A stretch of DNA of 64,000 bases from Robiginitomaculum sp. GTDB lineage: Bacteria > Pseudomonadota > Alphaproteobacteria > Caulobacterales > Maricaulaceae. The notes under the pieces are model-generated. The model had not been told where the DNA came from, ran no database searches, and was given only the letters and a program-made list of their open reading frames with translations. A program made the translations under genes and the position numbers. This document shows positions 1-64,000 of the stretch, in pieces (positions within the stretch are counted from its first letter, which is position 1; each line of letters opens with the position of its first letter). The stretch spans positions 1 through 64,000 of the forward strand of contig WFTT01000093.1 in NCBI GenBank assembly GCA_015485335.1. The letters are read 5' to 3'.

Positions 1-20
1 TCACTACCCTTCACCCTCGG

Positions 21-39
21 CCCCGGATCAAGGCCGGGG
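21..39. repeat. Short extragenic palindrome
   Basis: CCCCGG and CCGGGG arms flank a 7-nt loop and are followed by TGA. The same kind of GC-rich palindrome, often ending in GGGGTGA, occurs near 5331 and 11358. It lies just downstream of the minus-strand gene ending at 59, so it may act as an mRNA 3' hairpin, but there is no T-tract. Confidence 0.45.
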
Positions 40-58
40 TGATGAGAGCGAGCCCCCC

Positions 59-505
59 CTACCCCGCTTTGCGCATTTCGCGTTCCAGCCCATCCAAAAA
101 GCGCGAGCGGTCGGCCTTGGTAAAGGCCTTGCCGCCCCCCTGCATCAGGGGGTTGGCGCTGCGCAAATCCGTCATCAGATCGCGGGTGGCAAGGATATGG
201 CCGATATTTTCCGGGGTGAAAATTTCGCCATTGTGTTGCAGCACCCGCGCCCCCGCGGCAATGCACCGGCTGGCCAGTGGAATATCGCCGGTAATGACCA
301 CATCGCCTGGCCCTGCCCGTTCGGCGATCCAGTCATCGGCCACATCGGGACCAGCGGCGACGATAATATTTTCCACCAACGGGTGATGATTGGGCCGCAG
401 CCCGCCATTGGAGACAATATAGACCTGTACCTTGTGCCGGTCGGCAACGCGCAAGGTTTCGTCTTTGACGGGGCAGGCATCGGCATCAATATAAATACTG
501 GTCAT
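59..505 (-). CDS. YaiI/YqxD family protein (UPF0178, DUF188)
   Basis: This 148-residue protein belongs to the widespread YaiI/YqxD family, which resembles PIN-type nucleases; no precise reaction is established for it. The N-terminal IYIDADACPVKDE signature, the central SNGG segment and the GDVVITGDIPLA segment are typical, and the length matches E. coli YaiI (about 150 residues). I chose the ATG at 505 because family members begin right before IYIDADACP. A longer reading frame from 586 adds 27 unrelated residues and runs through a duplicated copy of the gene's own 5' end. It is a single gene on the minus strand behind the M3 peptidase gene, with a 106-bp gap. Family assignment is firm; function is unknown. 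Confidence 0.88.
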   Translation of the reverse strand: MTSIYIDADACPVKDETLRVADRHKVQVYIVSNGGLRPNHHPLVENIIVAAGPDVADDWIAERAGPGDVVITGDIPLASRCIAAGARVLQHNGEIFTPENIGHILATRDLMTDLRSANPLMQGGGKAFTKADRSRFLDGLEREMRKAG

Positions 506-603
506 GCCATTAATTTTCATTTGTCCTATCGCGGTGCTGACGCCCGCTACTTGAGGACACAAGAACCGGGCAGGCATCGGCATCAATATAAATACTGGTC
601 ATG
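471..603. repeat. 36-bp perfect direct repeat, partial duplication of a gene 5' end
   Basis: Positions 471-506 and 568-603 are identical over 36 bp, offset by 97 bp. The first copy is the start of the YaiI-family gene (codons 1-11). The second is an orphan copy with its own ATG (602-600) that is out of frame with the gene. The 61 bp between the copies are unrelated to either. Confidence 0.95.
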
Positions 604-611
604 GGCCAGTC

Positions 612-2801
612 TTAAGGTTTGCTATCCTTTTTGGGAACCGGAAAACCGCGATCACGCATCAACGCATCGATGTTGGCATCGCGGCCCCGAAAGGCGCGAT
701 ATGCCTCGGCCGGATCAATGGAGTTTCGCGGCGCAAAGAGATTATCCACCAGCTTTTTGGCAACCTCTTTGTCATAGAACCCACCCGGGGCCTCGGCAAA
801 GGCCTCCGCCGCATCGGCGGTCAATACATCGGCCCACATATAGCCATAATAACCCGCCGAATAGCCCTCCCCAGAGAAGATATGGCCAAATTGCGTGCTG
901 CGGTGGCGCATGGGAATTTCCTTGGGCGCGTTAAGGGCAATCATGTTTTCCCGCTCGAATTTGTCCGGATCAATACCAGTGGGATCCACCGTGTGATAAC
1001 GCATATCCATCAGGGCCGAAGCCAGGTATTCGGTGGTGGCAAAGCCCTGATTAAAGGTGGCCGCCGCCTTGATCTTGGCCACCAGCGACGCCGGGATCGG
1101 CTTGCCGGTTTTGTAATGCACCAGGAATTGATTGATAACTTTATCGGTCGAGAGCCAGCGCTCCAGCAATTGCGATTGAAACTCGGTATAATCGCGCACG
1201 CCACCGTTCAGGGTCGGGTAATCCACCTTGGCCGAGAAGAAGTGCAGCGCGTGGCCGAATTCGTGGAATAGCGTGCTGGCATCATCCCAGGAGATCAGCA
1301 CCGGCTCGCCGGGCTCACCCTTGATAAAGTTTGAATTGTTGGATGCCAGCACGGTTTGCGGCCCATCGATGTTTTCATAGGAGCGATAAGTGGTGGCCCA
1401 GGCGCCCGAGCGCTTGCCGGGCCGGGCATAGGGATCCAGATACCAAAGGCCGATCTCCTTGCCACTAGTCCGATCGGTGACACGCCAGACATGCACATCC
1501 TCGTGAAACACCGGCACTTCGCCATCGGGCAGTGCGGTAAATTCAAAATTGAACAGCTCGCCCGCCACAAAGAACAAAGCATCGCGCAGTTTTTCCAATT
1601 GCAGATATTGCTTCACTTCGTCTGAGTTCAGATCGTATTTGGCCTTGCGCACCTTTTCGGCGTAATAGCGATAATCCCATGGCTCGATAGTAATACCCGC
1701 GCCTTCCTTATCGGCAATCGCCTGCATGTCGGCCACTTCTTCTTTCACCCGGGCGAGCGCTGCGGGCCAGACCGCCTCCATCAGCGCCAGCGCGCGTTCA
1801 GGGGTTTTGGCCATGCGGTTTTCCAGCCGCCATGAGGCATAATTGTCATAGCCCAGCAAATGCACCCGTTCGTTTCGAAGGTTCAGAATTTGCGCAATAA
1901 TGGCGTTATTGTCGTGCGCATCGCCATTATCGCCGCGGCTGTAATAGGTGCGCCAGACCTTTTCGCGCACATCGCGTTCGTCTGAATAGGTCAGAAATGG
2001 CGACATGGACGAGCGGGTATTGGTAATGGCGTACTCGCCCTCATGATCGCGGGCCTTGGCCGCCGAAGCCGCCGCTTTGATAAAACTGTCTGGCAGGCCG
2101 CCCAACTGATCCTTGGTGATATAGGTGACATAGCCCTCTTCGTCGGCCAACACATTATTGCCAAACTTGGTATGCAGCTCAGCCAGTTTTGAGTTGATCT
2201 CGGCATAGCGTTTTTTATCGGGGCCAGAAAGCGTTGCCCCATTGCGGGCAAAACTGTCATAGGTCAGTTTCACCAGACGTTGTTGATCCGGGCGCAAGGT
2301 TTTCGTTTCCTCGCCCTCATAAACTGCTTTGACGCGGGCAAAAAGCGCTGCATTTTGCGTAATTTTGGAACCAAATTCAGAAAGTTTCGGGGCCATTTCG
2401 CCCTGAATGGCACGAAATTCCGGTGAGGACATATTGGAGGACCAGATCCCCCAATAGGTGAAGACCCGGTTCAGATCACGGCCCGAACGCTCCAGCGCCA
2501 CAATGGTATTTTCAAAGGTCGGGGCGTCCCGATTCGCGGTAATGGCATCGATTTCGGCCAGGTTTTTGGCCATGCCGGCTTCCAGCGCTGGTTTCAGATC
2601 GCTTACCCTGGCCTTATCAAAGGCGGGCGTACCGCCATAGGGACCGGCATATTCAGCCAGTAGGGGATTATCGCTCATGCTCACGTCCTGTTTTATGTTT
2701 TCGGGGCGAGCATCCTCCCCGTTCTGGGCCGGTGGCCCGCTGCACGCCGCCACAAAAAAAAGAGTGGAAACGGCCGCACCGGCCAGAAAGAATTTACGCA
2801 T
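612..2801 (-). CDS. dcp: M3 family metallopeptidase, peptidyl-dipeptidase Dcp-like lipoprotein
   Basis: A 729-residue zinc metallopeptidase of the thimet oligopeptidase/Dcp family, which removes dipeptides or trims oligopeptides. The zinc site HEFGH is at residues 513-517 (His513, Glu514, His517), within the TLFHEFGHALHFF segment, and the rest matches the M3 helical fold. The N-terminus is a lipoprotein signal peptide (basic MRK, hydrophobic stretch, lipobox VAAC with Cys20), so the enzyme is likely anchored in the envelope and acts in the periplasm; known Dcp from E. coli is cytoplasmic or periplasmic depending on the report. It stands alone on the minus strand. Family is certain; exact specificity is inferred. 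Confidence 0.95.
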   Translation of the reverse strand: MRKFFLAGAAVSTLFFVAACSGPPAQNGEDARPENIKQDVSMSDNPLLAEYAGPYGGTPAFDKARVSDLKPALEAGMAKNLAEIDAITANRDAPTFENTIVALERSGRDLNRVFTYWGIWSSNMSSPEFRAIQGEMAPKLSEFGSKITQNAALFARVKAVYEGEETKTLRPDQQRLVKLTYDSFARNGATLSGPDKKRYAEINSKLAELHTKFGNNVLADEEGYVTYITKDQLGGLPDSFIKAAASAAKARDHEGEYAITNTRSSMSPFLTYSDERDVREKVWRTYYSRGDNGDAHDNNAIIAQILNLRNERVHLLGYDNYASWRLENRMAKTPERALALMEAVWPAALARVKEEVADMQAIADKEGAGITIEPWDYRYYAEKVRKAKYDLNSDEVKQYLQLEKLRDALFFVAGELFNFEFTALPDGEVPVFHEDVHVWRVTDRTSGKEIGLWYLDPYARPGKRSGAWATTYRSYENIDGPQTVLASNNSNFIKGEPGEPVLISWDDASTLFHEFGHALHFFSAKVDYPTLNGGVRDYTEFQSQLLERWLSTDKVINQFLVHYKTGKPIPASLVAKIKAAATFNQGFATTEYLASALMDMRYHTVDPTGIDPDKFERENMIALNAPKEIPMRHRSTQFGHIFSGEGYSAGYYGYMWADVLTADAAEAFAEAPGGFYDKEVAKKLVDNLFAPRNSIDPAEAYRAFRGRDANIDALMRDRGFPVPKKDSKP

Positions 2802-2956
2802 GATGATGCCCCTTAATATAACCCAGTGCTTGTGTATCGCCGTGCGGTCAATGGGAACAGTTAAATATCAGCAAGGCAGAACATGACCCCGAACAACAGA
2901 GCGGGGTCATACACGGCTGAGGCGACAATAAGAAATCCAACGCTAGGAGCAGGACC

Positions 2957-3310
2957 CTAGTAATAATGGACCAACCGCTTTGTGTCTGGCTGTACAAAGG
3001 CTTCGCCATAGACGTTAAAACAGACCCGATTTGATACCAGCGCCGGGTGCCCTCGATACCAGCCATCACGGCGCACCCGGGTGCAGGATCGTTTTGGCGG
3101 TGCAACATAAACCACCGGTGCCGGTGCGTAATAATAATGTGGGCGCACATAACCACCACCGATATTGACCCGTACATTGACGTGTTTGCCATGATGGTGA
3201 TGGTGGCGCGTGGCATGGGCATTGGCCGGCACTCCGCTGAAGGCGATAATCCCCATTGCCGTCATGAGGGCCACAAACGTTCTTATGATGTCTTTTGATG
3301 TAAAGATCAT
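2957..3310 (-). CDS. Small His-rich exported protein of unknown function
   Basis: 117 residues with a convincing Sec signal peptide: a hydrophobic stretch at about residues 10-25 ending in VPANA. The mature part starts with HATRHHHHHGKH, a run of five histidines, then a Val/Tyr/Pro-rich region (YYYAPAPVVYVAPP), and has two cysteines (SCTRV, RVCFN) that could form a disulfide. A strong Shine-Dalgarno, GGAGGA, lies 6 nt before the ATG at 3310, which fixes the start. I recognise no characterised family. The architecture resembles short alphaproteobacterial secreted proteins with basic, Tyr/Pro-rich segments. Metal binding through the His cluster is possible but only inferred. It is monocistronic, with 117 bp before the decarboxylase gene. 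Confidence 0.8.
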   Translation of the reverse strand: MIFTSKDIIRTFVALMTAMGIIAFSGVPANAHATRHHHHHGKHVNVRVNIGGGYVRPHYYYAPAPVVYVAPPKRSCTRVRRDGWYRGHPALVSNRVCFNVYGEAFVQPDTKRLVHYY

Positions 3311-3427
3311 GATGATCCTCCGTTCAATACATCCCTCTTCGCCACCCCCGGATTTTCAATGATCGTATGGATGTCGATATGCCTCTAACGGTAAAGAGGT
3401 GCACTTTCTGTCGGAAAAAAGAATACT

Positions 3428-5179
3428 TTATTTGGTAAATTCACCCAGCAAGGCAATGAATTCCGGCATCAGGGCATTGCGGGCCTCATCGCTGCCCCAA
3501 AACGGGTTCATAAACACCAGCCGCAACAGGGCCAGACGATCTTCATCGCGCACGCCGCCATAGCCCGCTACATGACGATCAATCAGCGCATCATAGCTGG
3601 CCGCCCCCAATACAGTTTTGGAAATGGAAAAATCCGGGTTTTGCTGAAACTTTGTATAGACCGCCAGGGTGCGGGCATTGGACTGGCTGAGCGCCTCACC
3701 CGGCTTGGCCAGCGAGAAGCACAAAATATTGGTATCGGCCGGCTCTAATGGTCGCACCAACAGATTGGCGCGAGCCAGGGCCTCCTGGAAGGTTTTACGG
3801 GCCTCAATGCCGGCAGCCATGATCTTGCCGAACTTTTTGGGGCCAAAGCCCAGGGTTTTCCCGGTCAGCCAGGTGGCCGCGGCCCCGGCGCCCGAACGCG
3901 ATCCCTCCAGCGTACAGCGCCATTTATCCTTTGTGTCGGCCCGGTCAATATAGGGGGCCTGAAAGCTGGATGCCCGATAGGCGTGCTCGTCCCGACATAC
4001 AAAGGCACCGCATGAATAAGGCACATAGCCCAGCTTGTGAGGATCAATGGTTACCGATTGGGAACGCGAAATGGCGCGCAACGCCGATCGTTGTTCAATG
4101 GCCAGCACCCCTTCATCCGGGCCGCCCAAAAGCGTGCAGAAAAATCCGCCATAGGCCGCATCCACATGGTGCCAGATATGGATGCCCTCTTCCTTCAATT
4201 GATCCAGCATATCGGCCACCCGGTCCACCGGGTCGATCTCGCCGGCCTCGGTGGTGCCGGTCACACTGGTCAGACACAGCACCGGGCGCCCGGTATCACG
4301 GGCGTCATTTACCCGCCCGGCCAGTGCATCCAGATCCACCCGGCCATAGGCATCCAGCGGCGTATTCCAGAAAGAATCCTCGCCCAGTCCAAAAAGATTG
4401 GCCGCCTTTTGCCAGGAAAAATGCTTGTTCCCCGGGGTGATCAGCACCGGCCCCAGATAATCACGGCCGGTGCATTTGCCAATGCGCCGTGCCACTTCAA
4501 ACGGGTTGCCCAACACCATGCTGGCACCGCGCAAGGCCTCTTCATCCACATCCCGTTCCTGGCTTATCTGTTCAAACGCGCGCCACCCCATATGGGCCGC
4601 CGCAAACGGGTCCAGTTTATCCCCATCGCGTTCGGCCAGCACCAGGCCCAGCGACAAACCATGATCCATCCGGTAACGCGCCCGCCACACCGCCTCGAAA
4701 TTCGCCATGGTGCCGCCACTGGTGAAATGGCCCTGCGCCAGTTTGGGCTCATAGCCCACCATTTTGGCCAGCATGGCGATGGCCTCGGATTCCATCCGCG
4801 CGCCAACCTTGGCCACTTCGCGCGAGGTGTTATTGGGGTTGTGCAGAAGCGTGGCAAAATGGCCAAACAGCGCCGGCAAAGACAGCTCGGACACCATGTG
4901 GCCGATATAACGCGGGGTGAATTTGGGCACTTCGGAACGCAGCATATCCAACAGATTGCGTAATTCCTGACCCAGCACTTCGCGTTCGTGCAGGAACGCC
5001 GGCGACAGGCGCCGTGCCTCGGATATGGCCTCCGGGTCATCGGCAAATAAGGACCGGCGCCAATCAAACCAATGATCCAGAATGGCCTGAAATTCCCCGC
5101 GCACCCAGGGGCCATTCTCGGACTTGGGGCCCAGAAAATAGGCATCCGCCGCAAAAGGTTTGTCATCATGATGTGTCAT
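3428..5179 (-). CDS. PLP-dependent group II amino-acid decarboxylase, tyrosine decarboxylase-like
   Basis: A 583-residue enzyme of the group II pyridoxal-phosphate decarboxylases (Glu/Tyr/aromatic amino acid type). The Schiff-base lysine is Lys382 in the SVTIDPHKLGYVPY motif, preceded by HVDAAYGGF, which carries the cofactor-binding Asp. The N-terminus (FLGPKSENG, then WRRSLFADDP) resembles enterococcal-type tyrosine decarboxylase more than GadB or PanP. The substrate cannot be read from sequence: tyrosine, other aromatic residues, glutamate or aspartate remain possible. An amino-acid permease gene lies 225 bp upstream in the same orientation, an arrangement seen in decarboxylase/antiporter systems. 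A TATAAT-like hexamer sits at 5188-5193 just before the ATG, without a recognisable -35 box. Confidence 0.9.
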   Translation of the reverse strand: MTHHDDKPFAADAYFLGPKSENGPWVRGEFQAILDHWFDWRRSLFADDPEAISEARRLSPAFLHEREVLGQELRNLLDMLRSEVPKFTPRYIGHMVSELSLPALFGHFATLLHNPNNTSREVAKVGARMESEAIAMLAKMVGYEPKLAQGHFTSGGTMANFEAVWRARYRMDHGLSLGLVLAERDGDKLDPFAAAHMGWRAFEQISQERDVDEEALRGASMVLGNPFEVARRIGKCTGRDYLGPVLITPGNKHFSWQKAANLFGLGEDSFWNTPLDAYGRVDLDALAGRVNDARDTGRPVLCLTSVTGTTEAGEIDPVDRVADMLDQLKEEGIHIWHHVDAAYGGFFCTLLGGPDEGVLAIEQRSALRAISRSQSVTIDPHKLGYVPYSCGAFVCRDEHAYRASSFQAPYIDRADTKDKWRCTLEGSRSGAGAAATWLTGKTLGFGPKKFGKIMAAGIEARKTFQEALARANLLVRPLEPADTNILCFSLAKPGEALSQSNARTLAVYTKFQQNPDFSISKTVLGAASYDALIDRHVAGYGGVRDEDRLALLRLVFMNPFWGSDEARNALMPEFIALLGEFTK

Positions 5180-5330
5180 GACTTCGCATTATAACAGTTG
5201 TTACTATCTGGCTATATTTTTTATGGCGACGCGGTGCCGCAGGGCAAGCATAAGCAGAAAACACTTAGCAGTTATATGCAGCTCTTCGTCATGCCGATAA
5301 AACCGGTCTCCATCCAAGCCTCTTTACTGG

Positions 5331-5350
5331 CCCCCGATTTTCATCGGGGG
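5331..5350. repeat. Extragenic hairpin CCCCCGA/TCGGGGG
   Basis: A 7-bp perfect inverted repeat with a 6-nt loop, followed by TGAC, in the 225-bp gap between the permease stop (5405) and the decarboxylase start (5179). It has no T-tract on either strand, so it is not a textbook terminator. It resembles the palindromes at 21-39 and 11358-11375 and may be a dispersed element stabilising the permease mRNA end. Confidence 0.55.
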
Positions 5351-5404
5351 TGACGCTGATGATCATGACTTGATTCAGGCGGTATCCTGCCACTGGGTAC
5401 AAAG

Positions 5405-6829
5405 TTATCTGGCGTGGATCAAATGGCGCCTTTCGTCTTCGCTGATCCCGTTGCGGACGCCGCTGGCGGCGCGCCAACTGAGCACGCCCAGGCTCACCCA
5501 GATGGCAAATACGATAAACTCGAGAGGGAAAGGCAAGGGTGAAGAGTTCCAAATATTCACGACCGCCAACACCAGAAACGTTACCGAAAACGCCACCGCA
5601 AGCCAGGGAATTACCGGATAGCCCGGCACCCGGTATGGACGATCCAGATCGGGCCTTTTCTGGCGCAGTCTCAGCAAGCTTAGCGCTACCACCAGATAGG
5701 CAAAGGAAAAGCATATGCCGATCAAATTCAGGATCGGCTCCAGCGCATTGCGTCCCGCCAGCGCCCCGATGGACCCGCAAATCCCGACAAACAAAATGGC
5801 AAAAGACGGGGATCCATAACGGGGATGCACGGTGGCAAATATGCCAGGCAGCATCCGCGCCCGCCCCAGGCCAAAAAGGACACGGGCCCCGGCAAAAAGC
5901 ATGGCATTCCAGGTAGTGATAATGCCCAACAGTCCTGCAAACAAGACGCTATAGCCCAGAATGGGACTGCCAAAGGCAGAGAAAAATGCTGCCGCAACCG
6001 GTAAGTCTGCGGAGAGAAGTTGGGCGCGGGGAACCGCCATACCAACCGATATGATCACCCCAATATAAAACAGCCCCGCCGCCACCAGGGTGAGCACCAG
6101 GACATAGGTGAAGGTTTTAGGGGTGCCAGTATCCTTTACCTCGCCCAATCCCTGCAACATGGCGTTAAACCCGCCATACCAGGCCGGCACCGTGGCCAGT
6201 ACCGCCAGCACGCCGGGCCAGACATGCCCGCCCGCGCTTTTGACAAACAGGGGATATGCATTTTCAAGACGGCCGCCAAAAATGCCGGCCAGAATGAAAA
6301 CCGCCGCCGCCACGGTAAAGAGGATGATGGCAAAATCCTGAAATCGGGCCGAGGTGGAACCGCCCCGCCAGTTCAGTCCAATCAGAAAGGCCATCCCCCC
6401 CAGGCCGATCAGCAATGAGGAAACAGTGACCCTCGCCCCCAGAAATTCATAGAGCACCGGCCCTTTGATCGCGGGAAAAATCACCGTGAGAATCCAGGCC
6501 GTAGAGACCGCTTCAAAAGAACAGGCAGCCACAAAAATCAGCACCAGAAACCATCCAATGGCATAGGATAGAGGTGTGCCAAAGCCTTCATAGGCATAGA
6601 CGACCTCGCCACCAGATTGGGGAAACAGTAACCCCATTTCGCCATAGCAAAGGCCAATAATGATAATGGCCAGCGCCCCGAACAAAAATGCGAGAGAAGC
6701 CCCCAGGGTGCCCGCCTTTTCTATCCAGCCCCCGGCCATCATCAGCCAGCCAACCCCCACAATGGTCCCAAAGCCAATGGTAAAAAGCTGGTGCAGCTTT
6801 ATGCCCTTTGCCAGAACGTTATCGCTCAT
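5405..6829 (-). CDS. APC family amino-acid permease
   Basis: 474-residue integral membrane protein with about 12 hydrophobic segments, of the amino acid-polyamine-organocation superfamily. The conserved first helix region (LFTIGFGTIVGVGW) and the EMGLLFPQSGGEVVYAYEGFG segment after helix 2 are typical, and YRVPGYPVIPWLA near the C-terminus matches APC transporters. I prefer the ATG at 6829 (MSDNVLAKG); a GTG at 6859 would add ten residues. It is tandem with the decarboxylase gene downstream, so it may import the substrate or exchange it for the amine; this is inference from context. Substrate is unknown. Confidence 0.9.
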   Translation of the reverse strand: MSDNVLAKGIKLHQLFTIGFGTIVGVGWLMMAGGWIEKAGTLGASLAFLFGALAIIIIGLCYGEMGLLFPQSGGEVVYAYEGFGTPLSYAIGWFLVLIFVAACSFEAVSTAWILTVIFPAIKGPVLYEFLGARVTVSSLLIGLGGMAFLIGLNWRGGSTSARFQDFAIILFTVAAAVFILAGIFGGRLENAYPLFVKSAGGHVWPGVLAVLATVPAWYGGFNAMLQGLGEVKDTGTPKTFTYVLVLTLVAAGLFYIGVIISVGMAVPRAQLLSADLPVAAAFFSAFGSPILGYSVLFAGLLGIITTWNAMLFAGARVLFGLGRARMLPGIFATVHPRYGSPSFAILFVGICGSIGALAGRNALEPILNLIGICFSFAYLVVALSLLRLRQKRPDLDRPYRVPGYPVIPWLAVAFSVTFLVLAVVNIWNSSPLPFPLEFIVFAIWVSLGVLSWRAASGVRNGISEDERRHLIHAR

Positions 6830-6993
6830 ATCCCCACTGCCCTTTCGCGCCAAAACCACAGCAACGATTTGTCCGTTTTAACAGGCAGTGTTACTGGCTT
6901 TCCCATGGGGGCCTGACACACAGTTTTGGGCCGCCCGCCGACACATTTAAACGGCGTTTCATGCTAAGGCCAAGAGCTTTATTGCCCTATGAT

Positions 6994-9378
6994 CTAGCCC
7001 CGCAGCACGCCGCCGGTGGCTTTTTCCACTTTGGCGATAATGGCTTTGCTCAATACGTCGATCTGTGCATCGGTCAGCGTGGCATCTATTGGCTGGATGG
7101 TAACTTCGATGGCGAGGGACTTTTTGCCCTCTTCAACGCCTTTACCGGCATATACATCAAACAGGTTCACATCCTTGATCAGCACCTTGTCGGCCCCTTT
7201 GGCCGCGCGCACCAGCGTTTCTGCCGGCAGATCCGCATCCACCACAAAGGCAAAATCGCGGGCCAGTGGCAAAAGATCGCTTTTGTTCTGTGCGCCTTTA
7301 CTGCGCCCGGCCTTGGCGCGCCGCGCCGGCATGGCCTCGGGCCAGATCTCAAAGCCCAATAACGGACCATCAATGCCCATTTTGGCCAAAATACCCGGAT
7401 GGATTTCCCCGAATTCAGCCAAGACCTTTGGCCCCAAACGCAAAGCGCCGGAACGGCCAGGATGCCAATAGGCACTGGTTTGATCAGAAATTTGCAAATT
7501 GCCCACCGGCGCGCCCATGGCCGAAAGCGCCAATTGCACATCACCCTTGATATCAAACACGTCCACCGTACGCGTACCCGCCCAGTGACGACGCGGGTTG
7601 GAACGCACCACGCCCGCAAGGCTAAGGCGCTGCCCATCCGGGCTATCATTATGATAAACTGGACCAATTTCCATCAGGCTTAGGTCTGCAACACCGCGAT
7701 CGGCATTGCGCTGTGCGGCGCGAACCAGGTGGATCAGCGCGCTGGGGCGCATACAATCCAGCTCGGACGAGATGGGATTGGCCAGCACCAGATCATCGCT
7801 GCCGCCGCCAAATAGCGCCGCATCATCACGGGCACAAAAGCTCCACGTCACCGCATCCAGATAGCCTACGCCCGCCAGCGCCCGGCGGCCCAGACGGGCC
7901 CGGTTTTGCAAGGGCGTGGCCAATGGTTTGACCGCCCCCGGGGCGCGGCGCAAAGACACTTGCGGCAGTTTATCAAAGCCGTAAATGCGGGCGATCTCCT
8001 CGACAAGATCCGCTTTGCCCGCCGCATCACCGCGCCAGCTTGGCACGCTGACCTGCCATGTTGCGCCGCTCATTTCGCCGCCAAAACCAAGGCGTTGCAA
8101 AATGCTGGCGATTTCGGTTGGTTCAAGGTCCAGCCCGGTCAGGCGTTTGACCTCGGATACCGGAAATTCAATGGTGCGTTCAAAGGTCGGCGGCTTGCCT
8201 GCCATCACGGCGTGCGAGGCTTCGCCGCCGCACAGCTCCAGCACCATTTGCGTTGCCGCATCCAGGCCGCTTTCTAAACTTGCCGGATCTATGCCGCGCT
8301 CGAAACGATATTTGGCATCCGATTCAATGCCCGTCGCCCGGCCCGTGGCGCGGGTGATTTTGGGGTCAAAATAAGCGCATTCAATCAGCACATCGGTGGT
8401 CCCATCGGTGCAGCCGGAATACGTGCCGCCCATCACCCCGCCAAGGCCCAGAACCCGTTCATCATCAGCGATGGCGCACATGGCAGACGTTACATCATAT
8501 TCCTTGCCGTCCAGCGCCTCGAAACGCTCAGCATTGCCCCAACGCGCCCGGATCGGGCCGGAGAGTTTGGCCACGTCATAAACGTGCAAGGGCCGGTCAC
8601 GATCATAAGAAAGATAATTGGTAATATCGACCAGCGCGCTGATCGGGCGCAGACCAATGGCCAACAGCCGCTGTTGCAGCCATTCTGGCGATGGGCCGTT
8701 TTTAACGCCCCGCACCACACGTCCGGCAAAGGCCGGGCAGGCCTCAGGCGCATCGATTTTAATTTCGACCGGACAATCAAAACCGCCAGCCACTTTGCCA
8801 AAGGTGTCGGGCTTCAAGGTGCCCAGACCCGCGGCGGCCAGATCGCGGGCAATGCCGCGCACACCCAGCCAGTCCGGGCGATTTGGCGTTACTTCAAAAT
8901 CAATTACCGGATCGTTCAGCCCCAAAGCGGCGGCCGCCTCGCCGCCAATTTCCCAGTCATCGCCGGCAAGTTCGATAATGCCGTCATGATCATCCCCGGC
9001 CTCCAGCTCGCGGGCCGAACACATCATGCCCAGGCTTTCCACATCGCGGATTTTGGCCTTTTTCAAGGTCACATCAATGCCGGGCACGTAAGATCCCACG
9101 GGGGCATAAATCACCCAGATACCGGCCCGCGCATTTGGCGCGCCGCAAACGATCTGTTTGACGCCGTCTTTGGTTTCCACCGTACACACCTGCAAACGAT
9201 CTGCATTGGGGTGCTTTTGCGCCCCCACACATTTGGCCACAGAAAAGGCGGCCAGCTTTTCTGCCGGATCCTCCACGGCCTCAACCTCAAGGCCAGCCAT
9301 AGTCATGGCATCAACGATTTCATTCAAAGACGCATCGGTGTCCAGATGTTCTTTCAGCCAGGAAATAGAGAACTTCAT
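6994..9378 (-). CDS. pheT: Phenylalanyl-tRNA synthetase beta subunit
   Basis: 794 residues, the normal length for bacterial PheT. It forms the alpha2-beta2 enzyme with PheS that charges tRNA-Phe; the beta chain carries the editing site and the tRNA contacts. Domains in order: N-terminal [13 protein letters not shown], tRNA-binding EMAP-like domain (about 40-150, with [13 protein letters not shown]), B3/B4 editing domain (about 210-375, with the [16 protein letters not shown] segment), B5 domain (about 395-465), and the C-terminal ferredoxin-like anticodon-binding domain (about 700-794, with [12 protein letters not shown]). The start overlaps the pheS stop by 4 bp (ATGA), so translation is probably coupled. 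It is the last gene of the rpmI-rplT-pheS-pheT run. Confidence 0.98.
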
Positions 9379-10478
9379 GAGCTTAACCCCGTGGCCAGAT
9401 TGGGCTGGTACAGCGGCGAAAAGCCATAATGCTTCAGCCAGCGCGCATCGGCAGCAAAGAAATCACGCAAATCCGGAATGCCGTATTTCAGCATAGCGAG
9501 CCGATCAATACCCATACCAAAGGCAAATCCCTGATAAATGTCCGGGTCAATCCCGACCGAGGTGAGCACATTGGGATGCACCATGCCACAGCCCAAAATC
9601 TCCATCCAGTCATCGCCCTGCCCGATCAAAATCTGACCATCTTTGCGCGCATAACCAATATCCATTTCGGCACTGGGTTCGGTAAAGGGAAAATGGTGCG
9701 GGCGAAAACGGGTGGAAACCTCAGTTTCAAAAAACGTCGCCATGAAATCCGTTAAACAGCCTTTCAGATGCCCCATATGGGTTTCTTTGTCGATCACCAG
9801 ACCTTCGACCTGATGAAACATTGGCGTGTGGGTCTGGTCCGAATCGCAACGATAGGTGCGCCCCGGCGCAATAATGCGAATAGGCTCCAGATCAGTGCCC
9901 GCCTTTTTGGCCCGCTCCACCGCAGTCACCATGGTGCGGATTTGAACCGGGCTGGTGTGGGTGCGCAACACCATCTGACTGCCATCTTCTTTTTCATTCA
10001 AGAAGAACGTGTCGTGCTGGTCCCGCGCCGGATGATCGGGCGGAAAGTTCAGCGCGGTGAAATTATGAAAGTCGTCTTCAATGTCCGGTCCTTCGGCGAC
10101 GGCAAAGCCCATATCGCCAAAGATCACCGCCACTTCGTCCATCACCTGAGAAACCGGGTGAATACTGCCCATGGGGCGTTCCCGTGCCGGCAGGGATATA
10201 TCGACCTTTTCAGTGGCCAGACGTGCGTTTAGCGCCAGTTCCACCAGCGCTTCTTTGCGCGCCGCAATCAGATCATTTAGGCGGGTTTTCAGCGCGTTCA
10301 GCGCCGGGCCAGCAATTTGGCGCTCTTCAGGCGTCATTTTGCCAAGGCCGCGCATCAACAGGCTGACGCGTCCCTTTTTGCCAAGAGCATCCACACGCAC
10401 CGCCTCCAGCGCCGCCTCATCAGAGGCGCCGGCAATGGCGGCGGTGATTTCATCTTCTAGTTTTTGCGTATCGTCCAT
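9375..10478 (-). CDS. pheS: Phenylalanyl-tRNA synthetase alpha subunit
   Basis: 367 residues, catalytic subunit of the phenylalanyl-tRNA synthetase. The N-terminal ~95 residues form the antiparallel coiled coil that contacts tRNA; the class II catalytic core follows with motif 1/2 segments ([32 protein letters not shown]) and motif 3 ([19 protein letters not shown]). The ATG at 10478 lies directly after a 9-bp inverted repeat whose 3' arm contains the GAGG ribosome binding site (see the leader entry). rplT lies 85 bp upstream, and pheT overlaps by 4 bp downstream. Assignment is certain. Confidence 0.98.
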
Positions 10479-10479
10479 A

Positions 10480-10532
10480 ATGGCCTCGGGCTAACAGATT
10501 TGCACGCACGAGGCCATGCCCCGATTGCGGGG
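10480..10532 (-). promoter_or_regulatory. pheS leader: tandem hairpins and an eight-codon upstream ORF
   Basis: In the rplT-pheS gap the mRNA would form CCCCG/CGGGG (10519-10532, 4-nt loop) and then ATGGCCTCG/CGAGGCCAT (9 bp perfect, arms 10509-10517 and 10480-10488, 20-nt loop). The second hairpin hides the pheS ribosome binding site. Its 5' arm begins with an ATG that opens a mini-ORF, MASCVQIC then stop (10517-10491), lying inside the loop. There are no Phe codons in it, so classical phe attenuation is not supported. Regulatory function is inferred from position and pairing. Confidence 0.55.
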
Positions 10533-10563
10533 TTTTAAGTGGAAAAAGAAAAAGACAGGCTGT

Positions 10564-10920
10564 TTATTTCAGCGCCGCTTTGGCTTTTTCCACCAGGACG
10601 GTAAAGGCGGCTGGCTCGTGAATGGCCAGATCGGACATCACCTTGCGGTCAACTTCGATTCCGGCCAGGGTCAGGCCATTGATGAAGCGGCCATAGGTCA
10701 GGCCATTGGCGCGGGCGCCGGCATTAATCCGGGTGATCCACAGTTTACGGAAATTCCGCTTGCGAACCTTGCGGTCGCGATAGGCGTACTGGCCGGCTTT
10801 GTCGACGGCCTGTTTAGCCACCTTGATGGTGTTCTTGCGGGCACCGCGATAGCCTTTGGCTTTATCTAGAACTTTTTTGTGACGGGCGTGGCTGGTGACG
10901 CCCCGTTTTACGCGTGACAT
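10564..10920 (-). CDS. rplT: 50S ribosomal protein L20
   Basis: 118 residues, full-length L20, an early assembly protein that binds 23S rRNA. The basic N-terminus ([23 protein letters not shown]), the YRGARKNT segment and the IARINAG-like segment ([19 protein letters not shown]) are diagnostic. It follows rpmI by 46 bp with a strong hairpin in between, and precedes pheS. In other bacteria L20 represses its own operon by binding mRNA; the hairpin next to its start is a candidate site, but this is not shown by sequence alone. Confidence 0.99.
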
Positions 10921-10946
10921 GGTGTGCGCTCCTTAAAATGGGTAGT

Positions 10947-10968
10947 GATTGTTCGAATACGAACAATC
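10947..10968 (-). promoter_or_regulatory. Perfect 9-bp hairpin in the rpmI-rplT gap
   Basis: GATTGTTCG and CGAACAATC (10947-10955 and 10960-10968) flank a 4-nt loop. The hairpin covers part of the rpmI stop codon (10967-10969) and ends 27 nt before the rplT start. No T-tract follows on the minus strand, so it is more likely a translational or processing element (for example L20 autoregulation) than a terminator. Confidence 0.6.
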
Positions 10969-11164
10969 AGCCGTATGGCATGAACTTTTTGACGATTTTG
11001 GCATCTGCCGCACTTAAAACAGCGGTGCCGCGCTTATTGCGGATCTGCTTTGGTGTGCGTTTGATCATGCCATGCTGTTTACCAGCCTGGCCGCTTTTTA
11101 CCTTGCCAGATGCGGTGAGTTTGAAGCGTTTCTTCACACCGCTTTTGGTCTTCATCTTTGGCAT
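10967..11164 (-). CDS. rpmI: 50S ribosomal protein L35
   Basis: 65 residues, the standard L35 length. [20 protein letters not shown] and the KHGMIKR-like [18 protein letters not shown] segment identify it. The start is the ATG at 11164, with AGGAG 8 nt upstream; a longer frame to 11314 is not supported. It heads rpmI-rplT-pheS-pheT. The infC gene that often precedes rpmI in other bacteria is not next to it here: upstream lie 267 bp of non-coding sequence and then a toxin-antitoxin pair on the same strand. Confidence 0.98.
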
Positions 11165-11352
11165 TTTGCTCTCCTGAAAAATTCTTTCCCCGGTTCGCAC
11201 CAAAGAAAGAGGCATTACGATCCCCCAAGGCATGCCTATAGCCCGAAGGATACTGGAGGGCGCGTTATACGTGGGAATGGAAGGAATGCAAGGGGGCGGC
11301 TGACTCCGACACACTAAATATATGCGCCAAAATGAGGCCGACCACTTACCCC

Positions 11353-11422
11353 TTGCGAAGGCGAGGGCCGGGGTGACCTGTATGTAATCTCCTCATTCCC
11401 ACCTTCTCCTCAAGGGGGAAGG
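11353..11422. repeat. Extragenic repeat sequence downstream of the toxin gene
   Basis: Contains TTGCGAAGGCGAGGGCCGGGGTGA-like sequence (11353-11376), of the same type as the palindromes at 21 and 5331. It is followed by an imperfect hairpin CCTTCTCC/GGGGGAAGG (11402-11422). It fills the gap between the toxin stop (11432) and the rpmI promoter region. The hairpin lacks a T-tract in the toxin's direction. Confidence 0.45.
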
Positions 11423-11431
11423 AAAAATATG

Positions 11432-11698
11432 TCAGCGTTTTAAATCACGATAAAAATTTTCATGGGCACCCAATGCCAAAAGTGTGAGGGTGTTATCCTC
11501 ATAGGTATAGGCCAACAGAACCTGAGCTTTTTGCATATGGAATTTATGAACCCGCACACCCGCCAGATCGCCTTTTTTCATTTGCCCGGTATCTGGTTTG
11601 GTTACGATTAGGCGTACCGCCGCATCCAGTTCTTTTTTCTGGACTGGTTTCAAACGCTTTGTGGATCGTTTGAAAACCGAAGTTTGCAAGATACGCAT
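11432..11698 (-). CDS. RelE/ParE-superfamily toxin of a type II toxin-antitoxin pair
   Basis: 88 residues with the RelE/ParE fold signature: an N-terminal strand and helix (TSVFKRSTKRLKPVQKKELDAAV), the LAGVRVHKFHM segment and C-terminal strands VLLAYTYEDNTLTLLALGAHENFY. The GAHENFYRDL ending is typical of RelE-like mRNA interferases. Whether it cleaves mRNA (RelE type) or poisons gyrase (ParE type) cannot be told. The start overlaps the upstream antitoxin stop by one base (TGATG), so synthesis is coupled. Assignment to the superfamily is good; the target is unknown. Confidence 0.85.
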   Translation of the reverse strand: MRILQTSVFKRSTKRLKPVQKKELDAAVRLIVTKPDTGQMKKGDLAGVRVHKFHMQKAQVLLAYTYEDNTLTLLALGAHENFYRDLKR

Positions 11699-11907
11699 CA
11701 GCCAAAGCTATACTCGTCCAGCGCCTCTTCGGTCTGGGCGATGAGAATATCCCGTATCAGCGAAAACGGCAGGTCGGGATTGTCCTCAGCAATTTTACCG
11801 ATCTGCGACCAGTACTCGATTTGTTTGGGGGTAGAGCGATGATGTACAGAACCATGTGCTCGGGCCTCACGCACCAGTTTTTCAGAAAGTTTGACATTAA
11901 TTGACAT
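11698..11907 (-). CDS. ParD-like antitoxin (PF11903 type)
   Basis: 69 residues. The pattern INVKLSEKLVREARAHG then HHRSTPKQIEYWSQIGKIAEDNPDLPFSLIRDIL matches the ParD_like family, a ribbon-helix-helix-type antitoxin with the conserved PKQIEYWxxIGKIAEdNPDLP segment. A good AAGGAG lies upstream of the ATG at 11907. It directly precedes the RelE-like toxin gene. By analogy it binds the toxin and represses its own promoter; a CCATATGG palindrome sits 38 bp upstream as a candidate operator. Confidence 0.88.
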   Translation of the reverse strand: MSINVKLSEKLVREARAHGSVHHRSTPKQIEYWSQIGKIAEDNPDLPFSLIRDILIAQTEEALDEYSFG

Positions 11908-11942
11908 GGCATAGCTCCTTTGTTTCCTCTATACATCATAAT

Positions 11943-11958
11943 GGACCATATGGGAACC
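11943..11958. promoter_or_regulatory. Candidate operator palindrome of the toxin-antitoxin operon
   Basis: An imperfect palindrome centred on CCATATGG (11946-11953) with GG and CC flanks, 36-52 bp upstream of the antitoxin ATG. Ribbon-helix-helix antitoxins usually bind short palindromes in this position. Evidence is positional only. Confidence 0.3.
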
Positions 11959-12007
11959 TTTTGGTACATTTGTAGTTTGACAAGCAAGGCGGAGGGTGGA
12001 TGCAAGC

Positions 12008-13249
12008 TTACTTAAAATGTGCGTCCAGAAATTCCAAAAAGGCTGGCCAGTCTTCTTTGACCACGCCGTGGGTGCCGGGGCGCAGCCAAAAGGCAATATC
12101 GGCGGCGGGGTCAAAGTCTTTTAAGGTATTCTGGCGCAGGCCCTTGCGGCCATAAAGCCGATAGGCGGCGGAGGCGGCCTGGGCGGCGCGAAAGGCCCCA
12201 TTAGGGTCTGACCAGACATCGCGCCGGGCATTGCCCAAAAACATCGGCCGGGGGGCCATCAGGGCCAGCAAGAAATGCTGGTCAAGGGGCAAGGCCGCCT
12301 TGTTTTGTGCATAAGTGGCAAATTTTGGCAAAAACCAATGGGGGTAATTTTTACTGATGGAATCGAGCCCTTCGCCGGTTTTATCGCGCGACAAAGACGC
12401 CCCGCCCGTGCCCGACTGGTGCGCCACCACCGCATCAATACTGGGATCAAAGGCGCCGGCCACCAAGGCCGCCTTGGCAAAGCGCGAATGCCCATAGGCA
12501 ATGGTTTTGGTAAAGCCCTCTTGCGCCTTCAGATAATGCGAAAGCAATGAAAATTCCGCCGCCCAGGCCATAATGGCATGGGTGCGTGTGGCCTCATCCT
12601 GGTCGGCAAAAAACTGATCCAGCGCCTTTATGCCCTCCTCGGCGGTATCGGGAATAAACTCGGAAGGAAATACCGAAGCCAGCGCATAACCATGGGCCAT
12701 GATCATGGCAATGGGTGGAGTGCTGATATAACGGCCAAAAAAATAGGTGAAAACGCCGCTGAGCGCACCGCCTTCACAGGACATGAAATCCCCCTTGGGC
12801 TTGGGCACTTCGGGGACAGGGATGACGGCGGTATTGGGGCAGAAATTTTCCATCATGATCACCGGCACATTGCCCGGCGCGTCCACAGGGCGAGCAATCA
12901 CCAGACCAAAATCCCGCGAGACCCCGGTGGCGGGATTGCGGATGCGCAGGGTTTCCAGCGTGATCATGGCGCTGCCGTCAAAGCGCGACTTTTCCAACAT
13001 ACGCTGCTCAATACGTTCCAGCGTCAGAGAGGATGGATAGGTGCCGTAAATGGTATTTTCCAGCAACGCCCTGATGCGGGGTATTTCGCTTTGTTGCCAG
13101 TTTTCCAGCGTGGTTAGAGGCAAAGCCGGGCTGGCCAGCATGCCTTTGGGCTTGGTCGGGGCCGTTTGCAACAAGACCCGGGTGGTGCTGCACGATGCCA
13201 GCAAACCAATCAGTAAAATGGGTACAAGTGCGATCCAAAAGCGTTTCAT
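12008..13249 (-). CDS. Lipoprotein alpha/beta hydrolase, CE15 (glucuronoyl esterase)-like
   Basis: 413 residues with a lipoprotein signal (MKRFWIALVPILLIGLLASC, Cys20). The body matches the carbohydrate esterase 15 fold: nucleophile elbow GHSRFAKAAL with Ser255, the HQSGTGGASLSRDKTGE segment, the PHWF and DQHFLLALMAPRPMFL segments and the catalytic His394 in RPGTHGV. CE15 enzymes hydrolyse ester links between glucuronic acid of plant or algal polysaccharide and alcohols; fungal and bacterial members are secreted. Here it would sit on the periplasmic or outer membrane surface. Substrate is inferred from the family; bacterial members are diverse. It is monocistronic on the minus strand, followed by the repeat-rich gap toward fluC. 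Confidence 0.85.
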   Translation of the reverse strand: MKRFWIALVPILLIGLLASCSTTRVLLQTAPTKPKGMLASPALPLTTLENWQQSEIPRIRALLENTIYGTYPSSLTLERIEQRMLEKSRFDGSAMITLETLRIRNPATGVSRDFGLVIARPVDAPGNVPVIMMENFCPNTAVIPVPEVPKPKGDFMSCEGGALSGVFTYFFGRYISTPPIAMIMAHGYALASVFPSEFIPDTAEEGIKALDQFFADQDEATRTHAIMAWAAEFSLLSHYLKAQEGFTKTIAYGHSRFAKAALVAGAFDPSIDAVVAHQSGTGGASLSRDKTGEGLDSISKNYPHWFLPKFATYAQNKAALPLDQHFLLALMAPRPMFLGNARRDVWSDPNGAFRAAQAASAAYRLYGRKGLRQNTLKDFDPAADIAFWLRPGTHGVVKEDWPAFLEFLDAHFK

Positions 13250-13354
13250 GAAAGAAACCTATCACACCCCCCTTTGGCGGCAAATCACGTTTCCTTTTGC
13301 CCTGAGAGGGTGTGCCGCACCCACGAAGGGCATCGAAGTATGGATAGCACGATC

Positions 13355-13443
13355 TGTCATTACCCGGTTTATCCGGGGTATCCAGTTTTGCATTAATCCT
13401 GCTTTGGATTGCCGGGACGGATCCGGCAATAACAGGGGCGACA
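13355..13443 (+). repeat. Repeat unit R1, copy A (double palindrome)
   Basis: Two palindromes in one unit: ACCCGG/CCGGGG around TTTAT (13362-13379) and ATTGCCGG/CCGGCAAT (about 13409-13430). The outer parts match the unit at 61348-61435 in inverted orientation: 29 of 31 bases over the first part and 29 of 34 over the second, while the ~18 bases between are unrelated. Confidence 0.85.
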
Positions 13444-13453
13444 ACACCAATAC

Positions 13454-13495
13454 GATACCTCACCAGCACCGGTGTGGGACAAGGTTTTGTTATCC
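13454..13495 (+). repeat. Conserved 42-bp tract, copy A
   Basis: Directly follows R1. It aligns without gaps to the reverse complement of about 61297-61338 with 32 of 42 identities, ending in a shared AAGG, TT and TATCCC pattern. It contains a CACC/GGTG hairpin. It shows that homology between the two blocks continues beyond R1. Confidence 0.7.
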
Positions 13496-13529
13496 CCTGT
13501 TCCTAAGTTGAGGTGCCGGCATAGAGACG

Positions 13530-13655
13530 ATCTCTTTCCTCTCCCGGGTGGGAGAGGAATAAGGTGAGGGATCATGGACTTAAAGACAGTGCACTATCAT
13601 TGTTTCACAATCCCCTCACCCCTGCCCTCTCTCCGAGGCGAGGGAGTTCCGCCGA
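13530..13655. repeat. Palindromic insert within repeat block A
   Basis: Contains CCTCTCCC/GGGAGAGG (about 13539-13557), then GGTGAGGGAT, and an inverted partner ATCCCCTCACC about 40 bp later, then CCCTCTCTCCGAGGCGAGGG. This looks like a small nested palindromic repeat. Block B has a different palindrome at the corresponding place, so the blocks are mosaics. Confidence 0.6.
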
Positions 13656-13657
13656 GG

Positions 13658-13800
13658 ATAGCAAACCCAAGGGGCAAAGAGGGGCAGCGCTTACCCCTCG
13701 GCATGACCGTCTTTGCCCCTTAAATGCCCCTAGAATGCGCAAAACAGACCCTGAAATGCCCTTTGTTTACCCCTGATTGCCCCTGAAATGACGGGGATAT
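13658..13800 (-). repeat. G-rich repeat module, copy A
   Basis: Read on the minus strand it has G-runs every 6-10 bases, a GGGCATTTCAGGG segment, TAGGGGCATTTAAGGGGCAAAGA-type sequence and a terminal hairpin GAGGGG/CCCCTC. It aligns along its length with 61004-61158 on the plus strand, roughly 70% by eye. It sits between the esterase gene and fluC, 109 bp from the fluC start. No credible ORF is present. Confidence 0.75.
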
Positions 13801-13908
13801 CCTTGTCTTATCCCCACTTTAATAAAAACCAGTAAAATGGTGTATTTTAATGGTGGGTTTACGGGCAATCCCCTTGCCCGGCGGCCGTGGGGCCGGTATC
13901 AGCGCATT

Positions 13909-14292
13909 ATGAAAACTCTTATCCTGACCGCGGCCGGCGGGGCCTTGGGCGCCAGTGCCCGACATCTGCTTAGCCGCTATGCCTTACATGCCTTTGGCCC
14001 GGGTTTGCCCATGGGTACATTGATGGCGAATATTATTGGTGGTTTTGCTATGGGCATGCTGGCCGGGTGGCTGGCCTTTGGGATTGATGGTGGCCGGGAA
14101 TTGCGCCTGTTCCTGGGGGTTGGTCTATTGGGTGGTTTTACTACGTTTTCGGCATTCTCGCTGGAAGTTGCCCTGTTGATAGAACGCAAAGCCTGGGCCG
14201 CGGCGTTTGGATATGTCGGGATTTCGGTCGTATTTGCTATTGGGGCGCTGTTCGTTGGACTTTATATCTCCCGGCGTTTGTTTGCCGCATGA
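13909..14292 (+). CDS. fluC: Fluoride-specific ion channel FluC (CrcB)
   Basis: 127 residues, four membrane segments, the dual-topology homodimeric channel that exports fluoride. Diagnostic segments are GGALGASARHLLSRY, the MGTLMANIIGGFAMG segment with the pore Asn, and GLLGGFTTFSAFS with the Phe-box and Na-site residues. I chose the ATG at 13909; an upstream frame from 13837 adds 24 non-family residues. It overlaps rluC by 4 bp, a pairing common in alphaproteobacteria. I see no fluoride riboswitch consensus upstream; the region is occupied by repeats. Confidence 0.95.
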   Translation: MKTLILTAAGGALGASARHLLSRYALHAFGPGLPMGTLMANIIGGFAMGMLAGWLAFGIDGGRELRLFLGVGLLGGFTTFSAFSLEVALLIERKAWAAAFGYVGISVVFAIGALFVGLYISRRLFAA

Positions 14293-15263
14293 GTGGCGTA
14301 CAAACCATTGCGGTGGCCGCGGGGGAAGAAGATCAGCGTCTGGACCGCTGGTTCAAGCGCCGGTTTCCCCATGTAAGCCACGGGGCGCTGGAAAAATATT
14401 TGCGCAAGGGCGAAGTGCGGGTTGATGGCAAACGGGTAAAGTCATCCTTTCGCCTGGAAAAAAATATGCAAGTGCGCATTCCGCCTCTGCCGGAACCGGG
14501 GGAGCCAAAACCCTTCAACCGGGTAAGTGCCGAAGATGCGGCCGCTTTGCGCGAAATGGTGATCTATAAAGATGCGCGGGTGATTGTGCTGAACAAACCC
14601 GCCGGGCTGGCGGTGCAGGGGGGCACCAAAACCCATCGGCATATTGATGGCATGCTGGATGCACTGGCCAAAAAGGGCGAACGCCCCCGGCTGGTGCACC
14701 GGCTGGACCGGGACACCTCGGGGGTATTATTGCTGGGCCGTGATGTGGCCGCCACGGCGGCATTGGCCAAGGCATTTCAATCGCGCAAGGCGCAAAAAAC
14801 CTATTGGGCGCTGGTCTTGGGCGTGCCACGGCCAGAATTGGGCATGCTGAGCGGCTATATGAAAAAGGGCTTTGGCGAAAAGGGGCGCGAAGTGATGATG
14901 AGCGCCCGCCATGGTGATCCAGATGCCAGCTATGCGCGTACCCGCTATGCAGTACTGGCCCGGGCGGGACAGCGGGCCGCGTGGGTGGCATTGCGCCCCG
15001 AAACCGGCCGTACACACCAATTACGCTTTCACATGGCTGGGATGGGCCATGCCATTGCCGGAGATCGCAAATATATGTGTGACCGGCCTGAAATAGGTGG
15101 TCTGGAAGAGCAATTGCACCTGCATGCCCATGCCATCAGCCTGCCACATCCTGATGGTGGCATGTTGAGTGCCGAAGCTCCGTTACCGCCTCACATGAAG
15201 CAAAGCTTTGACGCCCTTGGGTTTTCCATGCAGGACGCCGCCGTGGATCCGTTTGAAGAATAA
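14289..15263 (+). CDS. rluC: RluC/RluD family 23S rRNA pseudouridine synthase
   Basis: 324 residues. An N-terminal S4 RNA-binding domain (about residues 15-75, LDRWFKRRFPHVSHGALEKYL) precedes the RluA-family catalytic domain with Asp140 in the HRLDRDTSGVLLLG motif, and RPETGRTHQLRFHMA near the C-terminus. Family members convert specific uridines of 23S rRNA to pseudouridine; the gene's position after fluC and the S4 domain favour RluC (positions 955/2504/2580 in E. coli), but RluD-type specificity is not excluded. Start overlaps fluC by 4 bp. Confidence 0.92.
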   Translation: MSGVQTIAVAAGEEDQRLDRWFKRRFPHVSHGALEKYLRKGEVRVDGKRVKSSFRLEKNMQVRIPPLPEPGEPKPFNRVSAEDAAALREMVIYKDARVIVLNKPAGLAVQGGTKTHRHIDGMLDALAKKGERPRLVHRLDRDTSGVLLLGRDVAATAALAKAFQSRKAQKTYWALVLGVPRPELGMLSGYMKKGFGEKGREVMMSARHGDPDASYARTRYAVLARAGQRAAWVALRPETGRTHQLRFHMAGMGHAIAGDRKYMCDRPEIGGLEEQLHLHAHAISLPHPDGGMLSAEAPLPPHMKQSFDALGFSMQDAAVDPFEE

Positions 15264-15327
15264 ACGCGGCATATCGTCTCCATGTTCTTTTGAGCCTTTG
15301 TAACGTAAAGGATTTTCAGCCATACTC

Positions 15328-16311
15328 ATGAAATCAGCACGAAAAGGCGAATTCATGAACGATAAGGCAGCGAAACCCAAGACCCCAGCCAGCAACGGAA
15401 AAACAGAGTCAGTAGCCCATGATGCCGGTGAAACATTGCATCATCTGGCTGATATGCGCCATGACCCCGATGCCATTCGCGAAGCCTTTGAAAATGGCGT
15501 GTATCCGTACAAAAGCAAAATGAGCCGCAAGGCCTATGAAAAACACAAAGCGGAATTACAGGTCGAACTACTGAAAATGCAGCGTTGGGTAGAGGAGAGC
15601 GGCGAAAAAATTATCATGATTTTTGAAGGCCGCGATGCCGCCGGCAAAGGCGGTACCATTAAACGCATTACCGAACATCTTAACCCACGTTCGGCGAGGG
15701 TAGTGGCCCTGTCAAAGCCATCAGAACGCGAACGCAATCAATGGTTTTTCCAGCGTTATATCCGTCATCTGCCAACGGGCGGCGAGATCGTTCTGTTTGA
15801 CCGTTCCTGGTATAATCGGGCCGGGGTCGAACGGGTGATGAAGTTTTGCGAACCCCATGAATATCTGGAGTTCATGCGCCAGGTACCGGAGTTGGAACGC
15901 ATGCTGGTGCGTTCGGGCATTCGGATTTTCAAATTCTGGTTTTCCGTAACTCAGGAGGAACAGGCCCGGCGGTTTAAGTCGAGAGAACAAGACCCGCTGA
16001 AACAATGGAAATTATCGCCGGTGGATCGGGCTAGTTTTGATAAATGGGCTGAATATACCGAGGCCAAGGAGGCCATGTTCTTTTATACCGATACCGCCGA
16101 TGCGCCCTGGACCATCATCAAGTCGGATGACAAGAAACGGGCCCGTCTGGAATGTATGCAACATATACTGGCAAGTCTTCCATACCCGAATAAAAATAAT
16201 AAATTGGTCCGTGGTCCTGACCCGTTAATCGTGGGTGGAACGCATCATGTCCTGGGGTTGTCCGATCACATATTGGGGGCCAGTCTGCACCCGGATTTGC
16301 GGCGCGGCTGA
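15328..16311 (+). CDS. ppk2: Polyphosphate kinase 2 family protein
   Basis: 327 residues. PPK2 enzymes transfer phosphate between polyphosphate and nucleoside mono- or diphosphates. The Walker A motif GRDAAGKGG is at residues 101-109 (Lys107); Walker B and lid residues follow in EIVLFDRSWYNRAGVERVM. One PPK2 domain is present. The class (NDP- or NMP-phosphorylating) cannot be set securely by eye. An alternative ATG at 15355 would remove nine residues. It is 64 bp behind rluC and convergent with the next gene, 4 bp from its stop. The same window also encodes PPK1 and PPX. Confidence 0.95.
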   Translation: MKSARKGEFMNDKAAKPKTPASNGKTESVAHDAGETLHHLADMRHDPDAIREAFENGVYPYKSKMSRKAYEKHKAELQVELLKMQRWVEESGEKIIMIFEGRDAAGKGGTIKRITEHLNPRSARVVALSKPSERERNQWFFQRYIRHLPTGGEIVLFDRSWYNRAGVERVMKFCEPHEYLEFMRQVPELERMLVRSGIRIFKFWFSVTQEEQARRFKSREQDPLKQWKLSPVDRASFDKWAEYTEAKEAMFFYTDTADAPWTIIKSDDKKRARLECMQHILASLPYPNKNNKLVRGPDPLIVGGTHHVLGLSDHILGASLHPDLRRG

Positions 16312-16315
16312 GGGG

Positions 16316-16846
16316 TTACCAGAGCCGATCCATCTGGCGTTCGCCATCAATCTGAATGCCTTTGATGACGGCATTGCCATCCTTGCCAAGGGCAATGATC
16401 AGGCGCATCTCATGATCCGCCAATTGCTTTTCCAGTAATTTCGCACTGACTTTGTCGGCAAAATAGCTTTCAATATTATAGACAACGCGAAGGCGTTTAT
16501 GGGCGCGTTTTACTCGGCCCTTGATAAAGGTTTGTGATGATGTAGGGCGTTGATGGGAAAGGGAAACCGCCTCCCAATTGCCGTTCTGATTAGGCTCTAT
16601 GGTTACGTAAATGATCTGCCCTCGTTCAAAGGAATTGTCACCTTGCAGATTTTTCGGCTCCAACAGGCTTAACGGAGTCTGGACGCGCACATAATGGCCA
16701 CGAAAGAGCGAACGCGGATCAATGGGCTCCATGCTCAGAATAATTTCCTGTCCATCACGGCGCTGGTTTTCATGATGAACGACCATATAGATCAAAAAGG
16801 CGCTCATGGCGGTGGCAATCAGGAAAATTCCAAAAGCGGGTTTCAT
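16316..16846 (-). CDS. GDYXXLXY domain membrane-anchored protein
   Basis: 176 residues with one N-terminal membrane segment (about 5-23) and an extracytoplasmic domain of the GDYXXLXY family (PF14345): the family motif is present as RGHYVRVQTPLS, with His replacing the usual Asp, and the VKRAHKRLRVVYNIESYFA segment follows. Function of the family is unknown. It overlaps the DUF2157 membrane protein gene by 4 bp, and the two families are regularly found side by side, suggesting a shared envelope role. Confidence 0.85.
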   Translation of the reverse strand: MKPAFGIFLIATAMSAFLIYMVVHHENQRRDGQEIILSMEPIDPRSLFRGHYVRVQTPLSLLEPKNLQGDNSFERGQIIYVTIEPNQNGNWEAVSLSHQRPTSSQTFIKGRVKRAHKRLRVVYNIESYFADKVSAKLLEKQLADHEMRLIIALGKDGNAVIKGIQIDGERQMDRLW

Positions 16847-18141
16847 GGCTGGCCTCCCGTTTTGAGACGTTTGTTAAAACGCATGGCAATCAAGGCCATA
16901 ACCAGTAACAATGCGCCGCCCAGGAAGAAGAAAAGCGAGGTGCTGAGCAAGTCCTTGAAGGTTTCAAAATAGGCATAGAGTGCTTCGGCGGCAAAGGCGA
17001 TGCCACCCAGCCATAACAAGGTTCTGTAATGGTTTTGAACCCCTTGCAGGATGGCCAGAACGGCCCCGGCAAAAAAGATGGCCCCATAGAGCATATGCGC
17101 CAGGACGCTGCCGATCATCATATCCAGCCATGGTGCCGTCAACAAAGTGATGGCGGCCAGTATGGGCACAAGAAAGGACCGCAATTTTGCGCCTTGAGAA
17201 CGCGAGATCAGAACCGCCGCCCCCAGGGTAAGGATGAACCCGATGCTGGCCAGAATGATCCATACAATACCTGGATTGGTGCTGCCTTTTGTAACGGTAT
17301 CGGTAAAGCTGAATTGTATCAAAAAGGATGAGATGAGAAGGGCGATACCACTCCACATCTGCAGAGCTCCGGCGCCAAAAACAGTGCGGTCACGTCCAAT
17401 GCCTGCCCACAAGATCAAGGCCAGTGCCATGACCCCGTATAGCGCGCCAACGGCGGGGGCATTCTGGTCACTGGGGTAATAAAGGACCATCAAATTGATT
17501 GCCAAAACCAGGGTGGAAAGGACAATAACATGAACACTTTCAATGGCCTGTGTTTTTCGTGCTACAAGCCAGAGTGCAAGGAACAAAGGCACATAGGTCA
17601 GCATTAAGGGGTTGCCCGGCATGGGACCCCAATAGCTGACCAGCATCCATAAGGCCGCCAGCATGGAGGCAAATAGCAAGATCGGGCGCGATTGCATGGC
17701 CAAGGCAACGCCAAGCGTACCAATTGACCAGATCAGAATGCCATTGGGGTAATGGGCAGAAATATTAAAGGTTTGCGCCACCAGCATGATGCCAATGCCA
17801 AAAAGCGCCGCTCCAAGCAAAGCAAAGGCATGGGCAAAGGCAATGGTTTTTTGTTTTATAGCCAAAATGGCGATGCCAAAGGCCCCCCACATCATGGCAA
17901 GCACAAAGCCAAGGCGCCATAGTTTGGAAATGGCGCCCCAATTGGCCGCCATAAAGCTAAGCCCGGCAAGCGCCATAAAAATGGCTCCCAACATGGCCAG
18001 AATGCCAACGGCGGTGGGGCCGGATTTTCGGGATTGTACACTGGCCAGAATGGCCTCGCGATTATCCGATGATACCAAACCATCATGGATCCAGCGATCA
18101 AGATCGTCCGTCAGCGTGCGAAGATATAATGGCGGGCGCAT
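16843..18141 (-). CDS. DUF2157 family multi-pass membrane protein
   Basis: 432 residues. A short soluble N-terminus (about 1-55, with LDRWIHDGLVSSDNREAIL) leads into the DUF2157 region starting AVGILAMLGAIFMALAGLSFMAANWG, followed by about a dozen hydrophobic segments. The family has no assigned reaction. It is the upstream partner of the GDYXXLXY gene (4-bp overlap), and this pair is a recurring unit in bacteria. It lies 60 bp downstream of, and convergent in sense with, no plus-strand gene; nadC starts 60 bp away on the same strand side. Confidence 0.85.
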   Translation of the reverse strand: MRPPLYLRTLTDDLDRWIHDGLVSSDNREAILASVQSRKSGPTAVGILAMLGAIFMALAGLSFMAANWGAISKLWRLGFVLAMMWGAFGIAILAIKQKTIAFAHAFALLGAALFGIGIMLVAQTFNISAHYPNGILIWSIGTLGVALAMQSRPILLFASMLAALWMLVSYWGPMPGNPLMLTYVPLFLALWLVARKTQAIESVHVIVLSTLVLAINLMVLYYPSDQNAPAVGALYGVMALALILWAGIGRDRTVFGAGALQMWSGIALLISSFLIQFSFTDTVTKGSTNPGIVWIILASIGFILTLGAAVLISRSQGAKLRSFLVPILAAITLLTAPWLDMMIGSVLAHMLYGAIFFAGAVLAILQGVQNHYRTLLWLGGIAFAAEALYAYFETFKDLLSTSLFFFLGGALLLVMALIAMRFNKRLKTGGQP

Positions 18142-18200
18142 GAGAGAAGTTTAGCACAGCTGGCCTCATTCTCAATCATATTTATAAAATTGCGGCGCGG

Positions 18201-19067
18201 TTATGAGACAAAGTCCAGCCCCAGATCCAGCGCCCGGGCGCTCATGGTGATGGCACTGGTGGAGATCACATCAACGCCGGTGGCGGCAATATCGGCAATG
18301 GTGTCTATGGTCACGCCGCCCGAGGCTTCGGTAATGGCGCGTCTGCCAATTATATCAACGGCCTGCCTCAATGTATTCAGGTCCATATTGTCCAGCATAA
18401 TCACGTCTGGACCGTGGGGTAGGGCTTCGTGTAACTGGTCCAGCGTATCGACTTCTATCTCTATTTTGGTCATATGGCCGGCGTGCTGGCGGGCTTGTGT
18501 AATGGCATTTTTGATGTCACCGGCGGCATGGATATGGTTGTCCTTGATAAGGATGGCATCACCCAAACCAAAGCGGTGATTAACCCCGCCACCTACCCGA
18601 ACCGCATATTTTTGCAGGTTTCGCAAACCTGGCAGGGTTTTACGGGTACAGCAGAGGCGTGCATCTGTGCCTTGCAGTCTGGTCACCATGGCGTGGGTGA
18701 TGGTGGCAATGCCGCTTAAATGCCCAAGAAAGTTAAGCGCCACGCGCTCACCGGCAAGGATGGCACGCGCTGGGCCGTTTAGGCTGGCCACCACATCACC
18801 TGCCTTGGCATCGTCCCCATCATGCAAACGTTCGGTAAAGGCCAGATTGGCATCCAGTTGCGCAAAGGCGAGGCGCGCGCAATTCAAACCGGCAATGCGC
18901 CCATCCTGTCGGGCCACGATCACCGCTTTTGCCATTTGATCGGGGGCGATCAGGGCATTGCTGGTGATGTCGCCACCATTGGCCAGATCTTCCTCCAGCG
19001 CCTTTTGCACGATGGGCAGGATGAGGGCGTCTGGCGGCGGTGTGTGCATGTCAACGGCCAAGGTCAA
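18201..19067 (-). CDS. nadC: Nicotinate-nucleotide pyrophosphorylase (quinolinate phosphoribosyltransferase)
   Basis: 288 residues, standard size. It makes nicotinate mononucleotide from quinolinate and PRPP in NAD synthesis. Recognisable segments are [18 protein letters not shown], the [12 protein letters not shown] region, [20 protein letters not shown] with active-site Arg and Lys, [16 protein letters not shown], and [12 protein letters not shown]. The start overlaps the nadA 3' end by 17 bp, so the two are translationally linked. nadB is not in this window. Confidence 0.97.
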
Positions 19068-20076
19068 TCATGCGTTCAACGGCGCGCCGTGCCGGGGCCG
19101 CGATTGTCGGATCAATATGAACTTCGTGACGGTTGTAAAGCAGGGCTTCAAGAATGTTTTGCAAAGTGATCTTCTTCATATGGGGGCAGAGATTACACGG
19201 GCGAATGAATTCGACATTGGGGTTTTCTACGGCCACATTATCGCTCATCGAACATTCGGTCACCATCATCACTTTTTGAGGTTGATGATCCTGGACCCAT
19301 TTGATCATGCCCGCGGTCGAGCCCGCGAAGTCCGCCTCGTCCAGCACTTCGGGGGGGCATTCGGGGTGGGCAATGATTTTCAGGCCATCATGACCGGCCC
19401 GATAATCGCGCAGTTCTTGTACGGTAAAGCGCTCATGCACTTCACAGCGCCCGGAAAAGGCAATCACATCCACCTCTGTCTGGGCATTGACGTTTCGTGC
19501 CAAAAACTCGTCCGGTACCAGAATGACGCGCTCTGTACCCAGAGATTCAACAATTTTGACTGCATTGGACGAAGTGCAACATATATCGCATTCGGCCTTA
19601 ACGGCGGCGCTGGTATTGATGTACGTCACCACCGGCACGCCGGGATATTGGCAGCGCAAGTCACGAATATCAGCAGGGGTAACGGATTCAGCCAGGGAGC
19701 ACCCGGCCCCGGTATCGGGGATGAGAACGGTTTTGTCCGGGTTTAGCAATTTGGCGGTTTCAGCCATAAAGTGTACCCCACATTGCACGATTATATCGGC
19801 ATCGGCCTTAGCGGCTTCGCGGGCCAATTGCAGGGAATCCCCAACCACATCAGCCACCCCATGGAAGATTTCAGGCGTCTGGTAATTATGGGCCAGAATA
19901 ATGGCGTGGCGCTCTACTTTAAGCTGGTTGATGGCCCGGATCAGCGGCGCAAAAACAGGCCATTCCACAGGGGGTATGACGTCTTTTACCTTGTCATAAA
20001 GCGGGGCCATTTCGTCGGCAATTTCAGGGGTATAGGAAAGGTCTGGCGTTAAGCCATTGATCTGGGCAATGTTCAT
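19051..20076 (-). CDS. nadA: Quinolinate synthase NadA
   Basis: 341 residues from the ATG at 20076, which has GGAG about 7 nt upstream; a frame from 20130 adds 18 non-family residues. NadA condenses iminoaspartate with dihydroxyacetone phosphate to quinolinate using a [4Fe-4S] cluster. Segments: [32 protein letters not shown] with one cluster cysteine, [16 protein letters not shown], and the C-terminal [14 protein letters not shown] with another. The partner L-aspartate oxidase gene nadB is absent here; nadC follows with a 17-bp overlap. Confidence 0.97.
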
Positions 20077-20187
20077 AACTATCTCCGCCCCGGCCAGCAT
20101 TTTACGGGCACTACAAGATATAGCGTACATAGGGATTTTGAAATTTCAACGCCAGTAACGCAGGTGTGTTTTGATACCAGAAGGTTT

Positions 20188-21525
20188 TTATTCGGCCAGG
20201 GATTTACGCTTGTCCAGAATTTTGGTCATGGCATAAAAAATCAACCCGGAAACCACAATGGCCAGGGCAAAAAGTGCCTCTGTGGGACGGCTGATCCCTA
20301 CATAAAGCAGGGTAAATCCCGTGAGCGATAGAAATACCAATGGGGTTAGCGGAAAAGCAAAAACCCGATAGGGCCGCGGCAGATCAGGTTGCCGCCACCG
20401 CAAGACAAACAGGCCCAGCACCGCCGCAAAACTGTTTAACGCCAGCAACATGCCTGAAAATACCAAAATAGATTCAAAACTGGAGGTGATAATAAAGGCC
20501 AGTGTCAGAATGGATTGAAACCAGATGGCGGAAACCGGGATGCCATCCTTATTAGTTTTGGACAGGGGGCGTAAAATGGTAAAATCTTCGCCCAGCACCT
20601 GTAAAACCCGAGGACCAGCCAACACCATGGCACTGACTGTGGAAACCAGTAATAGGGCCAGCATAATACCGATCAGCCGGGCGCCGGTTTCTCCAAAGGC
20701 GTATTGGGCGGCAATAAAACCAATTTCCAGCTTGCCCACCAGCGCATCCATAGGCGCCACACGCAGAAACATGTAATTCAGCGCTACATAGAGCAGCATT
20801 ACTAAAAATGTGCCGGTGAACAAAACCCAGGGCAAAATGCGCTGTGGGTTTTCAACTTCGCCGCTAAGATAGGTGGCTGCGTTCCAGCCGGTATAGGCAT
20901 AGCTGACATAAATCAGCGAAACCGCAAAGGCGCTGCCAAACAGCAAGTGAACATCACCCTTTGCCGGCAATACACTGATGGGCTGGGCTGTGGGTACCAT
21001 AATCAGGGCGGTAATGCAGAAAAGGCATATCAGAATAATTTTCAGGGCCGTAAAGACCACTTGGGTGCGACCGCTGTTTTTGTGGGTGCTGGAATGAATA
21101 ACGGTCATGATCAGGACCAAGGCACCGGCCAGCGCCTTGACTACCCAGGGACCAGAGCCGGCATCGGGCAATATGGACACAAAATACGTGCCAAAGGTAA
21201 TGGCGGCCAGAGCCGTAGGGGCAGCAAACCCAATCAGGGCAGACATCCACCCTGATACAAATCCGGCAGCCGGGTGATAGATTCGCCCCAAAAAGTTATA
21301 TTCACCGCCGGACCGGGGCAAGGCGGCCCCCAGCTCAGCATAACTCATCGCGCCGCACAAAGCGGCAATGCCGCCAACGATCCACAACATCATCAAAACA
21401 AAGGGGGCGCGAATATCCTGTAGCTGATAGCCAAGACTGGTGAACACACCGGTGCCAATCATATTGGCTATGACCACGGCGGTGGCGGTCCAAAAACGGA
21501 ATTTACTCAAAAAAACCACCCCCAT
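20188..21525 (-). CDS. APC family amino-acid permease
   Basis: 445 residues with about 12 membrane segments. The first segment (ATAVVIANMIGTGVFTSLGYQL) and the MSYAELGAALPRSGGEYNFLGRIY segment are characteristic of APC permeases, close in style to the LAT-like branch. The last segments end in a Lys-rich cytoplasmic tail. It is distinct from the permease at 5405-6829 and shares little beyond the family motifs. It lies 111 bp upstream of nadA on the same strand and may or may not share its transcript. Substrate unknown. Confidence 0.88.
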   Translation of the reverse strand: MGVVFLSKFRFWTATAVVIANMIGTGVFTSLGYQLQDIRAPFVLMMLWIVGGIAALCGAMSYAELGAALPRSGGEYNFLGRIYHPAAGFVSGWMSALIGFAAPTALAAITFGTYFVSILPDAGSGPWVVKALAGALVLIMTVIHSSTHKNSGRTQVVFTALKIILICLFCITALIMVPTAQPISVLPAKGDVHLLFGSAFAVSLIYVSYAYTGWNAATYLSGEVENPQRILPWVLFTGTFLVMLLYVALNYMFLRVAPMDALVGKLEIGFIAAQYAFGETGARLIGIMLALLLVSTVSAMVLAGPRVLQVLGEDFTILRPLSKTNKDGIPVSAIWFQSILTLAFIITSSFESILVFSGMLLALNSFAAVLGLFVLRWRQPDLPRPYRVFAFPLTPLVFLSLTGFTLLYVGISRPTEALFALAIVVSGLIFYAMTKILDKRKSLAE

Positions 21526-21624
21526 CGCGATGCGAACGCAAAGCTAAGCGCGAATAGGCCGGTGAAGCAAGAGGGATTTGAACATCCGTCTTGGCGGGCC
21601 TTTCTATTTGTAAACAAAAGCAGG

Positions 21625-22182
21625 TTAGGACGTTCCGGTTTCCGGTTCTGCGGTGGGGACATCATTGACAAAACGGGAAATGGCGCGGGCTTCGCGGGCC
21701 AGTTCCACCAACTCGGCCGGAGCATCCCCTGCGCTTTTTTGAATGGCCGAGGCCAAACGCTCTGCAATGTTCAACAGGCGCAAACCATTGGCAATGATAC
21801 GCGCCTGCATTTCAACGGCTTGGGGATCGCGGTCATATTCCGCGCCAGGAGTGCGCCAACCACCCCAGTCCTTAGAGTTGGTAACCACCACCGGAAACGT
21901 GCCAGGAAACGGGTGATGGGCGCATTCTTCGGGGGTTTGCCATTTATTGCGAGCGCGCAGAATGCGCCAGTTCTGGTGTTTGATGGTGCCGGCACTTTCA
22001 TCGCGTTCTTCGCCGGTCAGTTCATCGGCGGTAAAATCCCGCCCCAGACCAACTTCGTAATAAATGCGAACGGGTTCTTCAACATTTTTGACCCATTGTG
22101 GTTTGATCTGTTCTATTACGGACCAGGTGCCCACAGGTTTTACATACACCCGCTGGTTTTTATGAAAGACTGCTTTGGCCAT
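21625..22182 (-). CDS. Conserved hypothetical protein, alphaproteobacterial type
   Basis: 185 residues from the ATG at 22182 (MAKAVFHKNQRVYVKPVGTW). No signal peptide or membrane segment. The N-terminal half is a basic beta-rich module (VYVKPVGTWSVIEQIKPQWV), the middle has GTFPVVVTNSKDWGGWRTPG, and the C-terminal third is helical (NGLRLLNIAERLASAIQKS). I recognise it as a conserved protein of this class without a named function. Its start codon lies inside the CCATGG that also holds the start of the divergent mltF, which is unusual; a longer start at 22257 is possible. Confidence 0.75.
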   Translation of the reverse strand: MAKAVFHKNQRVYVKPVGTWSVIEQIKPQWVKNVEEPVRIYYEVGLGRDFTADELTGEERDESAGTIKHQNWRILRARNKWQTPEECAHHPFPGTFPVVVTNSKDWGGWRTPGAEYDRDPQAVEMQARIIANGLRLLNIAERLASAIQKSAGDAPAELVELAREARAISRFVNDVPTAEPETGTS

Positions 22183-23611
22183 GGACTGTTCTCTCGCTTG
22201 TACCCATAAAAACCCTAGCACGCCCCTGCTTAGCCGGGCGTTAAAACTGTCGATCATTTTGCTGGTATTTGGATTGGGTGCGTGCGGTACGGAAAGGCAT
22301 CATCAGGGGTCAATATTACGAGAAGCGCAAAATCGGGGCGTATTACGGGTGGTGACCCTTAACTCTCCCACTACTTATTTTGAGGATCGGGAAGGCCCCG
22401 CCGGTTTCGAATATGATCTGGCCAATGCCTATGCGGCCCATTTGGGGCTTGAGCTGAAAATGGAAACCGCCCCCACCATAGAAGCCGTGCTGGACGCAGT
22501 CATGCAGGACAAGGCCGACTTTGCCGCGGCTGGCCTGACCATTACGCCAGAACGTCAACGCATTTTGCGTTTTGGACCAAGTTATTTACTGGTGCAAACC
22601 CGTCTTGTGTGTGGTCGTCGTGGCCCCAAACCCAAAACGCTGGAGGATCTGGCCACGGTGGATTTACGCATTGCGCCGGGTTCTGCCTATGTTGAAGTCT
22701 TGACTGATTTGCAAAAGCAACAGCCGGAAATTCAATATAAAATTAGTGAAAACGTTTCAGTGGAAAACCTGCTGGGGCTAATCGGGCATGGCAAGAAATT
22801 TTGTACGTTGGCCGACAGTTATGTATTTGATCTTAACCGGCGTTATTTGCCCGAACTGACCAGTCCTATGGCTCTCAGTGAGGCACAGCCAATTGCCTGG
22901 GCGCTGGGCGGAGGGCTGAGCTGGCGGCCGATCAGCCTGGAACGTAATATGAAAGCCTGGTTCGCGCGCGAGGAAACAGGTGATCTGCTGGAGACTTTGA
23001 AAGAGCGCTATTTCCAGGTGGCGGATAATGATTTTGATTATGTCGATCTGGCGCGGTTTCGCCGCGCCATTCGCGGGCGGTTGCCGGTATTTCGTCCTTT
23101 GTTCGAACGGGCGGGCAAGCGCTATAAAGTTCCCTGGGAATTGCTGGCCGCCATATCCTGGCGGGAAAGCCATTGGCGGCCCAATGCGCGCAGTCACACT
23201 GGCGTGCGCGGCATGATGATGCTCACCCGTACCAGTGCACGCGAAGCCGGGGTAACCAACCGGCTGGACCCGGCGCAATCTATAACCGGGGGAGCCCGCT
23301 ATTTCGCCCGTCTCTTGCGGCGTCTGCCGTCCGATATTATGGGCGAAGACCGCACCTGGTTTGCTCTGGCGGCGTATAATATGGGCTATGCCCACATGAT
23401 GGATGCCAGAGCCCTGGCCGCCAGCCGTGGTCTGAACCCCAATCTTTGGCGCGATGTGCGGGAGGTTCTCATTGATATGGAAGATCCCAAAACCTACAAA
23501 ACCTTGCCACGGGGGTATGCCAATGGTCTTCAGGCTCGGGATTACGTAGCGGCGGTGCGCAATTTTTACGATATTTTGCGGAAAAATACGCAAGAAATGC
23601 AAACGCGATAA
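22181..23611 (+). CDS. mltF: MltF-type membrane-bound lytic murein transglycosylase
   Basis: 476 residues. The N-terminus is a lipoprotein-like signal (LKLSIILLVFGLGAC). Next comes a periplasmic solute-binding-like domain of the SBP_bac_3 type (about 45-265, GVLRVVTLNSPTTYF, FEYDLANAYAAHLGLELKM), then a C-terminal SLT transglycosylase domain (about 295-425) with catalytic Glu329 in ISWRESHW, followed by the LAAYNMGYAHM segment. MltF cleaves peptidoglycan strands to 1,6-anhydro ends and is regulated through its first domain. The start is uncertain: the ATG at 22181 lacks a clear ribosome binding site, and the signal peptide proper begins about 17 residues later. Confidence 0.92.
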   Translation: MDCSLACTHKNPSTPLLSRALKLSIILLVFGLGACGTERHHQGSILREAQNRGVLRVVTLNSPTTYFEDREGPAGFEYDLANAYAAHLGLELKMETAPTIEAVLDAVMQDKADFAAAGLTITPERQRILRFGPSYLLVQTRLVCGRRGPKPKTLEDLATVDLRIAPGSAYVEVLTDLQKQQPEIQYKISENVSVENLLGLIGHGKKFCTLADSYVFDLNRRYLPELTSPMALSEAQPIAWALGGGLSWRPISLERNMKAWFAREETGDLLETLKERYFQVADNDFDYVDLARFRRAIRGRLPVFRPLFERAGKRYKVPWELLAAISWRESHWRPNARSHTGVRGMMMLTRTSAREAGVTNRLDPAQSITGGARYFARLLRRLPSDIMGEDRTWFALAAYNMGYAHMMDARALAASRGLNPNLWRDVREVLIDMEDPKTYKTLPRGYANGLQARDYVAAVRNFYDILRKNTQEMQTR

Positions 23612-23666
23612 ACAATCGTGCTGCTGGCAGTTGTGAACTGGGCCACCGACCGTTAAACCCGCCATT

Positions 23667-24572
23667 ATGACGCAAAAACCTGCATACCTTAGACAACTCG
23701 AAGCGCAGAGCATTATGATTTTGCGCGAAGTTGCCGCGCAATTTGATAACCCGGTGTTGATGTATTCCATTGGCAAGGATTCGGCGGTGTTGTTGCATTT
23801 GGCCATGAAGGCCTTTGCTCCGGCCAAACCACCCTTTGCCCTGTTGCATGTGGATACCACCTGGAAATTTCGTGAAATGATTGCCTTTCGCGATGCGCTG
23901 ATGGCCGAACTTGGGCTGGACCTGATTGTGCATACCAATACGGCTGGGGTAGAGGCAGGGATCACGCCCTTTTCCCATGGCAGCGCCCGTTATACCGACG
24001 TCATGAAAACCGCCGCCTTGAAGGAAGCTCTATCGCTGCACGGGTTCGATGTGGCCATTGGCGGAGCACGCCGCGACGAAGAGGCTTCGCGCGCCAAAGA
24101 GCGCATATTTTCCTTTCGCTCCGCCAATCATCGTTGGGACGCCAAGAACCAGCGCCCGGAACTCTGGAATTTGTTGAATGGGCGGATCAATCCTGGCGAG
24201 AGTGTACGGGCATTTCCTATGTCCAACTGGACTGAACTGGATGTGTGGACCTATATCGAAGCTGAAAACATTCCCCTGGTGCCGCTCTATTTTGCTGCCA
24301 AACGGCCGGTGGTTAAACGCGATGGCATGTTGGTCATGGTGGATGATGACCGCATGACCCTGGCGGAGGGCGAAAAGGTGGAGGAACGCATGGTGCGCTT
24401 TCGCACGCTGGGCTGTTATCCGCTAACTGGGGCGATTGAATCCGAAGCCTCCACGGTGTCCGAGATCGTAGACGAGCTGACCCATTCTAATCTTTCCGAG
24501 CGCGCTAATCGGGCCATTGACCACGACGAGGCCGGCTCCATGGAAAAGAAAAAGCAGGAAGGCTATTTCTGA
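23667..24572 (+). CDS. cysD: Sulfate adenylyltransferase subunit 2
   Basis: 301 residues, ATP pyrophosphatase-type subunit that makes adenosine 5'-phosphosulfate (APS) from sulfate and ATP, powered by the GTPase partner CysN. The PP-loop appears as [13 protein letters not shown] (residues about 30-42), and [35 protein letters not shown] and the C-terminal basic KKKQEGYF are family hallmarks. The stop overlaps the cysNC start by one base (TGATG). First gene of cysD-cysNC-cysQ. Confidence 0.98.
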
Positions 24573-26425
24573 TGACTGTGGCACAGGAAAAGGGCCTATT
24601 GCGGTTTCTAACCTGCGGTAGCGTGGATGATGGCAAAAGCACGCTGATCGGGCATTTGCTGTTTGATTGCAACGAGGTTAGCGAAGACGGTTTTGCCCGT
24701 CTGCATGCGCAAAGCCAGGCCGGCGGCCGTGCCGGGGCGGAGCTGGATTATTCGTTGTTGGTGGATGGCCTGATGGCCGAGCGCGAACAGGGCATCACCA
24801 TTGATGTGGCCTATCGGTATTTTTCGACGCCAAAACGCAAATTTATTGTGGCTGATACACCGGGACACGAACAATATACCCGTAATATGGCCACCGGGGC
24901 ATCAAACTCTGACCTGGCGATATTGCTGGTGGATGCCAGCAAGGGCCTGCAGATACAGACCAAGCGGCACAGTAAAATTGTATCCATGATGGGCATTCGC
25001 CATCTGGTGCTGGCGGTAAACAAGATGGATCTGGTCAATTATCGCCAGGATGTATTTGATACCATTGCCGCGGATTATGCTGCCTTTGCTCAAAAACTGG
25101 GCGATTGTGATATCCAAGCCATTCCGCTTTCTGCCTTGGCAGGCGATAATCTTTCCGCTCACAGCGAGGCGATGACCTGGTACGATGGGCCAACTTTGCT
25201 GGACCATCTGGAAACCGTTGATACTAGCCATGATGTGAAGGTGAGTGCCTTTCGCCTGCCGGTGCAATGGGTGAACCGTCCTAATGCCAATTTTCGCGGC
25301 TATAGCGGCACCATCAGTGCTGGTCAGGTTGCTGTTGGCGATGCGGTGCGTATCGGGCCTTCGGGGGCGCTATCCAAAATTGCCTCTATTCTGACCCCGG
25401 ATGGGGAAGCCCAAAACGCCGGTATTGGCGAAGCCGTGACAGTGACGCTGGCGGACGAGCGCGATATCAGCCGAGGCAATGTAATTGCGGCGGCCGACGA
25501 TCCGCCGCCGGCCAGTGATCAATTTGCCGCTCATGTGATCTGGATGCACCAGCAACCCTTGCTTCCCGGTCGTCAATTGCAATTGCGTCTGGGGGCGCAA
25601 AGCGTCAATGCCGCCGTGACCGAACTGAAATACGTTATCAATTACGAAGACAACAGCCACAAAGCCGGCAAGGTGCTGGGCTTTAACGAAACCGGTTATT
25701 GCAATCTGGCGCTGGATCATCCCGTGGTGTTCGATACGTTCGAGAATAACCGCGATATGGGCAGCTTTATTCTGGTCGACAAGCTGAGCAATGAAACCGT
25801 GGGGGCCGGTATGATCGCCTTTGGCCTGCGCCGGGCCGATAATGTGCACTGGCAGGCCATGGACGTGGATAAACAGGCGCGCGCCGCCCTGAAGGGGCAA
25901 AAACCCTGTGTCCTGTGGTTCACGGGTCTTTCCGGTTCAGGCAAATCCACCATCGCCAATCTGCTGGAAAAACGTTTGCTGGCTCGTGGTGGTCACACCT
26001 ATTTGCTGGACGGTGATAATGTGCGTCACGGTTTGAACCGCGATCTGGGATTTACTGATGCGGACCGGGTGGAAAACATTCGTCGCATTGGCGAAGTATC
26101 CCGATTGATGGTGGATGCCGGCTTGCTGGTCATGGTGTCGTTTATTTCCCCGTTTCGCTCGGAACGTCGTCTGGCCCGTCAGATGGTCGAAGAGGGTGAA
26201 TTTGTGGAAGTGTTTGTGGATACCCCGCTGGAAATATGTGAAGAGCGTGACGTAAAGGGGCTTTATAAAAAAGCCCGCGCCGGCAAGATCAAAAACTTTA
26301 CCGGTATTGATAGCCCCTATGAAGCGCCGGAAAATCCGGAAATTCACCTGCACGCAGCCGACAAAACTCCCGAAGAACTGGCCGAAGAGGTGTTCTCGGT
26401 TCTGGAGGCCAAAGGCATTGTCTGA
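24572..26425 (+). CDS. cysNC: Bifunctional CysN-CysC: sulfate adenylyltransferase GTPase subunit and APS kinase
   Basis: 617 residues, a fusion. The first ~430 residues are the EF-Tu-like GTPase subunit of ATP sulfurylase: [16 protein letters not shown] (G1), [15 protein letters not shown] (G3), NKMDLVNY (G4), and beta-barrel domains 2-3. From about residue 445 comes APS kinase, with P-loop GLSGSGKS at 452-459 (Lys458), [18 protein letters not shown] and the [24 protein letters not shown] segment, yielding PAPS. The fusion is common in alphaproteobacteria. The product supports sulfate assimilation or sulfation. cysH is not in the window. Confidence 0.98.
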
Positions 26426-27233
26426 CGTGAAGCTGAATGAGACACAAAAACAAACCCTCCGTAACGCCATGCTGGCCGCGGGGCGCGTCATTTTGGCGGT
26501 GCGTGCCGACGGCGGGGATCACACCATCAAAGGCGATGGCTCGCCTGTAACCCTGGCCGATACTCGCGCCGAAGCGATCTTGTTGGAGGCGCTAAAAGAG
26601 GCCGTGCCAAACATTCCTGTGGTAGCCGAAGAGGCCGCCGAAGCCGGTAATGTCCCCAAAACCGCCGAAATATTCTTTTTGGTGGATCCATTGGATGGCA
26701 CCAAGGAGTTCATCCGTGGCGGCACCGATTTCACAGTTAATATTGGATTGATCGAAAATGGTAAACCGGATTACGGGTTGATTTATGTGCCCGCCACAGG
26801 ACGTTTCTATGAGGGCCAGAGCGGGCAAGGGGCATGGGCAGCCGATATTGATTGCAACCGGTACGACATTTTTGCAGACACAGAGAAAACGCCAATTTCT
26901 GTACGTCGTTCTGATCCGCTAAACCTGATAGCTGTGGCCTCGCGCTCACATCGCTCTGACGAGACCAATGCCTGGCTGACTGAACATAAAATCAACAACA
27001 CCGTTTCAGCAGGTAGTTCCTTGAAATTCTGCCTGCTGGCCGAGGGGCAGGCCGATGTATATCCCCGTCATGGCCCTACGATGGAGTGGGATACGGCGGC
27101 GGGGCATGCCATTTTGTCGGCCGCCGGTGGGCGCGTGGAAAACCTGGATGGTTCGCCATTTCTGTATGGCAAGGCGAATCAGGCCCGCCCGTATCTGAAC
27201 CCCGGCTTTATTGCCTATGGTGTGAAAGCCTAA
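26418..27233 (+). CDS. cysQ: 3'(2'),5'-bisphosphate nucleotidase CysQ
   Basis: 271 residues from a TTG at 26418, chosen because GGAGG lies 9 nt upstream (26404-26408); the GTG at 26427 is too far from that site and the first ATG (26469) would cut the first helix. The start overlaps cysNC by 8 bp. CysQ removes 3'-phosphate from PAP and PAPS, balancing sulfate assimilation. The inositol-phosphatase motifs are present: the EEAAEA metal-binding Glu, [15 protein letters not shown], and [15 protein letters not shown]. Downstream LysE-family gene begins 6 bp after the stop. Confidence 0.94.
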
Positions 27234-27239
27234 GCCATC

Positions 27240-27860
27240 ATGGATATCGCGCTTGTTCTGTCGTTGATCGGCTTTGCCTTTATGACCACCATCACGCCTG
27301 GGCCCAACAATTTCCTGTTGATGTCATCGGGGGCGTTGTTTGGATGGCGCAAAACCCTGCCGCACATATTGGGCATACAGTTTGGATTCATTGCTCTGCT
27401 CAGTGCTTTTGTCTTTGGGCTTGGGCTGGTGGTGGATGATCGTCCGTGGCTGGTCACCATTGCCAAGATGATCGGGGCGGCCTGGCTTTTCTGGATGGCC
27501 ATACAGTTTTTCAGAACCGCTTTTCATTTGGGACAGTCAAAACCCATACCGCCAGCCAAGGTCAAATCCAGGCCATTTCGTTTTTATGAGGCGGCCTTGT
27601 TTCAATGGGCAAACCCCAAAGCGGTCATTATTGGTTTATCCGTGGGTGGTGGCTATATAGATCTGTCACCCAATATGTCGCTGCGAGCTCTGATCATCAG
27701 CATTATATTTTTGTTGTGTGGTTCTATATCTTCAACCACATGGACGCTGGCCGGCAGTTATTTAAACCGGCATATGTCCAGCGGCCGTTCAGCCGTGTTT
27801 TTGAACCTGCTGATGGGCATTTTGCTTAGCGTGACTGCTGCCCTTATCCTGAGTTATTAA
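27240..27860 (+). CDS. LysE/RhtB family translocator
   Basis: 206 residues with about six membrane segments, of the amino-acid exporter family LysE/RhtB. The N-terminus carries the family signature TTITPGPNNFLLMSSGALFGWR and the second segment LPHILGIQFGF. The QWANPKAVII segment in the middle is also typical. It starts 6 bp after cysQ, so it is probably cotranscribed; a link to cysteine or another sulfur amino acid is possible but only from context. Its stop is 3 bp from that of the convergent pseudopilin gene. Confidence 0.9.
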   Translation: MDIALVLSLIGFAFMTTITPGPNNFLLMSSGALFGWRKTLPHILGIQFGFIALLSAFVFGLGLVVDDRPWLVTIAKMIGAAWLFWMAIQFFRTAFHLGQSKPIPPAKVKSRPFRFYEAALFQWANPKAVIIGLSVGGGYIDLSPNMSLRALIISIIFLLCGSISSTTWTLAGSYLNRHMSSGRSAVFLNLLMGILLSVTAALILSY

Positions 27861-27863
27861 GCG

Positions 27864-28340
27864 CTATTGCGTTGGTGGTAAAAGACTTATGTCTCTGGCC
27901 TTACCTGTGCCGCCAATCTTTCCATCATTTCCAAATGAGTACACATTGAACTGGCCGGTACGCGCTGAATAAAAATACTGATAAGCATGGCCCCAGGGAT
28001 CATTTTTAAACGCATCAGCATTTTTCAGGGCGGCTAATCCTTCTTCTGTAGACGGGTAGCGCAAATGGGATGCTTTATAGTCTTCAATGGCTTTGTTTAG
28101 GATGGAGACATCCTGACTCACTCTTGCCAGACGAGCCTTATACTGACCCGGCAGTATGTTCAGGGCCGCAATAAACGCCAAAACGCTAACCATAGCGACT
28201 GCGGTTATGATTTCCATTGAGGTATAGGGGGAAAACAAACCGCGTTTTAATCTGAAACTGGATTTTGTCTGCAATGCAGATGCATCGATATGAGACAGGG
28301 CAACCTCCACAATTACACAACACGCCCCGGTTTTGTACAA
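27864..28340 (-). CDS. Orphan GspG-like (type II secretion major pseudopilin) protein
   Basis: 158 residues. The long N-terminal helix (about 41-62, SMEIITAVAMVSVLAFIAAL), ARVSQDVSILNKAIEDYKASHLRYPSTEEGLAAL and the calcium-loop C-terminus NDPWGHAYQYFYSARTG, VYSFGNDGKIGGTG, are those of GspG. The cleavage site is odd: aligning the helix Glu as position +5, position -1 is Pro (FSP then YTSME) rather than Gly, and the leader is long (about 37 residues). No other gsp gene is nearby. It may be a degenerate or specialised pseudopilin. The start is uncertain; a GGAGG lies inside the reading frame near a CTG at about residue 14. Confidence 0.78.
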   Translation of the reverse strand: MYKTGACCVIVEVALSHIDASALQTKSSFRLKRGLFSPYTSMEIITAVAMVSVLAFIAALNILPGQYKARLARVSQDVSILNKAIEDYKASHLRYPSTEEGLAALKNADAFKNDPWGHAYQYFYSARTGQFNVYSFGNDGKIGGTGKARDISLLPPTQ

Positions 28341-28509
28341 AACGCGGTTATATTGGTGTTTATACTATAGTACTGCATTTAAGCGAGCAATCTTTACGCC
28401 ACAATTTTCCCCTTGAAGACATTTCACAGATATCGCTGAACCGGAATGAATTTCAGACCTGGTGGGATTAGCTTTTGAATTTACGCTCAATACAGCCCAT
28501 AAGACTGCC

Positions 28510-29499
28510 ATGAAAATTGTGACTAATCATATGCTTTCAGTGGCGCCGATGATGGATTGGACGGATCGGCATTGCCGGTTTTTCCACCGCCTGATCAGCA
28601 GGCATGCACAATTATACACTGAAATGGTGACGGCCAAAGCACTGATCCATGGCGATGCGGTGCGGCTTTTGCGCTTTGATGCGGCTGAGCATCCGGTGGT
28701 TTTACAATTAGGTGGTGCCGAACCTGATGAATTGGCAAGCGCAGCAAAACTGGCCGAAGAGGCCGGCTATAGCGAAATTAATCTGAATGTAGGTTGCCCG
28801 TCCGATCGGGTTCAATCAGGGGCCTTTGGTGCCGCTTTGATGGCAGAGCCAGACCGTGTGGCTGAATGTGTTGCCGCCATGAAGGCGGCAGTTTCCGTCC
28901 CGGTGACAGTCAAATGCCGCCTTGGTATTGACGATCAAAACCCCGAAGAGACATTGCCTGCTTTTATTGAAACCGTGAAGGCAGCCCCTTGCGAGACCTT
29001 TGTTATTCACGCGCGTAAAGCCTGGTTAAAAGGACTAAGTCCCAAGGACAACCGCACCATTCCGCCTTTGGATTATGATCTGGTGCGCACCATCAAAGAG
29101 GCCTGGCCGGATCTGACGATTATCCTGAATGGTGGCTTGCGTGATGTGCCGCATGCGCTGGCAGAAACCAAAATGCTGGATGGGGCCATGCTGGGGCGGG
29201 CCGCTTATCAAACCCCATGGGTATTGGCTGATGTGGATACCATGGTTTTTGGGGATGAAACCGCAAAACCCAATAAGGCCGAAGTAGCACAGGCTCTGAT
29301 GGAGTATGCCGCAGAGGAAACCGCCCAGGGAACACCACTGCATGCCATTACCCGGCATGTATTTGGATTGTTTGCAGGCGAAGCCGGAGCACGTCTCTGG
29401 CGGCGCATCCTTTCGGAAAAAGCCCCCAGACCCGGGGCAGGACCAGAGGTGATTGCCAAGGCGGCCGAGGCTGTATTGGGTGAAAAATGGGCGGCGTAA
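28510..29499 (+). CDS. dusA: tRNA-dihydrouridine(20/20a) synthase DusA
   Basis: 329 residues from the ATG at 28510; a frame from 28462 adds 16 residues without family match. DusA uses FMN and NADPH to reduce U20/U20a in the tRNA D-loop. Segments: LSVAPMMDWTDRHCRFFHRL, NLNVGCPSDRVQSGAFGAALM with catalytic Cys96, VKCRLGIDD, and HARKAWLKGLSPKDNRTIPPL, which is specific to DusA. The stop overlaps the next ATG (TAATG), so it is coupled to the TauE/SafE gene. Confidence 0.95.
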   Translation: MKIVTNHMLSVAPMMDWTDRHCRFFHRLISRHAQLYTEMVTAKALIHGDAVRLLRFDAAEHPVVLQLGGAEPDELASAAKLAEEAGYSEINLNVGCPSDRVQSGAFGAALMAEPDRVAECVAAMKAAVSVPVTVKCRLGIDDQNPEETLPAFIETVKAAPCETFVIHARKAWLKGLSPKDNRTIPPLDYDLVRTIKEAWPDLTIILNGGLRDVPHALAETKMLDGAMLGRAAYQTPWVLADVDTMVFGDETAKPNKAEVAQALMEYAAEETAQGTPLHAITRHVFGLFAGEAGARLWRRILSEKAPRPGAGPEVIAKAAEAVLGEKWAA

Positions 29500-30320
29500 T
29501 GAGTGTTTTCACGGAACATTGGCAACTCATTGTTGCCCTGATCGGGGCCGGGGCCTTTGCCGGTATCATTGCCGGGCTGTTTGGTGTGGGGGGCGGCGTG
29601 GTGATCGTCCCGGCATTATATGCTGCCTTTGGCATTCTGGATGTGGATGATGCGGTGCGCATGAAAGCTGCCGTGGCAACCTCTTTGGCGACCATCATCA
29701 CCACCTCCATTCGTTCAGCCTGGTTGCACTATAAACGCGGTGCGGTGGATGTGCGTATTCTCAAACTCTGGGTACCCTGGATTATGGCAGGGGCTCTGGT
29801 GGGGGCATTTGCGGCCAGTGCCGCTCCTGGCGAAGCATTGACCATGGGCTTTGCCATATTTCTTATTCTTTTGTCTGTGCAAATGGGCTTTGGCCAGCCA
29901 GACTGGCGCTTGCGCGATACCATGCCGTCCAAAGGCCCCAGTGCCGTAATGGCTATGATGGTCGGTTTGTTTTCTGCCATGGCGGGCATTGGCGGCGGCA
30001 TTTTCGGGGTCATTATCATGACCTTGTGCGGTAAACCGATTCACCGCGCCGTCGGCACCGCGGCGGGCTTTGGCGCGGCGATTGGCGTTCCTGCCACTCT
30101 TGGCTTTATCTTGGCAGGTTGGAATGTACCAAACCTGCCGGTATTCTCATTTGGCTATGTCAATGTGGCGGGCTTTATCTTTATTGCCAGCCTGACGGCC
30201 CTTATGGCCCCGGTTGGGGTGGCCTTGGCCCATGCCTTGCCGGTCAAGCATTTGCGCCGCCTGTTTGCGGTATTGATGGTAGTTGCTGGTGGCCTGATGC
30301 TAAGGGATGTGTTGAGCTAG
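29499..30320 (+). CDS. TauE/SafE family membrane transporter
   Basis: 273 residues from the ATG at 29499 (overlapping the dusA stop). It has about eight membrane segments of the TauE/SafE (DUF81) family, which exports sulfite, sulfoacetate or similar small anions. The two repeats GAFAGIIAGLFGVGGGVVIVPAL and SAMAGIGGGIFGVIIMTLCGK are the internal duplication of the family. The substrate cannot be deduced. It ends 4 bp inside the convergent aspartic protease gene. Confidence 0.9.
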   Translation: MSVFTEHWQLIVALIGAGAFAGIIAGLFGVGGGVVIVPALYAAFGILDVDDAVRMKAAVATSLATIITTSIRSAWLHYKRGAVDVRILKLWVPWIMAGALVGAFAASAAPGEALTMGFAIFLILLSVQMGFGQPDWRLRDTMPSKGPSAVMAMMVGLFSAMAGIGGGIFGVIIMTLCGKPIHRAVGTAAGFGAAIGVPATLGFILAGWNVPNLPVFSFGYVNVAGFIFIASLTALMAPVGVALAHALPVKHLRRLFAVLMVVAGGLMLRDVLS

Positions 30321-31084
30321 CGCCGTAAAACAAGCTGATCGCGGCTGGCCTCAAAACGTGACAGCCGTCCAAGATAGCTCATCCCCAATAAGGAAGTATC
30401 CAAGCCCTTCTTCATTACCAGGGCGTCAACATTATGCACTTTCAGGCCACCAATGCTTAGGGTTTCAATCAAGACCGGTGCAGCAAATACCTGTCCGGAG
30501 GCCGTATTAACCGGCACAATGAAGCGTAAATCTTCTTTTCTGTATCCGGCACGGCGAGCATCTGAGAGCGTAAGGGCGACTTTGCTGGCCCCGGTATCGA
30601 CCATAAAGCGAACATGGGTATTGTTAACGCTGCCTTCGGCCCAGAAATGCCCGTCAGAGGCTTTGCGAATGGCCACCGCAGAGCCATTCTGATTGATTTG
30701 ATCCTGGTTGGAAATCGCTTGCGGACGAGAGGGGCTCAGCTCTCCCATCACCGTCTTGCCGACAAAGGCAAAGTCTTGGCGAAAGGCATAAAGGGTGATC
30801 AGCAATAAAAATATACCGATCCAGATCAGACCCTGTCGCAGCGCAAGACCAATTCTGGCCCGCGAGCCGCTGAATATACCGGTGCTGATCATGGTCACCA
30901 GAATGATCAGGAAGACAAATTGGCCGCGATCTTCGGGATTGGGCAATAAATTGGGGGCCAATACGCCAATGCCCAGCATCAAAGCGGCGACAATCAGGGC
31001 AAAAACAGCAAAAAAACCAAGGGCGTTGCGCAAGTTATTTCTCCGATGAAAGGCAAAGCTTAGTGTATTTTCAGAGGGCAGCAA
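30317..31084 (-). CDS. Retropepsin-like aspartic protease, TIGR02281 type
   Basis: 255 residues. Two to three membrane segments at about 20-105, then a clan AA aspartic protease domain (about 145-255) with Asp163 in FMVDTGASKVALT and the downstream LGMSYLGRLSRFEASRDQLVL. A single DTG motif implies a dimer. Members of this alphaproteobacterial family are membrane anchored; the protease domain likely faces the periplasm. Substrates are unknown. The 3' end overlaps the tauE gene by 4 bp; the divergent SLC13 gene starts 70 bp from its start. Confidence 0.88.
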   Translation of the reverse strand: MLPSENTLSFAFHRRNNLRNALGFFAVFALIVAALMLGIGVLAPNLLPNPEDRGQFVFLIILVTMISTGIFSGSRARIGLALRQGLIWIGIFLLLITLYAFRQDFAFVGKTVMGELSPSRPQAISNQDQINQNGSAVAIRKASDGHFWAEGSVNNTHVRFMVDTGASKVALTLSDARRAGYRKEDLRFIVPVNTASGQVFAAPVLIETLSIGGLKVHNVDALVMKKGLDTSLLGMSYLGRLSRFEASRDQLVLRR

Positions 31085-31154
31085 ATAAATTCCATGGAAT
31101 CATAAAATGCTCTAGCCTTTGTGTATGCTGGTTTGATTCACTAGGAGAAAACCC

Positions 31155-32999
31155 GTGCTGCACGACCCACAGCTCTTACGGATGATCCTGGTTCTGGCTG
31201 TCGTGGCCGGGATTGTGATCCTGTATGCATTCGAGCTGTTTGCCATTGAAATTATATCGGCGGCGGCCATAGCAGTATTTTTGCTGCTCTTTCAGTTATG
31301 GCCGGTTCCCAACAGCACCTTTGGCGCAGAGGAAATTCTGGCTGGATTTTCCAATCCGGCGCTGATCGCCATTCTGGCCCTGTTGGTGGTGGGGCAGGGC
31401 ATGTTTCATACCGGTGCCATGGAAGGGCCTTCGCGGGCTTTGGCGGCCTCTTATGACCGTCGCCCCACCCTGACCATGGGGGCATTATTTGGCTTTGTCA
31501 TGCTGATCAGCGCCTTTATCAACAACACGCCGGTGGTGGTGATGTTTATTCCGGTGTTGGTGGCGATTGCCTCGCGGGTTGGCACTTCGGCATCCCGGGT
31601 GATGATCCCCTTATCTTATGTTTCCATTTTGGCGGGCATGACTACGCTGATTGGCTCATCCACCAATATATTGGTGGCTGATGTGCTGAAACGTGAAGAC
31701 GGTATCCGCCTGGACTTTTTTTCGCTGGCGCCTCTGGGACTGGTCTTCGCCCTAACCGGGGTGGTGTATCTGTTGGTGGTGGGGGGGCGTCTATTGCCTA
31801 AACGCGAAGGCGTGATGAAAGAGCGCAGCTCTGGCCGGCAATATATCGCCCAGATCGTCATTACGGCCAAGAACCCGCATCTGGGTGAAGCACCGGTGGC
31901 CGGTATGTTTCCGAACCTGAACACCCTGACCATCCGTATGATTCAGCGTGACGACAAGGTTTTCTATCCCCCGTATGGCGAAGAGGCGACCTTGCAGGAA
32001 GGCGATGTGTTAACAGTGGCGGCCACGCGCAAGGTGTTAAGTGATCTTTTGATTTCCGATCCGGGCATGCTGACCGGCATGCTGCGCGGTGATGCCATTG
32101 TGGAAAGTGCCAATCCCGAAGGCGCACTGGCTATAACCGAGGCAGTGGTGGCACCAGGATCGCGCTATGAAGGCCGCACGCTGGAGCAAATCGGCTTGAG
32201 AGCGCGAACTGGCTGTATTGTGCTGGGGATCCAGCGCCGCTCGCATATGGTGCGCCAAAAGCTTTCCACAATACGCCTGCAAGCCGGTGATGATTTGTTG
32301 CTGTTTGGATCTCGTGCGGATTTGCGTGCCCTGCGCCATGATCGAAACTTGCTGGTGCTGTTATGGTCGATGGCCGATGTGCCCGATATCCGCCTGGCTT
32401 TGCGGGCCAGATTAATCTTCGGGGCGGTGATATTGGCCGCAGCCAGTGGTTTGGTACCCATTGTTGATGCGGCGCTTGGCGGTGCCGTCGCCATGGTGGC
32501 CTTTGGATGCCTTAATTTGCGTCAGGCGGCCAGAGCGCTTGATTTGCGTATCTATCTGCTCATTGGTGCGGCCTTTGCCATGGGAGCCAGCCTGCAGGAA
32601 AGCGGGGCTGCTGAAATGATAGCTAATGCCGCCGTTCAAGCGGCCATGCCCTATGGACCAACGGCCCTGTTGATTGGGCTATTTGCCCTGGTGGCGGTGC
32701 TGACCAATATCTTGTCCAATGCAGCCACCGCGGTGCTCTTTGCGCCTATCGCCATGAATGCTGCGATTAAGTTTGCCGACACCCCGGAAATGGAAAACAA
32801 GCTGGCCGTGGCCGCGGTGATGACAGTGATTTATGCGGCGAACTGTTCCTTTGCAACGCCGATTGCCTATCAAACCAATTTGTTGGTTATGGGGCCGGGG
32901 CATTATCGGTTTATGGATTATTTGCGGGTTGGAGGGCCTTTGGTTGTATTGATATGGCTGGTTTTTTCGCTAATCGCACCCTATTATTTTGGTTTGTAG
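31155..32999 (+). CDS. SLC13 family permease with two TrkA-C (RCK_C) domains
   Basis: 614 residues, starting at GTG 31155 with AGGAG 8 nt upstream. About 11 membrane segments of the DASS/SLC13 anion symporter type are interrupted in the middle (about residues 205-385) by a cytoplasmic region with two TrkA-C domains (NPHLGEAPVAGMFPNLNTL; EAVVAPGSRYEGRTLEQIGLRARTGC). The SSTNILVADVLK segment carries the conserved SNT-like motif, repeated as LSNAATAVLFAPI. Substrates in this family are sulfate, phosphate or dicarboxylates. Proximity to cysD-cysNC makes sulfate plausible but not shown. Confidence 0.9.
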   Translation: MLHDPQLLRMILVLAVVAGIVILYAFELFAIEIISAAAIAVFLLLFQLWPVPNSTFGAEEILAGFSNPALIAILALLVVGQGMFHTGAMEGPSRALAASYDRRPTLTMGALFGFVMLISAFINNTPVVVMFIPVLVAIASRVGTSASRVMIPLSYVSILAGMTTLIGSSTNILVADVLKREDGIRLDFFSLAPLGLVFALTGVVYLLVVGGRLLPKREGVMKERSSGRQYIAQIVITAKNPHLGEAPVAGMFPNLNTLTIRMIQRDDKVFYPPYGEEATLQEGDVLTVAATRKVLSDLLISDPGMLTGMLRGDAIVESANPEGALAITEAVVAPGSRYEGRTLEQIGLRARTGCIVLGIQRRSHMVRQKLSTIRLQAGDDLLLFGSRADLRALRHDRNLLVLLWSMADVPDIRLALRARLIFGAVILAAASGLVPIVDAALGGAVAMVAFGCLNLRQAARALDLRIYLLIGAAFAMGASLQESGAAEMIANAAVQAAMPYGPTALLIGLFALVAVLTNILSNAATAVLFAPIAMNAAIKFADTPEMENKLAVAAVMTVIYAANCSFATPIAYQTNLLVMGPGHYRFMDYLRVGGPLVVLIWLVFSLIAPYYFGL

Positions 33000-33031
33000 G
33001 CGATAAGAAATGCGAGTTATAAAGTATTGTC

Positions 33032-33760
33032 ATGACCCATCCCTTTCCCCTTAAACAATTGCGGTTCTTCCTGACGGCTCCGGCGCCGTGTCCGTATTTG
33101 CCGGGGAAAATGGAACGCAAACTGTTTACCCATTTGCATGTTCTGGATGGACCGGAACTGAATGACAGCCTGACACAGGCAGGGTTTCGCCGCTCTCAAA
33201 ATATTGTTTATCGCCCGGCGTGCGAAAACTGTTCGGCCTGTCGTTCGGTACGGGTTTTGGCGGCACAATTTAAACCCAGTCGCACCCAGCGCCGTGTGTT
33301 CAAAAAGAATGCCGATCTGAACCGCAGTATAGAGGCCGCCCTGGCCAGTGATGAGCATTATGCATTATTGCTGCGTTATGTGCGGGCGCGCCATCCCGAT
33401 GGCGGTATGGAGGACATGTCGTATGCTGATTATCTGAGCATGGTGGAAGATTCCGCCGCGCGCAGTCAGGTTTGCGAATATCGCGATGATAGCGGGAAAT
33501 TGCTGGCCGCGGCGCTGGTGGATCAGCTCAGCGATGGCCCCTCGCTGGTCTATAGTTTTTATGATCCTGGATCGATTTCCCGGTCATTGGGAACCTATAT
33601 CATTCTGGATCATATTGATCAGGCCCAAAAAAATAATCTGCCCTATGTTTATCTTGGTTTTTGGATACAAAACAGTGACAAGATGCGCTACAAGGCCCAA
33701 TACAGGCCCTTGGAAGTTTTACGCCCCAATGGCTGGGAAATTCTGGAGAAAAGCGAATAA
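33032..33760 (+). CDS. bpt: Aspartate/glutamate leucyltransferase (Bpt, ATE family)
   Basis: 242 residues. The bacterial branch of the Ate1 family (Bpt) transfers leucine from tRNA to N-terminal Asp or Glu, creating an N-degron for ClpS-ClpAP. Family features: LTAPAPCPYLPGKMERKLFTHL, the cysteine-rich RPACENCSACRSVRV, and the GNAT-like YVYLGFWIQNSDKMRYK ending. The stop overlaps the ATG of the following TRAP binding protein gene by one base (TAATG). The second N-degron transferase, aat, lies at 61494-62144 of the window. Confidence 0.95.
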   Translation: MTHPFPLKQLRFFLTAPAPCPYLPGKMERKLFTHLHVLDGPELNDSLTQAGFRRSQNIVYRPACENCSACRSVRVLAAQFKPSRTQRRVFKKNADLNRSIEAALASDEHYALLLRYVRARHPDGGMEDMSYADYLSMVEDSAARSQVCEYRDDSGKLLAAALVDQLSDGPSLVYSFYDPGSISRSLGTYIILDHIDQAQKNNLPYVYLGFWIQNSDKMRYKAQYRPLEVLRPNGWEILEKSE

Positions 33761-34899
33761 TGAAACGCAGAACCTTACTGACCGCAGGCAGCCTGGGGCT
33801 TGGGGCGGCCCTGGCTGGGTGTGGCGGTCCACAAAGTGCAAAATCTGGTGCTCAATCCCAAGATGGCAGCCCGGCTTCGCCTGCGGTTTTGCGTAAAAAA
33901 GCCCGCACGCTCAGGTTGGTGACGGCCTGGCCCAAAAACTTTCCAGGCCTAGGCACGGTTGCCGAGGAAATCTCCCAGAATATTGGCACGCTTTCGGGGG
34001 GGACGCTGGCCGTAAAGCTGTATGCCGCCGGCGAGCTGGTACCGGCCCATGAAGAATTTGATGCAGTGTCATCGGGCGCGGCCGACATCTATCATGCCTC
34101 TGAATACTATTGGGTCGGCAAGTCCAAGGGGTTTGCCTTTTTTACCGCTGTGCCCTTTGGCATGACGGCGATTGAACAATTGGGTTGGGTTAATGATGGC
34201 GGCGGCAAGGCCTTGTGGGACAAGCTGTCGGCGCGTTTTAACCTAATTGCCTTTCCGGCTGGCTCTACGGGGCATCAGATGGGCGGCTGGTTCAAAAAAG
34301 AAATCAATACGCTGGATGACCTCAAGGGCTTGATCATGCGTATTCCTGGCCTTGGTGGCGATGTAATGCGCGAATTGGGGGTATCCCCCAAATTGCTGGC
34401 CGGCGGGGCGATTTATCAGGCCCTGCAATCGGGGGCCATTGATGCCACTGAATGGGTGGGGCCATGGAATGATATGGCGTTCGGGTTTTATCGCGAAGCA
34501 CCCTATTATTACGGCCCAGGTTTTCATGAACCGGGCTCAACCGTGGCCCTGGGTTTCAACCTTGAGGTTTGGAACAGTCTTAGTCCACAAGAGCAAATGG
34601 CGGTAAAGGGAGCTTGTGGCTGGGCCATGAGTACATCTTTGGCCCAGTTCAGTTGGCAAAATGCCAAGGCCCTGAAAACCCTGAAAGACGAACATGGGGT
34701 ACAGGTTCGCAATTTCTCGGATGAAATATGGAAAGCCCTGGGGGCGGCCACTAAAAAAGTGTTGGCAGAGGTTGGCCAGTCTGACCCGGAAACCCAGGCC
34801 ATTCACGATAGTTATATGGTCGCTTTGAACGAAGCCAGTGCCTGGGCACAGGTCTCCGATGGCCCTTATTTGCGTCTACGTTCTCTAGCCGGTTTTTAA
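33760..34899 (+). CDS. TRAP transporter substrate-binding protein (DctP family)
   Basis: 379 residues. The N-terminus MKRRTLLTAGSLGLGAALAGC has a twin-arginine-like RRTLL motif and a lipobox ending in Cys21, so it may be exported by Tat and lipidated. The mature part is a DctP fold: LRLVTAWPKNFPGLGTVAEEI, SSGAADIYHASEYYWVGKS, FTAVPFGMTAIEQLGWVNDGGGKALWD, GSTGHQMGGWFKKEI, and ATEWVGPWNDMAFGFY. These match the TakP-like branch binding alpha-keto acids or similar carboxylates; the ligand is inferred. It is translationally coupled to bpt upstream and overlaps dctQ downstream. Confidence 0.92.
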   Translation: MKRRTLLTAGSLGLGAALAGCGGPQSAKSGAQSQDGSPASPAVLRKKARTLRLVTAWPKNFPGLGTVAEEISQNIGTLSGGTLAVKLYAAGELVPAHEEFDAVSSGAADIYHASEYYWVGKSKGFAFFTAVPFGMTAIEQLGWVNDGGGKALWDKLSARFNLIAFPAGSTGHQMGGWFKKEINTLDDLKGLIMRIPGLGGDVMRELGVSPKLLAGGAIYQALQSGAIDATEWVGPWNDMAFGFYREAPYYYGPGFHEPGSTVALGFNLEVWNSLSPQEQMAVKGACGWAMSTSLAQFSWQNAKALKTLKDEHGVQVRNFSDEIWKALGAATKKVLAEVGQSDPETQAIHDSYMVALNEASAWAQVSDGPYLRLRSLAGF

Positions 34900-35561
34900 T
34901 GTCGTTTTTGTTTTCCAATACGGTGCTCAGTTGGGCTCTGCTCTGGGCACAGCCATTGTTGCTTATGGCCTTTGCCCTGTTGTTTATACGGGCTCTGGGG
35001 CGACGTGCCGAGACCCTCGTCGAGATATCCATACGTCTGGTGCACGTGGTGGACCGGATCAGCTCGGCCATTATAGAGTCCGCCAAATGGCTCGCCCCCA
35101 TGATGGCCTTGACGGTAGCGGCCCTGGTGATCACTCGTTATGTCTTTGGCCTTAGCGCCATCAAACCACAGGAATCTGTGATTTACATGCATGCGCTTTT
35201 GTTTTTGCTAGCGGCACCGGCAACTTTGCTGACCAATGGGCATGTGCGTGTGGATATCTATTATGCCAAATTATCGGAACGGGGACGAGCCATTGTGGAC
35301 CTGTTGGGTGCCAGTTTTTTATTGATGCCCGTGGCGATTTTGATTTTCAAATATGGTGGGAATTATGCTGCCCGCGCCTGGGTCTTCCATGAAGGTTCTG
35401 CCGAGGCCAATGGCTTGCAGGCGGTCTATCTTTTGAAAACCTCCATACCTGTCTTTGCGGCCTTGATGATGGCACAGGGCTCGGCCATGGCTCTACGGGC
35501 GGCGCTTTGTCTTTATGGGGCCCCCATGCCTGCACCACAAACGATCGAAGAGCACGTCTAG
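34899..35561 (+). CDS. TRAP transporter small permease (DctQ family)
   Basis: 220 residues with an N-terminal membrane segment (about 12-32), then the four DctQ segments (about 65-205) including LVITRYVFGLSAIKPQESVIY, which has the family Trp/Glu-like helix junction, and HALLFLLAAPATLLTNGHVRVDIYY, the most conserved DctQ signature. It overlaps the binding-protein gene by one base (TAATG) and precedes the large permease by 2 bp. Confidence 0.92.
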   Translation: MSFLFSNTVLSWALLWAQPLLLMAFALLFIRALGRRAETLVEISIRLVHVVDRISSAIIESAKWLAPMMALTVAALVITRYVFGLSAIKPQESVIYMHALLFLLAAPATLLTNGHVRVDIYYAKLSERGRAIVDLLGASFLLMPVAILIFKYGGNYAARAWVFHEGSAEANGLQAVYLLKTSIPVFAALMMAQGSAMALRAALCLYGAPMPAPQTIEEHV

Positions 35562-35563
35562 GG

Positions 35564-37156
35564 ATGGATTTACTCTTATCTCACCTGGACCTGTTGATGT
35601 TCGCTGCCGCGATATTATTATTACTGTCTGGCTATCCTGTGGCCTTTGCCCTGGCCGGGGTGGCCTTGTTATTTGCTGGCATCGGTATTCTGACCGGACA
35701 TTTTGAAGCCCATTTGCTCAGCGCCTTTCCCAATCGCATTTATGGCGGCGTTATGACCCGACAGGTGATGTTGGCAGTGCCGCTGTTTGTGTTTATGGGG
35801 GTGATGCTGGAACGCTCGAACATAGCGGCAGAACTTCTTGAAACCATGGCAAGATTATTTGGTCGCCTGCGCGGTGGCTTGGGCATTTCTGTGATTCTGG
35901 TAGGCGCTTTGCTGGCTGCCTCCACCGGTATTGTCGGCGCCACGGTGGTAACCATGGGGCTGCTCTCTTTGCCAACCATGCTGCGCCATGGCTATTCCCC
36001 TTCGCTTTCGTGCGGCGCCATTGCCGCCTCTGGCACCTTGGGACAGATCATTCCTCCCTCCATTGTGTTGGTGCTACTGGGAGATGTGATTTCCAATGCC
36101 TATCAGCGCTCGCAATTGGACGCCGGTAATTTTGCGCCGCGCACCATATCCGTTGGCGACCTTTTTGCCGGTGCCTTGTTGCCCGGCCTGTTGCTGGTGG
36201 TTTTGTATCTGCTCTGGATGATTACGGTGGCATATTTGCGCCCGCAAATGGCCCCGGCGGTTAAAAAGGCAGAGGGGCAGGCCCCAAGTCTGGGAGCAAT
36301 TTTGGGCGTGTTACTGCCTCCATTATTGCTTATTTTTGCGGTTTTGGGCTCCATTCTGGGCGGTCTTGCTGATGTGACCGAGGCGGCGGGCGTTGGTGCT
36401 CTGGGTGCCCTGTTCCTGGCAGCCAGTCGTTTGGGCGAAGTTACAAAAGGGGGGCGCGATTGGGGGCGCATATGGGTACTCGCCGGGGCCGCCGCCTTTG
36501 CCAGCATGATTGCCCTGGCGATGATGATGGATCTACGCCTTGGCCGTAGCGATACCAGCCTGGCAGAAAAAATAGGCCAGGGGGTGGCTATACTGCTGAC
36601 TGTTCCGGCGATTTTGGGCGTCGGGGTGTCTTTATGGCGGTTATTTAAAACCCAGGTGTTACAGGCCGTTAGCCGGTCCACAGCGCAAATCAGCTCGATG
36701 GTTTTCATCATTCTGATTGGGGCCACTTTGTTCAGCTTGGTTTTTCGTGGCCTTGGCGGCGATGATACGGTGGAACACTTGCTGTTGTCCGGAGGAGGTG
36801 GGTCGGTGCGTGCGGTTGTGCTGGTAATGCTGGTAATGTTCCTGTTGGGATTTTTTCTGGATTTTATTGAAATTACCTTTGTGGTGGTTCCCATTGTGGG
36901 GCCGATTTTACTGGGCATGGGGGTGGATCCCATTTGGCTGGGCGTGATGATGGCGATTAATCTGCAAACCAGTTTTTTAACACCACCCTTTGGTTTTGCC
37001 CTGTTTTATTTGCGCGGCGTGGCCCCCAAAGAAGTCTCCACCGGGCACATATACCGTGGTGCCTTACCCTTTGTGGCCATACAGATTCTGGTAATGGCAC
37101 TGGTCGCGCTGTTTCCCGGCCTGGCAACGGCCTTGCCACACATGATTTACGGCTAG
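35564..37156 (+). CDS. TRAP transporter large permease (DctM family), with internal insertion
   Basis: 530 residues from the ATG at 35564, 2 bp after dctQ; a frame from 35507 would overlap dctQ by 55 bp. DctM forms the sodium-coupled transport core. The signatures LAVPLFVFMGVMLERSNIAAELLETM, SGTLGQIIPPSIVLVLLGDV and TSFLTPPFGFALFYLRGV are present. Typical DctM proteins have about 430 residues; here an additional roughly 90-100 residues with two or three membrane segments (about 300-390, IWVLAGAAAFASMIALAMMM and VGVSLWRLFK) sit in the middle. Long forms of this type are known in TakQM-like systems. Confidence 0.92.
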   Translation: MDLLLSHLDLLMFAAAILLLLSGYPVAFALAGVALLFAGIGILTGHFEAHLLSAFPNRIYGGVMTRQVMLAVPLFVFMGVMLERSNIAAELLETMARLFGRLRGGLGISVILVGALLAASTGIVGATVVTMGLLSLPTMLRHGYSPSLSCGAIAASGTLGQIIPPSIVLVLLGDVISNAYQRSQLDAGNFAPRTISVGDLFAGALLPGLLLVVLYLLWMITVAYLRPQMAPAVKKAEGQAPSLGAILGVLLPPLLLIFAVLGSILGGLADVTEAAGVGALGALFLAASRLGEVTKGGRDWGRIWVLAGAAAFASMIALAMMMDLRLGRSDTSLAEKIGQGVAILLTVPAILGVGVSLWRLFKTQVLQAVSRSTAQISSMVFIILIGATLFSLVFRGLGGDDTVEHLLLSGGGGSVRAVVLVMLVMFLLGFFLDFIEITFVVVPIVGPILLGMGVDPIWLGVMMAINLQTSFLTPPFGFALFYLRGVAPKEVSTGHIYRGALPFVAIQILVMALVALFPGLATALPHMIYG

Positions 37157-37165
37157 GACTGCTGG

Positions 37166-37870
37166 CTAGAGATCCGGGAAAAAGCGTTCGCGCATACGGG
37201 CACAATACGCCGGCAGAACTTCATGGGACATTGCTGCCCGTTTAAGGGGCGTATCAAACGGCGCATCAATAATACCGCTTAGCTGTCCATACAGCGCTGC
37301 ATCCACGGCCTTTGGCGTATCACCAAAGGCAAAATCCTGATCACCGATAAAATCTGCAATGGCAGCTAAATCATCGGCGGCAAGCGCATATAACGTGTCA
37401 CGGTCATGGCGACCAATTCCGTGACCATGCAGGGCTTTGCGCAAGTCATTGCGGGCAATGTTTGGCACGATCAACCGCAAGGGAAACGGCAGTTTACCAA
37501 AGAAGAGCGGTTTTAATACGGCCCAGTTTTCATCTTCCAGCCAGCGCGAATACACCAGTGCCCAATACAGGTGTTCATCGGCAAGCCGGGTAAAGGCCAG
37601 ACTCTCGGCCTTTTGGCGCGCATTCAGGCCTGCATTAAAATCCACATTATATTCGCGTTCCAGATAGCGCTGAATAAGGCCGGAATCGCCAGTACGGGTG
37701 CCATTATCTTCGATAAAGGGGATCTTTCCCGTGGGGCCTTTGCGCGGATCACCTTCGAATTTTATCTCAAAAGGGAGTTCCGACATTTTCAATAAAACCT
37801 CCAGCTTTATACAAAAGGGGCTGGGGTTTGCTGCGCCAAGACCGGGCGGTGGCTGGAAGAGTTTGATCAA
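37166..37870 (-). CDS. Glutathione S-transferase family protein, metaxin-like
   Basis: 234 residues starting at a TTG (37870), since an in-frame stop precedes it and family members begin IKLFQPPP. An N-terminal thioredoxin-like domain (about 1-80, SPFCIKLEVLLKMSELPFEI, KGPTGKIPFIEDNG, DSGLIQRYLE) is followed by an all-helical C-terminal domain (about 95-225, LADEHLYWALVYSRWLEDENW). The pattern is of the metaxin/FAXC-like GST group found in proteobacteria. Catalytic activity and substrates are unknown. It is monocistronic and convergent with the TRAP operon, 9 bp from its end. Confidence 0.88.
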   Translation of the reverse strand: MIKLFQPPPGLGAANPSPFCIKLEVLLKMSELPFEIKFEGDPRKGPTGKIPFIEDNGTRTGDSGLIQRYLEREYNVDFNAGLNARQKAESLAFTRLADEHLYWALVYSRWLEDENWAVLKPLFFGKLPFPLRLIVPNIARNDLRKALHGHGIGRHDRDTLYALAADDLAAIADFIGDQDFAFGDTPKAVDAALYGQLSGIIDAPFDTPLKRAAMSHEVLPAYCARMRERFFPDL

Positions 37871-37935
37871 TTTGAGTCACCATGAGGTTTTAAAAAGGAA
37901 ACAAACAATGAACATAAGTTTGTGTTCCAGACAAG

Positions 37936-37965
37936 AAAAAAGGCCCGGCAAATTGCCAGGCCTTT
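37936..37965 (-). terminator. Rho-independent terminator of the TonB receptor gene
   Basis: Read on the minus strand: AAAGGCC, a mismatch, GGCAA, one-base loop region, TTGCC, mismatch, GGCCTTT, followed by a run of Ts (37936-37941 as A on the plus strand). The stem is 12 bp with one C/A mismatch. It lies 24 bp after the stop at 37989. Confidence 0.85.
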
Positions 37966-37988
37966 GATCAACTTTTTGTTATCGTGTT

Positions 37989-40211
37989 TTAACGATGCAT
38001 CGTCAGGGAAATACCAAAGGTCCGTGGATCTTTGGTGAAGCCCGTCAGGTTGTTGAAATCGATCCCGCCAATTACGTTCTTTTCATTGGTGATGTTGCGA
38101 ACGTAGAAGCCAAAATCAAACGCCTTGTCATTACGGGCATAGCCTACGCGCAGACCACCTTCGAAGTTGCCGCTAGTTTTGAATTCAGCAGATTCATACA
38201 GGAAGAAGTTGGTTTTGCCCTGAATGGACCAATCGGTAAAGACGTAGAAATCGCCGTTTGGACCAGCCGGAATAGAATACCGGGCCGTAAAGTTACCCGT
38301 AATTTTCGGGGCTTGCGGGAAGGGGTTGCCGTTGACGATCGCGTTGCCATTGGCATCCAGCGGATCAAGTGGCGTACACTGACCGGAACCACAAACCGGA
38401 ACCGTCAGATTTGGGTCGCGGAATTCGGTTTTGTTAAGGGCAAAACCAGCAGTCAGGACCAGAAAGTCTGCAGCCAGCCATTCCACATCGGATTCAAAGC
38501 CGTATCCAACGCCCTTTTTGGCATTGATCAACTGGTTGAAGTTGCCGGTACCCCCAATCGCCGTCAGCTGCATGTCCTGAATGCGATAGTAATAGACGTC
38601 GGCATTCAGACGCAGGGTGTTGTCATAAAGCTCGGATTTGAAACCGGTCTCGATGGAGTCAATAGTTTCAGAACGTGCCGAAGACGGCTGACCAAAGAAA
38701 GCCACATCCCGACCCTGGATCGAAGGAGCACGGAAGCCGCGAGCCGCGCGGGTGTAAAGGCTTACATTGTCGGTGGCGGCGTAATTGGCGCTGACATCCC
38801 AGCTGACTTTTGTACCTTTGATATCAACATTGGAAATTGGGAAGTTTGTAGCAATGGCACCAAGGCGCTTTTTATCTTCTGTGTAACGCACACCGGCAGT
38901 AACTGTCAGCTGGTCGGTCAGATCATAGCTGCCCTGGCCAAATACAGCCCAGGAGCTATTGGATTGTTTCAGAACTGTTTCGGGTACAAAGAATGGGTTG
39001 GTTCCCAGAGCCAGATCCATGTTGAAGTAATAAGCACCAACCTGCCACTTAGCTGGGCCGCTGCCATTACTGGCGAGGCGGAATTCCTGGGTGAACTGGT
39101 CGTGGTTCTTGATGGAACCTTCGGTGGTAGATGGGAAGGGGATAAAGCCAGGGCCCATAAAGGGAAGGAAAGAGGCGCCAAACCCACCATCAATATCACC
39201 AATACTGGAACCATCTACGGTTTGCAGCGAGGTGATGGAGGTAAAAGTAACGGCATCGGCCTCATATTCCATTTTCAGGGTCAGGCCAGCATTGTCATAG
39301 GTTTGGTAGTTGTTGTCACCACCATCAAAAAAGACAGTATCGCGAACAAAGTTCTTGTTCAGTCGGTTACTGCCAGAGTCGAAAATGTTTGCACGGAACA
39401 AAGTGGCCGTGTTGCCGTTGATCGAACGGGCCTGGCCAATCAACAGGGCGCTAAAGCGCTCTGTTGGCGTAAACAGGAATTGGATACGACCAGCAACATC
39501 ATCAAAGCCGCCAATGACGTTTTTCTCGCCGGTAAAGCCATTATCTACCCAGTTATCACGATGTTCAAACAGGCCTGAAACCCGCATGGACAGCTTGTCT
39601 TTGATCAGGCCGCCACCCATAGCACCGGTCAGGCGAATGGTATTGAAGCGACCCCAGCTTGCGGTAGTATCCACTTCGAATTCGTCGCTGGGACGAACGC
39701 TGTCAAATTTAACGATACCGGCGGTGGTGTTCCGACCAAAGAGCGTGCCTTGCGGCCCACGCAGGACTTCGACCTGTTCAATATCAAACAGTGGAAAGCT
39801 TTTCAGCGCCACGTTTTCCATAACCACGTCATCCATGATGACGGAAACCGGTTGTGAAGCGGCCAGATCGAAATCTGTGTTGCCCAGACCGCGGATATAG
39901 AAACGAGGGGCAACCCGGCCATTTGAAGATTCAATGTTCAGGCTGGGGATTTTCCCGGAGAGAGCCAGAATATCTTCGCCGCCAGAAAGAATGTTATCCA
40001 GATTGTCGCCATTCATGGTGCTGATGGAAATCGGCACGTCCTGAATATTTTCTGCACGCTTTTGAGCCGTTACGATGATGACGTCCAGGCCATTGTCGTT
40101 GGTGACTTCCTGGGCCGTTGCCGGCAGAGCCAGAGCGCCCGAAAAAGCAAGGGCAGCTACGCTAACCGCACCACCGAAGCGTCCCAAATTCTTTTTGAAT
40201 GAAGTGTTCAT
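37989..40211 (-). CDS. TonB-dependent outer membrane receptor
   Basis: 740 residues from the ATG at 40211; a frame from 40355 adds 48 non-family residues. Signal peptide about 1-32 ending LALPATAQ. A TonB box-like GLDVIIVTAQKR, then the plug domain (about 48-155, with RGPQGTLFGRNTTAGIV) and a 22-strand barrel ending NLTGFTKDPRTFGISLTMHR with the terminal aromatic-type beta signal. Such receptors import siderophores, cobalamin or sugars using TonB energy; the ligand is not evident. The 231-bp upstream gap contains an 8-bp inverted repeat. A strong terminator follows. No transporter partner is adjacent. Confidence 0.95.
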   Translation of the reverse strand: MNTSFKKNLGRFGGAVSVAALAFSGALALPATAQEVTNDNGLDVIIVTAQKRAENIQDVPISISTMNGDNLDNILSGGEDILALSGKIPSLNIESSNGRVAPRFYIRGLGNTDFDLAASQPVSVIMDDVVMENVALKSFPLFDIEQVEVLRGPQGTLFGRNTTAGIVKFDSVRPSDEFEVDTTASWGRFNTIRLTGAMGGGLIKDKLSMRVSGLFEHRDNWVDNGFTGEKNVIGGFDDVAGRIQFLFTPTERFSALLIGQARSINGNTATLFRANIFDSGSNRLNKNFVRDTVFFDGGDNNYQTYDNAGLTLKMEYEADAVTFTSITSLQTVDGSSIGDIDGGFGASFLPFMGPGFIPFPSTTEGSIKNHDQFTQEFRLASNGSGPAKWQVGAYYFNMDLALGTNPFFVPETVLKQSNSSWAVFGQGSYDLTDQLTVTAGVRYTEDKKRLGAIATNFPISNVDIKGTKVSWDVSANYAATDNVSLYTRAARGFRAPSIQGRDVAFFGQPSSARSETIDSIETGFKSELYDNTLRLNADVYYYRIQDMQLTAIGGTGNFNQLINAKKGVGYGFESDVEWLAADFLVLTAGFALNKTEFRDPNLTVPVCGSGQCTPLDPLDANGNAIVNGNPFPQAPKITGNFTARYSIPAGPNGDFYVFTDWSIQGKTNFFLYESAEFKTSGNFEGGLRVGYARNDKAFDFGFYVRNITNEKNVIGGIDFNNLTGFTKDPRTFGISLTMHR

Positions 40212-40323
40212 AAGAGATAATTTCCTGTCTAGGCAGGCCGACAGCGCGCCAGCCTCATAATAATCAGTCGGATGATGTAATTTTCTAGGCCCAGAGCCGG
40301 CAAAATGCCAGATTGGGTGAAGG

Positions 40324-40397
40324 CAGTAACAGAAATTACGTTGCCATAGTGACATTTAGAACACGATTATTCTTCGCACGCAAAGCAATTGTTACTG
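40324..40397. promoter_or_regulatory. Inverted repeat upstream of the TonB receptor gene
   Basis: CAGTAACA at 40324-40331 and TGTTACTG at 40390-40397 form a perfect 8-bp inverted repeat 58 bp apart, about 110-190 bp before the receptor start. The intervening DNA is AT-richer than the surroundings. It could be a pair of regulator half-sites; no known regulator motif is recognised. Confidence 0.3.
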
Positions 40398-40442
40398 TTA
40401 TACGGTTTTCTGCCCGTTATTGGGGCATGAATGCGTGGTTTT

Positions 40443-41036
40443 TTATGGTTTCCTGGGCATCTGAACATCACCACACGCCAGAGATCTCAGGCAGGCTGGA
40501 TAAAGCCAGTGTTCTGATTCGATCACCCGCTTGGCAAGGGTGTCGCTGGTATCATCGACATGGACAGGTATCGCAGCCTGGGCAATGATCGGCCCTTCAT
40601 CCATTTCTGCACTGACAAAATGGACCGTGCATCCATGGCGCCTCATCCTAGCCTGTATGGCACGCTCATGGGTGTTCAACCCTTTCAGGGCGGGCAGAAG
40701 GGAGGGGTGAATATTGAGTATTTTACCTGCCCACTTGCCTACAAATTCGGCCCCCAAAATCCGCATAAATCCGGCCAAACAAACCAGTTGAATCTGGTTC
40801 TCTATCAGGACATTGTGCAAAGCACTCTCAAAGTGTTCTCGGGTTTCATAATCCTCGTGGGCAATGATCTGGGTTCTGATCCCGTATTCTTGCGCTATGG
40901 ATAAGCCTTTTGCCTCTTTTTTATTGGAAATCACCAGGGAAATTCGAGCAGGATAACCGGGCCGGTTAGCAGCCTTGATCAGGGCCTCCATGTTGGAACC
41001 ACGACCCGAAATCAGCACCGCCACTGGAATACTCAC
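40443..41036 (-). CDS. purN: Phosphoribosylglycinamide formyltransferase
   Basis: 197 residues from the GTG at 41036, whose GTGA overlaps the purM stop by 4 bp. A frame from 41153 lies inside purM and is not used. PurN transfers formyl from 10-formyl-THF to GAR. Segments: VAVLISGRGSNMEAL, the catalytic HIS region NIHPSLLPALKGLNTHERAI, and HFVSAEMDEGPIIAQAAIPV with the conserved Asp. Third and fifth steps of purine synthesis are coupled with purM here. The 231-bp gap to the TonB receptor gene contains no clear terminator. Confidence 0.97.
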   Translation of the reverse strand: MSIPVAVLISGRGSNMEALIKAANRPGYPARISLVISNKKEAKGLSIAQEYGIRTQIIAHEDYETREHFESALHNVLIENQIQLVCLAGFMRILGAEFVGKWAGKILNIHPSLLPALKGLNTHERAIQARMRRHGCTVHFVSAEMDEGPIIAQAAIPVHVDDTSDTLAKRVIESEHWLYPACLRSLACGDVQMPRKP

Positions 41037-42067
41037 GGATTTGCGTCCTCCAAACAGCCTGCTATCCAGGCCACTTCGCCAGCCGCCTGCAGGGCATCCA
41101 CAATACCCGGTGCCGTGTCGGCGTCGGCGACACACAACATACCAATGCCGCAATTAAAGGTGCGTTGCATTTCGTGTTGCGAGATATCACCATTTTCTGC
41201 CAACCATTTGAATACAGGCGGCCATTCCCAGGAAGTTCCGTCAATATTGGCATGTAAATGGGCCGGCAACATACGCGGTGGGTTTTCGATTAATCCCCCA
41301 CCGGTAATGTGCGCCAATCCCTTGATCGTACCGGCATGAATATGGGGCAGCAATGAGCGCACATAAATCCGGGTCGGACAGAGCAGGGTCTCGGCCAGCG
41401 TGGCATCTGGCGCAAAGGGGCAGGGATCAGACCAAGCTAATTCAGTTCGTTCAACCACCGCCCGGATCAGTGAATATCCGTTGGAATGCGGGCCAGAAGA
41501 GCCAAGGGCTATCAACGTGTCGCCGGCTTTCATGGTGTTTTTGGTGGGCAACAGGGCGTTACGCTCGGCGGCCCCGACAACAAAGCCGGCCAGATCAAAG
41601 TCCTTGCCAGTATACATGCCTGGCATTTCGGCGGTTTCACCGCCAATCAGGGCGCATCCGGCCTGTGCACACCCTTGTGCAATGCCAGCAATGACGCGGG
41701 CTGCGGCCTCTGGGTCCAACTGTCCGCAGGCGAAATAATCCAGGAAAAAGAGCGGTTCGGCCCCCTGAGCCAGTACGTCATTGACACACATGGCCACCAG
41801 ATCGATGCCAACGGTGTCAATCTGGTCACTTTGCACCGCAATTTTCAATTTGGTCCCCACACCATCCGTGCCAGAAACCAGTATCGGGTCTTTATACCCG
41901 GCGGCCTTGAGGTCAAAAACACCACCAAAACCACCCAACCCGGTATCGGCGCCTGGGCGGTGCGTTTTTCTGGTTATGTGGCGAAGTTTGGAGACCAGTA
42001 TGTCTCCGGCGCTGATATCAACGCCGGCTTGCGCATAGCTGAGACTGGTTTTTGGTGGTTTGACCAT
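41033..42067 (-). CDS. purM: Phosphoribosylformylglycinamidine cyclo-ligase
   Basis: 344 residues, standard AIR synthetase length. PurM closes the imidazole ring using ATP. Segments: YAQAGVDISAGDILV, GGFGGVFDLKAAGYKDPILVSGTDGVGTKLK, CVNDVLAQGAEPLFFLDYFACG, GGETAEMPGMY and GSSGPHSNGYSLIR. Divergent from the DUF2066 gene with 127 bp between starts, an arrangement that recurs in alphaproteobacteria together with hdaA downstream on the other strand. Confidence 0.98.
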   Translation of the reverse strand: MVKPPKTSLSYAQAGVDISAGDILVSKLRHITRKTHRPGADTGLGGFGGVFDLKAAGYKDPILVSGTDGVGTKLKIAVQSDQIDTVGIDLVAMCVNDVLAQGAEPLFFLDYFACGQLDPEAAARVIAGIAQGCAQAGCALIGGETAEMPGMYTGKDFDLAGFVVGAAERNALLPTKNTMKAGDTLIALGSSGPHSNGYSLIRAVVERTELAWSDPCPFAPDATLAETLLCPTRIYVRSLLPHIHAGTIKGLAHITGGGLIENPPRMLPAHLHANIDGTSWEWPPVFKWLAENGDISQHEMQRTFNCGIGMLCVADADTAPGIVDALQAAGEVAWIAGCLEDANP

Positions 42068-42194
42068 CAGCTGATTCCCATCGGTTTTCTCCCTATGACC
42101 TATTGTGAGAATAGGCGCAAGTCGCGGCTTTCATTCAGGGGGCTGCATCGTCTATATTAAAGTCCGGTTTGGTGTAATTATGTCAGGAACACCC

Positions 42195-43298
42195 ATGTTA
42201 CGCGCAATGATCATTTTTCTGGCTGGCCTGGTCTTTTCCACAGCCGCCATGGCAGGCAGCCCATTTGAAATCACCGGGGTTCGAATTGATGCCTATGGTG
42301 CCAATGTCACCAAGGCGCGGGCCCAGGCCATTCGCGTCGGCACACTGGATGCCACCTATCAATTGCTGGACCGGATCACCCTGCCATCGGATCGTTTGGC
42401 GCTGGACCCACCACTGATCATTACCGAAGATATTGCCGAACAATTGGTCGCCGGCATTGAAATCGCCAATGAAAAGCGCAGCCGCTCGCGTTATCTGGGG
42501 GATTTAAGCGTAACCTTTGATGCACAGGCCGTGCGTAACTTTTTGCGCGCCCATCATCTACCTTTTGTGGAAAGCCAGGCCGCCCCGGTTTTAATTGTAG
42601 CTCTATGGCAAAATGAAGAAGGGCAACCTGTCCTGAGTACCGATAATCCCTTTGCAAAGGTTCTGAAGCGTCCCGCATTTCAGAACCATCTGGTTCCTTT
42701 GAAACTGGCCACCCAAGGTATGGACCTGGACGAACAGGCCGCGTCCCTGAAAGCCTGGCAATTGGCCAATTTTGATAATAGTTTGCTAAGCACCATGGCG
42801 GCCAGGGCGGGGGTGAAGGAGGTCATTATTGCCTCTGCCAAACCTGAAGGTTCAAATGCTGTGCGTATCAAGGCACAGCGCGTTCAGATCGGAGAAAACG
42901 GGATTGAATCCATAGTAGATATGGGCTCATTCGAAGGGATGGCTCCGTTCAGCGCACGCCAGTCCCAATGGCTGGCGCAGGCCTTGTTCGCCGCAGCGGA
43001 TAAAATCGCGCAAGTTCTGGACACAGACTGGAAACAACAGGCCATTGTGCGCGACGACATGCGTCAGAGCGTGCGTTTGACGGCGCTTTACAAGACACTG
43101 TCGGAATGGCAACGCCTTCGCGATGCCTTGGGGGGGGTGGCGCTGGTCGAAGAAGCGCGCCTGGACGCCCTTAGCTATGACGGGGCATTGCTGACGCTGA
43201 GCTATATTGGAAGTGAAGAACAACTGGCCAGACGCCTGGCACAAAAAGGCATTATTCTACGCAATGAAGATATTGGGCTGGTGGCCCGCATACAATAA
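42195..43298 (+). CDS. DUF2066 domain exported protein
   Basis: 367 residues. I prefer the ATG at 42195, which has AGGA 7 nt upstream and gives a compact signal peptide, MLRAMIIFLAGLVFSTAAMA; the ATG at 42180 has no clear site. The mature part has the DUF2066 pattern FEITGVRIDAYGANVTKARAQAIRVG, then DLSVTFDAQAVRNFLRAHHLPFV. The domain is found in periplasmic proteins of proteobacteria and often sits beside purM and hda. No reaction is known. HdaA starts 19 bp downstream. Confidence 0.9.
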   Translation: MLRAMIIFLAGLVFSTAAMAGSPFEITGVRIDAYGANVTKARAQAIRVGTLDATYQLLDRITLPSDRLALDPPLIITEDIAEQLVAGIEIANEKRSRSRYLGDLSVTFDAQAVRNFLRAHHLPFVESQAAPVLIVALWQNEEGQPVLSTDNPFAKVLKRPAFQNHLVPLKLATQGMDLDEQAASLKAWQLANFDNSLLSTMAARAGVKEVIIASAKPEGSNAVRIKAQRVQIGENGIESIVDMGSFEGMAPFSARQSQWLAQALFAAADKIAQVLDTDWKQQAIVRDDMRQSVRLTALYKTLSEWQRLRDALGGVALVEEARLDALSYDGALLTLSYIGSEEQLARRLAQKGIILRNEDIGLVARIQ

Positions 43299-43317
43299 TC
43301 CTGCATGAGGTGGTATC

Positions 43318-43983
43318 GTGCAAACCCGTCAACTCTGGCTTGATCTGGCCCCCAGGGGCGGTGCGTATCGCCGCGACACCTTTGTCGAAGGGCACAGCAA
43401 TGCATTGGCCCGCAAAGCCTTGAAGGCATGGCGGGAATGGCCAGGCGGATTAATGGCACTGACCGGACCGATGGGTTGTGGAAAATCACATCTGGCGGCC
43501 TTGTGGATAGAGGAAAATGACGGGCAAGTGCTTAACCTGCCTAACCTTCCCCGTAACATCCAGGGCTGTGTGCTGATTGAAGACTTGCCAGAGAATATGC
43601 ACGAACAGAACCTGTTCAGATTAATCAATGAGGCCGCCTTGGGTACTGTTCATGTCTTGCTGACCAGTGTACTAAAGCCACGCCTATGGCCGGTCCACTT
43701 GCCAGACCTGACATCGCGCCTGGCCGCCATGCATAATGTGGGCATTGAAGAACCCGATGATGTGGTACTAGGCGGCGTTCTTAAAAAACTATTTGCAGAT
43801 CGCCAGATTGCCGTAGATCAGGCGGTGATAGATTATCTGCTGACCAGAATGGAGCGTTCAACCGCTGCGGCATTGACGACCGTTGAACGTATCCATGCTA
43901 AAGGTCATGATCAGAGACAGAATATACGGTTGCCGCTGGTGCGTACCGTGATCGCTCAAATGGAACAGGAAGAGATGCCCTGA
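43318..43983 (+). CDS. hdaA: HdaA, DnaA-regulatory inactivator homologue
   Basis: 221 residues from a GTG at 43318 with GAGGTGG about 5 nt upstream. HdaA is a AAA+ DnaA paralogue that, with the beta clamp, converts DnaA-ATP to DnaA-ADP and limits initiation. N-terminal QLWLDLAPR is the clamp-binding motif (QLxLdL type), followed by [14 protein letters not shown] (Walker A), ILIEDL-type Walker B ([10 protein letters not shown]), and the sensor region [11 protein letters not shown] with DLTSRLAAM. The stop overlaps the ppk1 start (TGATG). Confidence 0.93.
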
Positions 43984-46169
43984 TGCAACGGGAAAACCAA
44001 GACAGTGCATCGGCAAATGCCCTCAATGAGGAGCTGATGACCTCCTCGGCGCGATTTCTGAATCGCGAATTGAGCTGGCTGCAATTCAATATGCGCGTCC
44101 TGCAGGAGGCGGAAAACCCCTGTCACCCACTGCTGGAGCGCTTGCGGTTTCTGTCCATTTCCGGCTCCAACCTGGACGAGTTTTATATGGTGCGGGTTGC
44201 CGGGCTGCGCGCGCAAATTCGTGCCGGCATCAGCCATAAAAGCCAAGATGGCCTGACCCCGTCGGAACAATTGGAACGTATCAATCAGGAAGCCGGGCGG
44301 TTGATGCAAGATCAACAACGCATCTGGCGTGAATTGCTGCCCAATCTTGCCAAGGCCGGGGTATGTGTAACCAATGCCGAAGATTTGGGCGAAGAAGACC
44401 GCCAACGGCTGCATGATCTGTTTATAACGCGCATTTTCCCCCTGATCACTCCTTTGGCCATTGATCCGGCACACCCCTTTCCCTTCATTCCCAATTTGGG
44501 CTTTGCGCTGGTGCTAAGGCTGCGCCGCGCCCGTGATGGCAAACCAATGAATGCACTGGTGCCGATCCCATCGGGGGTACCGCGATTTTTGGTATTGGAC
44601 GATCACAAGAAAACCGAAGACGGCTTTGCCATCAAGCGCCATGTGCCATTGGAATCAGTGCTGGCGCTGTTTTTTGAGGATATTTTTCCCAGCTATATTG
44701 TCGAGGAAACTGGGGCATTCCGCCTGTTGCGAGACAGCGATATTGAGATCGAGGAAGAAGCCGAAGACCTGGTGCGCCAATTTGAAAGCATGATCCGGGA
44801 ACGCCGCCGCGGCGTGGTGGTGAGGGTCAAATTCGATGTCAGCACACCAGATAGTCTGCGCCAGTTTATCATCGAACAATTGGGTGCCGATCAGCGTGAT
44901 GTGGCTCCGGTGGATGGCATATTGGGGATCAGTCAATTGGACCAGCTGATCGTACCTGAACGCTCTGACCTGCAATTTCCGCCTTACGAGCCGCGCTTTC
45001 CCGAACGTATTCGCGATCACGGTGGAGATTGTTTTGCGGCAATCCGTGAAAAGGATATTCTGATCCACCACCCCTATGAATCCTTTGATGTGATGGTGCA
45101 GTTTTTGCGCCAGGCCGTGGCCGATCCCAATGTGGTGACGATAAAACAGACCCTCTATCGCACCTCCAAAAGCTCGCCCATTGTGGCCGCCCTGATTGCT
45201 GCGGCCGAAGCTGGCAAAAACGTCACCGCCCTGATCGAGCTCAAAGCACGCTTTGATGAGGAAACCAATCTAAACCTGGCCCGTGCTTTGGAACGCGCCG
45301 GGGTGCAGGTGGTGTATGGCTTTATTGAATGGAAAACCCACGCCAAGTTGAGCCTGGTGGTACGCCGTGAAGGGGACCAGTTGCGTACCTATACCCATTT
45401 TGGTACCGGCAATTATCACCCGGTAACGGCGCGGGTCTATACGGACCTTTCGCTCTTTACCGCCGATCCAGCCTTTGGCCGTGATGCGGTGCGGGTGTTT
45501 AATTATGTGACCGGTTATGCCCAGCCCGAAGCACTGGAACGCATTGCCTTATCGCCCCTGAATTGCAAATCCACCTTGTTGCGCCTGATTGCGGCCGAGG
45601 CCGACAATGCCCGGGCCGGCAAACCCAGTGGGATTTGGGTGAAACTGAATGCACTGGTCGATAGCCAGGTTATCGATGCGCTTTACGCGGCCAGCGCCGC
45701 CGGTGTACCGATTGATCTGGTGATCCGTGGCATTTGCTGTCTGCGCCCCGGGGTCCCGGGCCTATCTGAAAATATCCGGGTGAAGAGCATTATCGGCCGC
45801 TTTTTGGAACATTCGCGCATAGCCTGTTTTGCCAATGGCAAGGCCATGCCCTCCAACAACGCTCTGGTGTTTATTTCTTCGGCGGACTGGATGCCGCGCA
45901 ACCTGGATCGCCGGGTTGAAGTGTTGTGCCCCATCCAGAATCCAACCGTACATCGTCAGGTATTGTATCAGATTATGGTGACCAATTTACAGGATCAAGC
46001 ACAGAGCTGGATTATGGGGCCGGATGGCAGCTTTGAACGGGTTGATACTTCTGGCATCGAAAAACCCTTTAGTGCCCATACCTATTTCATGACCAACCCA
46101 TCCCTGTCTGGTCGTGGCAGCGCACTTAAACATGACCAACCTCCGCTCGTTCAACCACGGAGCGTATAA
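43983..46169 (+). CDS. ppk1: Polyphosphate kinase 1
   Basis: 728 residues. PPK1 polymerises the ATP gamma-phosphate into polyphosphate. Domains: N-terminal (about 20-125, [17 protein letters not shown]), the head domain, and the two phospholipase D-like catalytic domains, with His472 in [12 protein letters not shown] as the likely phosphorylated residue and a second in the [16 protein letters not shown] region. The start overlaps the hdaA stop by one base and ppx begins 2 bp later, so replication control and polyphosphate genes are on one transcript. The window also holds ppk2. Confidence 0.97.
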
Positions 46170-46171
46170 GC

Positions 46172-47701
46172 ATGGCAACCAAGGGGGGGAAAACCACAAA
46201 CGGTCTTATCGATAAGGCCGTCATTGATGTTGGGTCCAACTCTGTCCGGCTGGTTGTGTTTCGCACTCATGAGACGTTTTTTCAGCCGATCTTTAACGAG
46301 AAAGTATTGGCCGGGTTGGGGCGCGGGGTGGCGCAGACCGGTAAGTTGAACCCGCAAGGCGTCGTGGCCGCCATGGCCGCCCTGAAACGTTATAAACGCA
46401 TCATCAAGGCCCGGGGGATCAGTAATGTTCTGGCCGTGGCCACCGCCGCTGTGCGCATTGCCAACGATGGTGCGGACTTTATCAAGGCGGTCAAAGACCA
46501 AACCGGATTGCGCATATCGATCATTGCCGGCCTGGAAGAGGCTCGCCTGTCTGCGTTGGGCGTAATCGCCGGGGCACCGGATGCGGTGGGGGTAATTGGT
46601 GATTTGGGCGGATCCTCGCTGGAACTGGTGCCGGTCGGCAAGGGCAGGGTAAAGCGGGGGATTTCCCTTCCCCTTGGGCCGTTGGCCATGCGTGCCGGCG
46701 GCGATATGGATATTAAGACGATGAGCGCCCGCATTGATGAGGCACTGGATGAAGCCTCGGCACAAATCACCACCAAGGGTAGTGGCAGTTTCTATGCCGT
46801 TGGCGGGGCGTGGCGTTCTCTGGCACTGGTGAATATGTCGCTGAGGGGGCATCCCTTGCGGGTTTTGCATAATTATAGGATCAGCCGGGATGAAGCATTC
46901 GAGCTGGTGCATCTGGTGGGTTCCCAAAGCCCGGCCTCGCTGGCGCGTACCCCGGGTCTTTCTTCACGGCGGGCGCCTTTATTGCCCTATGCGGCCCTGT
47001 TGCTGGAGCGAATATTACAGCGTCAGTTTTTTGAAAGCGTGACCATTTCCGGCTATGGCTTGCGCGAAGGCCTGCTTTATGAAGAACTCGGCTCTAAGGC
47101 GCGAGCCAAGCATCCGGTGCTTGCCGGGGTGAAGGCCCTGGCACAACAAAATTGGTCATCCTCGCGCTTTGGCAGCGAAGTACAGCGCTGGTTGGAACCG
47201 GTGCGCGATGTGCTCAAATCTCCATTTGGCGAGCCACGTACCAATCTGATGATGGCAGCAGCCTGTCGGTTGGCGGATATTGGCGCGCGTCTGCACCCCG
47301 ATCATCGGGCGCAGATTGCCTTTGATATTGTTTTATTTGCCCCCTTTGCCGGCCTGTCTCATGAAGAGCGTGTGGCCTTGGCCCTGTGTATTTTTTATCG
47401 TTACAGCGGGGAAACAACACCACCCCGCGGTGGCCTGATTGGCCATTTGCTGGGCAAAGAGCAAAAAGACTGGGCCTTGGGGCTGGGCATGAGCTTGCGA
47501 TGCGCCGCCGCGGTCTCGGGACGCACATCCAAATTGCTAAAACGCACGCATGTGCATTTGCAGGATGATCAATTATATCTGGTTGCCCGTGATGATGCCC
47601 AGGAATTGCTCACCGCCCGGGCCCAAAAACGACTACAGGAAATGGCCGCCGCTTTGGGGCTTGAAACCGGGCCGAGCCCTAACCTTGACGCGGCTCAATA
47701 A
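46172..47701 (+). CDS. ppx: Exopolyphosphatase, Ppx/GppA family
   Basis: 509 residues. The ASKHA-type ATPase fold motifs are present: AVIDVGSNSVRLVVF (phosphate 1) and GVIGDLGGSSLELVPV (phosphate 2), and the domain II-C-terminal HD-like extension (about 320-500, FGEPRTNLMMAAACRLADIG). It hydrolyses polyphosphate end-on, and may also act on pppGpp. It follows ppk1 by 2 bp. The 3' end overlaps the convergent rnd gene by 23 bp. Confidence 0.95.
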   Translation: MATKGGKTTNGLIDKAVIDVGSNSVRLVVFRTHETFFQPIFNEKVLAGLGRGVAQTGKLNPQGVVAAMAALKRYKRIIKARGISNVLAVATAAVRIANDGADFIKAVKDQTGLRISIIAGLEEARLSALGVIAGAPDAVGVIGDLGGSSLELVPVGKGRVKRGISLPLGPLAMRAGGDMDIKTMSARIDEALDEASAQITTKGSGSFYAVGGAWRSLALVNMSLRGHPLRVLHNYRISRDEAFELVHLVGSQSPASLARTPGLSSRRAPLLPYAALLLERILQRQFFESVTISGYGLREGLLYEELGSKARAKHPVLAGVKALAQQNWSSSRFGSEVQRWLEPVRDVLKSPFGEPRTNLMMAAACRLADIGARLHPDHRAQIAFDIVLFAPFAGLSHEERVALALCIFYRYSGETTPPRGGLIGHLLGKEQKDWALGLGMSLRCAAAVSGRTSKLLKRTHVHLQDDQLYLVARDDAQELLTARAQKRLQEMAAALGLETGPSPNLDAAQ

Positions 47702-48833
47702 CGGCACGTTTGCCTTTCAGGGTTAGTGAAAGCTCACCTTTTTTCAAACGCAAGGCTTCTTTACCAAATGCCTCATAGCGCCAGCCCTTCAAGGCAGGAA
47801 TGTCGGCATCATCAAAGGCCGCAAGGCGTTCGATATCGGCGGCATTGGCAATCAGGCGAGGGGCCACACCCAGCTCTTCGGACTTGATACGCAATAATAC
47901 TTTTAGCAATTCAACCACCGGCCCAAGGCCAGAGGGCATAACCGGCGGACGGGAGATTTGCGGGGCATGTTTTTCCGGATCCGACATGGCTTCGTTAATG
48001 GTGGACAAAAGGCCCTGTGCCATGGAAGAGCGCTCAAACCCTCTGGGGATGGCCCGCATCCTGCCCAAAGCCTCTATGGACCGGGGGGCCTGTTGCGCCA
48101 GCTCGTATATGGCATCATCTTTCAGGATGCGCCCACGCGGTTTATCGCGGGTTTGGGCCTCACGTTCGCGCCAGCGCGTGACCAGTCGCATGACGGCCAG
48201 CCATTGCGGCGAATATTTGCGAATTTTCATTCTGCGCCAGGCGTCTTCCGGGTCAAACTGGTAAATCGCGGGATTGGTCAGGCCAGCCATTTCTTCATCA
48301 ACCCAGCTCAACCGATCACGGTCCTTCAGGCGACCAATCAACAAGGGATACAGATCACGCAAATGGGTGACATCGCCAATGGCATAGATCAGTTGCTTGT
48401 CGGAAAGCGGTCGCCGTGACCAGTCAGTAAAACGCGAGCCTTTGTCCACGCTTTTCTTGAGCATTTTCTGTACCAGCGTGTCATAGCCGATGGAATCGCC
48501 CAGGCCCGCAGCCATGGCAGCAATCTGGCTGTCAAACAGGGGCAGGGGCACCTGTCCCATCAGGCGATAAAAAATTTCAAGATCCTGGCGGGCCGCATGA
48601 AACACCTTGGTAATGCGGGTGTCGGCCATGACCGACAAGAACGGGCGCATATCCAGCCCATCGGCCAGCGGATCGATAATGGCCTCAACATCGCCGCCTG
48701 CCACCTGTATCAGGCAAAGTTTGGACCAATAGGTGCTTTCGCGCAAAAATTCGGTATCCACGGCGAAAAAGTCGGTCTGGCTCAATGCCTCACAGACGTT
48801 TTCCAGGGCGGCGTTATCGGTGACAATTACCAT
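47679..48833 (-). CDS. rnd: Ribonuclease D
   Basis: 384 residues. A DEDDy 3'-5' exoribonuclease that trims tRNA precursors. FAVDTEFLRESTYWSKLCLIQVAGG carries the first Asp and Glu, FHAARQDLEIFYRL the next Asp, and AIGDVTHLRDLYPLLI the third; an HRDC domain (about 200-285) follows. It is the downstream gene of a four-gene minus-strand run with NYN, udgB and the MFS gene, overlapping the last by 7 bp, and overlaps ppx by 23 bp at its 3' end. Confidence 0.96.
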   Translation of the reverse strand: MVIVTDNAALENVCEALSQTDFFAVDTEFLRESTYWSKLCLIQVAGGDVEAIIDPLADGLDMRPFLSVMADTRITKVFHAARQDLEIFYRLMGQVPLPLFDSQIAAMAAGLGDSIGYDTLVQKMLKKSVDKGSRFTDWSRRPLSDKQLIYAIGDVTHLRDLYPLLIGRLKDRDRLSWVDEEMAGLTNPAIYQFDPEDAWRRMKIRKYSPQWLAVMRLVTRWREREAQTRDKPRGRILKDDAIYELAQQAPRSIEALGRMRAIPRGFERSSMAQGLLSTINEAMSDPEKHAPQISRPPVMPSGLGPVVELLKVLLRIKSEELGVAPRLIANAADIERLAAFDDADIPALKGWRYEAFGKEALRLKKGELSLTLKGKRAVIEPRQG

Positions 48834-50113
48834 GTGTTTTTTATCCGTCGATAGATCATGAAAAGGGCGAAAAGCAGGCTGAAAACGGCAATGCCAACAT
48901 AGGCGCTGGACAGTGGTAAATTTGCCTGGGCCATGCCGATCAGTGCCAGTTGGCCGAACGAGGCACCGGCAGCGTTCATCACCGCCCCGCCAGCCAGAAT
49001 GCGGGCGCGCGATTCTTCGGGCGCCCGATGCTGGGACATGGCCTGCAGGGGGACAACAAATACGCCGGAAAACACTGCCATGGCAAAAAAGTCAAAGAGC
49101 AGTCGCCAGTTTCGTTTATCGGCAAAAAACTCATTCAGGCCACCAAGGGGCATGGCCGTACGCCCGGCGCTGGCCAGTAAGACATCGATGGCAAAAACAG
49201 AAAGCAAAACGGCCCCGGCTATGGAAAGCCATAATATATCCCGGTCCCGGTTAATGGCCGCACACCCTAGCGAGCCCAGCGCCGCACCAATGGTAAAGAC
49301 CGCCATGAAAACCGATACAACACTGACATCCATGTACAGAACGTCATGAACCAATAACGGTAAAACGGTGGTGGAAGCCGCCCCCGCCGTCCAGAACCAG
49401 GCAACGCCGATCAGGGGGCGAAAGGCTTTTGGCTCGGTAAACAAAGTGGCCATGGTATGCCAGGTGCCCGAAACAATATTCCAGTTTAATTTCAGGTGGG
49501 GGGCGGCGGCCGGTTTGGTGGGCATCATGCGCATGAATACCCATCCCAATACGGCCAGTGTAACCAGCAAGCCGCCAATGGTTTCCGGGCCAAAGGGGCG
49601 CCGTATCAGCAATATGCCGACCAAAGAGCCGCTAAGTATTGATAAAAACAAGGTGCCGCTGATCATGGCATTGCCGGGCACCAGTTCCTTTCGGCTGAGA
49701 TATTGTGGCAAAGAGGCCTGTTTTGCCGGGGCAAAAATGGCCGACTGCGCCCCCATGAAGAACAGGGTGACAAACAGGATCGGGCCGGAGTTCAGGATGA
49801 ATCCTAACGCCGCGCTGAGCATCAGGATGATTTCAGCAAATTTGGTGTATTTCAACACCAGATCACGAGGGAACCGGTCGGCGATCTGGCCGGCCAGAGC
49901 AGAAAACAAAAAGAACGGCAAGGTAAAAATTGTGGCTGCTACGGGCACCAGAACGCTGCGTGGAATGCCCTGTAAATGCAAACCACCAAACGTTATCAGG
50001 ATGATCAGCGAGTATTTAAATACATTGTCGTTAAAACCGCCCAATGTCTGGGAGATAAGTAACGGTCCGAAACGGCGTTGCCTGACTAACTGAAACGCGG
50101 TGCTCTCGCTCAT
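48827..50113 (-). CDS. MFS transporter, LplT-like
   Basis: 428 residues with 12 membrane segments. RFGPLLISQTLGGFNDNVFKYSL and LAGQIADRFPRDLVLKYTKFAEI resemble the lysophospholipid transporter LplT and the MFS half of LplT-acyltransferase-AMP ligase fusions, but here it stands alone without acyltransferase or ligase domains. Overlaps are 7 bp with rnd and 4 bp with udgB, so it is part of one operon with nucleic acid enzymes. Transport of lysophospholipids is inferred from similarity only. Confidence 0.85.
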   Translation of the reverse strand: MSESTAFQLVRQRRFGPLLISQTLGGFNDNVFKYSLIILITFGGLHLQGIPRSVLVPVAATIFTLPFFLFSALAGQIADRFPRDLVLKYTKFAEIILMLSAALGFILNSGPILFVTLFFMGAQSAIFAPAKQASLPQYLSRKELVPGNAMISGTLFLSILSGSLVGILLIRRPFGPETIGGLLVTLAVLGWVFMRMMPTKPAAAPHLKLNWNIVSGTWHTMATLFTEPKAFRPLIGVAWFWTAGAASTTVLPLLVHDVLYMDVSVVSVFMAVFTIGAALGSLGCAAINRDRDILWLSIAGAVLLSVFAIDVLLASAGRTAMPLGGLNEFFADKRNWRLLFDFFAMAVFSGVFVVPLQAMSQHRAPEESRARILAGGAVMNAAGASFGQLALIGMAQANLPLSSAYVGIAVFSLLFALFMIYRRIKNTW

Positions 50114-50796
50114 ATACTCTTATCCAGAAATGCGCGAACCGCCCTAAAAACGTCGTCGAACATGGCTTCGGTCAACCGACCCGTATTGGTGTTATAACGC
50201 GAGCAATGATAGCTGTCGAACAATCGATAATGTCGCCCATTGCTGTGCAGATCATGCTCTGCTCCATGGCCAAAGGGGTAGGCGGCCCGGCGCAACCCCA
50301 GGGTGGAGATAATATTGTCGTGGGCGATCCGGCCCAGAGCGAATAGCGCAATAACGTTGGGCAAATGTGCCAGACGGCTGACCAGAAATGGCCGGCAGTT
50401 GCGGGTTTCTTCGCCGGTGGGTTTGTTTTGTGGCGGTACACACCGCACCGCATTGGTGATCATGCAATCGTTCAGACGCAGATCATCCTGGCCATTTTTA
50501 TCAAATTCACCAATGGAAAACCCTTGCTTGGCCAAGGCCTTATAGAGCAAATCTCCAGCACCATCGCCGGTAAAGGGCCGCCCGGTTCGATTAGCTCCCC
50601 CGCGCCCTGGGGCCATGCCGATGATCAACAGGCGCGCTGTTTCATCACCAAAAGAATCAACCGGGCCATTATGCCAAGTGGGTTCGGCCAAGGCGATTTC
50701 CTTGATATAGGCTACCAAACGCGGACACAAGGTACAGTCATAAGGGGCCTCGGGCGGGATCACAGCAGACGGAGATGGCGTATTTTTAGCCATCAC
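50110..50796 (-). CDS. Uracil-DNA glycosylase, family 5 (UdgB-like)
   Basis: 228 residues. The motif 1 segment IGMAPGRGGANRTGRPFTGDGAG fits family 5 (UDGb), where the usual catalytic Asp/Asn is absent and Gly/Ala takes its place. Cys21 and Cys24 (CTLCPRL) with the later CVPP and NCRPF cysteines suggest an iron-sulfur cluster as in families 4 and 5. The enzyme removes uracil, and often hypoxanthine or ethenocytosine, from DNA. Overlaps NYN and MFS genes by 4 bp each. Confidence 0.88.
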   Translation of the reverse strand: MMAKNTPSPSAVIPPEAPYDCTLCPRLVAYIKEIALAEPTWHNGPVDSFGDETARLLIIGMAPGRGGANRTGRPFTGDGAGDLLYKALAKQGFSIGEFDKNGQDDLRLNDCMITNAVRCVPPQNKPTGEETRNCRPFLVSRLAHLPNVIALFALGRIAHDNIISTLGLRRAAYPFGHGAEHDLHSNGRHYRLFDSYHCSRYNTNTGRLTEAMFDDVFRAVRAFLDKSI

Positions 50797-51353
50797 AACG
50801 CGCCGGCATCATCGTCATCGCGCAGCGGACGCCCAAGCAGGGGTGCCAGATCACTCAATTCTATAAAGGAATCTGCAACGCGGCGCAGGTCATCAGAGGC
50901 AACCGGCGGATTGGACAAGGTTGTAGAGACAACCGAAACCCGCACGCCTTTGCGCTGTATGGCTTTGACCAGAGGGCAGAAATCGCCATCTCCGGAAAAT
51001 AAAATGATATGGTCCAGCCAGTCTGCTGCGGACAGGGCATCAACGGTTATATCAACATCCATATCGCCCTTAATCCGTTTTCGCCCACTGGATATATCCG
51101 TATATTCCTTGGCCGATTTGGTGATGATGGTGAAACCGTTATAGTCGAGCCAGTCGACCATTTTTTTTAGGGGAGAGAATTCCTGGTCTTCCACCAGGGC
51201 GGTATAATAATTGGCACGAACCAGGCGACCACGCCGCCGAAATTCATCCAGCAGTCTGGAATAGTCTATTTCGATATCCAGTGCCCGCAAAGCAGAGTAG
51301 AAATTAGCGCCATCTATAAAAAGCCCAAGGCGTTCATCGGGATAAAAAGCCAT
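50793..51353 (-). CDS. NYN domain (LabA/DUF88) family putative nuclease
   Basis: 186 residues, nearly all NYN domain. The N-terminal DERLGLFIDGANFYSAL carries the first conserved Asp (Asp14), followed by DVDITVDALSAA and HIILFSGDGDFCPLVKAIQRKGVRVSVVS with the other acidic residues. NYN domains are PIN-like and several cut RNA. It heads the minus-strand run NYN-udgB-MFS-rnd, with a 4-bp overlap to udgB, and is divergent from folK with only 33 bp between. Substrate is unknown. Confidence 0.9.
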   Translation of the reverse strand: MAFYPDERLGLFIDGANFYSALRALDIEIDYSRLLDEFRRRGRLVRANYYTALVEDQEFSPLKKMVDWLDYNGFTIITKSAKEYTDISSGRKRIKGDMDVDITVDALSAADWLDHIILFSGDGDFCPLVKAIQRKGVRVSVVSTTLSNPPVASDDLRRVADSFIELSDLAPLLGRPLRDDDDAGAL

Positions 51354-51386
51354 GAATATAATCTCTCAAAATAATGGATCAAAAAA

Positions 51387-51917
51387 GTGGGTCAGCGAAA
51401 ATTCTTGGGCATAAAGAAAGCCTATATCGGCTTTGGTGCCAACCTCCCTTATGCAAAACATGCACCTGCAGACACGATTTTAGGGGCGAAATCGGCCTTG
51501 ACGGCCAAAGGCATTCGCGTGTTGCGGTTTTCCCGATTGTGGCAAAGTCCGGCCTGGCCAGATCCATCCGAGCCGGCTTATGTAAATGCAGTGGCCGAAG
51601 TGGCGACCAACTTGCCCCCCCACAGGCTGTTACAAACCCTGCGGGGGGTCGAGCGTCAGTTTGGCCGCCGGCGCTCTTATCGCAATGCGTCGCGCACCCT
51701 GGACCTTGACCTTTTATCCTATGAAAACCTGTGTTTGCGTACCCTGCATTTAACCTTGCCCCATACGGGTATCGAGAGCCGGGCATTTGTCTTGCTGCCC
51801 ATGCAAGATATCGCATCGGAGTGGCGTTTGCCGGGCAAGGGAAAAGCACTGGCCGTGATGATAAAGGCGTTATCAGCACAAAGCCGGGACGGGGTTTTGC
51901 CTCTGAATGGCAAATAA
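51387..51917 (+). CDS. folK: 2-amino-4-hydroxy-6-hydroxymethyldihydropteridine pyrophosphokinase
   Basis: 176 residues. HPPK transfers pyrophosphate from ATP to hydroxymethyldihydropterin in folate synthesis. KAYIGFGANLPYAKHAP, VLRFSRLWQSPAWPDP, YVNAVAEVATNLPPHRLLQTLRGVERQFGRRR and the RTLDLDLLSY signature, with PHTGIESRAFVLLPMQDIA, match. The start is uncertain: GTG at 51387 or TTG at 51405, neither with a good ribosome binding site; the protein core begins at KKAYIG. folB and folP are not adjacent. Confidence 0.93.
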   Translation: MGQRKFLGIKKAYIGFGANLPYAKHAPADTILGAKSALTAKGIRVLRFSRLWQSPAWPDPSEPAYVNAVAEVATNLPPHRLLQTLRGVERQFGRRRSYRNASRTLDLDLLSYENLCLRTLHLTLPHTGIESRAFVLLPMQDIASEWRLPGKGKALAVMIKALSAQSRDGVLPLNGK

Positions 51918-52027
51918 ATGTGCAAACAACTGTATTCTAGGCGATATTGAGACTTGCATAGCAGCGGGTGCAAGGCTATGCAGTCGCGTTTCCACAATGG
52001 TTTTTTGCCCAGATACCGGAGTGCCAT

Positions 52028-52387
52028 ATGGCTCGCGTCACCGTCGAAGATTGCATTGAAAAAGTCGATACCCGTTTTGACCTTATCTTGCTGGCCGCAC
52101 ATCGTGCGCGCTCTATCCTTTCGGGTGCCCCCTTGCTGGTCGATCGTGACAACGATAAAAACCCGGTTGTGGCTCTGCGTGAAATTGCCGACGAAGCCAT
52201 CAGTGTGGACACGTTGACGGAAAGTCTGGTCTCTAGCCTGCAACGGGTGTTGCCCGAAGAAGATAGTGGTGAAGAAACCGAGCGCATGGCGATCGAGCAC
52301 CAAAAAGCAGATGCGGCCATTTCCGAAGTGGATATGCTCAAAGCGCTGACTGCTGACCGCGATGGCGCCCCAGACAACCGTTTCTGA
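52028..52387 (+). CDS. rpoZ: RNA polymerase omega subunit
   Basis: 119 residues from the ATG at 52028 ([20 protein letters not shown]). Omega helps assemble RNA polymerase and in many bacteria carries part of a ppGpp site. The conserved [23 protein letters not shown] and [14 protein letters not shown] segments are clear; the acidic C-terminal extension is typical in alphaproteobacteria. A frame from 51968 adds 20 residues and is not used. It is followed closely by the (p)ppGpp synthetase/hydrolase gene, as in many relatives. Confidence 0.97.
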
Positions 52388-52391
52388 AGCT

Positions 52392-54635
52392 ATGGCTGAG
52401 GCGACCATGTCGCCAGTTACATCACCGTCCCTGCCGGGCGGCGTTCCCGGACCTATACCAACAGCCGAAGACCTGATCGCCGGTATCAAGGCCTATTATC
52501 CAGGCGTTGATGAAGCGCTGATCCGGGATGCCTATGCCTTTTCCCGGGAAAAGCACGGCGAACAATTGCGGGCATCGGGCGAGCCATATTACGGACACCC
52601 GGTCAATGTAGCATCCATACTGATCGGACTGCACCTGGACCCGGCAAGCATTGTTACGGCTTTGTTGCATGACACGGTCGAAGATACCGAGGTCACGCTG
52701 GATGATCTGCGCGAACGGTTTGGCGAAGAGGTAGCCTTTCTGGTTGATGGGGTTACCAAACTTGGCAAGCTGGAACTGATTTCTGCACGAACTCAACAAG
52801 GCGAAAATCTACAAAAGTTCGTGCTGGCCATCACCAAGGATGTACGGGTGCTGTTGGTCAAGCTGGCTGACCGCCTGCACAATATGCAGACACTTAATTT
52901 TATTCCCAGAAAAGAAAAACGCGAACGGATCGCCCGCGAAACTGCTGAAATCTATGCCCCACTGGCACGGCGCATTGGCATTCAGAAAATCTGTGCCGAG
53001 CTGGAGGATCTTTCCTTTCGCTGTTTGAACCCGCCGGCCTATGTTTCAATTACCCGCCGCCTGCAGGCACAGCGTGAACGCACATCTGCCGAAGTGGGCA
53101 AAATGTCCCGAGCCATATCCGAACGGGTGATGGCGGCGGGTATTTCGGCGCGGGTTTTTGGTCGGGAAAAACGTCCATTTTCAATCTGGCGAAAACTGGA
53201 ACGCCAGGCCATCACCTTTGACGAACTGGCCGATGTCTATGCATTTCGGATTATTGTTGACAATCCCGAAGATTGTTACCGGGTGCTTGGGCTGATCCAC
53301 ACAACATGGCGCTGTGTGCCCGAACGGTTTCGTGACTTCATTTCCGTGCCAAAGCCAAATCGTTACCAATCTTTGCATACCACCGTCATCGGACCGGGTA
53401 ATATCAAGGTGGAATTGCAAATCCGTACCGAAGAAATGGACCGTATTGCCGAAGAGGGCGTGGCCGCGCACTGGCGCTATAAACAGGGCGGGTACGCCTA
53501 TGACACGGTTGCCGGTGGGGATCCGCTGGAAATGCTCAAACCATTATTGGAAATTCTGGAATTTGGTGGCGAGCCCGAAGATTTTCTGGAACATGCCAAG
53601 CTGGAAATGTTTCAGGACCAGGTGTTTGCCTTTACCCCCAAGGGAAAACTGATTTCCCTGCCGGCCGGGGCTACGGCGCTGGATTTTGCCTATGCGGTTC
53701 ATACCGACATTGGCGATGATTGCGTCGGGGTGAAAATCAATGGCCGGGAACGGCCGTTGCGGACCTCGCTCAATAATGGCGACTCGGTGGATATTATTCG
53801 TGGCGGGGTTCCTGGGCCACCCCACGGCTGGGAAGGCATGGTGGTGACCGGGCGCGCACGTTCGGCCATCCGGCGTCTGATCCGCGAAGTGGAGCGCCAG
53901 GAATTTGAGAAACTGGGACGGGCGTTTGTAGACCGGCTGTTGCGGCGCGAAGGTCTCAAAGGCACGGTGGTGCTAAGAGAGGCCCGCAAACGGCTGGGGC
54001 TGAAAACCAATAAAGAATTGTATGGCCAGGTGGGGCGTGGGCAGTTGCGCACCGACAAGTTGATGGATGCGTTGTTTCCAGGCAGGGCCGATCAGGGCGC
54101 AGAGCATATCAATCAGCGTGAATTGATCAGTGATGAAACCGCGCGCTATTATATCAAGGGAAATGGTATCAAGGCCAACGCCCCCTTACATCTGGCGCAA
54201 TGCTGTTCTCCATTACCAGGGGATCGTATCGTCGGGGTGAGGGTGTCTGGCAAAGGGATAATCGTACACACGATTGATTGTGAATTGCTGGCAGATTATG
54301 AAAATAACGAAGATGATCTGATCGATCTTAGCTGGACGCCCCAGGCCGGCACACAATCTGCATCCATTGGGCGCATTCTGGCGACCGTAGTTCACCAGCC
54401 CGGGGCCTTGGCCGAAATCGCCGATGCTGTTGGGCGCTCCAAGGGGAATATAATGGATGTGCGTTCCATGACCCGTTCCCCGGACTTTTTCGATATGTCT
54501 TTTGATGTCGAAGTGCTAGGAGCCCGCCACCTTTCCCATATTGTTGCCGCCATGCGGGCGTGCAGTTGCGTGGTCTCTGCGCATCGCGCCAGAGCCAGCA
54601 GCCCTACAGAAGGTCAAAGTCATGAACACAAATGA
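52392..54635 (+). CDS. rsh: Bifunctional (p)ppGpp synthetase/hydrolase, Rel/SpoT (Rsh)
   Basis: 747 residues from ATG 52392; other ATGs at 52362 (inside rpoZ) and 52407 (with GAGG 5 nt before) are possible. HD hydrolase domain (about 35-190, [21 protein letters not shown] with His93-Asp94), synthetase domain (about 235-350, [12 protein letters not shown]), TGS (about 395-455, [26 protein letters not shown]), helical and zinc-finger-like region with CCSPLPGD, and ACT (about 670-740). The RxKD-type tetrad appears as RFRD, the positively charged form linked to bifunctional enzymes. Single Rsh enzymes of this sort control the stringent response in alphaproteobacteria. Confidence 0.97.
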
Positions 54636-55209
54636 TGTCTTAGAAGTTTTTCGTGATGCCGGTGCATTGCTGGAAGGGCATTTTGTGCTCTCTTCGGGAC
54701 GTCACAGCCCGTTTTTTTTGCAAAAAGCCTTTGTGTTCATGAATCCCGATAGCACGGAAACACTGTGTAAGGCACTGGCCGAAAAAATTGCCGAAGCGGA
54801 TTTGGGTCCATTGGATGCCATTGTTTCCCCGGCGGTTGGCGGCATTATTCCGGGCTATGAAACCGCACGGCACATGAAATTGCCGGCCATGTATGTGGAA
54901 CGCGATGATGGAAAATTTTGTCTGCGGCGTGGGTTTTCTCTTAAACCAGGTGCGAAGGTGCTGATTGTTGAAGATATCGTCACCACCGGGCTTTCTTCGC
55001 GTGAATGTATCGAGGCGGTACGGGCGCTGGGCGCCAATGTGGTGGCCGAGGCCTGTCTGATTGATCGCTCGGGCGGCAAGGCTGATGTAGGCGCGCCTTT
55101 GATATCGCTGGCCTGTGTGGATTTTCCCACCTACGCCGCCAACGAATTACCACCTGAATTGGCGGCAATTACGCCTCATAAACCCGGCAGCCGGGATTTG
55201 CACGCATGA
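54622..55209 (+). CDS. pyrE: Orotate phosphoribosyltransferase
   Basis: 195 residues from the ATG at 54622, which overlaps the rsh 3' end by 14 bp; a frame from 54541 lies inside rsh and is rejected. PyrE makes orotidine monophosphate. The PRPP motif is [44 protein letters not shown] and the [17 protein letters not shown] segments are characteristic. The pdxJ start overlaps the stop by 4 bp. Confidence 0.97.
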
Positions 55210-55955
55210 GTCCGCGCCTCGGTGTGAATATTGACCATGTGGCAACGATCCGGAACGCCCGGGGCGGGGACTACCCTGATCCTGTAAAGGCGGCCCAGAT
55301 CGCAGCCAGTGCCGGCGCCGATGGCATTACGGCTCATTTGCGTGAAGATCGGCGTCATATTACCGATCATGACATCATACGCCTGGGTAAAGATATTCAT
55401 CTGCCGCTGAACCTGGAAATGGCGGCGACCGATGAAATGCTGGACATTGCCTTGAATGCCCGCCCCCATGCGGCCTGCATCGTGCCAGAAAAGCGCGAGG
55501 AGCGGACCACCGAAGGAGGGCTGGATGCGGCGGGACAGCATAACCATTTGGCGCGCTTTGTACGCCTGCTTCGTGAAAATGGCACCCGGGTCTCCCTGTT
55601 CATAGAGCCTTCGCAAGCGCAATTAGAAGCCGCTCTGTCTCTGGGCGCTCCTGTAGTAGAGCTGCATACCGGAGCCTATGCCGATGCCTGTAATGCGGGC
55701 GACAGTCAAAAAGCAGCCTCCATACTGGATGACCTGATCAAGGCAGCAGACTTTGGGGCCAAGGCCGGTCTGGAGATCCATGCTGGCCATGGGCTGACCT
55801 ATGACAGTGTGATGCCGGTTGCCGCCATTGCCCAGGTGAAAGAGCTGAACATTGGGCATTTTTTGATCAGTGAAGCAATTTTCTGTGGTCTGCATCAGGC
55901 TATCTGTCATATGCGCGACCTGATTGCACAGGCTCGTCACGAGGCCTTGTCATGA
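55206..55955 (+). CDS. pdxJ: Pyridoxine 5'-phosphate synthase
   Basis: 249 residues, TIM barrel. PdxJ condenses 1-deoxyxylulose phosphate with 3-amino-1-hydroxyacetone phosphate to PNP, the core of B6 synthesis. [53 protein letters not shown], and [15 protein letters not shown] are typical. Start overlaps pyrE and stop overlaps acpS, 4 bp each (ATGA). Confidence 0.98.
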
Positions 55956-56350
55956 TTTTAGGAATTGGGGCCGATCTTTGCGACATTACCCGCATTGAAA
56001 AAACGCTGACACGCTTTGGTGAGCGCTTTACCAATCGCGTCTTTACGCCGGTTGAGCGAGAAAAGTCAGACCGGCGCAAGGAACGGGCGGCCTCTTATGC
56101 CAAACGTTTTGCCGCCAAGGAGGCCTGTTCCAAGGCTTTGGGAACCGGGGTGAAGTTCGGCGTGGCCTGGCGCGAACTGGGCGTGGTGAACCTGCCTTCG
56201 GGCAAACCAACCATGGTGTTGGCCGATGGAGCGGCGAAGCGGCTGGACGAGCTGACCCCAAAGGGGTATCAGCCCTTCATCCATTTAACGATCACAGATG
56301 ATTACCCTTTGGCGCAAGCCTTTGTTGTGATCGAAGCAAGGAAAACCTGA
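55952..56350 (+). CDS. acpS: Holo-[acyl-carrier-protein] synthase
   Basis: 132 residues. Transfers phosphopantetheine from CoA to [21 protein letters not shown] gives the Mg-binding Asp, and [16 protein letters not shown] the conserved Lys-Glu. Length is standard. The start overlaps pdxJ by 4 bp, and lepB begins 3 bp after the stop. Part of the overlapping run through recO. Confidence 0.97.
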
Positions 56351-56353
56351 ACC

Positions 56354-57121
56354 ATGGCTGAGAATGTTGGCGTAAATACTGAGTCCAAGGAAAAAACAGA
56401 AGAAGACGGATGGGGCGAAACCATTCGTACAGTTTTTTGGGCCCTGATCATCGCGGCGATTTTGCGCACCCTTTTGTATCAGCCCTTTACCATCCCATCT
56501 GAATCCATGCGCCCACAATTGTTGGTTGGTGATTATCTGATTGCGTCAAAATATGCCTATGGCTACAGCCATTACTCACTTCCCTTTAGTCCCAAACTCT
56601 TCAAGGGGCGGATTTTTGGCAAAGACCCAAAGCGCGGTGATATTATTGTTTTTAAATGGCCACGGGATAATAAAACCAATTATATCAAGCGAGTGATTGG
56701 CTTGCCTGGGGATTCAATTCAGGTCAAAAACGGGCGTGTTTTGCTTAATGGCAAATTTCTTTCTAAAGATAGAATTGGCGATGAAGCCATAAACGAACAC
56801 CTTGGGGGCACGCGCGTTGTTACCCGCTATCGGGAAACCATGCCCAATGGGCATAGCTATATTACCTACAATATGATCAACGGTGGGCGTTACGATAACA
56901 CGCCGGTTTACCATGTGCCGCCAAAGCATTATTTTATGATGGGCGATAACCGGGACAACTCGCTAGACAGTCGGGATTGGGGCTTTGTGCCTGCGGAAAA
57001 TCTGGTTGGCCGCGGAGAGAGAATCCTAGTCTCGGTGAATGACAAGTTTAGTCTGTTTCGTCCATGGACCTGGTATCATTTCAGGCCACGCGTTTTGATC
57101 AGCTTGCGGAAAAACAAGTGA
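56354..57121 (+). CDS. lepB: Signal peptidase I
   Basis: 255 residues. One N-terminal membrane segment (about 25-43), then the serine-lysine protease: Ser51 in the FTIPSESMRPQLLVGDYL motif and Lys112 in NYIKRVIGLPGD. The DSRDWGFVP segment and the C-terminal strand are normal. LepB cleaves Sec and Tat signal peptides at the outer face of the inner membrane. The stop overlaps the rnc start (GTGA). Confidence 0.97.
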   Translation: MAENVGVNTESKEKTEEDGWGETIRTVFWALIIAAILRTLLYQPFTIPSESMRPQLLVGDYLIASKYAYGYSHYSLPFSPKLFKGRIFGKDPKRGDIIVFKWPRDNKTNYIKRVIGLPGDSIQVKNGRVLLNGKFLSKDRIGDEAINEHLGGTRVVTRYRETMPNGHSYITYNMINGGRYDNTPVYHVPPKHYFMMGDNRDNSLDSRDWGFVPAENLVGRGERILVSVNDKFSLFRPWTWYHFRPRVLISLRKNK

Positions 57122-57810
57122 CTGAACCTACCTCTGATTCAATGGCCGCTTTTGAGCGCCATCTTGGCTATAAATTCAAGAACAGGGATCTCTTGCGCCG
57201 GGCGTTGACCCATTCCAGTTATGGCGATGGACGCAATATTGTGCGTGATAACGAACGACTGGAATTTCTGGGTGACCGGGTACTGGGGTTGTTGGCATCG
57301 GCCTTTTTATATGATGCGGACCAACGCTTTGAAGAGGGCGAAATGGCCCCGCGTTTGAACGAACTGGTACGCAAGGAAACCTGTGCCCGGGCGGCGCGCC
57401 GCGCCAAAATTGGGCAGGTTTTATTGCTCTCCAAATCAGAAGAAAAAAGCGGTGGACGCGATAAAACCAAAATACTGGGTGACGCCTGCGAGGCCATTTT
57501 GGCGGCTCTTTATCTGGATGGTGGTCTGGAGGCAGCAAAGCGGTTTTTCATCACCTTCTGGAAAGGAGAACTGGAAAATACAGGTGGCGCCAAACAGGAT
57601 CCCAAAAGCCAAATTCAGGAATGGGCACAAGGCAAAGGCGATGCTCTACCGTTCTATACCTTGCTGGAACGTTCTGGCCCGGACCATGCCCCTGAGTTTC
57701 TGATCGAAGTCAAAGCCGGTGGCCTGAGTGCCCAGGGCAAAGCCCGCAACAAACAGGAAGCCGAGCGCGAGGCCGCCCGTAATTTATTGAAAATGCGAAC
57801 AAAAACATGA
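57118..57810 (+). CDS. rnc: Ribonuclease III
   Basis: 230 residues. I use the GTG at 57118, whose GTGA overlaps the lepB stop; a frame from 57064 runs inside lepB and is not credible. The signature appears as NERLEFLGDRVLGL, where the usual Ala or Ser after the Asp is Arg. The catalytic Glu-Asp pairs are intact (DACEAILAALYLDGG). A double-stranded RNA-binding domain (about 155-225, PKSQIQEWAQGKGD) follows. RNase III processes rRNA and structured transcripts. Confidence 0.97.
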   Translation: MTEPTSDSMAAFERHLGYKFKNRDLLRRALTHSSYGDGRNIVRDNERLEFLGDRVLGLLASAFLYDADQRFEEGEMAPRLNELVRKETCARAARRAKIGQVLLLSKSEEKSGGRDKTKILGDACEAILAALYLDGGLEAAKRFFITFWKGELENTGGAKQDPKSQIQEWAQGKGDALPFYTLLERSGPDHAPEFLIEVKAGGLSAQGKARNKQEAEREAARNLLKMRTKT

Positions 57811-58757
57811 CTGATACGGCCCAACAACCCCGATGCGGCTTTGCAGCCATTATTGGCGCGCCCAATGCGGGAAAGTCCACTTTGGTCAACACACTGGTCG
57901 GGGCCAAGGTTTCCATCGTTACCCACAAGGTGCAGACCACACGCTTTAATGTGCGCGGTGTTGTAATCGAGGGCCAGAGCCAGATCATCCTGGTTGACAC
58001 TCCCGGTATTTTCTCGCCCAAACGGGCTCTGGACCGCGCCATGGTTCAGGCCGCCTGGAATGGCGCCGCCGAGGCCGATAAAATCATACATTTGATTGAC
58101 GCCCCGGCCTTTGCCAGGGTTTTGAATGGCAATGAAGCCAAGGCCCAGGATCAGCTGGCTTTCAAGGATGTTGAGCGCATCATCGAAGGGCTAAAAAAAC
58201 ATAATTTGAAAGCAGACCTGGCGCTGAACAAAATTGATCTGATGCCCAAGGAAGACTTGCTGAAACTGGCAAAACACTTTGAAAGTACAGGGTGTTATGG
58301 GGATACCTTCATGATCAGTGCCAGCAAGGGCGCGGGTCTGAAGACGCTAAAAGCCTCTTTAGCCACGGCCATGCCCCCAAGTCCCTGGCATTATCCAGCA
58401 GACCAGATCGCCGACTTGCCATCGCGCCTGCTGGCCGCCGAGGTAACCCGTGAAAAACTGATGTTACGGGTTCATGAAGAGCTACCCTATGCGGCCAGTG
58501 TGGAAACCGAAACCTGGGAAGAGCACCGCAACGGCGCCGTGCGCATCGGCCAGGTGATTTATGTACAGCGCGAAAGCCAGCGCAAGATCGTTCTTGGCAA
58601 AGGCGGTCAGGTGATCAAGGCCATTGGTGCCGCGGCCCGACAGGAATTATCGCAAATGTTTGATCGCAAGGTGCATTTGTTCCTGCATGTCAAAGTGCGC
58701 GAGAACTGGTCACGGGATCCCGCACACCTTGCTATATTTGGCCTGGAACTGGACTGA
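57807..58757 (+). CDS. era: GTPase Era
   Basis: 316 residues. GTPase domain G1 GAPNAGKSTLVNTLVG, switch region TTRFNVRGVVIEGQSQIILVDTPGIF (G3 DTPG), G4 LNKIDLM, G5 ISASKG; then a KH domain (about 215-310, EELPYAASVETETWEE, GQVIKAIGAAARQEL). Era binds the 3' end of 16S rRNA and checks 30S assembly. Overlaps rnc by 4 bp and recO by one base. Confidence 0.98.
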   Translation: MTDTAQQPRCGFAAIIGAPNAGKSTLVNTLVGAKVSIVTHKVQTTRFNVRGVVIEGQSQIILVDTPGIFSPKRALDRAMVQAAWNGAAEADKIIHLIDAPAFARVLNGNEAKAQDQLAFKDVERIIEGLKKHNLKADLALNKIDLMPKEDLLKLAKHFESTGCYGDTFMISASKGAGLKTLKASLATAMPPSPWHYPADQIADLPSRLLAAEVTREKLMLRVHEELPYAASVETETWEEHRNGAVRIGQVIYVQRESQRKIVLGKGGQVIKAIGAAARQELSQMFDRKVHLFLHVKVRENWSRDPAHLAIFGLELD

Positions 58758-59488
58758 TGGAATGGCAAGACCGCGCCATTGTTTTGATGGTGCGCCCCCA
58801 TGGTGAAACCAGCGCCATTGTCGAAGTGCTCAGCGCTGATCATGGCCGTCATGCGGGGCTGGTTCGTGGGGCCTCGGGCAAACGTCTGCGCGGGGTGTTG
58901 CAACCCGGCAATGTGTTGGATGTGCACTGGCGGGCCCGCCTGTCAGAACATTTGGGCACCTTCAGTTTTGAAGCCATAGAGTCGCGCGCCCCGGCGCTTT
59001 TTGATGATGCCCTGGCCCTGTCTGGCCTTGGTTCTGCCTGTGCCATGGCCTGTCTGACCCTGCCGGAGCGTGTGGCACAGCCACGAATTTACCAAGCCTT
59101 TGACGTTCTGATTTCGCAAATGCACGATATCAACATATGGCCAGCCCTGTATGTGCGTTGGGAAGCCGGCGTTTTGCGCGAGCTGGGCTATGGGCTGCAA
59201 CTGGATCGCTGTGCCGCCACCGGCACCACCGACAATCTTACCCATGTCAGCCCCCGTAGCGGCCAGGCCGTCAGCACCGAGGCCGCCGAGCCATATCTGG
59301 ACAAGCTATTGTCTTTGCCTGGCTTTTTACGAAAAAAACCCCTGGCACCCCAAAGCGGTGATGTACGCGCCGGGCTGGACCTGACCGGCTATTTTCTGGA
59401 ACGTCGTGTGCTGTGGCCGATCGACAAGGTTTTGCCCGAAGCACGAACCCGAATGATCGAGCGTCTGGACAGGGCCGGGTATTTATAA
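58757..59488 (+). CDS. recO: DNA repair protein RecO
   Basis: 243 residues. N-terminal OB-fold (about 1-80, MEWQDRAIVLMVRPHGETSAIVEVLSADHGRHAGLVRGASGKR) followed by a helical domain; the conserved core ALYVRWEAGVLRELGYGLQLDRCAATGTTDNL matches, although two of the zinc-type cysteines found in some homologues are not evident. RecO loads RecA on SSB-coated DNA with RecF/RecR. Last gene of the overlapping housekeeping run; a hairpin starts right at its stop. Confidence 0.96.
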   Translation: MEWQDRAIVLMVRPHGETSAIVEVLSADHGRHAGLVRGASGKRLRGVLQPGNVLDVHWRARLSEHLGTFSFEAIESRAPALFDDALALSGLGSACAMACLTLPERVAQPRIYQAFDVLISQMHDINIWPALYVRWEAGVLRELGYGLQLDRCAATGTTDNLTHVSPRSGQAVSTEAAEPYLDKLLSLPGFLRKKPLAPQSGDVRAGLDLTGYFLERRVLWPIDKVLPEARTRMIERLDRAGYL

Positions 59489-59506
59489 GAGGTGATTTTC
59501 ACCTCT
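59488..59506 (+). other. Perfect 8-bp hairpin at the recO stop
   Basis: AGAGGTGA, loop TTT, TCACCTCT. It begins at the last base of the recO stop codon. No T-tract follows, so it may be a mRNA 3' end stabiliser or a weak terminator before the NDUFA12 gene 58 bp later. Confidence 0.6.
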
Positions 59507-59564
59507 GGACCTTGGCCGCCGGAAGCGCCATAGTCGCCACCAGATATGTGAGGCGAATCTGATC

Positions 59565-59987
59565 ATGCTACTCTTCATTAAAAGACTGTTTGCCTGGTGG
59601 GATGGGGCAACCCTTGGCACCTTGTTCACCATCTTCAAGCATGGCGTCAAAGTCGGCGAAGACGATTTTGGCAATGTGTATTACGAAGAAAAGAAACCCG
59701 GCATTTATAACCAAAAGCGCCGTTGGGTTATCTATAAAGGCTATGCCGATGCGTCGCGTGTGCCGACCGAATGGCATGGCTGGTTGCATCATACTTTTGA
59801 AAACCCTCCCACCATATCCCCGCTGGCCCGTAAGGACTGGGAAAAGGATCATCAGCCCAATCTGACTGGTACGATTTATGCCTGGCACCCCCAGGGATCG
59901 CTCGCCAAAGGCGGTCACCGTCCCCATGCCACCGGTGATTATGAGGCCTGGACACCGGCCAGTGCACAGGATGGAGCCAATTCCTGA
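59565..59987 (+). CDS. NADH:ubiquinone oxidoreductase accessory subunit, NDUFA12 family
   Basis: 140 residues. Alphaproteobacterial homologue of the mitochondrial complex I subunit NDUFA12 (B17.2): KHGVKVGEDDFGNVYYEE, RRWVIYKGYADASRVPTEWHGWLHH and LTGTIYAWHPQGSL are hallmarks of the family. It is thought to stabilise the Q/N junction of complex I. Its gene is often detached from the nuo cluster, as here, and linked with mlaD and DUF2155 genes. ATG at 59565; the stop overlaps the mlaD start. Confidence 0.95.
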   Translation: MLLFIKRLFAWWDGATLGTLFTIFKHGVKVGEDDFGNVYYEEKKPGIYNQKRRWVIYKGYADASRVPTEWHGWLHHTFENPPTISPLARKDWEKDHQPNLTGTIYAWHPQGSLAKGGHRPHATGDYEAWTPASAQDGANS

Positions 59988-60454
59988 TGCGTGATCAACT
60001 TGTTGAAACGCTGGTTGGCCTGATGGTTCTGATTACGGCCGGTTTGTTTGTGGTCTACGCCATGCAAACGGTAGGCGAAGGGCAAAACCGCAATGATTAT
60101 ACACTGACGGCCAAATTCGGCTCGATTGGTGGCGTCAACACCGGTTCAGACGTACGCATGGCCGGCGTCAAGGTTGGCGTTATCAGCGACATTTCCCTGG
60201 ACACCAAAACCTTTGATGCCCGGGTGGATATGAGTATCCATGCCGGTATTCCAGTGCCCGAAGATTCCGTCGCCCGCATCACCACCGATGGTTTGTTAGG
60301 GTCTGCCTATATCTCCATTGATCCGGGGGCCGAAGAATCCCTCTTATCTGCCGGTGATGAGTTCGATTTTACGCAAGGTGCAGTGGACTTATTGACCCTT
60401 CTGGGGCAGTTTGCTGGAAAGTCATCAACTGACCCTGCCCAATCGACGCCATAA
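59987..60454 (+). CDS. mlaD: MlaD, outer membrane lipid asymmetry protein
   Basis: 155 residues. One N-terminal membrane segment (about 8-27) and a single MCE domain (about 40-120, VNTGSDVRMAGVKVGVISDISL; VARITTDGLLGSAYISIDPGA). MlaD forms a ring on the MlaFEB transporter that moves phospholipid between outer and inner membranes. mlaF and mlaE are not adjacent. One-base overlap (TGATG) with the NDUFA12 gene. Length is shorter than E. coli MlaD (183). Confidence 0.93.
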   Translation: MRDQLVETLVGLMVLITAGLFVVYAMQTVGEGQNRNDYTLTAKFGSIGGVNTGSDVRMAGVKVGVISDISLDTKTFDARVDMSIHAGIPVPEDSVARITTDGLLGSAYISIDPGAEESLLSAGDEFDFTQGAVDLLTLLGQFAGKSSTDPAQSTP

Positions 60455-60470
60455 TCACGTCACATAGTAT

Positions 60471-60899
60471 ATGATAAATAGGCTTATGCGCATTATTCTG
60501 TTCACGCTTTTTGCCTGCTTCTTTATGTCTGCTGCCCAGGCTCAGGATGCACAACCCAAATCCGATCGGGATTTGCTGTCTTCGCGTGCCGGCACCATTG
60601 CGGTGTTGCGCGGTCTGGACAAAATCAGCGCCGAAACCCGCGATTTCGAAGCTCCCATCAATACCACCGTACAGTTCGGCACCCTTAGCATTACCGTAAA
60701 CTATTGCCGCAAAACCCCGCCCGAAGAAAAACCCGAAGTGTATGTCTTTATGAATATCAAAGACCGCCGCACTGATGGTTCCGGTCAGGAAACCGAAGGC
60801 GAAGAGATTTTCTCCGGCTGGATGTTTGCTTCCAACCCGGCTCTGAACGCCCTCGAACACCCGATTTATGATGTCTGGGTACTTGACTGCAAAGGTTGA
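60471..60899 (+). CDS. DUF2155 domain exported protein
   Basis: 142 residues. Signal peptide about 1-25 (IILFTLFACFFMSAAQAQ), mature domain DUF2155: AVLRGLDKISAETRDFEAPIN, FGTLSITVNYCRKTPPEEKPEVYVFMNI, EEIFSGWMFASNPALNALEHPIYDVWVLDC. The two cysteines (YC and DC) probably form a disulfide. The family occurs in alphaproteobacteria as a periplasmic protein next to NDUFA12/mlaD or aat, with unknown role. The alternative ATG at 60486 gives nearly the same protein. Confidence 0.9.
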   Translation: MINRLMRIILFTLFACFFMSAAQAQDAQPKSDRDLLSSRAGTIAVLRGLDKISAETRDFEAPINTTVQFGTLSITVNYCRKTPPEEKPEVYVFMNIKDRRTDGSGQETEGEEIFSGWMFASNPALNALEHPIYDVWVLDCKG

Positions 60900-60910
60900 T
60901 ACAGGGCCTG

Positions 60911-60935
60911 AAACCTTTGGGTTTTATTGTTTTCG
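60911..60935 (+). terminator. Weak rho-independent terminator after the DUF2155 gene
   Basis: AAACC, loop TTTG, GGTTT, then a T-rich stretch (TTATTGTTTT). The stem is only 5 bp, so this is tentative; it lies 11 bp after the stop at 60899. Confidence 0.35.
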
Positions 60936-61003
60936 CCACACCTATAACTTTCTCTAAATTTAGTATTCTACCGCCAATGCACAGGGCGGGGATATCTCAG
61001 ACT

Positions 61004-61158
61004 TATCCATGATTTACCGAGGGGTAGTGAGGGGTAAAAAGGGGTAGATGAGGGACATTTCAGGGTTGTTATTGCATCCTTTAGGGGCCGATAAGGGGTA
61101 AAGATGGGCGTGATGAGGGGTAAGGGCTGCCCCTTATTGACCCTTGGGGTTTTCTATG
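61004..61158 (+). repeat. G-rich repeat module, copy B
   Basis: Begins with a canonical G-quadruplex motif at 61021-61054: four runs of three or four Gs separated by TAGTGA, TAAAAA and TAGATGA. Further segments GGGACATTTCAGGG and TTTAGGGGCC...AAGGGGTAAAGA and a terminal hairpin AGGGG/CCCCT (about 61116-61136) match the minus strand of 13658-13800 over about 150 bp. In the 594-bp gap 60900-61493 no credible gene is seen. Confidence 0.75.
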
Positions 61159-61239
61159 TGGGGGATAATGTCTTTGCCTCTCCATCCTCGTCTTGCTCCG
61201 GCTTGATCGGAGGATCCATTTCAATGCCTGTGTGTGTTG

Positions 61240-61280
61240 ACCTTCCCTGTGGATCCCAGCTCGGGGGCCGGGATGACGCG
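61240..61280. repeat. Palindromic insert within repeat block B
   Basis: A GGATCCCAG...CCGGGATGACG palindrome of the common alphaproteobacterial intergenic type. It occupies the place where block A has a different palindrome (13530-13655), consistent with independent insertions into the same block. Confidence 0.5.
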
Positions 61281-61296
61281 GTTGGATTTGGGGGCG

Positions 61297-61338
61297 GGAT
61301 AGCACAACCTTATCCAACAGCAGCGTTGTTGGGGTATG
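61297..61338 (-). repeat. Conserved 42-bp tract, copy B
   Basis: Reverse complement aligns without gaps to 13454-13495 (32 of 42 identical). It contains a CCAACA/TGTTGG hairpin (61314-61319 and 61327-61332). Confidence 0.7.
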
Positions 61339-61347
61339 ATGTTTGCA

Positions 61348-61435
61348 CTGTCCCCTGTCATTGCCGGGCCTGTGCCGGCAATCCAGAGTAGTTTTGAAAC
61401 TTAACTGGATTACCCGGATAAACCGGGTAATGACA
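61348..61435 (-). repeat. Repeat unit R1, copy B (double palindrome)
   Basis: Inverted copy of the unit at 13355-13443: TGTCATTACCCGG (minus strand) followed by a second palindrome CCGGCAAT. Outer segments 29/31 and 29/34 identical to copy A, middle unrelated. Immediately downstream lies CTCATCCTGAGCCTGTCGAAGG (61457-61477), a widespread extragenic repeat sequence. Confidence 0.85.
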
Positions 61436-61493
61436 AAAGAGGAAAACAGCCCCCCTCATCCTGAGCCTGTCGAAGGATGGGTATCCGCAACCC

Positions 61494-62144
61494 CTATCGC
61501 GCCTCCAGAATATCCAGGGCCATTTTACCTGAAATGGTCACCGGAAGGGTGGTAAAATCCCCTTTAACTACCAGGGCTTGTTGCAAGCGTTTATGGTATT
61601 CTTGGCGGGGAATTTCCTGTGCACCAAACTGGGCAAGATGATCGGTAATAAATTGGGTGTCCAGCAAGGTAAATCCCCCATGCAACAGTCTGGCCACCAG
61701 GTGAACCAGTGCGATTTTGGAGGCATCACGCTCTGTGGAAAACATGCTCTCGCCAAAAAAGGCACCGCCCAGATGTACCCCATAAAGACCGCCTACCAGC
61801 TTGTCATCCAGCCAGCATTCCACCGAATGGGCTGCGCCCTGGGAAAAAAGCGCGCAGTAAAGATATTCAATGCCATGACTGATCCACGTACTTTCCCGCA
61901 TCGGCGCCGGGGCGGCACAGGCTGTGACCACACCGCCAAAGGCGGTATCGACGCGTACCTCGTAAATATCCTGACGTACAGTCCGGCGCAGGCGTCGGGG
62001 GACATGCAGGGTTGGCAAAGGCAGAATGCCCCGCATGGGCGGGTCAACAATGACGGCGCGTGTATCTTCGCGGCCATCGGCCATGGGAAACAGGCCCCGG
62101 GCATAGAGATCAAGGAGTTCGTCTGGTCCTAATTCTCCCGGCAC
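61494..62144 (-). CDS. aat: Leucyl/phenylalanyl-tRNA-protein transferase
   Basis: 216 residues from a GTG at 62144, three bases after the accC stop at 62148. Aat adds Leu or Phe to N-terminal Lys or Arg, marking proteins for ClpS-ClpAP. LLDLYARGLFPMADGREDT, DPPMRGILPLPTLHVPRRLRRTVR, STWISHGIEYLYCALFSQGAAHSVECW, GVHLGGAFFGESMFS and LLDTQFITDHLAQFGAQEI are hallmarks. The paralogous route enzyme bpt is at 33032-33760. Confidence 0.96.
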   Translation of the reverse strand: MPGELGPDELLDLYARGLFPMADGREDTRAVIVDPPMRGILPLPTLHVPRRLRRTVRQDIYEVRVDTAFGGVVTACAAPAPMRESTWISHGIEYLYCALFSQGAAHSVECWLDDKLVGGLYGVHLGGAFFGESMFSTERDASKIALVHLVARLLHGGFTLLDTQFITDHLAQFGAQEIPRQEYHKRLQQALVVKGDFTTLPVTISGKMALDILEAR

Positions 62145-62147
62145 ACC

Positions 62148-63494
62148 TTACCCGTCATGCTTGGCCAGCCATTCTTCCAGCCAGTGAATATGATAATCGC
62201 CTTTTTGGAAGTCTTCATTTTTCAGAAGATCCTGAAACAACGGCAAGGTGGTTTCAATGCCGGTCACCACCAATTCATCCAGCGAGCGTGATAGCCGGCG
62301 CAGGGCATCTTCGCGACACGCGCCATGGACAATCAGCTTGCCAATCAGGCTGTCATAATAGGGCGGGATGGAATACCCCGAATAAACCGCTGAATCGAGG
62401 CGCACACCCAGACCACCCGGGGGGTGAAACTCGCGCACTTTGCCAGGTGAAGGCACAAAGGTGCGTGGATGTTCGGCATTGATGCGACATTCAATGGCAC
62501 AGCCGCTAAAGCGTACATCCTCTTGCGTAAAGGATAGCGGCTCGCCCGCCGCAATGGCGATTTGTTCGCGCACCAGATCTACACTGGTCACCATTTCGGT
62601 TACCGGATGCTCCACCTGTAGGCGGGTGTTCATTTCAATAAAAAAGAACTCACCATTTTCGTACAAAAACTCAATGGTGCCGACACCAAGATAGCCAATG
62701 CGTTTGATGGCGGTGCTGACAATGGTGCCAATCTCTTCGCGCTGTGCCTGGTTCAGGGCGGGCGAGGGGGCCTCTTCCAGTACTTTCTGGTTGCGCCGTT
62801 GCAGTGAACAATCCCGTTCGCCCAAATGCACTACATTGCCATGGCTGTCGGCAACCACCTGCACTTCGATATGGCGGGGTTGTTCCAGATAACGTTCCAG
62901 ATACACCGTACCGTCGCCAAAGGCGGCGGCGGCCTCGGCACGGGCAGTTTGCACCGCCTGTATCAGCTCGTTTTCTTCGCGGGCCAGCTTCATGCCCCGA
63001 CCACCGCCACCGGAGGCGGCTTTAACCAGCAGGGGAAAGCCCACTTCGCGGGCAATGGCGATGGCATCTTCGGGCTCGCTGATCTCGCCTTCTGAACCCG
63101 GTACCACCGGTATGCCGGCTTCCTTGACGGCGGCCTTGGCGGTGATCTTGTCGCCCATCAGGCGGATGTGTGCCGGCGAAGGGCCGATAAAGGTCAAATC
63201 ATGGGATTGGACAATTTCGGCAAAACGGGCGTTTTCCGACAAAAATCCATAGCCCGGATGCACCGCATCGGCTCCGGTGATTTCCGCCGCTGCCATAATG
63301 GATGGCACATTCAGATAACTTTGTGCCGGGGCAGGTGGGCCAATACACACGCTTTCGTCTGCCAGCAATACATGCTTGGCATCCCGGTCTGCGGTGGAAT
63401 GCACGGCCACGGTGGCAATGCCCATTTCATGGCAGGCGCGATGAATACGTAGGGCAATTTCGCCGCGATTGGCGATAAGAACTTTTTCGAACAC
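62148..63494 (-). CDS. accC: Acetyl-CoA carboxylase biotin carboxylase subunit
   Basis: 448 residues. ATP-dependent carboxylation of the biotin on AccB, the first step of fatty acid synthesis. MFEKVLIANRGEIALRIHRACHEMG, DAVHPGYGFLSENARFAEI, KAASGGGGRGMKLAREENEL (glycine-rich ATP loop), HIEVQVVADSHGNVVHLGERDCSLQRRNQK, and EMNTRLQVEHPVTEMVTSVDLV are all intact. It follows accB with no gap and is followed by aat at 3 bp. Confidence 0.98.
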   Translation of the reverse strand: MFEKVLIANRGEIALRIHRACHEMGIATVAVHSTADRDAKHVLLADESVCIGPPAPAQSYLNVPSIMAAAEITGADAVHPGYGFLSENARFAEIVQSHDLTFIGPSPAHIRLMGDKITAKAAVKEAGIPVVPGSEGEISEPEDAIAIAREVGFPLLVKAASGGGGRGMKLAREENELIQAVQTARAEAAAAFGDGTVYLERYLEQPRHIEVQVVADSHGNVVHLGERDCSLQRRNQKVLEEAPSPALNQAQREEIGTIVSTAIKRIGYLGVGTIEFLYENGEFFFIEMNTRLQVEHPVTEMVTSVDLVREQIAIAAGEPLSFTQEDVRFSGCAIECRINAEHPRTFVPSPGKVREFHPPGGLGVRLDSAVYSGYSIPPYYDSLIGKLIVHGACREDALRRLSRSLDELVVTGIETTLPLFQDLLKNEDFQKGDYHIHWLEEWLAKHDG

Positions 63495-63998
63495 TTAAGC
63501 GATCACCAACAGGGTTTCATCAAACTCGATCGGTGCTCCATCATCAACCAGGATTTCTATGATTTTGCCCGATTGCGGGGCCAAAATGGGATTAAACGTC
63601 TTCATGGCTTCGATCAGTAATAAGGTATCGCCCTCATTGACGGTATCACCAACCTTGACAAAGGGGGTCGCCCCGGGTTCGGGGGCCAGATAGGCGGTGC
63701 CAACCATGGGCGCGCGTACCGCCCCCGGATGGACCGAGAAATCAACGGCGGCTTCGGGTGCCGGGGTTTCCGGGGCCATGGTGGCGGGGGCCGATTTGGT
63801 TTCCACCGGAGGTGCCGCGGCGGGCAAGGCCGCATGGACCATTTGCGCGGCCATTTGACGGCTGACGCGCAGTTTCAGACCACCGCGCTCCACTTCGATT
63901 TCGCTCAAATCTGTATCGCGCAAAATATCCGCCAATTCGCGGATCAGTGCCAGATCGCCTTTGCCCAGGGCGCGTGCGCCTGCTTTTGTGCCTGCTGC
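63495..63998 (-). CDS. accB: Biotin carboxyl carrier protein of acetyl-CoA carboxylase (5' end cut by window)
   Basis: At least 168 residues to the edge; the true start lies beyond 64000. The open frame reads in from the edge as GTKAGARALGKGDLALIRELADILRDTDL, matching the AccB N-terminal helix; the apparent TTG at 63935 is therefore internal. A Pro/Ala-rich linker (about the AAPPVETKSAPATMAPETPAPEA region) leads to the biotinyl domain (APMVGTAYLAPEPGATPFVKVGDTVNEGDTLLLIEAMKTFN, with the biotin-accepting Lys in EAMKT). accC starts immediately after the stop. Confidence 0.97.
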   Translation of the reverse strand, partial: AAGTKAGARALGKGDLALIRELADILRDTDLSEIEVERGGLKLRVSRQMAAQMVHAALPAAAPPVETKSAPATMAPETPAPEAAVDFSVHPGAVRAPMVGTAYLAPEPGATPFVKVGDTVNEGDTLLLIEAMKTFNPILAPQSGKIIEILVDDGAPIEFDETLLVIA

Positions 63999-64000
63999 CA

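Follow-up and report, generated by a model that had tools for sequence, protein, structure and literature searches.

The G-rich stretch at positions 61,021–61,054 of the 64,000-nucleotide Robiginitomaculum sequence analysed here (the window) is part of one copy of a genus-restricted, interspersed intergenic element that behaves like a bacterial interspersed mosaic element (BIME). The core of the element is an array of "A-GGG(G)-T/C-A" units that lie on one strand and on one face of the duplex over eight to nine helical turns. The conserved property of this array is its helical phase and not the G-quadruplex rule, which a first-pass annotation had put forward for the motif. The copies form a repeat family, most of those examined being at sites shared across species, with helically phased G-runs, a quantised array length and nearly completely homogenised cores. 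Our best explanation, which we consider probable, is a BIME-like, genus-restricted element whose core offers a phased, strand-oriented array to a protein that wraps DNA or lines one of its faces.

Anatomy of the element

The element is intergenic and about 400 bp long, its core is the G-rich array of about 110 bp, and the motif at 61,021–61,054 forms the left part of that array. The copy containing the motif (block B) is located in the intergenic region of the convergent genes DUF2155 and aat, and the window holds a second copy (block A):

60956..61348, plus strand: whole element, block B copy, from left to right end (HMM match on locus L014, 60956–61168; right-end pattern, 61310–61336)
60956..60975, plus strand: left terminus, with an outward -10-like TA-AAT hexamer on the minus strand (by eye)
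60985..61008, plus strand: left inverted repeat, GGGGATAA / TTATCCCC type; block B has an imperfect form (from the sequence)
61019..61126, plus strand: G-rich array of ten G-runs, containing the motif 61021–61054
61115..61135, plus strand: terminal inverted repeat closing the array (GAGGGG... / ...CCCCTT)
61160..61168, plus strand: GGGGGATAA box, the end of the module
61169..61290, plus strand: variable palindromic (REP-like) cassette, its type varying among copies (by eye)
61310..61348, plus strand: right end, TTATCCAACA ... GGGGTATGATGTTTGCAC
61352..61435, plus strand: REP-like palindrome pair after the right end, a similar pair following block A
13450..13847, minus strand: block A, second element copy of the window (core 13658–13784)

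The order of parts in the family is left terminus, GGGGATAA / TTATCCCC-type inverted repeat, G-rich array, palindrome, GCGGGGGATAA, variable REP-like cassette and right end (TTATCC-AC ... GGGGTATAAT-like). The palindrome that closes the array reads GAGGGGTAAG-CTTACCCCTC in its best form, and the cassette is short or absent in some copies of one relative (G006). By eye, both termini carry outward -10-like hexamers and look mutually inverted, the inverted repeats being imperfect; the resemblance of the left terminus (60956–60975) to an inverted copy of the right one was likewise judged by eye. A DnaA box at the right end was considered and dropped by eye, because the sequence has one base more than the consensus. 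The REP-like palindrome pairs that trail the two copies (61352–61435 and 13355–13438) are 84 nt long and match at 81% in inverted orientation.

Copy number and distribution

Searching the own draft assembly (2.9 Mb in 146 contigs, the window lying in contig C93) with the window copy yielded 28 matches below 1e-5, self included. A query nearer to the consensus yielded 36 matches at E ≤ 1e-4 (45 candidates, 40 scored), several of which are contig-end fragments that may be parts of one copy. These 36 matches support the earlier claims that the module is not random GC bias and has more copies in the genome than expected by chance. Among 41 genomes, comprising the own genome and 40 relatives, five showed a match at 1e-5, all from the same genus; two of the relatives, G012 and G006, had 29 and 13 matches, respectively, at E ≤ 0.001. 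An exact 25-base pattern near the own consensus was found at four loci of a single assembly, Robiginitomaculum MAG Faavne_M6_B16, in a named genome collection, a search that may exclude own-genome records. An HMM run over the collected loci returned 71 distinct matches (one of them a weak reverse-strand match close to another copy), of which 60 are full length: 30 in the own genome, block A among them, 17 in G012 and 13 in G006. The G012 counts are based on 17 distinct copies, from its 29 matches.

The same architecture, diverged, is present in further genomes beyond these three. The right-end pattern has 10–18 matches in each of G000, G006, G012, G010, G002 and G003 and three in G017 (control 0–2), and in the other 11 genus genomes it has one or two matches in five and none in six. 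It misses some elements, G004 having an element at the window site yet no match. Reading 12 right ends in G010, G002, G003 and G017 revealed a clear diverged array upstream of 10, a fragment at L171 and none at L162, and no array was found upstream of five right ends read in G016, G007, G014 and G005. In 119 further genomes of the family the pattern has at most one match each (11 have one), and a lone match in another genus (L183 in G108) looks genuine. At L163 and L171 (G002), the elements have beside or inside them an extra common stretch that resembles the terminus of a different repeat or insertion sequence, and at L025 / L028 (own contig C101, 8–381) two near-identical modules face each other at a contig end, possibly a repeat assembly artefact. 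Among the open-licence literature matches listed, none describes this repeat for Robiginitomaculum or other members of the family.

Like BIME / REP sequences, as described for E. coli BIME-2 and its relatives, the element is intergenic, present in many copies and a mosaic with palindromic pieces. Whereas BIME / REP are composed of short alternating palindromes, the core of the element is a long phased G-run array instead of alternating REP units, and REP-like palindromes are confined to the cassette and the flank. A REP-associated Y1 transposase was rejected as the driver: PF01797 (Y1, IS200/REP type) has no match in the own draft genome or in G012, although it matches in six of the 18 genus genomes, including the element-bearing G006, G002 and G003. 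The element is best read as a new version of the bacterial interspersed mosaic element, restricted to this genus.

Shared sites, gene context and homogenisation of the core

The left flank is in common with that of a copy in another genome for 15 of 17 copies in G012 and 12 of 14 in G006. We compared identities for 29 HMM-anchored left-flank pairs of full-length copies, excluding right-flank-only pairs, flanks in the other orientation and copies that are not full length. Left-end identity is 0.679 for orthologous and 0.495 for non-orthologous copies, a difference reached by none of 500 permutations, while the core values lie at 0.729 and 0.707 (1 of 500 permutations) and, for variable columns only, at 0.431 and 0.389 (8 of 500). 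Complete erasure of orthology in the core is thus rejected, as a faint signal persists (1 of 500 permutations). Two G012 copies at different sites, each of which is also occupied in the other two genomes, share 378 identical bp from the array start on, and their left ends differ at once. The core undergoes concerted evolution in place, with near-complete homogenisation between dispersed copies; repair-driven conversion from other copies may be the process that homogenises it. In the own copies L027 and block A (13450–13847, L037), the left flank matches one relative copy and the right flank another, an arrangement that fits crossing-over between elements and could also be misassembly at repeats.

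Elements or clear diverged forms occupy the window site, between DUF2155 and aat, in G000, G006, G012, G004 and G010; G002, and possibly G008, has fragments there. The orthologues of the two genes are only 6–36 bp apart in G017, G015, G016, G014 and G005, so the element was gained or lost at this site. Five genomes (G003, G007, G009, G013 and G001) have no clear element or a region that is not comparable, and aat had no match in G011. In G012, aat (L137 and L145, contig C22 51622–52270) was matched as two overlapping pieces, which suggests a frameshift or assembly error, and G009 and G012 seem to have an extra, by eye cupin-like frame between DUF2155 and aat (L136 and L137).

Gene context was examined at 20 loci, of which four were unclear and two represent the same site in a second genome. 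The other loci gave 14 distinct sites with a clearly conserved upstream gene, which ends at the element in 11 cases and points away in three. Pfam gave names to ten of the genes ending at elements, among them LpxC, coproporphyrinogen oxidase, HolC, a response regulator, FTHFS and DUF2155; they have no obvious common function. At L026, a site common to three genomes, the element directly follows a response regulator of 232 aa.

Helical phase of the G-run array

The regular rhythm of G-runs described in the first pass proved real and greatly exceeds chance. When the distinct peaks of 10.75-bp G+C periodicity are ranked over the window, block A comes first and block B third, corresponding to fractions of 8e-5 and 5e-4 of all 130-bp windows. 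The second strongest such periodicity (2291–2420) lies within a minus-strand ORF (612–2801) and possibly reflects a helical protein repeat. The start-to-start spacings of the G-runs in block B are 10, 10, 11, 11, 21, 11, 11, 11 and 7, and over all copies 358 of 400 successive spacings differ by no more than 1 bp from some multiple of 10.75 bp (own genome 166/189, G012 114/124, G006 78/87), as 21% of spacings of 4 to 45 would.

Because the copies are related, pooled spacing counts overstate independence, and the phase was therefore also tested on 10 copies from eight genomes (own, G006, G012, G004, G010, G003, G017 and G002, the last five strongly diverged in sequence), hand-picked and with bounds set by eye. 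Their best periods are 10.5–11.0 with R of 0.82–0.95, the spectrum averaged over them has its maximum at 10.75 (z 9.6 relative to dinucleotide shuffles), and the value at 10.5 was reached by 0 to 8 of 300 shuffles per copy. The G-runs are on one strand: across 60 cores, the first 90 nt contain 379 runs of GGG and 10 of CCC. The arrays are eight or nine helical turns long: the array length is 85–87 in 34 and 94–96 in 20 of 58 copies and never 88–93 (for two of the 60 copies no length was obtained). Quantised lengths would also arise, with no selection on phase, if whole units of 10–11 bp were gained or lost in tandem.

A spacing that is fixed to the helical repeat and kept despite sequence drift suggests that the duplex is read from one face over eight to nine turns. 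We infer that a protein contacts or wraps one face of the double-stranded DNA over the array, with gyrase as a leading candidate and an oligomerising nucleoid or regulatory protein as main alternative; its role may lie in local supercoiling or chromosome organisation beside gene ends.

Gyrase as a candidate binder of the array

Within this explanation, the array might wrap gyrase, so that every element would serve as a hard-wired station for supercoiling next to the end of a gene. The E. coli gyrase motif is described as 130 bp long, with arms of 10.75-bp G+C periodicity around a 36-bp centre, and BIME-2 repeats as enriched in gyrase cuts (PMC6379681); phased G/C in DNA wrapping is also discussed in a preprint (PMC12393610). 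The element resembles the E. coli motif and the strong gyrase site of phage Mu, as described, in having 10.75-bp periodic G+C over about 130 bp flanking a centre. Besides the period, which equals that of the published arms, its length of roughly 110–130 bp, the genes ending at it at 11 of 14 clear distinct sites and the BIME-2 precedent (PMC6379681) speak for gyrase. The published motif concerns G+C content symmetric about the cut, whereas the G-runs of the element are all on one strand, and its central gap of about two turns (about 21 bp between run starts) is shorter than 36 bp. Moreover, 10.5–10.75 bp is the helical repeat itself and fits any wrapping protein.

Comparison with phage Mu, intended as proof of gyrase, was only partly positive. 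Of the windows that overlap the annotated gyrase cut, the best one ranks in the top 0.12% of Mu; centred on the cut, however, the measure is at the 50th percentile, and the Mu maximum lies elsewhere. By a two-arm measure, block A ranks second and block B eighth in the window, while Mu's own site is only in the top 3.4% of Mu. Periodicity power is 20.9 and 15.9 for the two blocks and 6.6 for Mu's gyrase site. Gyrase is a leading candidate for the binder; as a complete account, with a supercoiling station in every element, we rate it as possible but rather unlikely. A polymerising or wrapping nucleoid protein fits as well, and for that reason our commitment is to a phased protein array and not to one named protein.

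A possible mobile element without a host role

The element might also be a selfish, MITE-like remnant, that is, an old non-autonomous transposon with inverted ends and no present host role, whose phase would stem from phased transposase sites or tandem units. It resembles MITEs, enterobacterial RU and pneumococcal BOX and RUP in being a small intergenic repeat, and MITEs, as described, have inverted ends, as the two ends of the element seem to be by eye. Gain or loss at the window site, with the flanking genes 6–36 bp apart in five other genus genomes, would fit such a remnant. In contrast to these repeat classes as described, the copies examined are mostly at shared sites and not scattered, and their core is homogenised in place. 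Preservation of phase despite sequence divergence suggests constraint, and no autonomous version was noticed among the right-end matches, all 10 in the own genome and 16 of 18 in G012 being within about 450 nt of a module (two G012 matches are not). We consider a purely selfish remnant unlikely, if still a serious competitor of the phased protein array.

G-quadruplex and RNA structure

The quadruplex motif at 61,021–61,054 is present as annotated, reading GGGG-6-GGGG-6-GGGG-7-GGG on the plus strand, and the minus-strand loops of block A are indeed 6, 8 and 7. The motif alone is not rare, since the 64-kb window contains 10 canonical quadruplex motifs and shuffled versions 4.5 ± 2.2 (60 shuffles), the largest shuffle also reaching 10. 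If the G-rich strand folded as a quadruplex, in DNA or RNA, the strong conservation of the G-runs would be accounted for, and 26 of the 60 full-length copies from three genomes, the window copy included, do satisfy the rule, with about 10 expected from shuffles of the G-rich core (own 10/30, G012 9/17 and G006 7/13, compared to expectations of 4.3, 3.7 and 2.4). Among the 58 copies with measurable arrays, the rule holds in 12 of 34 eight-turn, 11 of 20 nine-turn and two of four other arrays, block B being among the copies with an extra 10-bp unit. Despite this excess over shuffles, 34 of the 60 copies fail the rule, which leaves the quadruplex reading of the first-pass annotation unsupported; as a conserved feature the quadruplex is rejected, with under half of the copies obeying it.

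All three loops have 5–7 bases in 25 of the 26 copies that satisfy the rule, the lengths that four-G runs one helical turn apart would give. Copies in G002, G003 and G017 keep the phase with many three-G runs that are seven or more bases apart, the bases adjacent to the runs are conserved (A precedes 433 of 525 runs), and a folded single strand would be indifferent to helical phase. Quadruplex formation is probably not the point of the motif, and we regard a quadruplex as the explanation of the element as improbable. The GGGNATC repeats of Xanthomonas and Nostoc (PMC4692102) are similarly G-rich, intergenic and often near gene ends, but are described as having a seven-base unit with a preference for four units, as opposed to the 10–11-base unit and eight to nine turns found here. 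More generally, caution is needed with canonical quadruplex patterns, which may simply result from G-runs in helical phase, as a 10–11-bp period with runs of four gives loops of 6–7.

The GAGGGG/CCCCT hairpin noted at the end of the module is conserved as an inverted repeat: in an alignment of 58 copies with 51 distinct rows (L111 and L049 of the 60 omitted), 85% of the cells of the terminal palindrome are paired, but hairpin covariation is no higher than in shuffles. A structured RNA, as the annotation had also proposed, did not hold up. The window copy folds no more stably than its shuffled versions do (z of -0.36 over 220 nt and of -0.44 over the array), the covariation term is 0.04 in the 39 of 60 copies aligned, and no Rfam family reaches the gathering score within the window. 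A structured or regulatory RNA transcribed through the module, as 3'UTR or small RNA, is very improbable, even though at 11 of 14 clear sites the upstream gene has the G-rich strand as its coding strand, the hairpin is conserved and two of 13 predicted consensus pairs have kept a two-sided change. Also against it, 12 of 60 copies have a G-run plus T-run resembling a terminator ahead of the array.

Implications

The phased protein array allows a further, tentative proposal, which we hold to be conceivable without expecting it: the elements would be genome-wide, hard-wired DNA-wrapping stations, about one per 80–100 kb and mostly at fixed sites, in which phase is selected while the sequence is rewritten by conversion between stations. 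Gyrase might be what acts at such stations, as super-strong natural sites where its cleavage would set off the conversion, or else a novel phased nucleoid protein might bind them. If the phased protein array holds up, the family would make visible how helical phase is selected in DNA whose sequence drifts and is homogenised. Two ideas could then be tested directly: that bacterial chromosomes carry wrapping or supercoiling stations encoded in their sequence, and that breaks made by enzymes drive the concerted evolution of dispersed repeats.
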